Shown here one piece after another: positions 1 through 64,000 of a stretch of DNA of 64,000 bases; the first letter of the stretch is position 1; every line of letters begins with the position of its first letter. Origin of the DNA: Diphasiastrum complanatum (taxonomy: Eukaryota > Streptophyta > Lycopodiopsida > Lycopodiales > Lycopodiaceae). The DNA lies in NCBI GenBank assembly GCA_029204225.1, contig CM055113.1:25583462-25647461 (forward strand), in the 5' to 3' direction. The position numbers and the translations under genes were made by a program. The notes beneath the pieces were generated by a model. It did not search any database, had not been told where the DNA came from, and was given only the letters and a program-made list of their open reading frames with translations.

Positions 1-364
1 GACACGCGTCGATATCGGATTCGCGCACGTCTCAGCCCACGGGGCCTCATAATTGGGCCATCATTGTCAGTACGGACATTCCACGTGGCCTAATAATCTA
101 ACGACACATGTCTTTGCCATCTTTTCACACGTGCAAAAATTTTGTATATATAAGTGCTCGGTTTTTATATTTTTTTCCGCAAAATTTTCGCTTCTAGCTC
201 CCGATATCGCTCTCAAGCGCGCTCTTTCACCGTTCAAGCTTCCGCCCTCTCACAGTGCACTCGAGTTCGATACCGCTAGTAGTGCAATATCGCTTTCGAG
301 CGCGCATCTCTTTTCTTCAAATAATCTGTGTAGATCTTGCGCTCGAAACCGATATTCAGTTCTG
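1..364. other. Unassigned upstream sequence
   Basis: No convincing gene. It contains a CCACGTGGCC G-box-type site near 82 and a TTTTCACACGTGC site near 121-133. Homology to the second H3-Ulp1 element copy starts only at about 360, so this stretch lies outside the duplicated unit or comes from a diverged part of it. Open frames here show no family signature. Confidence 0.4.
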
Positions 365-443
365 GTATTGATCTCAAGTGTCCTTTCATTGCAAATTTTT
401 TTGTTTCATCCACTTTTGTTTTGTTATTTCTTTTCTTCTGAGA
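360..443. promoter_or_regulatory. Shared upstream region of H3-Ulp1 element
   Basis: This short stretch aligns (GATCTCAAG then a CCTTT/CCTCT variant then GCAAATT) with the reverse complement of about 34611-34695 in the second copy. There it separates the minus-strand H3-Ulp1 gene from a plus-strand gene, so it may be a small divergent promoter. No TATA box is certain. Confidence 0.35.
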
Positions 444-2510
444 ATGATGGCCAGGACCAAATCCACCACCCGTGCCATCACCACTGTACAGCCATCCCAA
501 TCTCGTGTTCCCTTTGTTACTTGTCGTAGGCATGGCAGGAAGCAGGTCTGGCTAAGGGAGATCAGAAAACTTTAGAGATCAATCGAATTGTTAATCCCTA
601 GAGTTCCTTTTGGCCGATTTGTTTGGAATGTCACTCTGTCACTTGGGCTGAATGTTTGTTTTGTCGTGACATCCATGCAGGCCTTACAGGGTGCTGTAGA
701 AGAGTTTATGTCCCAGTTTTTTGAGGATACTTGTCTTTTAGCAGTGCATGGTAAGGATGTCACCATCATGCCAAAGGATTTCGTCATTCTCAAAAGGCTT
801 CGGGACAGATATTCTGGTTTGCATGTTGATAATGCCAGCACCTCCAGAGACCTGCCTTTGGATAGAACCAACGTGCCTACTACCTCTAAGAGGAAGAGAA
901 AGCAGTCTATCCCCAAGAAGGCTGGATCTCGACGGTCAGCTGCTTCCCTTCCTCCTAGATGTATCCCGGCCAAGAGACCCCATGTCTTTCTGAGCTCCGA
1001 GTCAGATGCTGGAGAATCTGACTCAAATCAAGAATCTTCACTCCTTCATGTTAATCGTCTAGCTCCTCAGCAGGTTTCATCACCAAAAGTGTTGATTACC
1101 CAAGAGGAGCTAAACAAAATAATAGAGAAATTTGTAAATATTGTTTTTGCTCCTGTACATAATCTTTTTGTGAGAATTCCATACGACCCAGCCCAGGTTT
1201 TTTTTTTATTTTGACCATTATAATCAATACGAGTCCTACCTAGCTAACAAAATTGATCTTCTCGGCAATTTTTTTGATTTTTTTCTTCGAGATACACGTA
1301 GAAGCTTTAGATTAGGTCCCAAATTTTGTGCCGAGCTAAAGACCTCAAAGATTTCAGATGCAATAGTAGAGGCCGGAATTTTTTTTTTGCTAAATAGTAT
1401 TAGTTTCGATTCCCATGATACATTTTTTGTACTTAGTCATGGGAGCGGTAAAGGCGAAAGAAGCCAATTTTGAGAAGGCTGTCTATTTTATCGAGTGCAG
1501 TCCTATGGAAAAATTCTATTTGATTCCATATGAAAATAAGTAAGGATTGCTCTTTTGTTTTTGTTGCTTTAATCTGGATTTTTGCATGCTTCATTGCGAA
1601 ATTTTTTCATAAATATGAATTTATCGATATTTGTGTTTGGTTCTTGCAGTCGACATTGGAGCCTTAATATTCTTTTTGTAAAGATAAATAAGGAGGGAGT
1701 ATCAAATTTTTCATGAGTAAAATTAAACTCAGCTACAAATACACATAGAGAATTTGATTCTCTACTTCATGATGTCGTTTGGAAAATACCGACAACGACA
1801 ACTTCAATTGGAGAGATAACCATTAAATCTCTCAAGGTATATTCAATGTATCTCTGATATGCATGTATTCCGTTTTTAATTCAAATGTATCTTCATAGCA
1901 TAAATAAAAAAATTTATCACTATATTACTAATTTTTGTTCTATATATGCAGTGTGTACAGCAACAAGACGCTTTTAGTTGTGCATGGTTCATCCTGTACA
2001 ATACGAAGCTATTTTTTGAATGGTATAATTTACAAACGGATGTAGATATTGAAAAGGTAATATTCTATTCATTTGTAGTTCATTTTATTCTGATTCATAT
2101 TTTATTACTATCATTGTTTGTAATTAGCTGATTCTCGTGTTTTGTGATGACAGTTCACTCTTGAGCCGTATACTCCTGATGATGTATATAGATTTCGGCA
2201 AGAGTTGATCAGAACTTATGCTCAATACGGTGTAGGCGTTGCACCTGCAATCGAGGGCCCTCAAAAGGAAGCTGCTCCTGCCTTAACAGCCTTTCAGGTT
2301 GCTCAAGATGCAGATCTTATTTTATATGATAAAAAAGGAATAAAAGTCCTTACTAATACAGAAGAAGGCAATTTTGTAGCAGATATTCCTCTTGCCTTAA
2401 AAGGCATTGAGGCCCTTCTTGAAACAAAGGAGGGCGAGATTATAGAAGGAGCTGTTGCCTTATTAGTTCCTAATACTAATATAGAGAATATAAAAAAATT
2501 GATTGAATAG
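444..2510 (+). pseudogene. Histone H3-like fold joined to Ulp1-type cysteine protease (copy A)
   Basis: Two start codons in a row (444, 447) open a tail reading ARTKSTTR, like the H3/CENH3 N-terminus. A histone fold follows: WLREIRKL, LLIPRVPFGR, EEFMSQFFEDT, and the loop-2/alpha-3 motif VTIMPKDF. It aligns with H3 without gaps; LIPxxPF and the EEF segment recall CENH3. A K/R-rich linker (KRKRKQ, about 889-906) resembles a nuclear signal. Downstream, GT-AG exons carry a C48 (Ulp1/SENP) protease: NNRHW (His, from 1650), EFDSL (Asp, about 1751), QQDAFSC (Gln and Cys, from 1961). The last exon runs 2154-2510. Probable exon ends are 1836, 2056 and the starts 1952, 2154. Lesions: TAG at 573-575, a 10-T run at 1198-1207 that shifts frame, another frame change near 1447, and TGA near 1714. 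One gene is inferred from frame continuity and the two-copy layout. Confidence 0.72.
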
Positions 2511-2577
2511 AGATCTATTTGTAAATAAAGAGACATAAAAAAAAAAGAAACAATCATTTTACTTGTAAACAACCTGT

Positions 2578-3582
2578 TTATGGGTTTTTTTTATTGATAT
2601 CACAATAGATTCTTACAATCAGCTTGTGTCCATAGTTTAACAATGGAATGCAATTTTTATATAATGATAAAAAGACATTGGCATGTATTTGCTGATAGTG
2701 AATCTCAATGTTCTTCCATAAGTTGGATTGTTTCGCCAATATCTCTGCATTTGATCTTGAGCTCTCATGTCTTTTACGTACATGCATAAAACTAATACAA
2801 AGTTAGTTAGAATTAGTACAGAGTTTGTATTAGAGAGTTTTGATTGAAACTATTCATAAAAAATCGAGTGTTTACAGTTACTTACGAGTTTACCATTGAA
2901 AATGAATCTAAAGTCTGAAAGTACATCATCTTGTAGGAGCAATAGTTTTCGTCGGATGTAGTTTAGACTCCAATCTTCTTCCAATTCAACACATGTCAAA
3001 ACGACATCATTGTATATAATTTCAATATTTTTTTGTTTTGAATGTCCACTGGCTTCCAAGTCTTGATCGAGTGGCACCCATTTATCTTTATTTTTTTCCA
3101 TCTTTGATAATGGAAGCATAAGCTCAACATTTGTTTTTCAATTTGATAACGGAAGCACATGGAAGACATTTTAATTCTGCATTCTATTTCTCCATCTGAT
3201 CTTTTGTCCCAGCCTTTATCCATAAGTTCAGATAATAAACTATTTGATAAATTTTTGCATACAAACATCGTTGGGATTTTGTGTACATTGACACTTGAAA
3301 AGAAATCCACAAATATATTCAAGGAAATAAACCAACTCAATCTGACTGTTTTTTATCTAGTGCTCATTTTTAATGAATTTTTTACATCATTATATATCTT
3401 GCAACAAAATGATTCTGAAAAACTGTAGCATCTGGTGTAATCCATTCATCACTTTCAAAACTAGGTAATGGAATTGGTACTATTTGTCCAAAATTTCCTT
3501 TTGTATCAGGAATGTACATTGATTCATAAAAAGAGATCCCACTATCAGCGAGATCTTTTGCAGTTCTACCTCGATATTGCAC
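2578..3582 (-). pseudogene. Convergent element gene with possible ubiquitin-like segment (copy A)
   Basis: Reading leftwards from 3582, the first block contains GRTAKDLADS and FYESMYIPDT, conserved in the inverted copy at 31.5 kb. A second block (about 3070-2880) has an alternation like a ubiquitin fold: IEIIYND, CVELEEDWSL, YIRRKLLLL, then FRFIFNGKLV followed directly by a GTAAGT donor. A last exon (about 2785-2578) follows a TTTATGCAG acceptor and is basic and helical (RKRHESSRSNAEIL). The frame between the first two blocks is broken. The gene is tail-to-tail with the H3-Ulp1 gene. The ubiquitin-like reading rests on pattern alone; no diglycine end is seen. Conservation of coding blocks in both copies supports a real gene. 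Confidence 0.45.
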
Positions 3583-4879
3583 ACAAGGGCAAAAATTATA
3601 CTAGAAAAGGTGACATTTTGACTTTTTAGGAATAAAAAATGTTAAATGAAATAAATAGTGGCTTATAATTGGCCTTTAATTATAATTTACGGCTTTTTTC
3701 AATAACGTCGAGTTTTATGCCATTCTACAATGTACTCTTTACACGTTAATGAATAACGCCTGGGTACTTTTAGGAGCTATCTTAAAATTTAAGGGGGTAT
3801 CCTAAAATTAAGAGTCATGAAGATGAAAACAAAGTAAGTTGCACTTGTTGATGGTCAATGAGAGTTTAATGACTTTACGATAACATGGAATAACGGCTTG
3901 TTCTTATACACAAGGGCAAAAATTATGTTCACCCTAAAAGAATGCAAAGCACAAAGTTAAGGTGTCAATTGAGTTGACAAATTCTAGCTAGAAGGTTATA
4001 GAATTGATAGTACAATGGCAAGAGATTATAGAATCTACAGTATAGATGAAGGACGAGAAATGCCAATGGGAAGTATAAAGGGAAAATCCGTTTACAAGGC
4101 CTAAAAGATTTGTGGGTTCATTTATTCATTACGAAATACTAGATAGGAGACCGTTCAAGAAAGACTGTCTAAAGAGATAAAGTTTTAGTTATGAAGGAAA
4201 CAAGATTTGGAGTTTACGGAAATGATACTTCTGAGTGCTTATGAGGCTCAAAATTAATACTCAAAAATTTGAACTTGTGAGAAGAACGGTTGTTGTGATG
4301 GACATTAATGTATCCTTAATGTTGAAAGGAATTTTCTGATTTCATTACTGGATTTATCATTGATTGATATCATTCCATTCACTGTGGCAAATCTAAATGG
4401 AGTAGGGTCGCGGTTCTGCCTGATGTCCGTGTATACCTTGGCTACATATAAGAGTGAGGATTCTGTAATCAGGGGAGGCGTTTTCGTATACTAATTGTTG
4501 TTTGAATGCCCACATCTGATTTGAATGACTAGCAATAAATACATGTGGAGATCATACAAATCCGTGAACAATACGGTCACAGTTCTGCCTATAGTTGTTG
4601 CGTACTTCTATGAAACTTTGAAGCAGATTATAGAGTGTTAGAGAATGGATGCATTGATCTGATTGATCTCCAATGGAGTCAACGGACAGTATGTTAGTGA
4701 GACTGAAGCGGCGGCCGTGAGTGCGATTAGCCATTCATATAATAATCTACTATGAAAAGAACAAGGAGGTTGAAGTTTTGGAGGAGAAGGCCAATGTGTC
4801 AAAAAGATTAGAGTGACGGTCTTTCTTGTTGTACCATATTATGATCCCTATAAGAATGTGGGATGGCGTCAAGTGAAGT
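3583..4879. other. AT-rich spacer, no gene seen
   Basis: Homology to the second element copy stops at about 3580. A 19-bp direct repeat (ACACAAGGGCAAAAATTAT) occurs at 3581-3599 and 3908-3926. No open frame shows a recognisable domain; the 60-residue minus-strand frame at 4552-4734 has no family signature. Confidence 0.5.
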
Positions 4880-5344
4880 TTGATAGTTGATCTTATGGAT
4901 GTAGAAAAACAGATACAAAGAAACAATACTAAACAAAATCTATATAGAGCAAAAGATCATACAAAAGTTCACATGAGCACAACAATTTATTCTCATAAAA
5001 CCTTTTGGAGAAAAGGCAGCCACAAACAACCTAAAATAGTTGATGATTTTATTGATGAGGTCACTAGTGACTACACACCAAGTAATGTGGAGGTCATGCA
5101 TATTCCTATGTCTCATATATCCACTCACTCCACCAGTCTTGACATTGATCCTACTTGCATGGATTTTGATCATCCCATAGTGTCATCACACCTAGATTGT
5201 ATCCAATCCACAACACCTTGTGAAAATCCTATCAAAAGCTCTATCCATCTCATGACATCACCACATACAGATATTGTGCATCCCATCACATTCAACGTAA
5301 ATCATATAGATTTTTCTATCTTAGCTACTCCATTAAAAAAATAA
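4880..5344 (+). CDS. Hypothetical ORF upstream of SET relic
   Basis: A 154-codon open frame, Thr/Ser/His-rich, with a basic start (RAKDHTKVH) and many short low-complexity stretches. I recognise no family. It lies about 110 bp before the SET-domain frame on the same strand, so it could be an N-terminal exon of that gene or an unrelated chance ORF. Confidence 0.25.
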   Translation: MIVDLMDVEKQIQRNNTKQNLYRAKDHTKVHMSTTIYSHKTFWRKGSHKQPKIVDDFIDEVTSDYTPSNVEVMHIPMSHISTHSTSLDIDPTCMDFDHPIVSSHLDCIQSTTPCENPIKSSIHLMTSPHTDIVHPITFNVNHIDFSILATPLKK

Positions 5345-5455
5345 CGCGACGCATTTTGACAAGATTTGAAAATAAACAAAGGTTTTTACGTACTATCGAC
5401 TTGTCCAAAAATGTTTTAAATTCGTTGACCGAATCTCCCCTTCCTCCTCATCTAC

Positions 5456-6045
5456 ATGCAATTATTTAAGTCGTTTGATAGAAAGAAATATTCATGTTGG
5501 CCTGATACGGTACCACTGCCATTATGTGGGACATCATTTTCATATTGGGTTCATATGTATATAAGTAAGCCTAGTGAGCGGTTTCCTAATGTCGGATTAG
5601 GTTTACTTTCTTTGACTAGCATTGATGTCCCTTTGAATAGTGTTGTCACATTAATGCCATATGCAGGACCTCAATACAATTGGGGTGATTGGCATGCTCT
5701 ATGTTGCCACCAATGGAGAATGCAAATATATGGTTTAAATTCCAATGCTTGTTCTTTGGAAGAGAGGCGCATGCAAGGAAAAAGTGTTTCAAAATCACAT
5801 CGTATGTACATCAATGGGCATCCAGAAATACATGGAAACATTGCTGCATATATATATATAGTTCTATTTGTCACCCTTCATCAACTAATTGTGACTTTGA
5901 AGAACGCATCAATGGAAAAGAAGATTATTTTTCTAGATATGTGAAAGCTACATATGTAATGGCTTGTGCGATCAAACCTATTAAATGTGGTGAAGAACTA
6001 TTCATCAACTATAGCTTCAGTCGTCCTCTACCAAGATGTGTATAA
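5456..6045 (+). pseudogene. SET-domain (lysine methyltransferase-like) relic
   Basis: SET domains transfer methyl groups from S-adenosylmethionine to lysines, usually on histones. SET motifs occur in the expected order: PNVGLGLLSL (the GxG cofactor-binding start) at about 5599-5628; VTLMPYAG; HGNIAAYI at about 5831-5854, like the RxINH region; STNCDFEE at about 5884-5907; and IKCGEELFINYS at about 5980-6015, like the closing GEExxxxY motif. The frame changes once within the TATATATA run at about 5849-5862, so the N- and C-terminal halves are in different frames. The usual post-SET Cys cluster is not clear; the frame ends soon after RPLPRCV. About 190 codons would cover a whole SET core. Adjacent elements suggest it was carried or disrupted by a transposon. 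Confidence 0.6.
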
Positions 6046-6060
6046 AAAGTTTTGACCAAG

Positions 6061-6840
6061 CACAACCATGTGCGTTGTAGATACCAAAAGTACATCCTTT
6101 TCATTCGAGTTCAATTTGGATGTCTTATTTGACTTTCAATTTGTATATGATGTTTCTTTTGGATGTCTTATTTAAGTCACATTTGATATATGCTTGATGT
6201 TAAGTTTTTAAAAATAATGCCCAATTTTCAATGTCTTGTTTCAGTTTCAATTATAATATAATGTTCGATGATGTCTTATATAAGTTTCAAATTGGATATG
6301 ATGTTTGATGTTTAGGTTTTAGAAATAATATTCAATTTGCATGCCTTGTTTAAATTTAAATTTGAATATGATGTTCGATTTTGATGTCATATTTAAGTTT
6401 CAATTTGAATGATGCTTAGTGTTTAGGTTTTAACACAAAATATTCAACTATATTGAAACTGTATACAATGTTTTAAATCTAATTAGTTATCATACTTGAT
6501 ATTTGATACTTGAACTATAAGGTGATATCTTTTATTTGAGAACATGAATAGTCTTAATAGTTGTATTTGTGTTTTTTTAAAATAATATTCAATTTTGATA
6601 TCTTGATTTAAGTTCCAATTTGTATATATTGTTGTTCAGTTTTGATGTCTTATTTTTTTTTTTAATTATAAGGTGACATCTTTTATTTGAGAGCGTGAAT
6701 AGTCTTAGTAGTTGTGTTTGTATTTTTTTCAAAATAATGTTCAATTTTCATATCTTGATTTAAGTTCCAATTTGTATATATTGTTGTTCGGTGTTGATGT
6801 CTTTTTTTTCCATGTTTGAAAAAATACGAATTGTCATCTA
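6061..6840 (+). repeat. Degenerate AT-rich tandem repeats
   Basis: Phrases such as GATGTCTTATTTAAGTTTCAATTTG and GATGTTTAGGTTTTA recur with variation, roughly every 70-110 bp. No ORF is present. The repeats lie between the SET relic and the CACTA transposase relic and may be subterminal repeats of a transposon. Confidence 0.5.
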
Positions 6841-6849
6841 GTTCTAATA

Positions 6850-8075
6850 ATGATGATCACATACATTCCGTATCCACCACAAGATTGGGATACAATGGGC
6901 CACATATAGATCAACTATCTCGTCATGAGTGGATGAGATTATGAGCCATGATGAGAATAGATGAACAACAACGTTGCAAGACAAATCGGTCTCGACCTAA
7001 CTCTTCTTCTTACTCAAAATCAAGTTCAAGTGAACATGATTGTTCTATGCAAGATAAAGTCGAATTTATGAACAACTTGATAAATTATGTCTATGAGCAT
7101 CATGACAATATAAAAGATTGAAAGAGCCCCTTGGATTCTTACCAAGGAAGAGTACAAGTATGTACGGTCAGTCATTTGCGAGATGAGAACTGGTTTTGCT
7201 CATTCACTACGAACATCAATCACAACAGAAGAAAAACTTCATGGTCTTAAATCTCGTGATTGGGCTTGAGTACATATTTCCAATGTGTGTTCGTGGTTGT
7301 CTAACCGATCAACTTCGCGATACCATTTACATATGATGATCATATACTACAAATATGATGTAGATGAATGTGTGACAACGTGAGATAGATGTGAAAAAAA
7401 AACATGAAAATATAGTGGAGGCTATATGTATGCTTGAGATATATTTTCCATCCTCCATCTTGGACAATCTGCTTGTGCACTTAGTCCAAGAAATTGGTAT
7501 TGTTGGTCCTGTGCACTCAAGGTACAAAATATATGATTTTGGTTTTTGTGGCTTCAATATATTGTGCATCATTTTTTTGTCTGTCATTGATCATTGCTCT
7601 CATCATGCAATAAATGTTTATAGGTGGATGTTTTTTCTGGAGGGATTCATGAAAGTTTTGAAAGATTTTGTGCGTCAAAAGGCAAGACCAGAGGGAAATA
7701 TGGCCATGTTGGAACCATTTTTTAGCTTAACATTGTTAAATGTGCAAGTATTGTTTCAACCGGATCAACTAAACAACAAGTGGTGGTAGGTTGTTTAAGT
7801 AAATCCACGCGCAAGACATGTATTTGAAAATGCATACATCGAGAAAGAAATGGAGGACTTGAATATTGACAACACAAACATGGTTGATGAGGATATAGAA
7901 ATATCTCCAAGCTCCCTAAATATTATAGAAAATATCATAAATGAATCGAATGATTCTAACACAAACAACAATATTGAGAGAGGATCTGATTACTTTAGTG
8001 ATGATGAAAATCATCTAAGCGGAGATGAGTTGCAAGATGTATTGGCTGATGAATTTGAATCTTGTGATGGTGAAT

Positions 8076-8077
<2 letters not shown>
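6850..8077 (+). pseudogene. CACTA (En/Spm) transposase C-terminal relic
   Basis: Pieces match the conserved C-terminal part of plant CACTA TNP2-type transposases (the region around DUF4218): EEKLHGLKSRDW at about 7228-7263; ICMLEIYFPSSILDNLLVHL at about 7421-7480; GPVHSR before a GTAC donor at about 7518; and, after a TTTATAG acceptor at about 7623, WMFFLEGFMKVLKDFV with ARPEGN. Joining at that intron restores the expected GPVHxRW. Upstream pieces (6850-7140) include a Ser-rich segment. Several stops and frame changes break the frame, for example TGA after the RDW motif. The terminal acidic frame (7850-8077, ending in DEFESCDGE) may be the C-terminus. DDE residues and the N-terminal half are not present. 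Confidence 0.7.
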
Positions 8078-8438
<361 letters not shown>

Positions 8439-9180
8439 CCATCCATTTATCTACTTGTAGACAACCAATTTATTTGAAGAACATCTACAATGGGCCTCCG
8501 GCTGATCTCCGGCAAAGGGTAACCAATCCTATCATAATTTCAAGTTCAAATGTTAAGTTCAATAATTTGAAGTCATTGAAGACTTGGCCATCTTCAAGGA
8601 CTTCCATGAAATTAGCATTTAGAACAAGTCTGCTACATTACTTTTGCGACAGTCTGCAAAAATACTCTAAGTGTCGTGACAGTCTGTAGAAATGAACTAT
8701 GTTCGTCACAATGTCAGCTTTTTCGATATATATATATATATATATATATTTCACAATCTTTTTTGGGATAATATGATAGTTTACATAATTATTGCATCTT
8801 TAGTATAACATTCTTGCATTTTTCAAGTTAATCTTGAGTTCTATCCAGCAATCACTTCTGATTTATTTTAAATCAAATCCTTTTGATGCAATCTATATCT
8901 TATTAAAGATCTAGCAAAAATTGATTAACCAAAGAAAACAATTAGTCAACATACGTTGATCATTTATATATGCTTCAAAAACATTTCCCAAACATCCTTC
9001 CTATATTGAAAGACTATTGAATAAATATCTTCATATCTGTACTCTGGTCGAAATAACTTTTCTTTGGAAAAAAAAAAAAAGTTGTAGATATACACCTGTT
9101 GGTTGCTATATTTTTTCTTCGCTCGTTTGCTCAATCCAAAATGTTGACAATGGTCCAAATTTAACCTTATCATCTTGCTT
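8439..9180. other. Spacer with short repeats
   Basis: No gene is seen. Two related phrases at 8646-8695 (GACAGTCTGCAAAAAT and GACAGTCTGTAGAAAT) could be subterminal repeats. A further (AT)n run is at 8726-8750. Confidence 0.5.
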
Positions 9181-9312
9181 AAGTTTTTAAAAATAGTAAA
9201 TCCACTATTCTTAGGCCTTATCAACTTTGTAAAGTCTATCTCTAAGTTGAAAATACATATTGGCCTCAAAATTGCCAAATAAACTCAACTTGACTAAACT
9301 AAACTAGTTGAT
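9181..9312 (-). repeat. Diverged copia LTR fragment
   Basis: The stretch TCTATCTCTAAGT through CTAAACTAGTTG aligns with the right end of the LTR at 11785-11875 (TTATCTCTAAGTCTAAAATG through CCAAACTAGTTGG). It appears to be a truncated relative of that LTR and may be the other end of the same broken element. Confidence 0.5.
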
Positions 9313-9489
9313 ATGTTTCAGACTTATCTAGCATTGATTGGTGGATCTAAAGATGATGTGGCATTCTCAAACATGCTTGGCCTGATGAGTCAGCATATCA
9401 GGTCAAAATGTACTTGATCTATATATAGATCATCTTTGTAAAAAACAAGTTTGATGAGTGATCTTGATTTTGAGACAAATCCATGTTGT

Positions 9490-9843
9490 TTTCCACCAAT
9501 CGGTCCCCCAGTTGTCAAACATGCTTCAATCCACCTACTCCTCTCCTTTGCAGCGGCAGCAGATCTTGAATTCCACCAGATGGATGTCCAGACCATCTTT
9601 CTCAATGGAACCATCGAAGAGGAAGTCTATATGACGCAGCCAGAAGGATACGAACTCAACGGCAAGCAACAACACCTTGTATGCAAAATCCACAAGGCAC
9701 TCTATGGGCTGAAACAGTCACCCAGAGCCTGGTTCCAAAAAATCAACGTATTTTTTATCGAGAATGATTTTATCTTAAACTCGACAGACTCAAATGTCTA
9801 CATCAAGTCTGTATCAGATTACTTCATCATCATCACTCATTAG
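9490..9843 (+). pseudogene. Ty1/copia reverse transcriptase fragment
   Basis: Encodes the start of a copia RT: VVKHASIHLLLSFAAAADL, HQMDVQTIFLNG (first catalytic Asp in the MDVxTxFLNG motif), EVYMTQPEGYE, VCKIHKALYGLKQSPRAW. It stops after DSNVYI, before the catalytic YVDD box. It then meets, head to head, a minus-strand gag of another element, so the join is a rearrangement. About 115 codons remain of a domain of roughly 245. Confidence 0.85.
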
Positions 9844-10630
9844 TAGTAAAGTTGATTTGCTTGCTACCTTCATCTCTTTGCTTCTTCAAACATTCATTTG
9901 CAAAATGCCCTTTGATTCCACAATTAAAGCATTTCAACTTAGACTTATCTTTCTTTTTTCCAAAAGAGGAAGTCTCACCTTGATCTTGCCCTTTAGACCA
10001 CTTGCCTTTGCCTTTGCCCTTGAACTTGCCTTTGATGAACATAGCCTCCTCTTCATAATGAGATGTCGATGTAGATCCACCTCCTCTTGATTGAAGTCTA
10101 TACTCCTCATTCACCAAGATCTCTTGCAAATCCATAATACTTGGCAAAGTCTTTTGAATAGCAAAACTTTGAACAAGATTAGCATGATCATCCAACAAAC
10201 CATTAAGTATAGCTTGAACAAGTTCTATTTCCTTAATGCTTTCATCCCTCAAAACAAAAGCATGAGTACTCTCTTCCTTCTTTTGTAAACTTTGAAAGAT
10301 TTGTCTTCTTAGAGTCAACATTCTAGATGTAGACTTGGATTCATAAAGCTTCTTCAAAGCTTCCCAAGCCTCCAAAGATGATGTGTGCTTACCAACTTCC
10401 TTGAGAAGTTCATTGGTAACATTCATCTTAATCATGTGTAGAGCTCTTTTAGCTCTCTTGTCATACCTCACTTGATCTTGAGGTGCTCGAGGCCTCTCCT
10501 CCACACCTACAACAATATCTATCAACTCATTCATCTCCAATAAAAACTCCATCCTCACCTTCCAAGTAGAATAGTTGATTGAGGTAAGCCTATCATTGCC
10601 TTCCAACATGAATCCACCACTTGTAGCCAT
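9833..10630 (-). CDS. gag: Ty1/copia gag (nucleocapsid) ORF
   Basis: Open frame of 265 residues, starting MATSGGFMLEGNDRL at 10630. Gag packages element RNA into virus-like particles. Order: N-terminal NYSTWKVRMEFLL (typical of the UBN2/copia gag family), LKKLYESKSTSRMLTLRRQ, the NGLLDDHANLVQSF block, a KGKGKGKW basic tract, then one CCHC knuckle, CFNCGIKGHFANEC. The frame is uninterrupted; upstream in-frame codons to 10705 are more likely leader, because the second copy at 63.5 kb starts at the matching Met. No protease follows: the element is cut after gag and joined to an RT fragment of opposite strand. Confidence 0.85.
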   Translation of the reverse strand: MATSGGFMLEGNDRLTSINYSTWKVRMEFLLEMNELIDIVVGVEERPRAPQDQVRYDKRAKRALHMIKMNVTNELLKEVGKHTSSLEAWEALKKLYESKSTSRMLTLRRQIFQSLQKKEESTHAFVLRDESIKEIELVQAILNGLLDDHANLVQSFAIQKTLPSIMDLQEILVNEEYRLQSRGGGSTSTSHYEEEAMFIKGKFKGKGKGKWSKGQDQGETSSFGKKKDKSKLKCFNCGIKGHFANECLKKQRDEGSKQINFTTNE

Positions 10631-11220
10631 GTTGCAATGATCTGATCTTTTTCTTTCAACTTGTTTCAATGCATAAAGCACTCTCTTTAATGTCAACAAA
10701 TGCACTCAAGAAGAAATCACAAAGACATGAAACCTCTCAAATCTCTTCTAGCACTTCTAACTAGAAAATCAACACATAGAATAGTGAAATTTTGATCACC
10801 CTATGATCTATCCTCAATCTAATGATTATTGCCACTTTCTAAGATTAAAACACACTCAAATGAAGTTTAGTAACCTCACAAAATAGAGATCCAATCAAAA
10901 TTAGGGTTTTGACAAAATCACAAAAAATTGAATATCTCAAATTCTACATGCAATTTCTAAAAACTTGATATATCTTCTTGTAGACTCCAATGTGACCTTC
11001 CTAATGCACCAAAAATCATCTAAATCTAGTAAGACAAGTGTGAGATTGGAATTGATCAATTATATAACCCTAGATTGAGTTTTGACCTACAAAAGATCCA
11101 ATCTACATATGCAAAAATGCTGATTTTTGAGTAGAAATCAATCTAGCATGCTCTAGCATTGGTAACTCCTCCAAGTACTTGCTAAAGATGGCTGATCATT
11201 CCATAACCTGAAACACAATA
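10631..11220 (-). other. Copia untranslated leader
   Basis: Between the primer site and gag lies about 590 bp of AT-rich, stop-filled sequence in the place where a copia 5' leader belongs. No domain is seen. Confidence 0.6.
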
Positions 11221-11232
11221 GCTCTGATACCA
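11221..11232 (-). other. Primer binding site (tRNA-iMet)
   Basis: The minus strand reads TGGTATCAGAGC, the standard plant copia primer site complementary to the 3' end of initiator tRNA-Met. It directly abuts the LTR starting at 11233 and precedes the minus-strand gag. Confidence 0.9.
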
Positions 11233-11885
11233 TGTGAAGGATTTTAGATCATTCAAGATCCAATCCATGTCCCTAATCTATGGTTACAATAAGGAGCAAA
11301 CCAACAATGCTGCCAATGTAGAAAAAACAGCATCTACATACAAAATGAGATGCAAACTCTAAGAGATACTGATCAAACACGAACCAGAACCTATAACATG
11401 TTTGTTGTTTGTACCATTGCAATACCCTACTGTATTTCACACGTGTGGAACTGAAAATAACAAAATATGAGCATTCTACACACAAGATTACAAGATATCA
11501 TCATGAGAGTGCACCAATGAGTAGTAGAACCCAAAGAGGACCATGTATAATGATGAAATGAGAGAGAGAAGAGAGAAGATGTGTCTCTCCACAAGTTACA
11601 TCCTTTCATAGAGTGTCCAAACCCTATTTGGCAACTTGGCTTTCCCTCCAAAATGTAAACCCTACTATTTTTGGGTCTAGATTCAATGTACCCAAAGTTC
11701 AATTTTGAATCTCTCTCAAACTCAACTACCAACTTTCCCACACTCTCAAAAGGTGTTTATTGAATGTATTTTAAACCAATATAACTTCAAAAAGTTTATC
11801 TCTAAGTCTAAAATGAGTTTTAGCCTCATATTGACAATTTATCAAAATATGAATAAACTAGACCAAACTAGTTGGAATTCTCACA
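11233..11885 (-). repeat. 5' LTR of minus-strand copia element
   Basis: The 653-bp unit has ends TGTGA and TCACA. Its inner edge is fixed by the primer site. It contains a CACACGTGTG palindrome at 11438-11447. The next bases, TGTAG (11886-11890), would be the target duplication; the matching copy is not found because the element's other end is lost. Confidence 0.75.
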
Positions 11886-11890
11886 TGTAG

Positions 11891-12184
11891 CGTGCTGCTA
11901 TAGAGAAGGATCCGATGCCACAGTAGTCATGTTTAGCTCAGCCCTTATCTGAGGTAAAGAATTTGCTATCGAGGTTTTTACTAATTTAATTCTTTTGCCA
12001 CTGTTGAATTTCTCATAATTTTCCTAATGTTACATGAACGTGACGTAGCAAGCTCAAGCAGAGGTGGACGTTATGATGCCAGATCCTTTGTCCTCAATGC
12101 AACTAAAATCTATAGTTGATGAGACTTGACCTCATTGCTTCTAGAAGTGTACTTGTGTTTTATACTTCACATGTACATTTATAT
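11891..12184. other. Spacer, no gene seen
   Basis: Short unremarkable sequence between the copia LTR and a CACTA-like terminus; no domain-bearing frame. Confidence 0.5.
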
Positions 12185-12336
12185 GATTCATACAAAAGTA
12201 GCCAAAAAAATTGCGGACCAAAATTGCGGATTTGCCAAAAAAATTGCGGGAACCGTTTCCACAATTTTTTTGGCAAAAAATGACAAAAATTGTGAAAATT
12301 TTCGCAATTTTTGCCATTTTTTCTTTCTTGTAGTGC
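12185..12336 (+). mobile_element. CACTA-type 3' terminus
   Basis: Ends in TTTCTTTCTTGTAGTG (12321-12336), the reverse complement of the plant CACTA start CACTACAAGAAA. Immediately inside are subterminal repeats of the AAATTGCGG / CGCAATTTTTG kind in both orientations, including GCCAAAAAAATTGCGG facing CCACAATTTTTTTGGC. No matching 5' end is visible nearby, so this is a solitary terminus or a small truncated derivative. Confidence 0.6.
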
Positions 12337-12599
12337 ACTACTGTATTGTTCATTTGTGCACTTTGTATGAATGAATCATCTTCAATATTTCTGCTGCTAA
12401 CTGTTGCATTTTTTATCCTACACGCCTACGCTCAAAGCTTCGAACTTCCACTGAAAGTCATCCCCACGTTTTATGACATATCCATGAGTTGTCCAACACT
12501 CAACAATTTTTTTGTGATGGATAGTACATAAAGAACATTATCAAGATCTAATATTTTTTAAGATCAAAGACATAATGGAATAGATCCTATGCCATTTAT

Positions 12600-13430
12600 C
12601 TTACACTCTTGGTCACTTGCAATGAATATGAACTTTTTAGAGTCATTATATGAGAGTAAGATAGAAAAATATACTTTTGGATGAGCCATGTGGGAGCTAA
12701 AGACCCATTATCAATCCACCATATATCCTTGGAGTTGTCCTTGCTTGATGTTGATATTGTAGATTCCACCAAGGATGAGTTGCATTCATCCTCCTCCTCC
12801 TCAAGCACTAAGTTGTCTTGCTTGTCCCTCTCTTGGACATTCCTTTTCTTGCAATACTCAAAGCAAACTGTCCCTTTTTTCCAAAAAATAAATATTTGAG
12901 CTTTGACTTGTCCTTCTTGCTCTTGCCTTTGGAACTTGAAACTCCATCCTTGTCCGTGGCCTCCTTGCCTTGGTTCTTCTTGGATGGATTAGTCTTCTTC
13001 TTGCCTTTGAATGATAAGTTGTCCTTCTCACATCCATCTTGCAAGGACAAAGATCTCATCCTTGCCTTGAAATTTTGCATCCTACTCTCCTCGGCCACAA
13101 GTAGACTATGGAGCTTTTCAATAGGAGGTATATGAGTTTTGATGGCAAAAATTTGGACTAGATTAGTGTACTCATCATCTAGTCCATTGAGACTGACTTT
13201 CAGAAGTTCATGATCTTGGATTCTATCTCCAATGAAAGCCAATTCTTTGTTCAAAGATTTGATTCTAAGCACATACTCTTATGCACTCTCACCACTTTCC
13301 TTCATGCTTTGAAGTACTTGATTTCTAAGCATGAAAATTCGAAGTGTTGTTGGATTCATAGATTCCTTTTAATGAATCCCAAGCTGTTGATTTCACACGT
13401 GTGGACTGTCCACAACATGTACTTGTGATC
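12600..13430 (-). pseudogene. Copia gag-protease relic
   Basis: From right to left: KVSLNGLDDEYTNLVQIFA and LLVAEESRMQN (gag), a long Lys/Ser-rich stretch, a ruined zinc knuckle around 12860-12900 (FFGKKGQFA where Cys and His are expected), then DIWWIDNG near 12715, where the protease active site D-S/T-G has become DNG. Stops and frame changes separate the pieces. Related to, but different from, the gag at 45.8-46.6 kb. Confidence 0.7.
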
Positions 13431-14250
13431 TCTTAAGGTGTGTTGATGCACCAAGATCAAGACTAGATTGAGATTCAAGATCTATCTTTGATTCTATGGC
13501 AAAAACACACTAGTACATGCATTCAATCACTTCCAACTCTCACTCACATGTGTGGGAAGTGTTCCAAAAGTAATCTAAGTAAAAACAAGATGCTCTCCTT
13601 AGGTAGAGAGAGAAAATCATCAATAGCTCTCGGGTAGAGAGAGAAAGCTAGAAAATCACTTACACTCAAAATCCACCCAATCTCAAAATCAATTAGATCC
13701 AAATGAGGAGTACAATGATACTAGTAGATCCACGAGCTACCACTATACTTAACTATGATTGGACCACACTTTGCCACCTCTTAATCCTATTGGACCATTG
13801 ATCCATGCACCTCTAAATTCTATTGGACCATTTTCAAGCAAACCTTAAATTCTTTTGGACCACTCATGGTTCCACCTCTAAATCCTATTGGACCTCTTAA
13901 ACTTCATCAAACAAAAGCATTACACTTGTCTACACTCTAATTGGCACAAGTTTGGCCTCCTACTCTATTTTGGCTCAATAGTGGCATTACAAGTGGAAAT
14001 GGATAATCTGCCATCTATGCCAAATTTGACCCTATCAACATCCTACACCTAAATGCTTGACTACGAAATTCTATGAGACCCCTATATCAAACATTTTTAT
14101 TTACTTTAAAATTCTCCACACTTGGGAACATCCTCCACACATGTGAGATTCACTTACAAACTTCTATCATAAAAAATACCAAGCTAGATTTTTGCCAATT
14201 TCTCACACTCCTCCTCAAAAAATAGCTTGGAAAGGGACTAGATCACTTGA
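13431..14250 (-). repeat. LTR-like region of deleted copia family
   Basis: Lies at the 3' side of the minus-strand relic at 14.3-15.6 kb. Part of it (TAGATTGAG through ACATGCATTCAATC, about 13463-13530) resembles 44080-44170, which sits in the same place relative to a related element. It contains CCAAT-type repeats (separate entry) and CACATGTG sites. Exact ends are not resolved. Confidence 0.4.
13755..13900 (+). repeat. Five-copy 32-bp CCAAT-box array
   Basis: The core TTGGACC occurs at 13759, 13790, 13823, 13855 and 13888, spaced 31-33 bp, usually in the context CCTCTAAATCCTATTGGACCA. ATTGG is the reverse complement of the CCAAT box. This looks like an LTR promoter array. Confidence 0.7.
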
Positions 14251-14333
14251 GAAGTTTGTAAATCTTTTTGAGTAGTTCCTTTGGTATGCATAAGAAGTGA
14301 AGATCAGCCAAGGGATCCATCATAGCAGCACTC

Positions 14334-15609
14334 TCACCATATCCATGATAAGATCTCTTTGGTAGAGATCTTGTGCCAATGCCTTTGAAAAGTGCTCCAC
14401 CAATATGCCACTATGATCATGGGCTTCCTCCATGCTTGATGATGATTTTTGCTTTGAAAGTTCCACTTGCATGATGGATGCACCATAAATAGAGAAATCT
14501 GAGGCTTCCAAGCCTCATAAGGATCATGGAGATCAAGATCATAAGATGTGAAACAATGATGATTATCAAGATTATGCTTTCTAGCTTGACTAGTCCACAT
14601 ACAATGAACTATATCCATGATGGATCTAATCTTGATATCAAAGACTATCTTGATCTTTTTTAGGCTAGTTACTTTCTCAAGGATGTAAGTGTCCACTTTG
14701 GATGCTTCACTTAATCTCAAGAGGAGTTTACAATTTGCCTCAAAACATGTGAAAACATGATTTTCAAAAAAGTGAGTACCAAGCTCAATCTTGTTCTTAC
14801 TAGAATCAAGAGCATACTTTTGACAATACAATATCTTGCTTTCAAAAAGTATTGGAAACACATCTACGTCAATAATGACAAGAAACATGTCCATAACATA
14901 AGCATAATACAAAACTAGTATAGCTTTTCTTGAATTTTGAGATCCAAAAAACTCAATGAAGCAAGATAGCATTTCAAGCAAAGGAAGAGAGGCATATATG
15001 AATGTGTTGTAGTAGATACAACATGAAAGATGCCCCTCTTTGCCATGTAAGGTGAGCCATAAATACTCGGCCATGCATCTTGAAGATCTTCTTGAAATCA
15101 TATGAAGAAGAAACTCCTCCTCACACTTTGGCCCCATCATAAATTGAATACCTTCAAAAAAGATAACTTGTGATGCTTCTTGAGAAGCCTTGATCTCGGC
15201 CACTTCCAAGATTGAATCTTCATGCAATATGACATGTCTATTCACAATCACTTTTGAAATAGAGTGTAAAGACACTAAGGGCCTCCTTGATGGATGAGTA
15301 TCCAATCATGATCCATGAGCTTGGATCATCCTTCCTTCCTTGTTTCCAAGGGAATATGTGCAAAGCAAGCTTAGGCTTCATCTTGAATAAAACTTCATAT
15401 GGTGCTATTCCTTCAAGAGCTCCAATACTCCTCAAAGCTTTGATCTTCAATGAGAATTTCTTCTCAACATATGCTTTGAATAATAAGGAATAATCATACA
15501 CCATAATACTTGAAGAGAGAAGATATGTGCATCTTGTGTGATCATCCTCCTTTGAAATATTGGACATATAAGAAACATCAAGAGAGTTTGCACTCTCACT
15601 TGGATCCAA
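14334..15609 (-). pseudogene. Internally deleted copia pol with unknown 3' ORF
   Basis: The right part (15609-15238) is integrase-derived: DDHTRCTYLLSSS, LKIKALRS, PYEVLFKMKP, DPSSWIMIGY. It passes from the pre-integrase segment straight to DDHTRC, so the HHCC finger is lost, and from LRS to the APYEVLFK block, so the catalytic core is lost. The left part (15305-14334) begins with the copia motif KVIVNRHVILHEDS, then continues for about 290 residues of unfamiliar sequence (YASLPLLEMLSCFIEFFG, MDMFLVIIDVDVFPILFESK, TSYDLDLHDPYEAWKP). RT should follow here and does not. The same arrangement is found at 44.2-45.4 kb, so this is a copied deletion derivative, not a unique accident. Confidence 0.7.
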
Positions 15610-15732
15610 TTTGAAGTGTCATTGTCTCATCTTTTGCCAATAAGGTTCTTGTTGTCTAGAATGACCTGGGTAGGGCTCGAAGAAAATAACTAAGCTGTTT
15701 TTCTTTAGAAATTGTATTTTTGCACCAGAATT

Positions 15733-16089
15733 CTACAAGTAAACAAACAGATCTTTTATCTTTAGCACGAATATGTTCAGGTCTTTGTCGTCCCACTGTA
15801 GGTAAGTTAATTGGTCTTCCAAGACCATGATCTGATTACGAGATCGAGTCTCATTCTTGATTTTCAAATCTTCCCATAAATCTTTTGCGTTCGAAATTGA
15901 TGTAATAATTGCTATAACTTTGTCATTTTTTAAACTCCATTCTCGAAGTTCTTTGCCAGGATTAGCTACTGGCTTCTCCTCTATTGGTTCTACCCATTGC
16001 CATAGACCTTCGCCCTTCAACAAGAGTGAAGTCTCTAATTTCCAAATCAAGTAATTTGAACCTTCTGGACCCAAGATCATGGTGATCAT
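15733..16089 (-). pseudogene. Copia gag N-terminal fragment (second family)
   Basis: 118-codon frame with the copia gag start SNYLIWKLETSLLLKGEGLW, IEEKPV, AKDLWEDLK and LEDQLTYLQ. It ends at a stop, and no downstream gag is attached. A primer site and LTR follow at 16.25 kb on the same strand, and a second copy of this junction is at 54.06-54.65 kb. Confidence 0.75.
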
Positions 16090-16250
16090 ATTTTCTGAAT
16101 CACTCCAAATAGCGGCTTGCTAATGGATGTATGAAGAATGCTGAGAGGGATGCGAAGATACCACTATATCGACTATGATTCGTTCTGATATCAATGTATC
16201 AGCTTTGAACCTGTATACTCTGATACCACTATATCAAATTTAATTCTGTA

Positions 16251-16264
16251 AGCTTTGATACCAC
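16251..16264 (-). other. Primer binding site (iMet-like)
   Basis: The minus strand reads GTGGTATCAAAGCT, a variant of the tRNA-iMet site, upstream of the gag fragment and next to an LTR. Similar CTGATACCACTATAT phrases at 16166-16240 look like local duplications of this site. Confidence 0.65.
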
Positions 16265-16840
16265 TATAGAAAAAATAGAAATTATTCTTCCACAAAGGAC
16301 ACGATGAAAGTTTGAATAAATCAAATTAATATCCGTGTCTTCAATCGGGTCTGTATCTGATCTATGTACTAATAGAACAATGTTTGCCTTGATTGAATAT
16401 GCGTGCGGAAATAATATGCGGAAGTAAGAGACAACTTAAAACATTTTAGAAAATAAGAAACTATTGATCAAAAACGAATTTTTATAACTCTGAATCTGAA
16501 TCATCAATATACATCTCTTGCTGTCTTATCTCGTTGTTGTGTCTCTGATTGAGTGAGTGAGTTACGAGTAGTGCACATGTATTTATATTGCTACAAGACA
16601 AGTCTTTTGGCCTTTTATTTACAGGTCTTTGGTCTTTTAATTCTGTAACAGTAGATATCTAACTGTTTACGATGGTTGATATCCAAATAGATGCTTTGTT
16701 TCTAGGGTCGAATAAATTATGTTCGTGAATTATTCGCGACAGGCCATCTTTTTGTCTCAACTTCGTGTTTCGCGAATTGTTCGCGACACTCGTCTCTTCA
16801 CGACATTTTTGTCTTTCGCAAATTATTCGCGACAGATGAC
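16265..16840 (-). repeat. LTR of second copia family
   Basis: 16265 to about 16545 aligns closely with 54395-54655 (shared ATTATTCTTCCACA, TAACTCTGAATCTGAATCATC, CATCTCTTG). Its distal part holds three 19-20-bp near-palindromes of the type TTCGCGAATTATTCGCGAC. The outer end is approximate. Confidence 0.6.
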
Positions 16841-17255
16841 AACTTTGAGAGTGAATCTATTTAGGAAGGCACTTATTATTGACTTTTCATGATTTAGATG
16901 TTTTCATGTGTCATCTTAAGTTCTTGCTATTTTAGCCCTTTTTAGCATATGTGTTTAATCTTGTGTGGTTCTAATTTAGGTAAGCTTTTAGAGAGGGTTT
17001 GGAAGAGTGCATGTGAGTGAATAGATAGGGAAAAGAGTGTGTGTGTGTGGAAGTGTGTGTGAGAGTTAGGAGAAAAGTAGAGTTAATGTTATTTGGTTTT
17101 GGTTATGTTCTCATGGCATTTTGTTTGTAAATAGAAGTAGTGTTTAACCCTTTTTATTATGCAAGCATCTCCAAGGCTCTTAGGTTCGAGCCCATTCCCC
17201 GTGCTACAAACGACTTAGAAAGAGGAGGTAGAAGCCCTCTTCTTCTTGACAACAT

Positions 17256-17273
17256 TGGCGCCGTTGCTGGGGA
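17256..17273 (+). other. Primer binding site (tRNA-Asp) of Ty3/gypsy relic
   Basis: TGGCGCCGTTGCTGGGGA differs by one base from the tRNA-Asp complement used by Athila/Tat-type plant gypsy elements. The sequence before it (about 16900-17255) would then be the LTR, and coding remains follow downstream. Confidence 0.8.
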
Positions 17274-18049
17274 GCCAAATGTTTGCTAAACTTTTGTTGT
17301 TTTTCACTTTTTCTACTTGCTTTGTTATAGGGACTGGTCACTCATTTTTAGTGGCTACTTTGTAAAAAAAAAAATTATGCGTGTTATGCTTGTGGTTTGG
17401 ATGTGTTGAGCATATGTGTGTGTGGGCCTATTATTGATCTAACATCTCTCCACAAAATGGTGCCAAAAACAGCCTTCAATCTATTTTTTAAGCTATCATG
17501 AATCTGCCTTCCTAGAACTGACTGTGAGAACTTGTCACAAAACTGCCAAATAGGATTCACAATCCCCAATACCATATATCAGAGGGGTGAACCAGAATTG
17601 TAAGATTTGAAGATTTTATTGAGAAAAGACACTCTGAACCTGTTTGCTATTCCCAGAGCTCCAAATCTGCCCATCTAGACTCACCTAGCTCAGATTAGAG
17701 ACTTCATTACCTATTGAAACCATTATCCAGAGAGGGCGAACCTAGACCATGCACCATTTCCAAGAAATCTGATCTCAAAGTTCTAGACATTCTTGCCTCT
17801 ACAGTCTCAGTAGTAACCCATTTTGGCTCGCCTCCTTCATCATTGACAGATCTCACTGAGGCCAGTACACTGCCTAGTGGGCAAGCTCAGATCCCAAGGA
17901 TCAATCCTTGCAGATTGGAAAGTGTGAAAGTCTTGATTTTTGCACTTTTTGGCCTCCCAAGAGTACTTTTGAGCTCCCCCACCTACAAGTGAAAAAGTGC
18001 TTAATTTCACTTGAGTTTTACCTACTATACTCAAGGGGATTACAAAATC
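17274..18049 (+). other. Probable gypsy leader, no clear ORF
   Basis: Sequence between the tRNA-Asp primer site and the gag-like frame. Open frames on either strand (for example 17714-17992) show no domain. Confidence 0.35.
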
Positions 18050-18412
18050 CATCAGATCATTCCCCAAATGCAAGTCCAAGTCCAAATGCTAGCAATTATG
18101 GATCCCAAAAACAGAAGGGAGTGGCACCATCACCTCCCTCCTCAGTATCAATGGCAGATGATCAACCCTTAGCCGTAGGACCATATCCTAATGCCAAGGA
18201 AGAAGGACACCACTACCAGTAAATACGCCATTGGATACAGGAGGCACGGGTAGAGAAAGTTGAACAAGCCAAGGAAAAACTTGCAGAATCTCTAGCCACT
18301 AAAGTTCCAGCACCACCAGCAGGCTCACAGTTAAGAACAAATTTTAACGACTATTTGCACCATCACGAATTATCGTTCCAGATGGGAGAGCCTGAGGTTC
18401 CACAAACATAAT
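18050..18412 (+). pseudogene. Possible gypsy gag remnant
   Basis: A Pro/Asn-rich segment followed by a stop-free stretch of about 60 codons (18227-18412) reading EARVEKVEQAKEKLAESLATK, which is strongly helical. Its place downstream of a tRNA-Asp primer site suggests gag. The motif content alone would not prove it. Confidence 0.3.
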
Positions 18413-20200
18413 TGCTCACAAGTTTATTGACTAGCCAAATTGAGTTCTTATAAACTCTCACACATTCAAACATGAGCAAATAACTCACATATGAGATGGT
18501 GGGAGCTGTTTCTCCTGTTTATTAATTTTCCAGTGATGGTCACTCCACAAATATCATCGTGCACAATAAGTACATTAATATCCCAAGTAGGCCTTGCCCA
18601 AATGTCAAAGATGAAATAACTATGACTTGAGTCTACACCTTCGAGGCACAAATTTTTCTCTTATCCAGCTTAACCAACTGCAAAAGACAAATTTCCCCAT
18701 GCACATAGCGACATGCATTCCCCTATAAGACTTATATAATATATGTTTGCAAGATAACAAATTTGCATGTAAGAATCAATGTGCTCTCCCACAACCTCTC
18801 ATGCATGCAATTTATGAAAGTTGAGCTTAGATTAGTAATGTGGAGCATCTTCTTTCGCTTATTTGTTTTAACCTCTTTAAAATAGTACATCACAAAAGAT
18901 AATTGATGATTGATCATTTGGGTGGGAGTGGGATGCTCATGACCCTACACATACATTAAAGATATGTGGATTGCTCATTTGGTGTAGCACGTGGGAGGAG
19001 TCTATGTTTCTCTTGGATGGTTATGTTCTTTAACTTCTTGAGGTCGTTATTTCAAACTTTATCTCAAATGACTAAGTCGAACAAGTCAACTTGGGTAGGA
19101 GCACTATTATGGCATCCCCTATGGCGTAGGCTCAAATCCTGCTTGTTGCGAACTCAACATATTGGAGTATTGAGCCTGCGTCTAAGCTTGGTCTACTAAT
19201 CTTTGTATACTTCATATATGTACATAGAATCTATGTACAAGTAACTACCTTGCAGTGTAACAACAAGAAGAATCTATGTACAAGTAACTACCTTGCGGTG
19301 TAACAACAAGAAGAAAAGGAAAACATGTAAGCCAAAAAACATTGGGAGTGGCAAAAGATGAAAAGGCCTTTGGTCAAGGGACACATGGGCATTAATCATG
19401 GAGACTTGGCAACTAGGGTGCTTGTGGCTTGCATATATCCCCCACTATGGATGAAATGTGTGTAGACTCTTAGGTGCCTGACTAGTATCGAAGGTATCAA
19501 CTTGAGTATCAAGGAACCGACAAGTCTTGTATATGATATTAAGATGTTGGGGTTGATAGGTAACAAGTCGATAATCATATTGATACTTGGACTAGAGGCA
19601 AAAATATGGATTTTGCCTTGGTATCAAAGATAGTTTCAAATTTTTATTTATATCCAAAATTTACAAATGTAATGCATTTGATTCATGGTGCACCAAATAC
19701 ATTGGTGGGCACCAACAACGTATTGGCTTGTCAAGTCATGTTCGTATTGATGATTGCATGCTACCTTTCAAAAATGCGTGACTTTAAAGAAATTAAATAT
19801 ATTTATAGCTGGGTTGAAAATTTGATGATATCACCATTGCAATGCCAGTCCAAAAGATATGAGTCATCAGCTCTTAGAACATACTTATATTAATATCGGC
19901 CTGGCATGAAAAATCTTAAAAAAGTGTAATATCGGGACCCGGCTGGTATGAAAAATTTCAATACCCACCGAAATCCCTTGCAAGGGGTGGGAAGAAAGGA
20001 GGTTGGCATATAAACTAGGTGATGCCACATTGAGACAGCACCAAAATGGCTTAGACATAGAGATGCTCAAGCCTCAAGGTCCGAGGTCCATTGACCCAAG
20101 TTCCAAGGTCCAACTTCCAAGCCTAAACTTAGAGTAGCCTCCTCCGCCTAAATAAGGCCTGCGCTTTGGGGCACGATAAGGCCCTAAAAGTCTTCAGTCC
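18413..20200. other. Spacer, no gene seen
   Basis: No domain-bearing frame on either strand. It holds the 43-bp tandem duplication listed separately and a loose duplication of GGC(C)TGG(C/T)ATGAAAAAT at about 19898 and 19943. Confidence 0.5.
19226..19311 (+). repeat. 43-bp tandem duplication
   Basis: AGAATCTATGTACAAGTAAC and the rest of the unit occur at 19226-19268 and again at 19269-19311 with one base difference (CTTGCAG/CTTGCGG). Confidence 0.95.
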
Positions 20201-21593
20201 TCCATCGACGACGCAGTGGCAGCAAGCAGCACATAATAGACCCTCTCTCTTTCTCTTTCTCTCTTTCTCTCTCAAAAAATGTTCAGTACTGATACTTCCA
20301 CTCCTGTCCCTCTGTACTATCTAAGACTGTATACAGTCTAGCAGCTACTTTTATTTTTTTCTCTTCTTCTTCTGCAGCAGTGGCAGCCGCCTCTTAATGA
20401 TCTCAGCATGGATGATGTCCGTCCCTTTTCTCTTTTCTCGTCTTCTCCTCTCTTTGATGTTCGTGGCTGGTACACAAGCGAGAGACACAGAGAGCGAGAG
20501 AGAGAAACTTACTTACTGCTGGTTTTTATCAGAGATTAGAATGATCGTGAGTAGATGAGTGTAGGCTGATGGGTTTGTCAGCCGCCATAATTTTGTCGCA
20601 TGGAGTGTTCGTCTCTCAGAGCGGAGGCCGGTGTGTGCCGAGGGGGGCTGCCCACGTTGGATGCCATGAAATTTTGCCTATTTTTGTATGTGAGAAGAAA
20701 GTTAGAATTACCTTGAGATGAGCTTGAAAAGTTTCTAAATTTGCTTTTGGGTTTAGCCCTGTGATGCTTGAGCAACCTGATCCGATCCGTCTTAAATCGG
20801 GTGCTTTGATGATTTTGCGAGCTGCAACCTAGGAGCTGTTGGCAAGCTTCGGGGCTCCCATGTTCTGACTTGTATGAAGAGAAAGTCTTTTGCACCGCAG
20901 GCTTTGCCAGGGTGGATCTAAGAAATTCACGTGTTAATAACTCCATCGAAGTTGTGTCACTGATTCCTTACCCTTTCAACTTTCGACCACCTTTAGCAGA
21001 AGTCTATTTGGTATGAAGGTACACACATATACACAGATGGGGACTAAACACCCAGCGATTTTTGTTCACCTCCCTCGCTACAGTGGATGAAATCCAGTGA
21101 GTGTTATATGCAGATTTCGCTATTTTCTGTTTCCTCTACTTTTCAGCTCTCCCTGTAGCACTAGCTTAATGAATACGATACAAGGAGTTCGAGCAGTATG
21201 GTTTCGGTTGGACAGCAGATGCTAAGTAGATTGCCGTTTGACTTCATACTTAGTTTTCGAAGCCATGCTAGCTGTCTTGCTTCTAATATTTTGAAATTAG
21301 CTGTGTCTCCGTCCTCATTGCAAATACCATGGCAAACAAATTTCTTTCTCTATAGATCTGTGTATACCGACCAGACAACGAATGTAATCTCATGTTGCTT
21401 ATTGAATAGATCCTGTAAAGCTCCCTACTTTCCGAGATTGTTGTTCTCATGAACTCAACCATGTCATGACAAGTTTCAGTAGCAAAGATAGATTTTTCCC
21501 CAGATCTTTGCGTCTATCTATATTCTAGACATTCAGGCCAAACCGAAATGGAATATCAAAAGAGATGATCAGTTATCTAAAACAGCTGCAAGA
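20201..21593 (+). promoter_or_regulatory. Promoter and 5' leader region of HD-ZIP IV gene
   Basis: Contains a CT-rich tract (20239-20275, CTCTCTCTTTCTC repeats) of the kind common near plant transcription starts, and a GAGAGAGAG tract near 20494-20507. GC content is higher than in the flanking transposons. An ATG at 21198 opens an 84-codon upstream frame. The transcription start and any leader intron cannot be fixed by eye. Confidence 0.5.
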
Positions 21594-24500
21594 ATGAGCG
21601 AAGGACCGAGACCCGGAGGTAGTTTGGTCAATCAGCAGCCTGCGATTGGGACCGACGTTCGAGCTTCGACCAGCACATCCAACATTCCTGTTCGAGCACT
21701 GACACCTACTCGAGTGATCGCCCAGCTGGAATTACCGCAGCTGCTAGAAAATGTTTATGGATCTTCAAGCTTATCTCTTGCTCTGGTAAGTTAGTTCTTA
21801 CAAAATTTATTATGTACACTTTTCTGATCTAGCATAATCCGCAGCTTTAAGAAGAATCACATTCAACCACCCCATGTACTGATTATGGTTAGAACCCAAC
21901 AAGACAACATGTGGACCTGCAACTGGATCATAAGTGGTGTGTTGGCCGCAAGGAGTTCCTTTCCTCTCCTTCGGTCAGAAGTTCTATTGCAATAAGCTGC
22001 ACAAAACGAGGACATACTGAGGAGAAAAAAAAACATAAGGGTTTCAGTTGAGCTGCATATTTTACCCTTCCAGTTGAACAGGTGCTACTGCAAACTAGAA
22101 GCAAGAAGCTACTAATTCTTGATCCTATAAGGAAGAGACTTTTTGATCCAATAATGTCTGTCCTGATTGCTGTGAGTTGTAATCTATGTTAAATTCATGT
22201 AAATGCACGTAGCTCGCGTTTTCGCTGTCGTCCCTATTAGGTAAGACTTTCAAACTCCTGCGTCTACTAAGATCTGTGACTCGCACGCAAATATATCATG
22301 GTTTGTTCCTGGAGTAAACAGGCGCGACCTAATCATGACCCTGAGGACACGCAGCTATCGAAGTTGTAAAAGTCGGTACGAATGCAAGAATCATGTAGCA
22401 GAAGATTCATTGTGAATATTTTGACAGTATTCGTTATATTATGCAGCCGAGCGGACAGAGGGAATTCGGCCAGTATTCAGAAGGTGGGCAATTGAGGAAC
22501 AAGGACGACGAATATGAAAGCAAATCTGGTAGTGAAAATATGGATGGAGGTTCGGGTGAAGAGCAGGATCCGGATCAGCCGCCTCGCAAGAAAAGATATC
22601 ACCGTCATACTCCGAGGCAAATTCAGGAAATGGAAATGTAAGCTAAATTTCCAGGAAAAGATCCAATGAGATTGTTGAAAAGACTCGCATTGGAAGAGAT
22701 AAATAACATTTCCGCTTATCACAGAAATCGTGCTTCTCTAGAAATTAGCTGGTTTTTGCATGTCGTTACTTATACTTAATTACGTAGAATCTGACATGAT
22801 GCAAGAGTGACTGATTGTCAGAAGGCATTACAGATCATCTTCAATTTGGTAGATCAGCGAGCCTCATGAATGAGATGGATATGAATTTGTAGGGTGTTCA
22901 AGGAATGCCCTCATCCGGATGACAAGCAAAGACAGGAGCTGAGCAAGGAGCTTGGGCTTGATCCTCGGCAAGTGAAATTTTGGTTCCAGAACAGACGGAC
23001 ACAAATGAAGGTTCGTTGCTGCCTGCTTACAATAGCGTTTCGTGATGAGAAACACAACTCTCTTAAAATAATACCTCATTATCAAAATATGGAGCTCCAT
23101 AGTCCTGATTTTTCACATTTGCAAGTGTGATATTCCAGGCTCAACAAGAGCGTGCAGAAAACTCCATGTTGCGAGCCCAGAATGAGAAGCTTCGTGCAGA
23201 AAATATTGCTATGAGGGAAGCCCTAAAGAATGCTTCATGCCCAAACTGTGGAGGACCTGCCGCACTTGGAGAGATGAGTTTAGAGGAGCAGCAGTTACGC
23301 ATCGAAAATTCTCAGCTTAGAGACGAGGTAAGCAAGAACGTGCTTCAAGATCGGCCATAAAATAGTGCTCAATTTTGCCGCGTAGATCCATTTGCTCATG
23401 TTTCACTAAATTCATAATAATAGGTTCTGGAAGCTGCTTAATCTGCTAATTAACTTCTACACGAATAAATCTTCGATGCAGCTGGATCGTGTGTCTACGT
23501 TGGCAGCAAAACATCTCGGGAGACCTATTTTTCCCTTAACATCCGTAGGACCTCATCATCAGACGCCTAGATCAACGTCTTTGGATCTTGGTGTTGGCGG
23601 AAGCTTCGCTGTGCATACAGTTAGCCCTTCAGTTTCAGATATAACAACCCGACTCGGAGGTCTCAGTGATGAGGAAAAACCTCTCGTTGTGGAATTGGCC
23701 ATGCTAGCGATGGAAGAACTCCTTGCTCTGGCTCAAGCTGCAAAGCCATTGTGGACTCCTGATGCTCACAACGAAATTTTAAACCACGATGAGTATATGC
23801 GGAAGTTTCCTAGAGTTATGGGTGTTCGTCCATTGAGTCTGAAGACCGAAGCAACACGAGAAACAGGTCTAGTCATGATCAATGGAGTTAGTCTGGCCCA
23901 TACTCTCATGGACGCTGTAAGTGACTTCATCATCATATGTTTCAGTTTTCTGGTTCTAGCAAAAGGCATCTACAAGGCTCTATGAATCACCCATGCCCTC
24001 CGTTTGACAGAATGTAGTGCTTGTTTCTGCAATAGGAAATATGGATGAACACATTCTCCTGCATTGTCTCGAGAGCTTCAACGCTGGAAATTCTCTCCAC
24101 AGGCGCTGCGGGAACATGCGATGGTGCATTGCAACTGGTTTGTCTTGATCCTTTTACAGTGTTTCTATTTTTTGCTTCAATCTTTCAGAAAATCCATCTA
24201 TTATGTTCTGAACTTTGAACTCCGAAGGATACCTGAATAGTTGATCGGATCGGTCAATGTTTTCATGGGTGGTTTAAGGTCTACGCAGAACTGCAGGTTC
24301 TATCGCCTCTCGTTCCCACCCGAGAAGTGATGTTCTTAAGGTATTGCAAACAGCATGGAGATGGGGTTTGGGCAATAGTAGATGTTTCATTAGACAGCTT
24401 CCGAGATAAGAACCCTTCCTTGCTAAGATGCCGCAGGCGCCCTTCTGGGTTCATCATCCAGGATATGGCCAACGGTTTCTGTAAGGTATTTCTTCCAGCC

Positions 24501-26368
24501 TCTAGTGCAGCTACAGTCTTATTCACGAAACACCTCCCAAATCAGTACATTACACCACCTTGCTTTAACCATAAATTTCAATATTCTGACACTTGACCTC
24601 CTCAACCTAGCATACTGTCCAAATTGTTTGTAGAGAATAGTTCTGAAGGTGATGAGTGTGTACTTCGAGTTGTGGAAGTCAGCTGTAGATCTAGTGGAAA
24701 TGAATGTCTTCGTGATTGTTACAGGTAACTGTTCTGGAGCACATGGAGTATGACGATCGTCAAGTACATCGCATGTACAAAGCTTTTGTGAACAGTGGAA
24801 TGGCGTTCGGAGCTCAACGGTGGCTGGCAACTTTGCAGCGAGAATGTGAGGGCATGGCTAGCTTGTTAGCCAATAACATATCGCCCAGAGATCTCGGTGG
24901 TATGTATGTACGTTCGTGTGAACCTTTGGTTTGATTCAGCTTGCTGATCAAATCTACCTTTGTTGTTATCAGAGATTAGGCCGCTCCCTACCGTGCCCTT
25001 GAGCCTTTGTTAATTATTTTGAATGATTTAATTGTTACCCTCAGAGATTGAATACAGGTGTGCATCTTCTCAAAATTTTCTGATTTTTTCAACCGATCTC
25101 AGAAATGGAGCTCAGCAGCTAATCTGTTACTCGTACGCTGTTGTTTTCTCTGCAGTGATACCAAGCGCCAATGGACGTCGAAGCATGTTGAAGCTGGCTC
25201 AGCGCATGACGAACAACTTCTGTGCGGGCGTTAGTGCATCCACCATTCACACATGGACCACACTCTCAGGGACTGGAGAGGAGGATGTGAGGGTGATGAC
25301 ACGCAAGAGCGTGGACAATCCAGGTGAGCCTCATGGTATCGTTCTGAGTGCTGCTACTTCATTGTGGTTACCAGTTCTACCACATCGGGTGTTCGATTTT
25401 CTACGAGATGAACGTCTGCGCAGTGAGGTAAGCAGTTTTCTTTCTCTAAATTGCAAATAAATGTTTTGTTTTTTGTACTTGTGCGTCTTAGCTGCTGCGT
25501 CTATGAACATCTTCCCTATTTTTGAATATGAACATGATCATTGGAAAATCAGTCTGAACTGATCTTAAGATAGAGAGAGATGAAGAGCAACTACATTAAG
25601 GTCGACTCAGGTTACTGTTTGTGAGTAAAATCGTCGACGCAGGTTAGTGTTAGTTACTCGATGGTATCAATATTATAGATCAAGCTACATGTTACTGTAC
25701 AAGTTTCGTAGAGAGATTAAGCGTTGATCTTATTGTTTCGGAATTTGATAAAGGAGCTATGACTACTGCAGTGGGATATTCTATCAAACGGTGGCTTGGT
25801 GCAGGAGATGGCTCACATTGCCAAAGGACAAGACCCTGGAAATAGCGTATCACTTCTTCGTGTAAATGTAAGTGGCAGGCTGTGAAGATTTAGGTGATGC
25901 CTCTTACAATTTCGCCATGATGCTTCTTAACATTCTGCTAGTCTGTTGACCTCGATTTTGCTTGTCACCCAGGCCTTAAATTCTTCGCATAGCAATATGC
26001 TGATTTTGCAAGAGAGCTGTACAGACGTGTCTGGTTCGCTCGTTGTGTATGCGCCTGTAGATATCCCAGCAATGAATCTCGTAATGCAAGGTGGTGATCC
26101 TACCTACGTTGCACTATTACCCTCAGGGTTTGCCATTTTCCCGGATGGGCCACCGCATCATGCTGGCAGAAGTGAGAATGATGAAACTGGAGTGGCTCCC
26201 GATAGCTCTACACCTAAGGCGGGTTCTCTACTCACTGTAGCTTTCCAAATTTTGGTTAGTAACACCCCGTCAGCTAAGTTGAGCCTGGAATCAGTGGCAA
26301 CTGTCAATAATCTCATTTCATGCACTGTACAGCGGATCAAAGCTGCCCTACAATGTGAAACTACTTAA
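21594..26368 (+). CDS. HD-ZIP class IV homeodomain-START transcription factor
   Basis: Nuclear DNA-binding regulator; the family controls epidermal (L1) identity and binds L1-box sites. Eleven GT-AG exons: 21594-21785, 22447-22637, 22893-23010, 23139-23327, 23482-23916, 24036-24137, 24279-24485, 24725-24899, 25156-25427, 25772-25867, 25973-26368; all phases fit, giving 790 aa. An acidic tract precedes the homeodomain (about 111-167, [14 protein letters not shown] to [13 protein letters not shown]). Next comes the class IV leucine zipper-loop-zipper (168-230) with the redox-type CPNCGG loop. The START lipid-binding domain runs from about 298 to 525 ([45 protein letters not shown]). The C-terminal SAD region follows, with the family ending [13 protein letters not shown]. 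No frame lesion is seen. The start is the first Met in exon 1; the N-terminal 64 residues are the least certain part. PDF2/ATML1/ANL2-like, but the subgroup is not assigned. Confidence 0.93.
22200..22207 (+). promoter_or_regulatory. L1-box in intron 1
   Basis: TAAATGCA is an exact L1-box (TAAATGYA), the site bound by HD-ZIP IV proteins. It lies in intron 1 of the HD-ZIP IV gene, about 240 bp before exon 2. A handful of chance matches are expected in 64 kb, so function is only a suggestion. Confidence 0.4.
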
Positions 26369-27270
26369 TTGGGAGGTACCCTGTGAGGTTTATACGCATA
26401 AACAGAAACAAGCAAAGAGCATTTTTAAGAATCATGGAGTCAAGCAATTATGGGAATATGTGTGCAATCACGAAAGGATCAATTCATTTGATTCTCAGCC
26501 TGGAAGGAGCTTCTATCACGATGAGAAGCTGTCCTGGAATATCGTCATTCAATGCAGTTTGATTTTAACAAACCTGTGGATTTCTCACAAGTATGCTATG
26601 AGTGGGTACACTCAGTGAAATAGTTTGCTGGAACAAGTCAAGAACGCACCATAGATGATCCTTGCCTCGTGGTAAAGAAAGAACAGCAAGTTATAGCTTA
26701 TCGAGGCTAGACATGACAAAGGAACATCATCGGCATCATCGACGATGAATGTTCTTCACCACTCGGCAAGGCTAGTGGTTCGGGTATTGACTTCATTCCA
26801 TCCTTTCAAACATTGATGAAAATTTTGGAAAATAGTTTGTGGCATCAGGTATAGCACTGGAGCTGACGAGTATGCAAGTTCCTTAGGAAAGGTATTTTCC
26901 AAACATAATTACTAGATACTACGTTTTGTTGCTTTGGAATCTGTAAAATAATGTGAGCTCAAATGGCTTCATCTTAAGTAAATGGCAGCTATTCATTCCT
27001 GCTCTGCACCATATAGGGTAAGCACTGAGCAGTTCATCCTCACTCGTCGCTCTACAGTTGGGTTGTCTACTTCTTGATGTGATTACTTCTATTTGATAAA
27101 ATAGTTGTATATTGCATGCTTGAGCTCTAGCTCTCAGCTCAGATGCAGATGGAGAACAGTAACCGATGCGTTAACTATTGCCATCCAGATTGAATTTTCT
27201 GCTATTGAGGTATTGCATCTAAGTAGGGCCGTTTGATTGCCATGCATATGTCCAGCAGCCTAATAAAGAA
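26369..27270 (+). other. 3' flank of HD-ZIP IV gene
   Basis: Likely 3' UTR and terminator region. AATAAA occurs at about 27260-27265. The open frame at 26355-26618 overlaps the end of the gene in another frame and shows no domain. Confidence 0.4.
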
Positions 27271-30023
27271 CTGCAAAATCTCAAAAGAGTACAGTGACTT
27301 CAGCTTGTGATCAGCTTCCTATCTGTCATTTGTCCTTTTCTTACCCTTGGAAGTTCAGGTCAGCTATATGTTGATCTGTTTTCAGTGATGCCTTTTCTTG
27401 ACGTTGAAGTGATGAAGCTAGAGCATTTTGTACTTGAATCAGATCAGAGCCCACTCATTGAGGAGCATAGCATCTGTTGACCATGGCCAAAAAATTCTGA
27501 AAAACACCAACAAACATAGAAAACAAGTCTTGATTCTTCTAATTACCCAGCTACTTCAGTAATGTGGAATTGATGTTGGAATTTTGCAACACTTTTACCA
27601 CGAGTCCCTTCCAGCCTCTTTCCATACCACCTATTCACCTGGGCATGGTGACGTTTTCAACAGCATGGGTCGCTGAACTGGTGAGTGCATTTGTAGATTT
27701 CTTTGAAATTAGGTGCTGGAGAGAACGGGTGAGCTGTTCAGCCAGGTGAAAGCATGACGGAGCGCCCGGGTGAACGGGCCACATGGAAAGAGGCCCTTCG
27801 AGCACGTCTACATATAATGTGTTTATTCCTTGAAGATCATCTCAACAAGGGGTGAGGGGATCAACATTGGCCTTTAGATGCAACCTGTTGATGATGATCT
27901 CAAGCCCCTAGGGGGTGAACATGTATGCAGCTTCTAAGGAGAAATTAGCTCAACCAGTTTGGGGATAATATCTCCACCAATCAGAGTGCAAGATAATCAT
28001 CAATGATGACATTTGATGACATCCTTCCATTTCTCCTCACCTCTATAGGATTGGAGTTTTCCCTAACGGTCAGATCATTCTACTCCACATTGCAAGGATC
28101 GTTCACCTTCACTTATGTATCAAGGGGCACAAGATATATGTGTATATGTCATTCTTGGGCGAACTGGTAAGATGTAAAGAGCTCCTAAGGGATATGGGGC
28201 CAACACAAGTGCTTTTAAATTGTTACTTTAGCATGGATGAAGCTTGTTGAATATATATTCTTGATCTGCAACCCTAATTGGATGTCAACATGGGGTGAAT
28301 GAAGTTAGCCTTATTTGGGCCTTTAGATGAGATTTCTTTTGACTTTTGAAAAGGAGAAAAAAGGAGCTCAATATAAAAGGAAATAATTTTGTGGAGTGAG
28401 ATAATTTGAAAATCTGGAAGTGTCAAGTTTGGTAGAAAATGTTAGTACTAATTAAAGAATGGGAAAAAGGCTACTAGCCTTCCTCAAACAATGTGTAGCC
28501 CCCTTGTCGTTTTTCAAAGCTTGTCGAGACTAGTTTCACAAAGCATACCATTATGCTTGCCCTTTTTTAAGAGTTCTGCCTAGCTCAAGAGAGTACGTTG
28601 TTATGAAATTTGTGGTTGGGTGGTGAATGTCTTATTCATTCAAGAGTAAGGTCAATTGCTATGGGGAGCCAAATGTGTAAGAGCCTTCTTGTGAGAGGCG
28701 TAACATCTTCATACTTACGTATCATGTTATTTTAAGTTGGATTCAATACATTACTTGTACATATTACTCAATCAGAGGCAACAGATTTCATGAGCATAAA
28801 TCACGATGAATATTATAGTAAAAGTAACTTCATGTGGATTAAGCACATGAGACCTAGCCAAGATGGTTATGTCCTATTTGACCAGGTTATGCTAGGGTGG
28901 GTTGATAGCAATTGATACTGAACATAGGTTCTAGAGAGACTCTTGGTGGTAAGGCAATGACTTTAAGCCTAGGACTAGGGACTAGCCATAGAATTCTAGA
29001 ACGGATATGCACAAAGAGTTGTTAATCTCGCAAGCACCTTGGGGAGCATGGCTTTAGTTGTACCTATATAGGGGTGGCCTTGGAAATTTTGTAGACATCC
29101 ATTTCTAAGTGTGAGGCTTGGACTATGGAAGGAGCATGTGAATCTTCCAACATTCAGGTGAGGCATATTTGGGAGAGAGTTATGGTGGTATTGTTACATC
29201 CCTAACTTTTACTAGGGTTATGTTGGGATTGATTTGGCACTACCTTGCTTTGTGACCTCATTTTGTAGCATGGCCACCATTGTCTTCAATTGAGTTTTTC
29301 CAACTCAAATTGCTTGGCAAGTTAATGGATATGCAACTTCCATCTATGCTCATTTCTCCTTTGCCTATTGTTCAATAGTTGCCATCTACCGAATCTTGTT
29401 CAAATAAGCATTGTGTGCTCTCACTGCATTTAGTCCATAATGATTCGCCACCTTGTTATAAATTTAGTTTTTTGGACTTCATGATCTATCGTTGCTTCAA
29501 AATCTTTGGCGTCCAAGAGTTGAGAAAGGTAGTTGAGTCTTGGCTACAAGCCACAACCCAAGAAATCAGATGTCATTAATTAATGAATCGTTTGGAAAAA
29601 TCAGTCATTCAAAAGAAATGTCAGAGCAAAAATGCAATGGACATTTCATTATTGATATAGAAAATAGTGAGGACACCTTTTCTTACATCAATTTTCATAT
29701 CAAGATGAAAATATAACATGAAAGAAGTACATAGAATATCAATAGATAGGTTTCTCCATACTTTGACCTTTGATATCTTTGTAAAATAGCAACAAACATG
29801 ATTGAAATAAGAAGACCATGCTATGTTGTAGCAAAAGAAAAATGAGACTTCATTAGTGCTATTCTTTTGGAGAATGTATTTATGATAGTACTATATTGGA
29901 TCTTTAGAGTTGGAGTGGACAATTCAATCATACTAATGTGCTAAGTATGCTTCATTGTCTTGTTGGACTGAGCCTATACCTAGCAATCTATTTACAATGT
30001 TTTATTGATTGAATTTGGAGCTA
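27271..30023. other. Unassigned intergenic sequence
   Basis: No recognisable domain on either strand. The phrase TGGGGAGCCAAATG near 28660 also occurs just after the tRNA-Asp primer site at 17.27 kb, which may mean an old gypsy fragment. Confidence 0.45.
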
Positions 30024-30223
30024 CGAGTCACAATATTTGGAAAAAATAGTGTAATGGCAATAAGCTATTACTTGTTGGGATCGAGCTTGTCTGTCCTAGA
30101 TACATACTTGTTCTTTGTTGTATCGAGTTACAATATTTGAAAAAAATAGTGTAATGGCAATAAGTTATTACTTGTTGGGATCGAACTTGTCTGTCCTAGA
30201 TACATACTTGTTCTTTGTTGTAT
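30024..30223 (+). repeat. 100-bp tandem duplication
   Basis: CGAGTCACAATATTTGGAAA through TTCTTTGTTGTAT is repeated exactly once, 30024-30123 and 30124-30223, with a few substitutions. It contains no gene. Confidence 0.95.
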
Positions 30224-30869
30224 CACATGTTCCAAAACAGTAAACACTCTTGATAAATGAAGTTTCTCTTCAACACTCTTATATTTTGTGAAGATTACTT
30301 GTGATTTTTTTCTTTATATCTATTTGAATTTAGTAAAGCTATATTTTATAGCCAGAATATAAAGCAAACCATAAAGTTTGCACCTTGGTGGCCAACTATG
30401 GGTTTGGTAGAACTACAAATTACTATCTAATCTATCAACAGTTCCTAAAGAGAGAAATAAACCCGTGAATCGTGCTCCTCTTTTACTAGTAATTTGGAGA
30501 CTAATCAGAAATGTGGTGAAGCATTAGAGAAACTTAGAGCCCAAAGAGGGCCTTTGAAAAATATGTTTTTTTATTTTTTTTCTTATTTTCGTTGCCATGT
30601 GGACCAATGGAAACCTTGAAATCAGGGTTCGGACTGCCACGTGGCATTTTGGGATCGGATAACATAAATTCAAGTGCCCATTAGAGTTCATAAAGGTCGT
30701 CTGCCTCGGGTTATTGGTTGATAAGGCCTGCCCTTCCAGCTCATCACTGTCCGAAGAGACCCAAAAATATTGAAAATGAATATGACAGATAGTTGAGATG
30801 AGAAATTGAAGTACCATTAATGTATATGCATTGTCAAACAATGGTTAATAGGGTTAACCAGAGTTAATT
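30224..30869. other. Spacer at edge of element copy B
   Basis: No clear gene. A GCCACGTGGC G-box palindrome is at about 30636-30645. The edge of element copy B may lie here, but no terminal repeat is recognised. Confidence 0.4.
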
Positions 30870-32520
30870 CGTGGCGCCAAATAGATCAGTGTTTCAAATT
30901 TACCCCAACATATTTTCTCATATTCATGGCTTTTTGTCTACGCAAATTTTCAGATTTATAGTTCAGTGTTTCAGATTTTTACATGCACATTACGAATGGT
31001 GCCATCAAGGAAGCCGTGCTCCTCAATCGACTATGTGCTTCTATTCAACGAGAAAGATGATAATGGATTATGGGTGCCAAGAAAATATTCAAAAAAATCT
31101 TGGGTTTTGATACATCCATCGCCAAGAGGAGCATTTTGAAAAAGCAAAAGGTCAAAACTATCATTTCGATCTTATTGGAAGGCCAGAATATTGGATTTCA
31201 GAACATCATCAAGAGGAAAATCTATTTCTAAAATTCTAGTCCAACATGTATATATGCATTCAGAGATAAATGTGCAAGGATTCAATCGTCAGGATCACAC
31301 AAAAAAAAACAACTATGAGTATTGATATTTTTGATACTTAGATTTTTGTCATTCATAAATATCCAATATTAAACTTGCCAATCTGATCATTTTTCTCTTG
31401 CAGATTTATATCCATCCAACATAAATGAATGGGAGCCAAGTGGATTTTTAGCAGGTGTGTTAGATATTACTCACACTGATATTGGACAGCTGCAATATCA
31501 AGGTAGAACTGCAAAAGATCTAGCTAATAGTAAAATCTTTTTTTATGAATCAATGTACATTCCTGATACAAAAGAAAATTTTGGACAAATAGTATCAATT
31601 CCATTATCTAGTTTTGAAAGTGATGAATAATATATAATGATGTAAAAAATTCATTAAAAATGAGCACGAGATCAAAAATAGTCACATTGAGTTGGTATAT
31701 TTCCTTGAATATATTTGTGGATTTCTTTTTAAGTGTCAATGCACACAAAATCCCAACGATGTTTGTATGAAAAAATTTATCAGATAGTCTATTATCTGAA
31801 CTCATGGATGAAGGCTGAGACAAAAGATCAGATGGAAAAATAGAATGTAGAATTAAAATGTCTTCCATGTGCTTCCGTTATCAAATTGAAAAACAAATGT
31901 TGAGCTTATGCTTTCATTATCAAAGATGAAAAATAAATAAAGGTAAATGGGTGCCACTCGATCAAGACTTGGAAGCTAGTGGACATTCAAAATAAAAACT
32001 TATTGAAATTATATACAATGATGCCATTTTGATGTGTGTTGAGGTGGAAGAAGATCGGAGTCTAAATTACATAAGGTGGGAACTATTGCTCCTACAAGAT
32101 GAGATGTACTTTCAAACTTCAGATTTATTTTCAATGGTAAACTCGTAAGTAACTGTAAACACTCGATCTTTTATGAATAGTTTCAATCAAAACATTCTAA
32201 TACAATCTCTGTACTAATTGTAACTCGCTTTGTATTAGTTTTATGCAGGTACGTAAAACACATGAGCTCGAGATCAAATACAGAGATATTGGCAAAACAA
32301 TCCAACTTATAGAAGAACATTGAGATTCACTATTAGCATATACATGCCAATCATCATGTCTTTTTATCAATATAGAAAATTGCATTCCAGTATTACACTA
32401 TGGACACAAACTGATTGTAAGAATCTATATTGATATCAATAAAAAAAACCCATAAACGGGTTGTTTACATGCAAAATGATTGTATCTTTTTTTTTTTATG
32501 TATCTCTATTTACAAATAGA
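30870..32520 (+). pseudogene. Convergent element gene with possible ubiquitin-like segment (copy B)
   Basis: Inverted counterpart of 2578-3582 and longer at its 5' side. After a CTCTTGCAG acceptor (about 31412) it reads EWEPSGFLAGVLDITHTDIG, then QGRTAKDLANSKIFFYES. The downstream block IEIIYNDAILMCVEVEED and LNYIRWELLLLQDE matches copy A, but the FRFIFNG part is lost to a small deletion near 32100. An acceptor at about 32247 leads to the basic last exon, also broken. The earlier region (30.87-31.41 kb) has open pieces such as SILKKQKVKTIISILLEG that could be further exons. Function unknown; ubiquitin-like nature is a pattern-based guess. Confidence 0.45.
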
Positions 32521-34608
32521 TCTCTATTCAGTCAATTTTTCTATATTTTCTTTATCAGTATTAGAAACTGATAAGGGAACAGCTCCTTCTATAATCCCAT
32601 CTTCCTCTGTTTCGGGAAAGGCCTCAATGCCTTTTAAGACAAGATTACTCTCTGTTATAATATCGTCTTCCTCTGTATTAGGAAGGACTTCAATTTCTTT
32701 TTTGTCATATATTATAAGATCTACATCCTGAGCAACCTTAAGGCTGTTAAGACAAGAGCAGCTTGTTTTTGAGGGCCCTCGATCTCAGGTGCAACACTTA
32801 CACCGTTCTGAGCATAGTTTTTCATCAACTCTTGCTGAAATCTATATACATCGTCAGGAGTATACGGCTCAAGAGTGAACTGTCATCACAAAACACGAGA
32901 AGTAGTTATTATGGTGGCATACATTAGTAATTGGTGTCCGACAAAAGCCTTGAAGATTTTGACTCCTTATGAAGTTTGGTATCATTTGGTATCACCATCT
33001 AATGTTGAAGAGGAGGGACTACCATCATCCTCTAATGGATAGCCCACTGGTTCTTCAAGCGAACAGCCCATAATTCATCAAGAGGAGCAGATTTATGAAG
33101 AGGAACGACTTGTTGAAAACTTTGGATAGCATAGTCCAATTTTAGAGCACTTTGGACAGCAAAGTGTTGACAGTTCAGATCACTTTGGACAGCAAAGCGT
33201 TGATCAAAGTAAGGCTGTTGGACAGCCTAAACCAGTCCCTAAATGGCTGTTGCAGACTTTGCAGGACAGCAAAGTGAACCGCTTCTATGAAGGGAAGACT
33301 CGTGTCTCATCTAAATCAGTAGAATTTGCTGATTTTTTTTATTTTGCTCTTACATCTATTGAGGATAGTGCAATAGAACCTGTTTTTTATGAGCAGGCCA
33401 GAGGAGTAAAATGTTGGGAGGACGCGATAAAAGAGGAGTATGACTCACTCATAAAGAACCAAACATGGGTTTTTGTTGATCTTCCACATGGAAAGAAAGC
33501 AATTGGCTGTAATCAAGTACAAGTTCGATGGTACTGTTGTAAGGTGCAAGGCAAGACTTGTTGCCAAAGGTCATGCGCAAAAGGAGGACATTGATTATGA
33601 GGAAACTTTTGCACCTACCGCACGAATAACTACCGTACGGATAGTCACTACTTTGGCTGCCCATCATGGTTGGCGTATGCACCAACTTGACATAAAGACA
33701 ACCTTCCTCAATGGTGATCTTAATGAGGAAGTTTACCTTCAGCAACCTGCTGGTTTTTTGGTTGCAGGTCAAGAAGACAAAGTGTGTCTTCTCAAGAAGG
33801 CTCTCTATGGACTAAAACAAGCCCCAAGGATGTGGTATCAAAAGATACACACATACTTTTGTGATCGTGGGTTTTCTAGTAGTCATAGTGAATCTACGCT
33901 TTATGTCATGCATACATCTCTTGGGTAATCAACATTTTTGGTGACGAAACCTGCTGAGGAGCTGGACAAATAACAGGAGGAGGAAGGGGTGATGATTCTT
34001 GATCTGAATCAGATTCTCCAGCATCTGACTCAGAGCTCAGGACGATCCGAGGTCTCTTGGTTGGGATAACTCCAGGAGGAAGGGAAGCAGTTGGCCTTCG
34101 AGATCCAGTCTTCTTGGGGACAAGCTGCTTCCTCTTCCTCCTAGAGGTAGTCGGCAAGTTGGTTCTATCCAGAGGCAGGTCTCTGGAGGTGTTGGCATTA
34201 TCAACATGGAGAGCATAAAAATGGTCCCGAAGTCTTCTAAGAATGATGAAATCTTTTGGCATGATGGTGACACACTTACCATGCACTACCAAAAGATAGG
34301 TATCCTCAAAAAAACTGGGACAAAAAATCTTCTGCAGTACCCTGTAAGTCCTGCATGGCCGTCATGGCAAAATGAACATCTAGCCCAAGTGACAGAGTGA
34401 CATTCCTTACAGATCGGCTGAAAGGAGCTCTAGGGATCAACAGTTCAGTTAATCTCTGGAGTTTTCTAGTCTCCCTCATCCAGACCTGCTTCCTACCACG
34501 TCTACGGCCAATATCAGGGAGAACACGGGCATGGGATGGTTGTACAGTGGTTATGGCACAGTGGTTATGGTTGTATAGTGGTTATGGTGATTTGGTCCTG
34601 GCCATCAT
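32521..34608 (-). pseudogene. Histone H3-like fold joined to Ulp1 protease (copy B)
   Basis: Reading leftwards from twin ATGs at 34608 and 34605. The tail starts ARTKS and soon hits TAA within a local expansion of a CATAACCACTGTA-type repeat. The fold reads QVWMRETRKLQRLTELLIP, APFSRSVRNV, AEDFLSQFF, then VTIMPKDFIILRRLRD after a frameshift in a 7-A run (34308-34314; copy A has six bases there). The KRKRKQ linker and SSESDAGESDSDQESS acidic tract are conserved. At about 33926 the gene is interrupted: about 1.0 kb of copia pol takes the place of the protease His/Asp/Cys exons. It resumes at about 32888 with the last exon, FTLEPYTPDDVYRF, which later shifts frame. Copy B has CAG where copy A has TAG. 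Confidence 0.7.
32905..33925 (+). pseudogene. Copia integrase/RT fragment inside copy B
   Basis: Opposite strand to its host gene. Begins with the integrase end YISNWCPTKALKILTPYEVW, skips the usual GY-box region, then runs through CWEDAIKEEYDSLIKNQTW, a frame change near 33515, CKARLVAKGHAQ, HQLDIKTTFLNGDLNEEVYL and KKALYGLKQAPRMW. It ends at STLYVMHTS, before YVDD. No LTRs are present. The junctions lie in an element intron and in the linker exon, so it came with a deletion, not as a clean insertion. Confidence 0.8.
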
Positions 34609-34676
34609 TCTAAAAAAAAAAAAATTTAAAAAAAAAAGTCTGAACAAACGCGCATAGAGTGAAAACAAACAAATTT

Positions 34677-35824
34677 GCGATAAGAGGGCGCTTGAGATCG
34701 ATTGGGAAGCTATCTCTTCCACTTATGAAGCTGCTTTTTCTAGTGGTACAAAGTCTGAAAAGTCAAAGATTGTAGATATAGATACTTTTTTTTTATATGA
34801 GCGTTAACTTAGATGATTGTTTAGATTTTGATCCTGCTCGAAATAGGGCATCGTTTATAGGCCCTAAAACATCCACTACCCTTTCTCCTTCTGATAAATC
34901 TTTCATCACTTTGTCTACTTATATTATAGATAATAATTTTTTTTTGACAATATTCGATATATCAGATCTTTTCTATTTCACTGAAGCTGAGATTCTTTAC
35001 ATTTTGAGCAAAGAGCTTGATGAATTTTCGGATATAATTGATTTTGATGCTGATGATCTTCTCCCTTGTGTTGACAATGTACATAATGATAAGTTTTATT
35101 CAGGAAAAGATTGCTTGAAAATGGTTGTGGAGAAAATGCGCAACGAAGTAGATGATCTACCTTCTGAGGAGGAATTTCTCAGAATCCAAAGTCAACTTGG
35201 TTTTCCACAACCAATTGTCTATTCACCAACAATATTGACATCAAAAGGTGGATATAATATTGATGGAGAGACAGTAATCAGGGAAGACAAAGGTAAATGC
35301 GTAAGTTTTTGTATCTTATCATGTACTAGTAGATTTGTTATGTCAGATTATATACTAGAGCTTACTTTGTTTTTTATCATTTTAGGAAACAATTTTCCTT
35401 GATGATTTCGTAATTCGTCGAGGGGGGCAGAGATCTTCTATTGGAGAATGTTCAAGAGATCATGCACTTGGGGCACTATCTGAAGTTCTTCAAGAATAAT
35501 GAGATAAGTGTTTCCCATTCAAAGTTTCATCAACATGGTGAGACTATGATTATGGCAATCAAGGCACTGTCTCATTTTCTTGGAGGACATAATTTCAATA
35601 AGGTGCATAAAATAATTTTTGTAAAGAAAACCATTGCGGTTGAAATTTTTAGCATATGGACAGTGAATTCCATGCTCAAATCATCTCATTTTGCATTATA
35701 TACTGCTTACGTCGATCTGAGTAAGCATGAAAACTATGAGCTGTTGGATCCATACGAAAGAAGAAAATTGTTGCATGATTCTAAGTTGCAACTTTCATTG
35801 GAGAAAGTATCGGAAGCAGAGTAG
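34677..35824 (+). pseudogene. Unknown element gene, divergent from H3-Ulp1
   Basis: Starts head to head with copy B's H3-Ulp1 gene. The first frame reads ALEIDWEAISSTYEAAFSSG, shifts in an 8-9 T run near 34788, and continues 34797-35302 as an acidic, Ser/Asp-rich protein (DFSDIIDFDADDLLPC is typical in character; DGETVIREDKGKC at the end). A GTAAGT donor at about 35300 and a TTTTAG acceptor at about 35385 lead to ETIFLDDFVIRRGGQRSS. A further frame (35441-35824) contains GETMIMAIKALSHFLGGHN and LDPYERRKLLHDS. I recognise no family. Intron signals and gene-like composition argue that it is real, although frame-broken. Confidence 0.4.
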
Positions 35825-35884
35825 ATACTACTGAATTGTACTTTGTAAATATTTTTATTTAATATACAAAATTTTACTGTGTGT

Positions 35885-36602
35885 CTATTGCCTATTGGCT
35901 TGTATAGATTTGCATGCTTTTTGAAATTTTTTATAATCTGTCAATTTTGTATTATGACGAATTTGGATTCTTCTGTAAAACCATTCAAAAAGTTGCAGTA
36001 TATTGCTGTTTTTTGTGCTAGTCCCGCCATGTTGTGTACTTTTATGAAATGTCACTCTTGCTTGCCAATGAGATTTTTCCATTCCTTGCGATGACCATAT
36101 GCTAAGACTTCCACTATTTCTTGCAAAGAATGTCGAATGATGTTGTAGTATGTGCTGCATGTCATGAAAACATAATCTAAATCAGTACCAAAAGTATCTA
36201 ATTTAATTGCACATATTTGTCTATCGTAGTGTAACATTGAAATCTTACCATATAATGTGTTATATGATAAACACCCCATGCACTTTGAACTACATCCAAA
36301 AATTCACTGGTTGTTTTCTGTATCATTTGTACATCAGTATTTGAAAATTTATTTTTTCTCAAATATTTCACCATGTTGTCTAATTTTTTTTAAACTTCTA
36401 CTTTGTGTATACGAGTAGGACTAATGCTTTTTCTTTTGATTAGATCTTTTAATTTAATCAGATCCCTGGTTTGATCACATAAAAGAATCAACGAAGGATA
36501 CATAAAGATATACAGAGATAGATAGAACTGTAAGTTTTTGACATAGCGATCAATAGTAGCTAGTCGCATTACTCGTGAGAGAGAACATCTCTCTTGTGCC
36601 AA
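35885..36602 (-). pseudogene. Unknown helical element gene
   Basis: Minus strand from 36602: MAQERCSLSRVMRLATIDRY, then helical segments (RDLIKLKDLIKRKS), a frame break in an A-run near 36390, KKLDNMVKYLRKNKFSNTD, TSEFLDVVQSAWGVYHI, another frame with YYNIIRHSLQEIVEVLAYG, then weak sequence. It converges on the preceding gene. No family recognised; helix-rich throughout. Confidence 0.35.
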
Positions 36603-37189
36603 CGTGCTGATCTGGAAAACAGATAGTGCTCAAGAAAATGTTGTATATTCGGTTCTTATAATAGAAGCAATTTTTGCAATACTCTCTTCTGTAATGTGTA
36701 AATGTTTGAATGCATGTTAGTAGTAGCTATCTTTCTGTTGTTGTTTTACTCAACATTATCTACTGTGTACAAGTTTAATTTTTACAATAGATCTGCAGTA
36801 GCGATCTGAGGCCTGGAAGAGAATCAGACCGCAGTTAGTAGCAATAGCTACTCCTGTCAAGTCGGCTCTATTCGGCCTTCATCCTTTGGGAATTTCTTTA
36901 TTAGTGCTATCAAAGCGTTCTGACGTTGATAAAAAAATTTTTATCAGTGGTATCAGAGCGTCTTGACATTTTCGAGATTCCATCAAGTTGGTCGAGGCAC
37001 TAGTAGTGCACTATGACACCTTAGTGGACACCTCAGCAGTCTATCTGGGCCATGTCATCTAGTTTCCCAATGGTAGACTCATACAAATCCACCATCATGA
37101 GTTTAGGCGTACAACCATGAAATATGACCTTATGCACATTAAGGCCCCAATTCCCTTATAGTCACAATCAACTACCCGAGACCAGTCGT
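36603..37189. other. Retroelement junction with + strand primer site
   Basis: No ORF. TGGTATCAGAGC at 36948-36959 is an exact tRNA-iMet primer site on the plus strand. A near-copy of the same phrase (GCTATCAAAGCGTTCTGACG) lies about 43 bp before it. This belongs to an LTR element other than the minus-strand chromovirus on the right. Confidence 0.6.
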
Positions 37190-40100
37190 GGGCATGACAT
37201 TCTTCCTCTCTTATTCAAGTTTTGTCCTCAGAACTTAAAACTGGGAAGTTTCTTCTTAAGCTCCCTTCTTGTTCCTAGGAATCATCACCGTCTATGTGTC
37301 CCTTCCATCGAACCAGATGCTCGATAGCTATACGATTTCTCAATCGTTTAGTTCTTGTACCCAAGATCTTTTCGGGTTCAAGTCAAGACACACCCGATGA
37401 TTCATCCAACAGATCCAATTGGTCTCCAGAACCAAGATGCTCACCTTCATGTAGACTCTTCTTGAGTCGGCTTACGTGAAAAATTGGGTGCACTTGAGTT
37501 CCTTCCGGGAGGATATGATCTTTTTCAAGATCTGATACGGTCCTCTATACCTAGGGGACAATTTATAATGCTTGTCGGTACTCATTACACTAGAATCCTT
37601 CGAGATTCTCAAATACACCCAATCCCCCACTTGAAAGTCTCGTAGTGATCTTTTCATATTTGCATAATGTCGGTCCAGCCTATCTTGGGCACACTGGACA
37701 TTTTCATGTGCAATGCGTAGCATTTTGTGCATATCATATAGGAAATCTGCTACCTTTTGAAACTTGATCGTCAGAGTCTCTACTGCAATGGGTGACCTAG
37801 GCTCAAAACCATACATAAGCATAAACGGGCTATAACCGGTAGCCGAATGCTTACTATTATTATAGGAAAGCTCGATTCAATGGAAGATACTTCTCCCAAT
37901 CAGATTGTCATTGGAAAACATATGCTCATAGCATTTGTTCCATCGCCTAATTTGTTCTTTCCATCTGTCCATCCATCTTAGGATGATCAAACGAACTTAA
38001 GCTCAAAGTCGTCTCTAGTTTAGCAAACATGGCCGACCAAAAGTGACCTGTGAACTTCGGATCGCGATCACGATCGCTCACAATATCACTCAATTATCCA
38101 TAAAGTGTAAATAGATGCTCTACAAATGTCTGAGCTAAATCAAAAGCCTTCACGGTGGTCTTTACTAGAATAAATGTAGCCAATTTGGTAAGACGGTCGA
38201 CCACAAGCCAAATTACATCATGCTGTTTATTTGTCCACGGTAACCCAACCACGAAATCCATGGAAATACTATCCCATCTCTTATCGGGGATATCCAGTGA
38301 ATGCAACAATCCACCAGCCTTAAGGCGTTCAACCTTATTCAACTGGCATTGATCACACTTGACCACATAAGATTCTACAAAGGGCTTGAGTTTTGGCCAA
38401 TAAAAGTCCTTTCGTACCAAATCTAATGTACGATGTATGTCGGGATGTCCTACGCATAGTGAGTCATGACATTCATAAAGAATTTTATTTTTAACAACAT
38501 CCACATCAGGCATACAAACCTTCCTTTTCGTGAACAAAAGTCCATTACAGATAGAGAAGTCATCAGCACCCTTTTTATTATCCCCCCCAGATTGATCACC
38601 ATGAACATCAGTCTCGCTTGATGAAACTGTCAGAGCCCTATTCCAGATTGGTCTAAAATGTGGGTCTTTCTCATACAGACCTCTCAGAGAGAGATAAAAT
38701 CCTGTATTGATCTCAATGAAGGAAAGTTCGCTTACTTCACAAATTTCACTAAGTGCATCAACCACCTGATTATAGGTGCCTTTGATATATCACACTTATT
38801 ATCATACAGGTAATGTCTCCATGATTTCAATGCATGGATCACCACAAACAGTTCTTTTTCTTGCGTGGTATATTTGACCTGCGCATGGATTAGTTTTTTG
38901 CTTTCAAAGGCAACGGGTTGGCCCTCTTGTAAGAGAACAACTCTAATAGCCGTATCACTCATGTCAATGTTAGTGACGACAAATCTGGATCTGCTATCCT
39001 CAAGACTGTTGGAGGGTTTGTGGATCCCAAGGCAATCCTAACCCTAGTTAATAAGTGAGAGGGATTTGGCACCCTGCGTGTGTAAGTCCAACCCAATGAT
39101 CACATAGAGATTTGATTAATTAGAAAGTTAATAAAAGGACTTTAGGTCTTTTTGCGAGACTTTTAATGTCGCAGGGCCTAAATGTCAAGTTAGTGAATAA
39201 AGTTGGGTTCGTTCCAATTTAGATAGTTCCCACTGTTTTTTAAATTTGAATAGTTAGGGAGTCAAAAATGGACCAATAGGATTCAGAGGCCAGGGTCCTC
39301 CTCTCTACTATAAAAAGGGACCAACTCGAGTCTTCATCTCAATAAAGCAGATTGGTTCTCTTGTGAAATGGATTTATGAATGTCCTTGCTCTCTATCACT
39401 TTTCTTTCATCTCTCATGCTTTTATTGTGTTTTGCTAATTGTTGAATTTGATTGTTATTGGGATTGCATGTTTTTATACTTTTTATGAGAGAGAAAGGGA
39501 GAGAGAGAAAGTGTAAGTTATCTTCATTGTGGATCTAGTGTTAATGGATGTAGTGTTAATGCTTAGGGTTAGTGGATGGTAGAGTTAGATGTGAGTCTTC
39601 CATTCATGCTGAAATCTGAACTATGCTATCGCTCTCATGGAAACGAATCTACGCGTGACAACTAAATTCATCTCCTCGATGCTAGATTGATTAGATCTTG
39701 GGTTGAGGATAGGCAAGGAAAGAAACCCACTACAAAGACTAGAGTTGAGACAATTAGAAGCTTGAGTTTTCGAAAACTCTCATCTAACTTCTCATTCCAC
39801 CTTATAGGAGGACTTGGCCTACCTTTGCAGCTTTTCACTCCTTTCAACATATTGTTGAGAGGCATAGAAATCTTTGAGTACTCCTCTACAAATCTACAAA
39901 AAAACGTAGTGAAACCTAAAAATGACTTAAGTTCACAAACCGTTTGAGGAACTGACCATTCCACTACCGTCTTCACATTTTCCTCATCAATCTTGATCCC
40001 GACAGAGGTGATCTTATGACCAAGGTAAAGTTCTTTTTTAATTTGCACTTTGATTCCTTTGCATAAAGCTTCTCTTGACTTCAGGTACCTAATACAGTAC

Positions 40101-40590
40101 AGAGATGCTTAGCATGCTCTTTGAGTGTTCTACTATAGATCAAAATATCGTCCATAAACACTACCACAAACTACAAAATAAATCGTTCATTTGTTGGAAA
40201 GTTGTCGGAGCATTGGTTAAACCAAAGGGCAAAACTAAAAACTCGTAGTGGCCAAACCTGGTCTTAAAACTGGTCTTAGATACATCTATGGATGTATTCT
40301 GATCTGATGATATCTCGTACGTAGATCAATTTTCATGAAGTATTTAGTTCCATTTAACCGATCTATGAGATCATCCATCTTGGGCAACAGGTATTTATTT
40401 TTTTATAGTAAAGACCCTTGTAATCTACACATAATCGAAAACCCCCCATCTTTCTTACTCTTAAGAAGGATAGGTGCTCCCCATGGAGACTTACTTGGTC
40501 TGATGTGCCCCATCTTAAGATATTCCTCGATTTGCCTAGCCACTTCATCCTCTTCCTTTTGACTAAACCTATAAGGTTGTCTGAAGATAG
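37190..40590 (-). pseudogene. pol: Ty3/gypsy chromovirus pol
   Basis: From right to left: RT ([16 protein letters not shown] near 40440, [19 protein letters not shown] near 40350, and the catalytic FMDD box at 40147-40158). Then the connection region (YLGHKITSVGIKIDEENV, ELKSFLGFTTFFCRF), RNase H (VVLLQEGQPVAFESKKL, YTTQEKELFVVIHALKSWRH) interrupted by a solo LTR, integrase HHCC finger (HPDIHRTLDLVRKDFYWP, CDQCQLNK) and core (WDSISMDFVVGLPW), then VGDWVYLRISKDSS and SPRYRGPYQILK. Last is a chromodomain-like end (AIEHLVRWKGHIDGDDS, about 37335-37285). Several stops and frame changes mean it is dead. The chromodomain marks the chromovirus lineage, which directs integration to particular chromatin. 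Confidence 0.85.
39007..39734 (+). mobile_element. Solo LTR inserted in chromovirus RNase H
   Basis: 728 bp with ends TGTTGG and CTACA, flanked by AAGAC on both sides (39002-39006 and 39735-39739). Removing the unit and one AAGAC joins the RNase H frame as TLVLRIADPDL, the expected gypsy motif. Plus-strand promoter and end signals are present: TATAAAAAGG near 39311 and AATAAA near 39343. No internal coding sequence or primer site remains, so it is a solo LTR left by recombination. Confidence 0.92.
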
Positions 40591-41300
40591 GACGACTATC
40601 GGGTGTCTTTTTCTATGACCTCCTTTGGATGATAGATCACATATATCCTTGGTTACCAGTCTTTTCCTCTTGTTGCTCCGGACCATTCTGTTGAGCACAT
40701 CCATGTCTTTAACAAGAGACAAATATGAGATACACATGGACTGAAATGCAGTTTTTATCTCATCATTACTAGTTGCATAATGATGCAAAGAAGATTTCAA
40801 CCTTGTGATCTCTTTCTTGAGCATCTCATTTTCATCCAACCAAGTTTTCAACTTTGTAGATTTTTCTTCGCACTCCCTTGATATTTTTCTTGATTTCTCT
40901 TCCAAATAATGTATCCTTTGCATTGAATGTGCATTCCCATAGAGCATCAAAATCTCACAGTAACCCAAAAGGCCATTTTTGCCATGACACATAGATTATT
41001 AACTGACTTACCGAATGAAAATCTAGATGTTGCAATGAACATGGATCAATAGGATACAATGTTCCCGATGACCACAAATCTACATGTTTTAGCTTTTCCT
41101 CCTTGTATCGGACCATATCAGACGTTGACAATTTGGGTTGCTTTGAATTTCTCGTCCTGAGCGGTGCATATTCTGGTGACAGATCCACATGAAGATGATA
41201 AAGCTTTGTCATCAGTATAGTAGTATAGTAACAAACAACACAATGACAATAACAAAGCTGGAATGGCGCTAACCCTGCTGGAGATAGAGATGGCGCTAAA
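40591..41300 (-). other. Coiled-coil ORF region upstream of chromovirus RT
   Basis: The minus-strand frame at 40992-40600 reads HYLEEKSRKISRECEEKS, KTWLDENEMLKKEITRLKSS, a clear coiled-coil pattern, then LNRMVRSNKRKRL, and runs on into the RT in the same open frame. A further frame (41212-41000) has PEYAPLRTRNSKQPKLSTSD and ends near a GTAAGT. Normal chromovirus gag and protease motifs are not seen here. It could be a captured host fragment or an unrelated sequence joined to RT. Confidence 0.4.
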
Positions 41301-41583
41301 CACTTGTTTGACCCTAGAGATAGAGATGGCGTAGACTTTGTTTCAGAGATGTCACTCCTAATTCAAATGCAGCGGAAGTTGGAGCGATCAGTGGTTGAGG
41401 ATTGGAAGCACATCATTCACCAACAAATTACTAAAAAGAAGAATTCATTACAAATGCACAAATAAACGAAACAATAGTGTAGACAGAATTTGCACTCTGA
41501 TTGATTGAACAAAAATTTGCACTCTATACTTCATACAATTCATCCACAAACAGTTTTATATATGGACATGTGTGTGTGTGTGT

Positions 41584-41635
<52 letters not shown>

Positions 41636-42058
41636 CCCTCACCCCATCCCCCTCCTTTTTTTTCACCTGTGCTTTTTTTGGCCCATGGATAAAAGCTTGT
41701 GGATAATGATTTAGGAGTTAAAGCTAGTGAGTTTGGGCTTGTGGTTAAACATTCCTGAAAACGAGCCAAGATAGAAATTTGAAGGATTGAAAAAAAAAAA
41801 AAGCAGTTTAAGGTAGTCAAGAAAAAAAATTTGGTTCATGGTTTATGGGTAAAACTTTGGTAATTTAAAATAATAAGAAAGCCATGTAATAAAGATTATT
41901 GGCTAAAGTTTAAAGCACATTGAAGTGTGTGAAGAAAATAAAACCTTAACTTCAAGCTTCAAATATTTGAATTTAGAGGAAGATATTTGAAATTAGTGGG
42001 TGGGAGGGAGGGTGGAGAATCTTTTTGGGGCCCACCCCTCAATGCACATAATGTGCAA
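41301..42058. other. Spacer with microsatellite
   Basis: No gene. A (GT)n-CGC-(AC)n inverted microsatellite occupies 41569-41634; open frames across it are artefacts. Confidence 0.6.
41569..41634. repeat. (TG)n-(CA)n inverted microsatellite
   Basis: About eight TG units meet about 24 CA units at a GCGC centre (41584-41587). Alternating purine-pyrimidine with inverted symmetry. Confidence 0.95.
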
Positions 42059-42089
42059 ATGTATGGGGATATGCACTTTCCCCATACAT
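42059..42089. repeat. Short perfect hairpin
   Basis: Arms ATGTATGGGGA (42059-42069) and TCCCCATACAT (42079-42089) with a 9-base loop. An (AC)n run follows at 42204-42236. Confidence 0.8.
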
Positions 42090-42197
42090 GCATCCTCCTC
42101 CCTTCACTTTTTGGTTAGAAAAGGTGTATGCATGGGTGGGGGAGAGGAGGATGCATGTGCGTCCATACACATGCGCACCACATGTGCACAAATAGTT

Positions 42198-42239
<42 letters not shown>

Positions 42240-42330
42240 TTGTTTATGCTTTCTCTCTCTAATCATTCTCTCACTAACTTTGGATTTCTTATACGGCCCT
42301 TTTTGACTTGAGATTTCCCCTAATGTTATT

Positions 42331-42770
42331 GCTACACTGAGGGAGATGCATTGGAAGGTTGTGAAGCGGATTCTTCACTATGTTAGAGGTACAACTACTT
42401 ATGGTTTGTTGGATGATGGGCAATATGCTTTGCCAGTATTATGAGATATGTTGGTTTAGATTGGGCAGGTTGTATTTTTTACAGAGGATCCACCACAAGT
42501 TATATTTCCAACTTTGGTGCATTTTCTTGGTCACGTAAGAAACAGGAAACAGTTCCACCACAAAGCACTATGCTCAGCCACCAAGGAGGCAAACTAGTTG
42601 AGGATAATGTTGGAAGATATTGCATTTTGCAATGTAAGCCCACCATGATCATGTGTAATAGTCATAACACCATTCAACTAGCTAAAAATCTTATATTTCA
42701 TACATGTATGAAGCACATAGAAATTAAGTATCATTTCATTAGAGAAAAGTTGCTCTCTAAGGGATAGCAA
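42331..42770 (+). pseudogene. Copia RNase H fragment
   Basis: Order fits copia RNase H: HWKVVKRILHYVRGTT, LDWAGCIFYRGSTTSYIS, FSWSRKKQETV, then MIMCNSHNTIQLAKNLIFH and HIEIKYHFIREKL. Stops and a frame change break it (for example near 42440), and there is no RT before it. The strand is opposite to the gag fragment that follows. Confidence 0.8.
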
Positions 42771-43109
42771 GGAAGTGTGTTTCTATTCTACCTTACTTAT
42801 CTTACTTCATGTTTGGGCAATTTCATGTTACTGTGTAAAAATTGCCAAGTTTTGGTGAAACTAGATTTATTGCTCTACATCCTCAGGATCTTCAAGATGG
42901 ACAAGTATTCTTTGCTAGACTTTAGATGGAAATGAATTAGAAAAAGCATCATTATGGCATGTATTCACTCATAGGTTTCAAATGTTTGAAGAACTCTTAT
43001 GGCAAGATGGCAATGGAGGCTCATTAATGGGAATTCATGTTGCAATAATCTCAAATCAAGAGCAATATGGAGAAAGCAAGCAAACACTCATTCACATTTG
43101 GTTCACCAT

Positions 43110-43989
43110 GAAGGCTTCCTACTCTTCGTCGTCTGTGACATTCTGCTTCGTGTTGACTACATGGGCTTGCTGATTTGGCTGTTTCTTCTTATCGTTGTTG
43201 AACTTGAAGATTCGACAGTCCTAGATTTTGTGGTTTGCCCTCTTGCAGTACTTGTAGAATAATCTCTTCTTGCTCTGAGCAGGTTGTTTATTCTGGATTT
43301 TCTATGACTGCTTCTGATTGTTGTCGAATTATCAGACAACTTTTTTCTTCTGTTCCTTCTTTGTGTTCTTCTTTAGAATAATGTTTGTTAGCCGGGAGGA
43401 CGAGGATGCTCCATTTCTTCTTGACTCCTCCTGAAGAAGCATAATTATGACTCTGGACAATGTTATATTTGTGTGTGTGGTAATCATCATCACCCAGTTT
43501 TCATATGAGGACGACAAACTTGACAGCAAGGTCATTACAACATCCGAGGTTTCGATCACTGAACCTTTTGCCACCATCTGCTCCATCAAACTCTTAAATT
43601 GATTAATGTGATTTTGAACAGAATCACCTTCTAACATTCAGAGAGAGAAGTCTTAGAACTTTCTCTTCAGATGCAGCTTCGAAGTGACATCTCTCACTTT
43701 GTCACAGTGTAATCAATATATCCCAAGCTTCTTTCGAGGATGTGACTTGTTTGATATGGCCAGTCTGTGTGTCAGAGTTGTTAAGGGTGATCAAGACAAA
43801 AGCCTTGCCATCCATGAGCTTCCACTTGGAAATGTCTTGCTCATCGACACTAGGAATTAGTTCGGTTCCATCGACTATTTACCAAAGTTCTTTGGCCATC
43901 AGTACTACTCTCATCTTGAATTTCCACAAGTGGTAATTCAAACCATCAAGTTTGTCTACCATTAGAGCAGACTGTGATTGCAAATCCAT
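43110..43989 (-). pseudogene. Copia gag relic (third family)
   Basis: Starts near 43989 with LDGLNYHLWKFKMRVVLM, then SKEAWDILI, NQFKSLMEQMV, LLSSLSSSYENWV and LLQEESRR. Near 43250 the zinc knuckle survives as YKYCKRANHKI with Cys-to-Tyr and a stop inside it. At least three frame or stop lesions. It differs from the two other gag families in this window. Confidence 0.75.
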
Positions 43990-44029
43990 CTGCAATTTTA
44001 GGATGAGTGTATGCAGATAGTGTGTCACA

Positions 44030-44169
44030 AGTGTGGGAATGCCCTAATGTGTGAAATTGATCTCCTAAGCAATGCTTTTGAAATTAGATTGACTATGGAT
44101 TGAAATCCAAGATCAATGTCAAATTTTTAGGCAAAGAGACAAATCTACATGCATACATTCATTCATGAA
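44030..44169 (-). repeat. LTR-like fragment of deleted copia family
   Basis: Partial likeness to 13463-13530 (TAGATTGA, ACATGCAT, ATTCA in the same order), at the 3' side of a related element. Boundaries are unresolved. Confidence 0.3.
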
Positions 44170-45407
44170 GATGGTTGCACCATGATGAAAATCAGAGGCT
44201 TCCATGCCTCATAAAGATCACAAAGATCATAGAGATCAAGATCAAAAGATGAGCAAAAGTGTTGATTATCTAGATTAAGCATACTAGCTTGACTAGTCCA
44301 CATACTATGAACTTTATCCATGATGGATCTAATGTTGAAATCAAATGAGATCTTGATTTTCTTGAGGCTAAATAATTCTCAAGGATGTAAGTGTCCTTAA
44401 AGGATTATTCACTTAATCTCAAGAGAAGTTTACAAGTTGCCTCAAACCATGTAAAAGCATGAATTTTTCAAACATCAAACTCATTCTTGCTCTTACAAGA
44501 TCCAAGAGCATACTTTTGATGACACAATATCTTGCTTTCAAAATGTTTTGGAAACATATCTAAGCCATAAATTACAAGAAATATGTCCATACAATAGGCA
44601 TCATCCAAAACTAGAACTGTCTTACTTGAAGTTTGAGATGCATAAATCCCAATAAGGCAAGATAGTACATCAAGTAATGAAAGAGAAGCATAAGTGAGAA
44701 TGTTGGAGTGGATACCACCTAAAACTTGCCTCTCTTTACCATAAAAAATGAGCCATAAAGACTCGGCCTTCCATCTTGAAGATCCCCTTGAATACATATT
44801 TTGAGGAGGCTCCCCCTCAAACCTCGACCCCATCACATCTTGATAGTCTTCAATAGATATGATTTGTGATGCGTCTTGAGATGCCTTGATCTTGGCCCCT
44901 TCCAAAGTTTAATGTTGATCTTCATAAAATATGACACCTTTATTCTAGATCATTTTTGAAATAAAGAGTATAAAGTTTTAAAAGCCTCCTTGGTTGATAA
45001 GCATATCCAACCATGATCCATGAGCTTGGATCATCCTTCCTCCTTGTTTCCAAGGGAATATGTGCAAAGCAAAATCTTTCAAGGACACTAAGGTGAACAA
45101 CCTTAGGCTTATTTTTGAATAATACTTCATATGGTGTATTTACTCCAAGAGCTCCATCACTTCTTAAAGCTTTGATCTTCAATGAGAATTCCATCTCAAC
45201 ATATGCTTTGAATAATAGGAAATAATCATGCACCATAAATCTTGAAGAAAGAAGATATATCCATGTGCATCTTGTGTGATCATCCTCCTTTGAAAGGTTG
45301 GATACATAAGCAACATCAAGAGATTTTGCACTCTCTCTTAGATCCAATTTGTAGATGCCTTCATATCTAGTTCCATGTGCAAGGATCTCATCATCCTTCT
45401 TGATCAC
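44170..45407 (-). pseudogene. Internally deleted copia pol with unknown 3' ORF (second copy)
   Basis: The integrase remnant (45407-44940) reads LDVAYVSNLSKEDDHTRCTW, LKIKALRSDGAL, NTPYEVLFKNKP and DPSSWIMVGY, with the same two internal losses as 14.3-15.6 kb: the HHCC finger and the catalytic core. The left part (44905-44170) again encodes the unfamiliar sequence: KIKASQDASQI, YASLSLLDVLSCLIGIYA, MDIFLVIYGLDMFPKHFESK, and near 44200 DLYEAWKP. Frame lesions separate the blocks. The integrase junctions keep the reading frame. RT and RNase H are absent. Confidence 0.7.
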
Positions 45408-45443
45408 ACAATTGTCACTATGGAATTGACATCAAGGCCACCA

Positions 45444-45754
45444 TCAAGTAATTGTCCAATATTTATAAGATCTTTTGTAAGCTTGGGAACAAAAAAAAAC
45501 CTTGTGAAGAGATAGAACATTTGATGATGCAAGTTTCATGGGAATAGTCCCTACTCCTTCAATTTTGCACTCTTGGTTACTTGCAATATATATGGACTTC
45601 TTGATTCCTTCATAAGGCATAATAGATGAGAAGGAATCCTTGGAGCTACACATATGAGATGATGCTCCACTATCAATATACCAAGATTCATCCTTCTTGA
45701 AGGTGGAAGACGAGAAGCTTGATGCCATGAGTGAGCATTCTCCATCACTTGCAA
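45444..45754 (-). pseudogene. Copia protease segment
   Basis: Contains the retroviral-type aspartic protease active site SWYIDSGASSHMCSS with intact DSG at about 45690. Then YIASNQECKIEGVGTIP and a VFF motif that ends in a frame change near 45500. It lies just past gag in another frame, so expression as one polyprotein is lost. Confidence 0.8.
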
Positions 45755-45794
45755 TTAAGTCTTCTTTGTCATGAGATATGTTGCTTTTCTTGAA

Positions 45795-46619
45795 TCAATT
45801 TTTTTTCTTGAAGCAATTTGTGGCATAATGGCCTTTCTTGCCACAAAAGAAGCACTTAAGCTCTTTTTTCTTCTTCTTTGCAGTAGAATGTTGAGAGGAA
45901 TTCTCCTCCTCTTCATCTTGGTCTTTTGCTTTGTCCTTAGAGAAGTGTTGGTGTTGCTTTTTGCTCCTCTTTTTGTGCTTGGCAAATAGAAGTTTGCCAT
46001 CACCCTTATGATTGAGTGACAATTTGTCCATCCTTAATAGCTTGTTCTCATGCCTTGATTCTTCAACTATTAGCACTCCTTGCAAAGCCTCCAAGGTCGG
46101 TAGCTCTTCCGTGATAGCATAGGATTGGACAAGATTCTCACATTCATCCTTCAAGCCATTAGGTATGACTTGGACTAGCTCACTTTGTTTGATGGAATCT
46201 CCAATACAAGCAAGCTCCCTATGAATGCCTTGAACTCTCAAAACATAATTAGTGGCACTCTCATCATTCTTTTGACAACTTTGAAATATTTGATTTCTAA
46301 GATTGAGGATCCTAGAGGTATTTTTGGCCTCATAGATTGCTTTCAGAGTATCCCAAGCATCCTTGGCCGAAGTACAAGCACCAATCTCTCTCAAAATCTC
46401 ATTAGAGACATTAATCTTGATATAATGGAGAGCTATCCTATCTCTCTTCTTATACTTTTTTACTTCTTGAAGAACTTGAGGCTCCTCCTCAATCCCAAGT
46501 ATAATGTCCATCACATCTTGGAGTGTCAAGATTGACTCCATTCTAACATTCCAAATAGAATAGTTGGAGGTAGATAGTCTTTCACTAGATTCCAATAGGT
46601 AGAAACCCATGGATGCCAT
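45795..46619 (-). CDS. gag: Ty1/copia gag ORF of deleted family
   Basis: Open for 274 residues from MASMGFYLL at 46619 (upstream codons to 46757 look like leader). Blocks: NYSIWNVRMESILTLQDVMD, KDAWDTLKAIYEAKNTSR, NGLKDECENLVQSYAI, basic KHKKRSKKQHQH, acidic EEEEN, and the knuckle CFFCGKKGHYATNC. It is the best preserved part of this element. Because pol is internally deleted, this may be a gag-bearing non-autonomous element that depends on pol supplied by relatives such as the one at 57.2-59.2 kb. Confidence 0.85.
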   Translation of the reverse strand: MASMGFYLLESSERLSTSNYSIWNVRMESILTLQDVMDIILGIEEEPQVLQEVKKYKKRDRIALHYIKINVSNEILREIGACTSAKDAWDTLKAIYEAKNTSRILNLRNQIFQSCQKNDESATNYVLRVQGIHRELACIGDSIKQSELVQVIPNGLKDECENLVQSYAITEELPTLEALQGVLIVEESRHENKLLRMDKLSLNHKGDGKLLFAKHKKRSKKQHQHFSKDKAKDQDEEEENSSQHSTAKKKKKELKCFFCGKKGHYATNCFKKKN

Positions 46620-47610
46620 CAAAAGTAGTAAAGACTCCTTGTAATGAGACAATAAATGTTGCTTATCTCTCACTATAGGATCCTGGAAAGGTGTACTACC
46701 AACTCCTATGCAAGATCTTGCAAGAAAATGTGGGATGGATCTCACTAGCTTTTCCAATCTCTCTTGAACTAGATCTACTTCACATCAATTGATATAGGCA
46801 AAGTTTGTGTCAAACAATCTTTGGCACATGTGAAACAATGAAAGAATCCACAAATCACTCTAATACAATGGAATTGTAAGAAAACAATGTGACTATCACC
46901 TCAAAAGATTGACTAGATCTCAAATAGATGGGATTGACAAGCCACTTCTTGAATTTTTTGGTCAAACTAGCAAGATATGGATCAAACCAAAAGTGTCCAC
47001 ACAGGTCTAGGTGTCCTACCTAACCTTCTTCAAAGCTTATAACTTTTTATCGGCTCAACCAAATGGATCGAAACAAAGTGCTACGAAAACTAAACAATTC
47101 TAGCTTTCAAGGATATGTTTTGTTGATAACCATGCCACATTCATCAAATTGATTCCATATGTGATTTATGTATTGATTTTTTCTATCTTTGAAAGTTACT
47201 ATAAATTGGCTAGGAGTTAATCTTCTTCTTCTTTCAAGGATTTATGTCCACCAATCTAGACTTGTCTGCAAGATTAGAAGTTCTTAGAAGAGGAATATGA
47301 AAATATTGCGTCTGATAGCAACTTTTGGCACTCTTTTTCTTTCTTTTGTGAAATCTTCACATTTTTGGATATTTTTTTATTTTCAAGAGATTGTTACCAT
47401 AGAGGTATTATCTCCCCTTCATTGTTCATCATTCTAGATCAATCATGAATAGAATATTCAACCAAATAAAAATAAATAAATTAAACTAACTTCTCAACCA
47501 CCATAATCTTACCCTAATCCACCACAATGCAAAAACTAGCTCTACATGCCAAGACCAAGATGCCTAAATGCAAATCAACCACCATTCTGTCATAAAAGAA
47601 AAGAGTCAAT
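46620..47610. other. Leader/LTR remains, no gene
   Basis: Would hold the 5' leader and LTR of the minus-strand copia element, but no clear primer site is seen. No domain-bearing frame. Confidence 0.35.
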
Positions 47611-47631
47611 CAATCCCCAACAATGGAGCCA
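47611..47631 (-). other. Primer binding site (tRNA-Asp-like)
   Basis: The minus strand reads TGGCTCCATTGTTGGGGA followed by TTG. It differs from the tRNA-Asp site by transitions plus one transversion. It marks a minus-strand gypsy relic whose LTR would be at about 47640-48200. Confidence 0.5.
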
Positions 47632-48240
47632 AAGTTGTAGTGGCTTTACTCAACCTTCCTAGGATTCTACTTGGTTGATATGACAATGAGATGTAAATTA
47701 GTTTAGGAGGCTAGTTTCTCCTTTCCTATCACCATGCGGTAGTTCGTTCTCATGGGAGATATGCCTAATTTTGAGTTGATTAGCAATCTTCTATGGATTC
47801 CCAACTAGTAACCACTAACCACACAATAAATTTTTTCAACCACAATAATCATCCACACCAAAGATGCATAGGAGGTAAGTTATTTTTTCTTCTCTCTTCT
47901 CTTCTCTTAGAACTAGCAAGAATAGCAAATAACAAACAATAATACAAATGTAAAAGAACCACAAAAACCACAAGCAAAATGAGAGAGATAAGAGACAATG
48001 ATGTCCAAAATGCAAAATTGTAGAGTCTTCTCCTCTTGATTGAACATCCAAATGAAGTTAAAATGATACTCTATTTATAGTTAAGAAATGGCATTGTCCC
48101 TTCTTCCCGTCAACTAATTTTTGCCTCCCTTATCTTTCAATGTCATATATAAGATGGAAAGTACCTTGTAATATTAAATTGACTTTTAGGCCTCTAAATA
48201 ATTTTATTAATACCATGGCTCCTCCTATTCCTAAGTTATA
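47632..48240 (-). repeat. Probable gypsy LTR
   Basis: Lies next to the tRNA-Asp-like primer site. On the minus strand CTATAAATAGAG (about 48071-48082) is a good TATA box. No coding frame. Ends are not defined. Confidence 0.4.
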
Positions 48241-48247
48241 AAATTTG

Positions 48248-48337
48248 CCTAGTGTGGTTGGACTTATAGGGTGGGTCCCAAAGCCCTCACACTTAGGAGG
48301 GCTCTGGGACCCACATTATAAGTCCAACCCCACTGGG
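48248..48337. repeat. 41-bp-arm hairpin (foldback)
   Basis: Arms 48248-48288 and 48297-48337 pair with only a few mismatches around an 8-base loop (ACACTTAG). The outer stem reads GGTTGGACTTATA and its complement; the inner stem TGGGTCCCAAAGCCCTC pairs with GAGGGCTCTGGGACCCA. A third GTGGGTCCCA copy is at about 48359. Confidence 0.9.
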
Positions 48338-50879
48338 CACATATTGGGTCCTACTAAGTGGGTCCCATGGGAAAGCTACCTCAAGTTTTTGAAGGCTAAA
48401 AAACACCACAGGCCAAGCCAATCTACAGGTCAGCCTCAAGTTCCTAAAGCCAGCACAACCACACAATGAACAAGTGCTTCCACAATTGTGAAATAATCCA
48501 ACAATATTGCACCTTTTGCACATCAAAAAATCATGATATTTCCACCTACATATATAATCTTAGGCAACATGTTGAAGTCTAAGTAGAAGTTTTAAAAGAA
48601 AATTGCAATTCTTAAGATGTTAAAAAATGAGGTGAATAAAAAGACTTTGATTGTGGAAGAGACTTAATCTTGCCATCCTTTGCACTTGGGAATGGAGTTA
48701 TGATTACCTTACATGGTGAAAAGATCAATAGAAAATCCACTTTTCAATTCTTAGCAAGTTCACCAAGTTCTAACTTAGATACAATTTATGGATTCCAAAG
48801 TCGTCCCTAACGCGACTCATGCATATCATGTGATACATGTGCAATGCAACACCACCACAAAAAGTACATTGTGTTGGCCCACATAAGTCTTTTTCTCACC
48901 AATGTCTCTAGTGATTTGTCTACTTTTGGATTGTTACCATCACCTAGACATTGTCACTCCTTGTATTATATTGTTCTTGTTGGTACTTTTATAAACATGA
49001 GTTGTCTAATTTTTTTTTTATAAATTCTTTGTTAACGACAATGGTGTGATCTTCAATAAACTCAAAACTCTACGACATATGCAACAAGAACAATTATAAG
49101 CATGTAGTCAACTCTTGTCAAGATAATGTATCATATGATGCATGACTACTTAGGAAACTTCAGGAGATTAATATACAAAATGTTTCACAACATAGCATGT
49201 GAATATTCCAGTACTTTCTACAACATGCTCATATGTATTCCTTAATCAACTATCTTATTCTTAAGGGTTTGGAGATGGAAAAGTTGAATTTTTTGAAAGA
49301 AGTTCATTATTGAGTTAAATACTCATAGCTTGAAGTGCATAGGTCTCTAATATATGAAGGATATTGCTCTAGAAATCCATAGCATGGTGGACTAGACTTG
49401 GGTAAGTGAGTTTCTCCATCCACGTTTGAGATATGATCTTGTCATGAGGATTTGTCCACTAGATTTGAGTCCACATATTTGTGTGTGAGGATATATTGTA
49501 AATGTTGGTGGATGAAGTTTGAAGGTCATCCTCTGGAGGATATTACTACTTGGACTAAAGCTAACCACTACCTATTGGGGCATGTTGATGCTTGGATGAT
49601 AGTTGAAGACCACCCTTTGTTGTTGATGCTTCAAGAAAACCTTAGTAGTCACCCTAGATGGATGTTTCTAATTGGACAAAGCTTGAATGTTTCTCTATGA
49701 GATGTTAATGCATAGATGAAGTTTGAAGGCTGCATTTAGAGTTGTTGCTTGTGTTAAAAAGAAAATGATCATTCTACATAGGCTAAATTAGTTTATATTA
49801 TTTAATCTTGACTCTTCTACTTTCTACTAAGTAACTAGTTAAGTAGTAGTAGAGTGTGAATTGGGCTATTATTAACTCGACTTGTCCAACATATCGTGGA
49901 GATCCGACTTATTGACTATCCCAACTTAATTGGCCATGGCAACGACTCGCTCGACTCCGAATAGTCAAAGCCTTCTCATGCCAACTTTCTATATTGTGCA
50001 ACGACTTGGACAAGGACAGCAGCAGCCACAATCTCTTCCAGATGGCACAACGGCTGGGCCTTCTTCTTTGCACACTCATGTGCACATATGTAAATTGTAT
50101 ATAGATGACCATTGTAATCTAATTAAGTAAGTGAGTCAATTATAGTGAATTAGGGAGATAGACATCGAAGATGCTATCATGCATCAATTTTTTCTTTCAT
50201 ACTGATTGTCAGTAATAAGCTCATAGCTTTTATAGTGCAGAGTAAGCTTCCTAAGCACGCGGTTTTGTCCACTATTGTCTTCTGCTCATACCATCCATCT
50301 GACTTGTATTTCTATACATTATTTTGAATCAATCATTGTCTTTTATTGCATTCAAAGTTCTTGTCATATTTGTATCCATTGCTACTACATCTTCATGTCT
50401 GACTTTCTTACAACTTTGTCTGATTGTTTGCTCTTCTGCTTCTGCAAACAATCGAACAATTAAACTCTAGTTTTCTTTTGTGTTCGCCTACTGTAGTAGT
50501 AGTGCACGCACTGAGGAAAACATTGACCACTACCTTCGCACAGTAGTAGGAATGTTCCTATCCGATTGCTCAATGTGTTCGAGTCTTTAGACCATTTCTC
50601 CAACAATACTTAGTGAACAAGACTTGTAGCTCCGGAAGAATCGCTCAGTGGTTACTCTTGTTGTTGGGGGTTGAATTTAGAATCGTTGTACGCAAGGGGA
50701 AGCAACATTATATGTGTCACAAATTAAAGGAAAGGAGAATGCAGCCCAACAACCCGATGATGAGCTACTAGATGTTGTCTTATTGTATGTAGACATAGTA
50801 CCGGATTGATCCACAAACATTGTTGAATATTTAATCTGGGGCCAACCAGACAATTCCTTAGCCAAGGCAGAATAGCAAA
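48338..50879. other. Unassigned AT-rich sequence
   Basis: No domain-bearing frame found on either strand. The stretch 50160-50680 has LTR-like features (CTCTTCTGCTTCTGCAAACA near 50430) but no defined ends. Confidence 0.4.
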
Positions 50880-51240
50880 AGGCAGTACTTAAAATTTCTC
50901 CTTACAAGTTGATTATCAGGGCCAATTGTATCGCGACAAGGGCCTGACAATGTCCTCAGAAGATGTGTTCTTCCACATGAAACCACCCAAATTATATCGT
51001 TATCACATGAAGACATGGGTGGTGGTCATTTCGCATCAAACATTACTGTCGGGATGCTGGTGGCCGACAAATCACAGGGATACAAAAGAAGAAAATGTGA
51101 TTTATGACAGAAGACCTACCAGGATTAATTATGATCTATTACATCTAGTCATAGCTCAGGCATATATCATTGTGGCTATAGATTATCTAACCAAATGGGT
51201 AGAAGCCAAGGGCGTAAGAGTGGCCAATAATGACATGTAG
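50880..51240 (+). pseudogene. Ty3/gypsy integrase fragment
   Basis: Scattered over three frames: GQLYRDKG-like start, GGGHFASNITVGMLVADKSQ (the HHCC-finger region), GCWWPTNHRDTKEENV, then RPTRINYDLLHLVIAQAYII and AIDYLTKWVEAKGV, the integrase core with its first catalytic Asp. It stops after NNDM. The IVAIDYLTKWVEA form fits Athila/Tat-type gypsy elements, matching the tRNA-Asp primer sites elsewhere in the window. Confidence 0.8.
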
Positions 51241-52076
51241 ATAACTTACAGATAGGACTCTATACTACAAGCACTCATTACAGCAAGATCCAAGCAAAAT
51301 GCAAACCTAGATGGAAACAAGAAGGTAGGAAGACATTATTACACAACAAGTACCCAATGACAATGCAGATTAGACTTAAAAATATTAGGCGATTTAGCAA
51401 AATAAAAGAAAAAATCACTCAAAATGATGGATCAACTATCAAATCTTCCTAAGAACATTCATAGAGCTCACCATAGATAGATCTGAATCATATGAAGCTC
51501 TGCAAGAGTTACTTGTGAAGGAACAATGAAAACATGGGCTTTGCAAAAGTTCAAACTGAGGTAATCTTGAAAACCTTCATAGGCCATCAAGATCATCAAA
51601 CTAACCTTCGCAAGAAACAAATTTGTTCCTGCTCTACAAATCATTGCATGACTTTCAAAAACTTCATAGGGCATGCAAATAAACTTATGAACCTTCACCA
51701 ACTTCTTAGAGATCTTAGAAAATCATGAAGATGGTACCTACAAAATTTGGTATTGACCTGAGCTATGAAAAGTGTACTCTCCTAATACGCCTTTTAATTC
51801 TCCACTATAAAAGCAGAGAAGTCGAGTCATTTGTCACTTTTTCTAGTGAAGCTCTTGCCATTTTTACATTGAATTTTCAACTGTTTTCAAAAGCCTTTAA
51901 AATTTTCACGTACCATCCTTAACCTACAAAGACACCGCATCCAGATCTACATCTCTCCACTTCACTCCAATCACCCTGATAGCCACCATTTCTCTCATTT
52001 CACCTCCTTCGCCTTACCAAACCTTCTTTACCAACCAAACCTATCCAATCCATCTACCGTCCATCATCCTTCATCA
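51241..52076. other. Spacer, no gene seen
   Basis: AT-rich, with no recognisable frame. CTATAAAAGC near 51804 could be a TATA box for the ORF relic that follows. Confidence 0.35.
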
Positions 52077-52990
52077 TGGCATCCTTCACCACTCTAATAA
52101 CCAACCATCTAGCCCATCCGACAAAACCGATACTACCCAAATCTCCCACCTCAACGTCTTTTTTGGGTGAAATCTATGATCTTCCTACGGACACCCAAAT
52201 CGCTCCCTAGATCCAATCAACCCAACAACTTCTTGAAGCGATGGGCATTTAGCCTCAACTTTTCACCTGCGCCCTCTATCTAGACTTCTTTATTGAGGCC
52301 TTTGGGACTTGTGATAAAGATAAGTCTAGATTCTACATCCACTACCAAGGTACTACGTACAAAGTGCGTGTGAACCGCCTTGCTGGCCGCCATCAGCATT
52401 GTGTCTGGTGATAGACCCAAGCCATCACACCACCAAGCCTCTGCTGCCATCACCTCTTTTTTGGATGCTTCAATACCCTGATGTCACACTAACGACGGGT
52501 ATCTGATCGAAGCCATCACCGACCCAGTCATCCAAGTCACCTCCTAAGCAACTTCTTAGCCATTGGAAGTTTGTGAAGGACTGCATTCCTTATCTCCTTC
52601 TACACATGATTGTAGATTCTCATAAAGGTTCTCAACAAACACAGTAGTGCCCTATGACTGGCACAATTTTGTAACTTCAGAGCTAACAAAGACCATCAAG
52701 TCCAACTCATGCTAGAAGTTCATCGTAGGTCCACTTCTGCCCACCCTCGCCATTACCCTCCTCGACCAAAAAGTTCATGGATTTCACCGCACATTTGTCC
52801 TCACCACCGCTATACCCTCCACCGGCCAATGACCTCCCATCCTTCCTTCTGACACACCCTCCACCAAAAATGCATGTGCAACTCTACTTCGTCCACCTCC
52901 CTAACTCCAACCTGCAACACCCGCTGCCATGCCACAACCATGGTTTTTGTTGGAAGAAGGAGGGTGTGTGGGTGTGAGAGACAAAAATAA
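52077..52990 (+). pseudogene. Degenerate gypsy-like ORF
   Basis: Begins MASFTTLITNHLAHPTKP at 52077, then GEIYDLPTDTQIAP, stop, IQSTQQLLEAMG, FTCALYLDFFIEAFGTCDKD and YIHYQGTTYKVRVNRLAG. Stops become frequent afterwards. The style recalls the extra ORF of Athila-type elements, but no firm motif proves it. Next to a gypsy integrase fragment on the same strand. Confidence 0.35.
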
Positions 52991-52999
52991 ATAGCTCGA

Positions 53000-53910
53000 A
53001 AAGAAAACAAACATGAAAAAGAAGCGAACTCGAAACTCAAATGAGAAACGAACTAGAACAGAATGTGTTTGTGTGCAGCAGAATGAGCTATATTACTTCT
53101 TCCCTAAGGATGACTACGCCTATCAGAAACGAAGTGAACAGAACGTTAGTAATAGAAATCACGGTCGTTCTGATTACACAACCAAACGTTAACAAAACGT
53201 CAGAAGAATAATTCGTCGCAAAATAGCTAGACAAATTATCTGTTGCGAATGATTCACGAAAGAGCTAGACTGAGCTCGACTGATAATCAATCGCGAATGA
53301 TTCGCAAAAGGCAAGACTAAATATTAGTCGTAAATAACTAGACTAGTAATAACTCGCTAAGAACAGATTATTAGATTGAGCAACAAGAAAAGTCAGATAG
53401 AATGAAAATCAAGCAAAGTAATATTGACACAAATATGAACGCAGAACAAAGAGCTATTATCAGATTAAGTATAGCAAAATATACATGTCAATAATGCGGT
53501 AGAGCACAAGACAATAGCGGACAAAACTACGTGCTCTACAAAGCTAATTCAATCTGTAAAGGAAACCTATTACTGACAATAAAGAATCAATGCGCAAGGT
53601 ATCTACTTTGTCTGTCTCTGATAAGCTTCTGATGTTATATCTTACACACGCAGTTGTTCTCTTGATCTCTCAATCAGTCTGAATACGCAAATGGTATTCA
53701 GTATATATACACAATGTTACAGGTGTGCAGATGAAGAAAGTACAGAGTGGATGTGCTATCTGTAGGAGATCATGGGTGGCTGATGTCGTTGTCAAAACTG
53801 ATTGCACAGTTGCATGGGATGAGCGTGAGAAGGCCACGACGTCTGCTTTTGTTGAGGTGAACGTTGGTGAAGATGCAAAAATTGCATCACTCTAACAAAA
53901 TGCCTTAGGA
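53000..53910. repeat. LTR-like region with palindrome pair
   Basis: Organised like the 16.3-16.8 kb LTR: GCGAATGATTC-type palindromes at 53243-53262 and 53291-53310, then CTCTCAATCAGTCTGAAT and a TATATATAC box near 53703. No coding frame. Probably a related, diverged LTR. Confidence 0.4.
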
Positions 53911-54060
53911 TTTGATTTACAAGGTGCCTTCACTTTCTAGGGCACCTTTGGCATTTTGTAAGGCAGTGTCACCTTTTTCGTCTGTCACAAAAATGCATGT
54001 AAAAACACAGTGTCGTGTTTTTCGCCTTTTCTTCGTCATGAGAATTTACTTTTATTTATG

Positions 54061-54250
54061 CAGACTGTGCGACAACGTAGCTTTATCATTTTTTAAACTC
54101 GATTCTCAAAGTTCTTTACCAGGAGTAGCTTCCGGCTTCTCCTCAATTGGTTCTACCCATTGCTATAGACCTTCGCCCTTCAACAAGAGTGAAGTCTTTA
54201 ATTTTCAAATCAAGTAGTTTGAACCTTCTGGGTCTAAGATTGTAGTGATC
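54061..54250 (-). pseudogene. Copia gag fragment (second family, second copy)
   Basis: Minus-strand reading EGSNYLIWKLKTSLLLKGEG, a stop, VEPIEEKPEATPGKELREWS. It matches 15733-16089 closely. It is cut on the left by unrelated sequence. Confidence 0.75.
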
Positions 54251-54394
54251 TTAGCTTGAATATTGATGATCGACGACATCTTTTAATTTTAAATAACTTC
54301 CAAATAGCGGCTTACTGATGGATGTATGAAGAATGTTGAGAGAGATGCAAAGATACCACTGTATCAACTTTAATACCGTATGCTTTGACACCAC

Positions 54395-54655
54395 TGTAGG
54401 AAAATATTAATTATTCTTCCACAGAGAACATGATGCAAGTTTGAATAAATCAAACTAATATCAGTGTCTTCAATCGGATTTGTATATGATCTATGTACTA
54501 ATAGAATAGTTTTAGTTTTGATTGAATATGCGTGCAAAAATTATATGCAAAATTAAGAGACAACTTAAGACAATATAGACAATAAAAAACTATTGATCAA
54601 ATGAATTTTATAACTCTGAATCTGAATCATCAATATACATCTCTTGTTGTTGTGA
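54395..54655 (-). repeat. Truncated LTR of second copia family
   Basis: Starts TGTAGGAAAATATT directly after an iMet-like primer site (minus-strand GTGGTGTCAAAGCA at 54381-54394) and aligns with 16265-16545. It is cut at 54655. Confidence 0.7.
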
Positions 54656-57200
54656 AAAATGTGGATCTTGAATGGATCCAAACTCCCAAAATACGTGGCT
54701 AAGATCTTTGCACAACAAGCTACAAAAGCTAGAAATGGCAAAGCATCCTAACGCTACATTTGATACACATGAACTTGACAAAGCATTCAAGAGACAAAAG
54801 AAGCTAATAAAAGGTACTGATGACAATAAAAAACAACAGCATACCAGCCTTACAACAGTAGCCTACCACTTTTAGAAACCTCTTAAGACCATACACAAAA
54901 GCTTGAAGACAATACACAAAGCAATGCTCTCAATGGACATGTTTGCTAAGAAATGTTGACAATTTTCACACTCCGTCTTCAACTTAACTTGCTAGTTCTA
55001 CAACACTACTTTGCTCCAACCTAAAAATGATCTGCATCATGATAATAGATCTCTTCTCAAGTGCTCTAATATGTACAATATGAAGTAAAACATAATTGAT
55101 ATAGATAATAGTGTCCATATAGGATGCTTCACTATTTTTTACATCGATTTTACATAAATGGTGATCATGATACATGTAAAAGGACATAGAATCATAATGA
55201 AAGGATTCCTCCATGTATCCACCTTGAATTCTCTGTAAAACAGCAGCAAACAATTTGTAAGTGAAAGTAACCAACAATTGTTTGCATGCCTCCTCCACAT
55301 TCCACTATGCCCATAGTGCATGCACCATGTATCTCCATGAATGAACCTCCATCACCACCTTGCCTTTGTAGATCTCCAATCCATGAAAGCCCTTGAGTGA
55401 ATGAATGCCAAGAACTCCACTGATCATCTAGTTGTCCTATAATCACTATACAAAATTATCTCTTGTTCCCAAACACTGGAGAATCCATTTATTTGGATGA
55501 CTGGCATGCCTATCAGATGGATACCCAAAATTCACATCTGATTATGTGACTTAGACAGAAGAATTAACATGGTTCAATATTACATTCTGGTCCTTTCTAG
55601 TTCATGATAAGCTTCAAACCCCTACCGATGCATCAAACCTAGGGACAAACTTCAGTCAACTAACAGATCCAATGTAATCCACATATCAAATTCCACTTCT
55701 AGCCCTCACAATTGACATCCAAAACTACGGATAGCTCAATGGTTACTAAGATATCAGTTACGCATTAAATTGAATGAATTCTAACCAAGAAATTAATAAC
55801 CAGTATTAAGCAATTATTTACAGGGATTACCAAAATCCTAACTGTGAAATACATTTCCTAATCACACTTACTACCTCTGATGTCCACTCTTCTTCCCTCT
55901 TTAGAATTTTCAGTTTCCTGAAAATCTATTTCAGCTAAGGTACCAAGAAGACGTAACGACATTAGTAAATGTTTAAAAAACTAATTACTGTAGGAAAAAG
56001 TCCAAAACAAGTCATTTATGTCCTATATCTGGGCTGAATATCCGATATATCAAAAATCATTTACTAGTATGTGAAATCATACTAGTCTAATCTTTTGAAT
56101 ATAATTCAACATAGGAGTTTACTAGAAATGAAATCAGTTATGTAATTCCTATTATTATAATTTCTCCAATAAAATTGGACTGTTTTTTCTTTCTATTGAC
56201 TGGTTTGGCATTACTCCATTAATATTGACAAAACCTATCCAAATGTAGAATATGAAATTACATAAATGAAAATCCTACCAATAGGATTTCGGTAACTCTT
56301 AAACCGTATCCTGTCAAATTTACTGACTAGATAAAGAATACCATTGCCACTCATCCAGTCTGGTCATTTCATATTGTTTGACGATTTTAATTCAAATTTA
56401 ATGAGTATCATGCACAAACATTCACTTGGCTGATTTCTATCGATCAACATCGATTAGAAAACTATCAGACAAGTAACTAATTTCAAATTTTAACCAATTT
56501 GAAATTCAACAAAAAGAAAAAAAATCAAATTTTAACTTTCAATCTGGAAGTTCCAAACTCCAAAAATTAAAAGAAACATAGTAAAAAACTGTCGGCAATT
56601 CATTGTGGTTCCTTCCGTCAATTTTAACTTATCTATCACCGAGAAATAATTTAGACTTAGTGAAAACACCGTGATCAATTTTTAACTGATAAACTCAGTT
56701 TATTAAATTCACTAATCTAAACTGATTCCATAGATAACGAAAAAATGACCAAAATTTTGATTTTTTCCAAAAAACTCAATTTTTACTTTAGTTTACGTAA
56801 TTCAAAAATTCTGACGAAAATACTGTTAGTACAAAAGGCAATCAAAGTCGAAAAAATCGAAACGCTGTCCGATTCCTAATGTTACTAACCCAATGTCAAA
56901 CTGGCATGCAAAGCACACTACATCAATCATAAATGTCATTACGAAAATTTTTTACGTAAATTCCAGTTTTACAAAATTTGTTAGCCATTGACACTGATTT
57001 GCCAGTGACCCCATTGTCAAAGCACATGCGTATGACCACTCAAATCGATTGTAAATCCCTCGTGCATGTCAGAATTACTCTGAGAATCAGCATGCAACTA
57101 ATCCATGCTAACACAATGCTACAAATTAGGGAAATGACTGGCATGCAATCAGAACAATTCCAAATTTTGTAAATTTTACTCACAAAACTGCAAAACTTCA
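54656..57200. other. AT-rich spacer
   Basis: No recognised domain. The small frame at 54672-54875 is Lys-rich and helical without a family signature. 56.3-56.8 kb is very AT-rich. Confidence 0.45.
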
Positions 57201-57201
57201 T

Positions 57202-59165
57202 ATGATCATAACTTTGAGGCTATCTACCTCAAATTGTTCTATTTGGAAGGTTAGAATGGAGTCTATCCTTACACTCCAAGATGTGATGGACATTGTACTT
57301 GGGATTGAGGAGGATCCACAAGTCCTTCAAGGAGTACAAAAGTATAAGAAGAGAGCTAGGATGGCTCTCCATTATATCGAAATGAATGTCTCCAATGAGA
57401 TTTTGAGGAGATTGGTGCTTGCACTTCGACCAAGGATGCTTGGGATACTCTCAAAGCAATCTATGAGGCCAAGAATACCTCAAGACTCCTCACCCTTAGA
57501 AATCAAATTCTCCAAAGTTCTCAAAAGAGAGTGATGAGAATGCCACTAATTATGTGTTGAGAGTGAAAGATACTTACAGGGAGCTTGCTTGTATTGGAGA
57601 TGCCATTAATCAAAGTGAGCTAGTCCAAGTCATACTTAATGGCTTGAGAGATGGTATGAGAACCTTGTCCAGTCCTATGCTGTCAAGAAAGATCTACCTA
57701 CTTTGGAGGCTTTGCAAGGAGTGCTAATAGCTGAAGAATAAATGCATGAGAACAAGCTATTAAGGATGGAGAAATTATCTCTCAATCATAATGGTGATGG
57801 CAAAGCTCTATTTGCCAAGCACAAGGGGAGGATCAAGAAGCAACACCAACACTTATCCAAGGACAAAGCAAAAGATAAGATCCAAGATGAAGAGGAGGAT
57901 GATTCCTCTCATGCTTCTACCTCAAATAAGAAGAAGAATAGCAATGTTTCTTTTGTGGCAAGAAGGGCCACTATGCTACAAATTTCTTCAAGAAGAATAA
58001 TCAATTCAAGCAAGCCAACATATGAAATGAGAAAGAAGACTCTATTGCAAGTGATGGAGAGGGATCTCTTATGGTCTCTAGTTTTTCTTTCAAAAAGGAT
58101 GGATCTTGATACATTGATAGTGGAGCATCTTCACATCTGTGTAGCTCCATGGAGTCCTTCACATCTATCATGCGTTATGGAGGAGCTAAGAAGACTATCT
58201 ATACAGCAAACGACCAAGAATGCAATATTGAAGGCATAGTGAGTATTCCCTTGAAGACTTCATCTTCCAAAGCTCTTTCTCTCAACAAGGTTCTTTTTGT
58301 GCCTAATCTTACAAAGAACATCATAAGCGTTGGCCAACTTCTTGATGGTGGCCTTGATGTGAAATTTAATATTGATACTTGTATTATCAAGAGAAACGAT
58401 GAGATCCTTGCACATGGACCAAGATTTGGAGGCATATACATGCTTGATCCAAGAGAGAGCTGTGATATTGCTTATGTGACAAAGCTTTCCAAGGAGGAGT
58501 TATGGCATAGGAAGTTGGGACATCCCGACTACAAATCCATGCTTTCTACGATCAAAGAAGCCAAGGCTATTGGCTTGCCAAAGAATCTTTCCAAGGAGAT
58601 CAAGCCATGTGAGGCTTGTGCAATTGCAAAATCACACAAGAAAGCATCAAAGATCCTCCATCAAGAGCACACATCCTTTGGAGTTGATACACTTGGATGT
58701 GCACTTCTCATCATCTAAAAGCAAGGGAGGAGCCACTTGCTTAGTGACATTTATTGATGATTTCACAAGATATACATGGTTATATCTTCTTTCTTCTAAA
58801 TCCTTGGTGATGATCACTTACTTATCCTCAAAGCATATGTTGAGAAGAAATTTTCATTGAAGATCAAGGCTTTGAGGTGTGATGGAGGAGGAGAGTACAT
58901 CTCCAACAAATTCCATGACTATTGTGAGCAAGAAGACATAAAGAGGGAGTTTTCTTGTGCTTACTCACCATCTCAAAATGGAGTGGCTGAGAGAAAGAAT
59001 AGGTCCTTATGTGCGTGTGCAATAGCCATAAGGATTGAAGCATCTTGGCCTAAAGACTTTTGGGGAGAAGCTATAAATTGTGCAAATTATCTTTGCAATA
59101 GGCTCCCACATCTTGCTCTTGAAGGAAGGACACCATATGAGTTCTTATTCAAAAAGAAGACTTAG
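57202..59165 (+). pseudogene. Copia gag-protease-integrase relic
   Basis: Plus strand, same family as 44.2-46.6 kb but with pol undeleted. Gag: SNCSIWKVRMESILTLQDVM, a frame change near 57410, NGLRDG, KHKGRIKKQHQH, and a knuckle (CFFCGKKGHYATN) in a third frame near 57945. Protease: YIDSGASSHLCSS near 58110. GAG-pre-integrase with ELWHRKLGHPDYKSML and CEACAIAKSHKKASK (HHCC finger). Integrase core: FIDDFTRYTWLYLLSS, LRCDGGGEYISNKF, SPSQNGVAERKNRSL (catalytic D and E regions), TPYEFLFKKK. It ends after HLRVFGT; RT and RNase H are missing. It serves as the template for recognising the deletions in the other two copies. Confidence 0.85.
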
Positions 59166-59714
59166 ATCAATGATCACCTTAGAGTATTTGGCACCTCCAT
59201 GAATTTTGACACACCTTGATATACTGTCAAAATCCATTGTTTTCCAACCAAATCTTGGTCTTAGAATTTGTCGTCTTCACTGAGGCTAGATCTATCAAAG
59301 ATCAGTCCTCCAACAGCTCTACGAATTCTATCTCATAGATTTAGCCTGTTTTTTGTTAGAAAATCACTTTTTTCACTATTTCCCTTGTCTATCAACAAAA
59401 CCTCAGTATCAGAAATCGCCAGCCATACCACAAAATTGCCCACAGTGAGTACAATTTCTCTACACCCTCTGTGAATTTTCTCTCCAAAAAAATTCCAAAA
59501 AAACATACAAAAATCAGTATTTTGACAGAAAGCACCCCTTTTCAGAATTTGCGAGTACTGTAGTTAGATTCATTTGCCTGTCCATGATTTCTAGTATTGT
59601 CCACAAATTCTATTACAGTACAAAAGTCTAGTTTTGTCCAAAATTCTCCATTATTCAAGAAAACTATCTTTTTTAAAATTTTGGCCAAGTACAGTACTAC
59701 CCTGACCATCTGTA
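59166..59714. other. Spacer, no gene seen
   Basis: AT-rich sequence between a truncated copia and a gypsy gag frame; no domain. Confidence 0.45.
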
Positions 59715-60095
59715 TTGTTACTCTACTCCTCATATTGCATCATGTCTCGAGATTGTGCTAAATCCTCCAATCCAGCTCCTCCACGACTAGAATGCAGAAT
59801 TCCACATATAGATGCACCAAAGTACGATGCAATGTTACTCTATGGAACAGCCAAAGAGTGGTATCTTAACCTTGAAGCTCCTAATCTTGCTTCTTGGACT
59901 ACCCTCAAGGATGCTCTCGTCAAGCATTTCAAACCATCCAAACTGACTCAAAGCCCATTCATCCAAATCACCCATATCAAGATGCATTGCAAAGAGTCGA
60001 TTCAAAACTACATTGAGTGTTTTAAACATCTCAAAGTAGAATGTGTTGACAAAAATATCATTGAACGTATGGCCATCAAATCAAACTCGAGGTAG
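59715..60095 (+). pseudogene. Ty3/gypsy gag fragment
   Basis: Contains the Retrotrans_gag-type sequence: MLLYGTAKEWYLNL, SWTTLKDALVKHFKPS, and ESIQNYIECFKHLK, in the family's order and spacing. No zinc knuckle or protease follows; the frame ends at 60095. Confidence 0.75.
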
Positions 60096-61060
60096 TCTAG
60101 ATAACTAGCTTTCTAGTTAGAGTTGAAGTTACTTTTGTCTTCTTAGTGAGGTGTAGATCTAGAACCTAGCAAGGAGAAAATGAAGCTACTTTTGTAGGTC
60201 TAAGATTCAGAAAAGAGAGATTCTCATTGTCCTACCAACTCTCTTTTGTCATCTAGTAGAGAGATAGAGGCATTTGGCACCTAGAGTACTCTCTCTCTAC
60301 TCGAGTTCTAGAAGGCCATCATGTAGTATAAACAAGGGGGCATTGTATCTAAAAAATGTACTCTTTCAAGTAAAGCTTTCCATTTCTTCCATTTGATGTG
60401 TAAAGTAATGTAGATTGTGATGAATGCTCTTTTCTTGATCTTAACTAGCTTGCCTTTGATTTCCATCTCATGGTTTTTGGATTAAGAGCTAGTTCATTCT
60501 TTTGATCCTTTGTACTTGTTGCAGCTTCTCACGTGTGAAAAGTTGTCAGTTGGATCTTGTTACAAGCTAAAAGGTATGATGGATTGCCTCTGATTTGAGC
60601 CATCATGCACCCAATTTGGTGGTGTGAGTATTAGGTGCCATTATGTTGAAGTTTTGCTTGTTGAAGGAGTCCAAAAATGCAAATTTTGCATGATCTGAAC
60701 TTATGAATGCTTGCTGGACATGTTGGAATTCTTAATGTGAAAATTTTCAACATTTGCTTGACTAGTTTTAGGCCAAATTTGGTAATTTTGGCACATACTT
60801 TTGGATCTGACAATTCACACGTGTGAAAAAAGGTCTAGATGCTTTTATTTTAGTATATATTTAATATTGGAGAAGTCTCAAACTTCAAGAACTTCAAAAT
60901 GACACCAAAATCATCTCATTTGCCAAAATTGGCTATTTTAGGCTAATGGTGCCCTAAAATTGGGTCCTAAGTTCAAGAGAGAGGAGAGAGAGTCATCTCT
61001 CTCACCTATTTACACAGATGGCAAACACTGATTTCCATTCGTTTTTTCAATTGAGGACAC
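60096..61060. other. LTR-like spacer with CACGTG palindromes
   Basis: No ORF of note. It has TCACGTGTGA at about 60529-60538 and the perfect 14-bp palindrome TTCACACGTGTGAA at 60814-60827. Its place at the 3' side of the minus-strand copia at 61-63.5 kb suggests LTR sequence. Confidence 0.45.
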
Positions 61061-61064
61061 TCGT

Positions 61065-63514
61065 TCAATGTGTGATTTCCTGTACAAATAGAACACCAGA
61101 CATTTTCTCTGGTAGGAAAAGTCTTTGCAAACTTCTCAGGTTCCTTGTTCGCTTCTCCGTGGAAATTTTCCAATGCTTTGATCTTCTCATCATCCGAATG
61201 AAATGATACTGGATTTCTATGTGCTTGGATTTGCCATGAAATTTGGAATTCAGTGACAGTGAAATATAGCTCAAGTTGTCACACAAAATGGTGGTAGCAT
61301 TGAACTAAGTGTGATGTAAGTCATCTATGATGTACTATGCCTTTGTCAAAGAAAGCGCAATTGATTTTCACTTCCTTGAGTTTCACATAATCGGTCCCCC
61401 TGCCAGATAAAAACAGAACTTGGAGGTAGATTTTCTGGTAGAGACTGTTCTTCCCCAATCTGAGTCAAAATAGCCTCGTAGGACGAGTGGGTTGATAGAA
61501 TTTCCATCATAACATAAGATCTGATCTAAACTTTCCTGAATATATCTCATCACTCTCTTTAACGCTTTCCAATGAGAGATCCTGGGTAAAATCTTTGAAC
61601 TTAGTCGAAATATATTCCCCTCCATTACCTGATCTTAAGCATTTGATCTTTGCATTGAATTGGTTTCCCATTTCATTCTTGAATTTGAAAGATACAACAA
61701 ACACTTCATCCTTGCTTTTAAGAAATTAGACCCAAGTATACCTACTAAAGTCATCAATGAAAGTTGCATACATCTTTGCCACACCATTGCTAACAGAATG
61801 AATATCTGAATGCACAAGCTGAAAAACTTCTTTAGATCTAGAAGTAGATCTAGAATAAGCAAGTCTATGAGATTTGGACAAGGCACAGTGTTCACAAACC
61901 CTATTATTTGCAACAAGACTTTTAGGGAGACCAAGAACATGCTCTTTATTTGCCATTACCTCCAAAGATTCGAAATTGGGATGGCCCAACTCTTTTGCCA
62001 AAATTCTTGGTTTGTTAATCGTTCCCTAGCCATACATCCTTCATAATTAAAGATCACACATGCATCCAGTTTGAAAAGCTTCCCATGCCTTCTTCCTTGA
62101 GCAATCAAGGTTCCACATTTACTAATCAAACAAGCATCTCCAATGGACTCAAAATCAAGCCCCTTGTCAATCATTTGACTAACACTAAGCAAGTTCTTAG
62201 CGATTGAAGGAATGTACAATACATTTTCAAGATTAGTGCTCCTATTTGTTGAAAGAGAAATAAGAATTGTGCCTATGCTTTTGATGTCACATTGACCATT
62301 ATTTGTAGTATAGATGATGTTTCTCTCTCCCTCATAAGACAATATGGATGAAAAGTATTTGTTATGTCTTGTCATGTGAAATGAGGCTCCACTATGAATC
62401 CACCAAGGATCATTCCCATCTATATGTGCAAGCAAACTTGAAGTCATAACAAGTAATTCACAAATACTATGCTCTTCTTCATCTATTGCTCTCACCTTGC
62501 TCTTTTTCTTCTTATGACATTCATTGGCAAAATGACCTTTTATCCCACAATAAAAGCACTTGAACTTTGACTTATCTTTCTTTCAAAAAGAAGTAGATGC
62601 GGAAGAGGAAGAGTGATCATCGTGATCCGAATTACCACCTTTGGACCATTTGCCTTTTCCTTTGCCTTTGCCTTTGAACTTGCCTTTTGTGATGAAAGCC
62701 TCTTCACCTCCACCTTGCAAGGATGCACCATCAAGCTTTGATTGCAACCTATGTTCTTCAGCCAATAAGATTTCTTTCAAGTCAACCACACTTGGCAAAA
62801 CTCTTTGAATGACAAAACTTTGCACAAGGTTAACATGTTCATCTAGCAAACCATTCAACATAACTTGGACTATTTCACATCTTTTATGCTTTCATCAATG
62901 CATGCTAGATCATCACTTAAGGATATAACCCTCAAGACAAATTCATGAGCACTTTCACCCTCTCTTTGCCTACTAGAGCCTCCTTAGAGTCAATACCCTA
63001 GATGTGGACTTTGATTCAAAGAGCTTCTTGAAGGCATTCCATGCCTCACTTGCACTTTGACTCTTATCAACTTCCTTGAGAAATTCATTGGTAGCATTCA
63101 TTTTAATGATATGAAGAGCCCTTGTAGCCTTCTTATCAAACCTTGGTTGCTCTTGAAGTATGAGGGGTCTCTCTTCAATTCTTGCAACTATGTCCATGAG
63201 ATCATTCAACACCAAGATCTTCTATCCGTAGCTAAGATAGTTGATACAGGCATGTCAGTAACCTTCACGAAGAACACTTGTAAGCTGTTCGAGAAAGATT
63301 CTGATAACCTGGTTGCTAAAGGCAACAGAGAAGGAGATTTATATCACTTGAACATTCGAACAAGAATCGAACAAGTCAATCAAACTCATGAATCAACAGA
63401 TGTACTATGGCACAAGAGGCTATGTCACATGAACATGGTCACTTTCCAAGTAGAGTAGTTTGATGAACTCAACCTATCATTAGGTTCTAACATGATCCCA
63501 CCATTGGAAGCCAT
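61065..63514 (-). pseudogene. Ty1/copia element lacking reverse transcriptase
   Basis: Same family as the gag at 9.8-10.6 kb. Starts MASNGGIMLEPNDRL at 63514, is interrupted by foreign DNA (63216-63455), then resumes LNDLMDIVARIEERP, KKLFESKSTSRVLTLRR, NGLLDEHVNLVQSF, a KGKGKGKGKW tract and a CxxC knuckle near 62550. The protease reads WWIHSGASFHMT, with the catalytic Asp replaced by His. GAG-pre-integrase (LENVLYIPSIAKNLLSVSQM), HHCC finger (ELGHPNFESL, CEHCALSKSHRLA) and integrase start (FIDDFSRYTWV) follow. After LRSGNGGEYISTKFKDF the frame jumps to RNase H ([34 protein letters not shown]), so the rest of integrase and all of RT are missing. Confidence 0.85.
63216..63455 (+). mobile_element. 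Small inverted copia fragment inside gag
   Basis: Plus-strand frame reading LLSVAKIVDTGMSVTFTKN, LYHLNIRTR and VLWHKRLCHMNMVTF, a GAG-pre-integrase piece from another copia family. It sits inside the minus-strand gag and replaces about 12 codons of the NYSTWKVRMEFLL region. No LTR or terminal repeats accompany it. Confidence 0.75.
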
Positions 63515-64000
63515 GATTTTTCAATGTTTAGATTCTGTCCTAATGCACCTAGCACTCACTTTTCTCTCAACAAATGATGGATAAGGAGATCAATGAAGAT
63601 CTAGGACCCCAAAAACACTTCTATCTTGAACCTAGTGGTTTCCAAACATAGAAAGGAAGATTGAAACACATGCAACACTTTGCACACACTAAGAATGGAT
63701 TACAAACTCAAACTAACTTGAACACACTCTTGCTTAAGCTCTCAAACTTTTCAGCAAGTGACCAAATCAAGTTATGGTGTGAAGAGTTACTTGCATTCTT
63801 AGAAAATACACAAAACTAGGATGCCAAGTTTACCTAGTATTGAATCAACTTGATCAACATATGATCAACACACTAAGATATTGATTCAACTTGTAAACCC
63901 ACATGTAAACCACACTTCTAAAAGTTTATAAACTCCATCAAGTGATAAATACAAGCTTTAGAGGTGAATGTATACGCACGCTTAGTGAATCACAATACTA
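63515..64000 (-). other. Copia leader, no gene
   Basis: Sequence upstream of the minus-strand gag; AT-rich, stop-filled. The primer site and LTR of this element probably lie beyond the window. Confidence 0.5.

Follow-up and report, generated by a model that had tools for sequence, protein, structure and literature searches.

Introduction

Can a histone of the H3 type and a SUMO protease-like domain belong to one protein, and what kind of sequence would carry such a gene? The question is raised by positions 444-2510 of the window, the 64,000-nucleotide stretch of the clubmoss Diphasiastrum complanatum genome that was analysed here, which a first-pass annotation had read as an H3-like fold joined to a Ulp1/SENP-type (C48) protease. 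We found a broken gene that fuses an H3-type histone fold, through a basic linker, to a C48/SENP-like domain, and this fusion recurs in the same order across four diverged families of mobile element. On balance we lean towards reading the locus as the decayed remnant of a DNA transposon with several genes (approximately 8 kb in the copy called G below), whose fusion of a CENH3-like H3 with a C48 domain would act on chromatin.

Results

Two broken copies in the window

The features of the two window copies, A and B, are collected in Table 1. The motifs ARTKS, LLIPRVPF and VTIMPKDF of copy A all lie in the frame that starts at ATG 444, and the Pfam Histone model matched this copy, with one stop read through, at 66.9 bits (E 2.6e-18). 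An uninterrupted copy from elsewhere in the genome, L019, aligned gap-free with PDB H3 chains over 92 residues (2.7e-19), and the H3-type tail and fold of the first annotation were thus borne out. The C48 part of copy A alone reached 14.0 bits (E 0.045) against a Pfam cut-off of 20.7, and its exons 1650-1836, 1952-2056 and 2154-2510 supply HW, Q and SCAWF. Copy A carries two stop codons (TAG 573-575 and TGA 1714-1716) and frameshifts near 1196-1207 and at about 1430-1445. Copy B is a second broken copy, on the minus strand (34639-30522). Both copies are dead, and neither is able to encode the whole protein.

Table 1. Coordinates of the features of copies A and B within the window
Copy	Feature	Position	Strand	Basis or remark
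A	H3-like N-terminal tail (MMARTKSTTRAITT...)	444-539	+	Translation; same stretch open in other copies
A	Histone fold of H3/CENH3-like type, interrupted by TAG 573-575	540-806	+	Pfam Histone 2.6e-18; H3/CENH3 alignment
A	Basic linker (conserved motif RKRKQ-x-x-PK), exon common to H3	807-1196	+	Translation, family comparison
A	N-terminal half of C48-like domain, exon common to H3, two frameshifts	1197-1540	+	
A	C48 exon carrying HW, and Asn in place of Asp; stop TGA 1714-1716	1650-1836	+	
A	C48 exon carrying Gln and Cys (CVQQQDAFSCAWF)	1952-2056	+	
A	Last exon, FTLEPYTPDD... to stop	2154-2510	+	Segment recurs in P0002
A	Portion of opposite-strand 3' gene	2630-3581	-	89-93% identity to copy B; nothing above the Pfam cut-off
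B	H3-like fold and linker	33918-34639	-	83.5% identical to copy A; CAG for the TAG of A; own frameshift near 34306
B	Last exon	32544-32910	-	Two catalytic C48 exons absent, other sequence between
B	Opposite-strand 3' gene region, reaching terminal inverted repeat	30522-32500	+	
B	Terminal inverted repeat, starts CATTAGAGAAAC	30522-30554	+	
B	Divergent gene N, frames MSVNLDDCLDFDPARNRA...	34782-35821	+	Matched in other copies

Two possible introns of copy A were considered and rejected. The 135-bp segment 547-681, inside the H3 part, looks like an intron but is read through in copy B and others; it is coding, and specifies H3 from helix 1 through loop 1 into helix 2. The segment 1197-1436 is likewise coding in other copies. 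The H3 part shares a single exon with the N-terminal half of C48 in the family I copies compared (family I being that of the window copies).

Some further observations concern the surroundings and relatives of these copies. At the place of the C48 exons of A, copy B has a Copia-like reverse transcriptase frame, recognised by eye (32980-33900), and between the two copies lie plus-strand frames (23410-26365) that resemble a host HD-ZIP/START-type gene. Locus L006 (C22:7045622-7046388), 18 Mb off on contig C22, which also holds the window, is 99% identical to copy A over the query and shares its TAG, which may reflect either a duplication or a late transposition of the already broken copy. The last exon of the element also stands at the end of a predicted protein of D. 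complanatum (P0002, O6H91_Y440400), where it is joined to unrelated sequence; P0002 matches the genome at 97% over 77 residues.

Family I and the gene structure

A DNA search of the 1.74-Gb genome with the H3 part (430-1196) gave 1844 candidates, 40 of which were scored; all 40 were 87-100% identical to the query, 38 covered nearly its whole length, and copy A was among them. The catalytic Cys exon was present in 24 of the 30 scored copies that were fetched for comparison. Counted in the copies in which the site is present, the first intron had a GT donor in 24/28 and an AG acceptor in 27/27, the second intron kept donor and acceptor in 24/24 each, and the third kept them in 19/24 and 22/24. 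An unbroken frame from the ATG into the C48 half was found in five of the 30 copies (L017, L019, L023, L028 and L029), the last four of which make up two near-identical pairs. The L019/L023 pair extends over 17.8 kb at 99.5% identity and may be a haplotig or a duplication, so that it is uninformative on the ends of the element. In L013, L017, L028, L029 and L033, part of the sequence upstream of H3 occurs as a tandem repeat.

The fusion recurs in diverged families

A search with a plant CENH3 fold gave 5531 candidates, of which 150 were scored: 13 at 59% identity, two of which were read and proved to be canonical H3, and 137 at 47-56%. Eleven of the 137, selected for long frames or score, were fetched and fell into families II (four), III (one), IV (three) and V (three). 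The H3 DNA of families II-V had no blastn match to copy A; families II and III matched it in the 3' region only, at 70-82%. Pfam Histone E-values were 1.8e-25 for family II, 1.4e-24 for III and 2.5e-29 for V. Families I-IV have the H3 fold, a linker with a conserved RKQ..P motif and the N-terminal half of C48 within one exon and in one frame, the unbroken frames of families II-IV coming from loci selected for long frames. Together with the five of 30 unbroken family I copies, they uphold the proposed joining of a histone to a C48-type domain, and place it in mobile elements. In family V (L046, L051 and L055 with L056-L059) a long Pro-rich protein ends in the H3-like fold; L055 has an ARTKQTAR start in frame with the fold, one stop codon away. 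No C48 domain was recognised by eye in this family among frames of at least 90 aa in 12.9 kb at two loci.

Loci were also selected by the C48 region alone. For family II, 40 of 1838 candidates were scored and 20 checked: the fold or part of it stood at the expected distance upstream, with two-thirds of the fold or more in 18/20, while L070 had the fold end only and L073 had none. For family III, 40 of 453 were scored and 20 checked, and an H3 fold or part of it was found upstream in 16/20 (only 20 residues in L093) and none in four. Histone and protease travel together. Neither outcome named at first as refuting, histone and protease always on separate transcripts or the lack of a significant histone HMM match, was seen. 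Seventeen of the family II loci could be aligned over nearly the whole fold; six were stop-free, three of these also gap-free, and 11 had a stop within the fold. An FF*DS stop recurs in the fold of many C48-picked family II copies (L060-L079) and may mark either an amplified broken sub-lineage or a frequently mutating site.

It could be argued that the fusion is an illusion of annotation and that histone and protease are separate adjoining genes, as the frame of copy A is broken between the domains and the catalytic residues lie on later exons. However, the uninterrupted frames from H3 through the linker into the C48 N-terminal half in families I-IV and the conserved splice sites make this highly improbable. 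An ordinary H3 pseudogene was ruled out by the diverged fold, the C48 exons and families II-IV.

The C48 domain and its catalytic residues

With one locus per family, the Pfam C48 model gave 22.7, 28.1 and 24.5 bits for families II, III and IV, all over the cut-off, but 16.8 bits for family I of the window, under 20.7. A joint C48 profile matched SENP2 (0.0017) and SENP8 (0.0035). When the Pfam C48 model was run against the whole genome, scoring 150 of 520 candidates exon by exon, it matched at three places, none of them an element copy; this silence indicates that the model misses single exons because they are too short or have diverged too far. No exchange of the catalytic His, Gln or Cys occurs in the alignment of the four families. 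The first-pass annotation had listed HW, D, Q and C; HW, Q and C were found, whereas the position of the Asp is an Asn (LNS/MN) in all of families I-IV. The D of FDSL is missing in family IV. Given the Asn at the catalytic Asp, SUMO cleavage by the C48 part is only putative.

Ends, transposase and gene set of the element

In family I, imperfect terminal inverted repeats starting CATTA(G/A) bound both ends of copy G, which comprises L010 and its flanks (approximately 8.0 kb), and of copy F, which comprises L021 and its flanks (approximately 6.7 kb); copies B and E1, also of family I, have the repeat at one end. The family I element contains a transposase-like gene, gene N on the other strand, the H3-C48 gene and the opposite-strand 3' gene. 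By motif, a DDE-like transposase gene was recognised in families I and V (35% identical to each other) and a piece of it in II, with the layout D, D, C(2)C, H(4)H, its last acidic residue not being located. Pfam found nothing but H3 and C48 over the cut-off on the element pieces searched, and no hAT model matched among the element frames given. No target duplication was found in copies F or G. AlphaFold models of the H3-C48 and transposase frames had pLDDT values of 37 and 38 and were unusable. A host gene family was ruled out by copy number, inverted repeats and the adjoining transposase gene, and a virus or provirus by Pfam searches of element pieces, which matched no viral model.

The interior of copy F (L021, flanks L039/L041) is inverted relative to both ends when compared with G (L010, flanks L040/L042), an inversion that swaps the starts of two genes. 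Compared with its empty site in a tandem repeat, copy F again had no target duplication.

Origin of the histone fold

In the 22- and 29-row trees, whose CENH3 rows were typed in rather than fetched and include no lycophyte CENH3, that of the host among them, families I-IV formed one clade (support 95/92 and 95/90) with family V next to it (90/87 and 86/87), and the element folds grouped with plant CENH3 (80/89 and 68/91) or with all CENH3 rows (90/91). Placing families I-IV with H3 was rejected (p 0.027), placing I-V with H3 gave p 0.050, and placing I-IV with plant CENH3, V excluded, gave p 0.086. CENH3-like marks were LLIP-x-A-x-F and KDF/KDM, RW in families III and IV, and a longer loop 1 in II and IV. 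The H3 residues that we take to be H113, R116 and D123 are kept in most of the aligned copies. Tree and marks suggest, with moderate confidence, that the element fold groups with CENH3 rather than with H3.

A fold of this kind may direct insertion to CENH3 chromatin rather than counteract silencing, and PMC13317346 cites retrotransposons that insert via CENH3 chromatin. The 40 family I matches, however, are spread over many contigs, and we regard centromere targeting as an unlikely role of the histone part.

Selection on the fusion

Among 24 family I copies picked by DNA, pN/pS of the fold was about 0.63 (CI 0.44-0.96), or 0.56 without CpG sites, and that of the tail 0.96; the linker and the C48 half of this family gave no sign of constraint (1.39 and 1.16). 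The fold value was 0.30 in 13 C48-picked family III copies and 0.65 in 17 C48-picked family II copies, L070, L073 and L061 being left out (0.79 when L070 and L073 were included). A family II value of 0.13 was set aside because those copies had been ranked by protein similarity to CENH3. Between families III and IV the values were 0.25 for the fold, 0.49 for the C48 half and 0.61 for the linker, in selected loci with synonymous sites near saturation. Three of the copy alignments, those of the C48-picked family II and III copies among them, omit insertions, so that insertion frameshifts are not visible in them. Judged from these substitution patterns, the fold was under constraint in active lineages, and the copies of today are mostly decaying.

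The near-neutral decay of most copies would also fit passive cargo, a captured histone gene and a C48 domain that hitch-hike in a fused protein without a role, all the more as gene capture is frequent in plant and fungal transposons (PMC13317346, PMC3538342). We think this improbable, as the order is kept in four families whose H3 DNA is no longer alignable, and the fold is constrained in loci picked without H3 (family III) or by DNA (family I).

A stronger alternative, which we hold to be possible, is that the protease is inactive and serves as an arm binding SUMO-type modifiers, or that the histone part is a decoy for H4 or its chaperones. The Asn in all four families and the unconstrained C48 half of family I speak for an inactive protease; the invariant His, Gln and Cys speak against it, and some cysteine proteases, papain among them, function with Asn at this position.

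Discussion

Our reading builds on the fused architecture, its repetition in four families, the inverted repeats and DDE-like transposase of family I and the constraint on the fold, all of which are established by the analysis. A CENH3-like histone H3 gene, of the centromere type, would have been acquired by a transposon lineage and fused, in its families I-IV, to a Ulp1/SENP-like domain of clan CE. The histone part may then pair with H4 and be loaded into chromatin by H3 or CENH3 chaperones, and the loaded histone could anchor the C-terminal domain on nucleosomes. There the domain might strip SUMO-type modifiers from silencing or centromere proteins, or bind such modifiers if it is inactive, and this action would aid expression or insertion of the element. 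More tentatively, the transposon may carry its own centromere-type histone together with a deSUMOylating enzyme, and thereby edit the chromatin of its own copies, evading silencing or choosing the site of insertion.

According to reports on human cells, centromere chromatin is maintained by SENP6 (PMC6726658, PMC6981222), which makes this chromatin a plausible target for a CENH3-like histone with a SENP-like tail, and the fusion bears on SUMO control of centromere chromatin. Transposon genes that act on silencing have been described, namely a Vandal-type regulator and SET and TET/JBP genes (PMC12730594). Retained across diverged families, a histone fold physically joined to a SUMO-protease-like domain would be another tool acting on silencing, one anchored on nucleosomes. 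The elements also supply a plant genome with a large stock of CENH3-like histone genes, a point relevant to the rapid evolution of CENH3.

Comparison with known systems

The protein database gave four matches to the fused query, three animal proteins that contain H3 and one D. complanatum protein matched in the last exon only, and no match to H3 plus linker. The H3-fold query gave 7254 protein matches, with a histone domain in all 120 among the matches listed. We found no report of a histone-Ulp1 fusion or of a transposon-encoded CENH3 in the open-access literature.

Fungal hAT elements with H3-like genes come close. The H3L of Pyrenophora tritici-repentis is described as neither plain H3 nor plain CenH3 (PMC3538342), and H3 captured by hAT elements is reported from Pseudocercospora and relatives, being RIP-damaged in Pseudocercospora (PMC6710886). 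Like the clubmoss element, these are multi-copy DNA transposons with inverted repeats and an H3-like gene; in contrast, fungal H3L comes with a hAT transposase, and its description mentions no fused protease. Fragments of histone genes are also contained in a Culex Helentron (PMC4067079).

Ulp1 genes are carried by plant Mutator-like elements (Kaonashi, PMC13317346), which share with the clubmoss element a Ulp1/C48-type domain on a plant DNA transposon. Kaonashi elements belong to another transposase group and are presented without a histone part, the main text of that paper being free of the word 'histone'. A placement of the clubmoss element among CACTA or Mutator elements is only tentative. 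The clubmoss layout agrees with the motif D, D, C(2)C, H(3-4)H of the CMCT group (CACTA/EnSpm-Mirage-Chapaev-Transib) given in PMC12730594, but its transposase has no Pfam match, its ends are CATTAG instead of the CAC of EnSpm, and copies F and G are without target duplication.

The histone part resembles CENH3/CENP-A in LLIP-x-A-x-F, KDF/KDM, features of loop 1 and, with moderate support, position in the tree, and differs in being transposon-encoded and fused to C48. The C-terminal part resembles the SENP/Ulp1 SUMO proteases of clan CE in the fold region, HW, Gln, Cys and the profile matches to SENP2 and SENP8, and is set apart from them by the Asn in place of Asp and by the histone at its N terminus.
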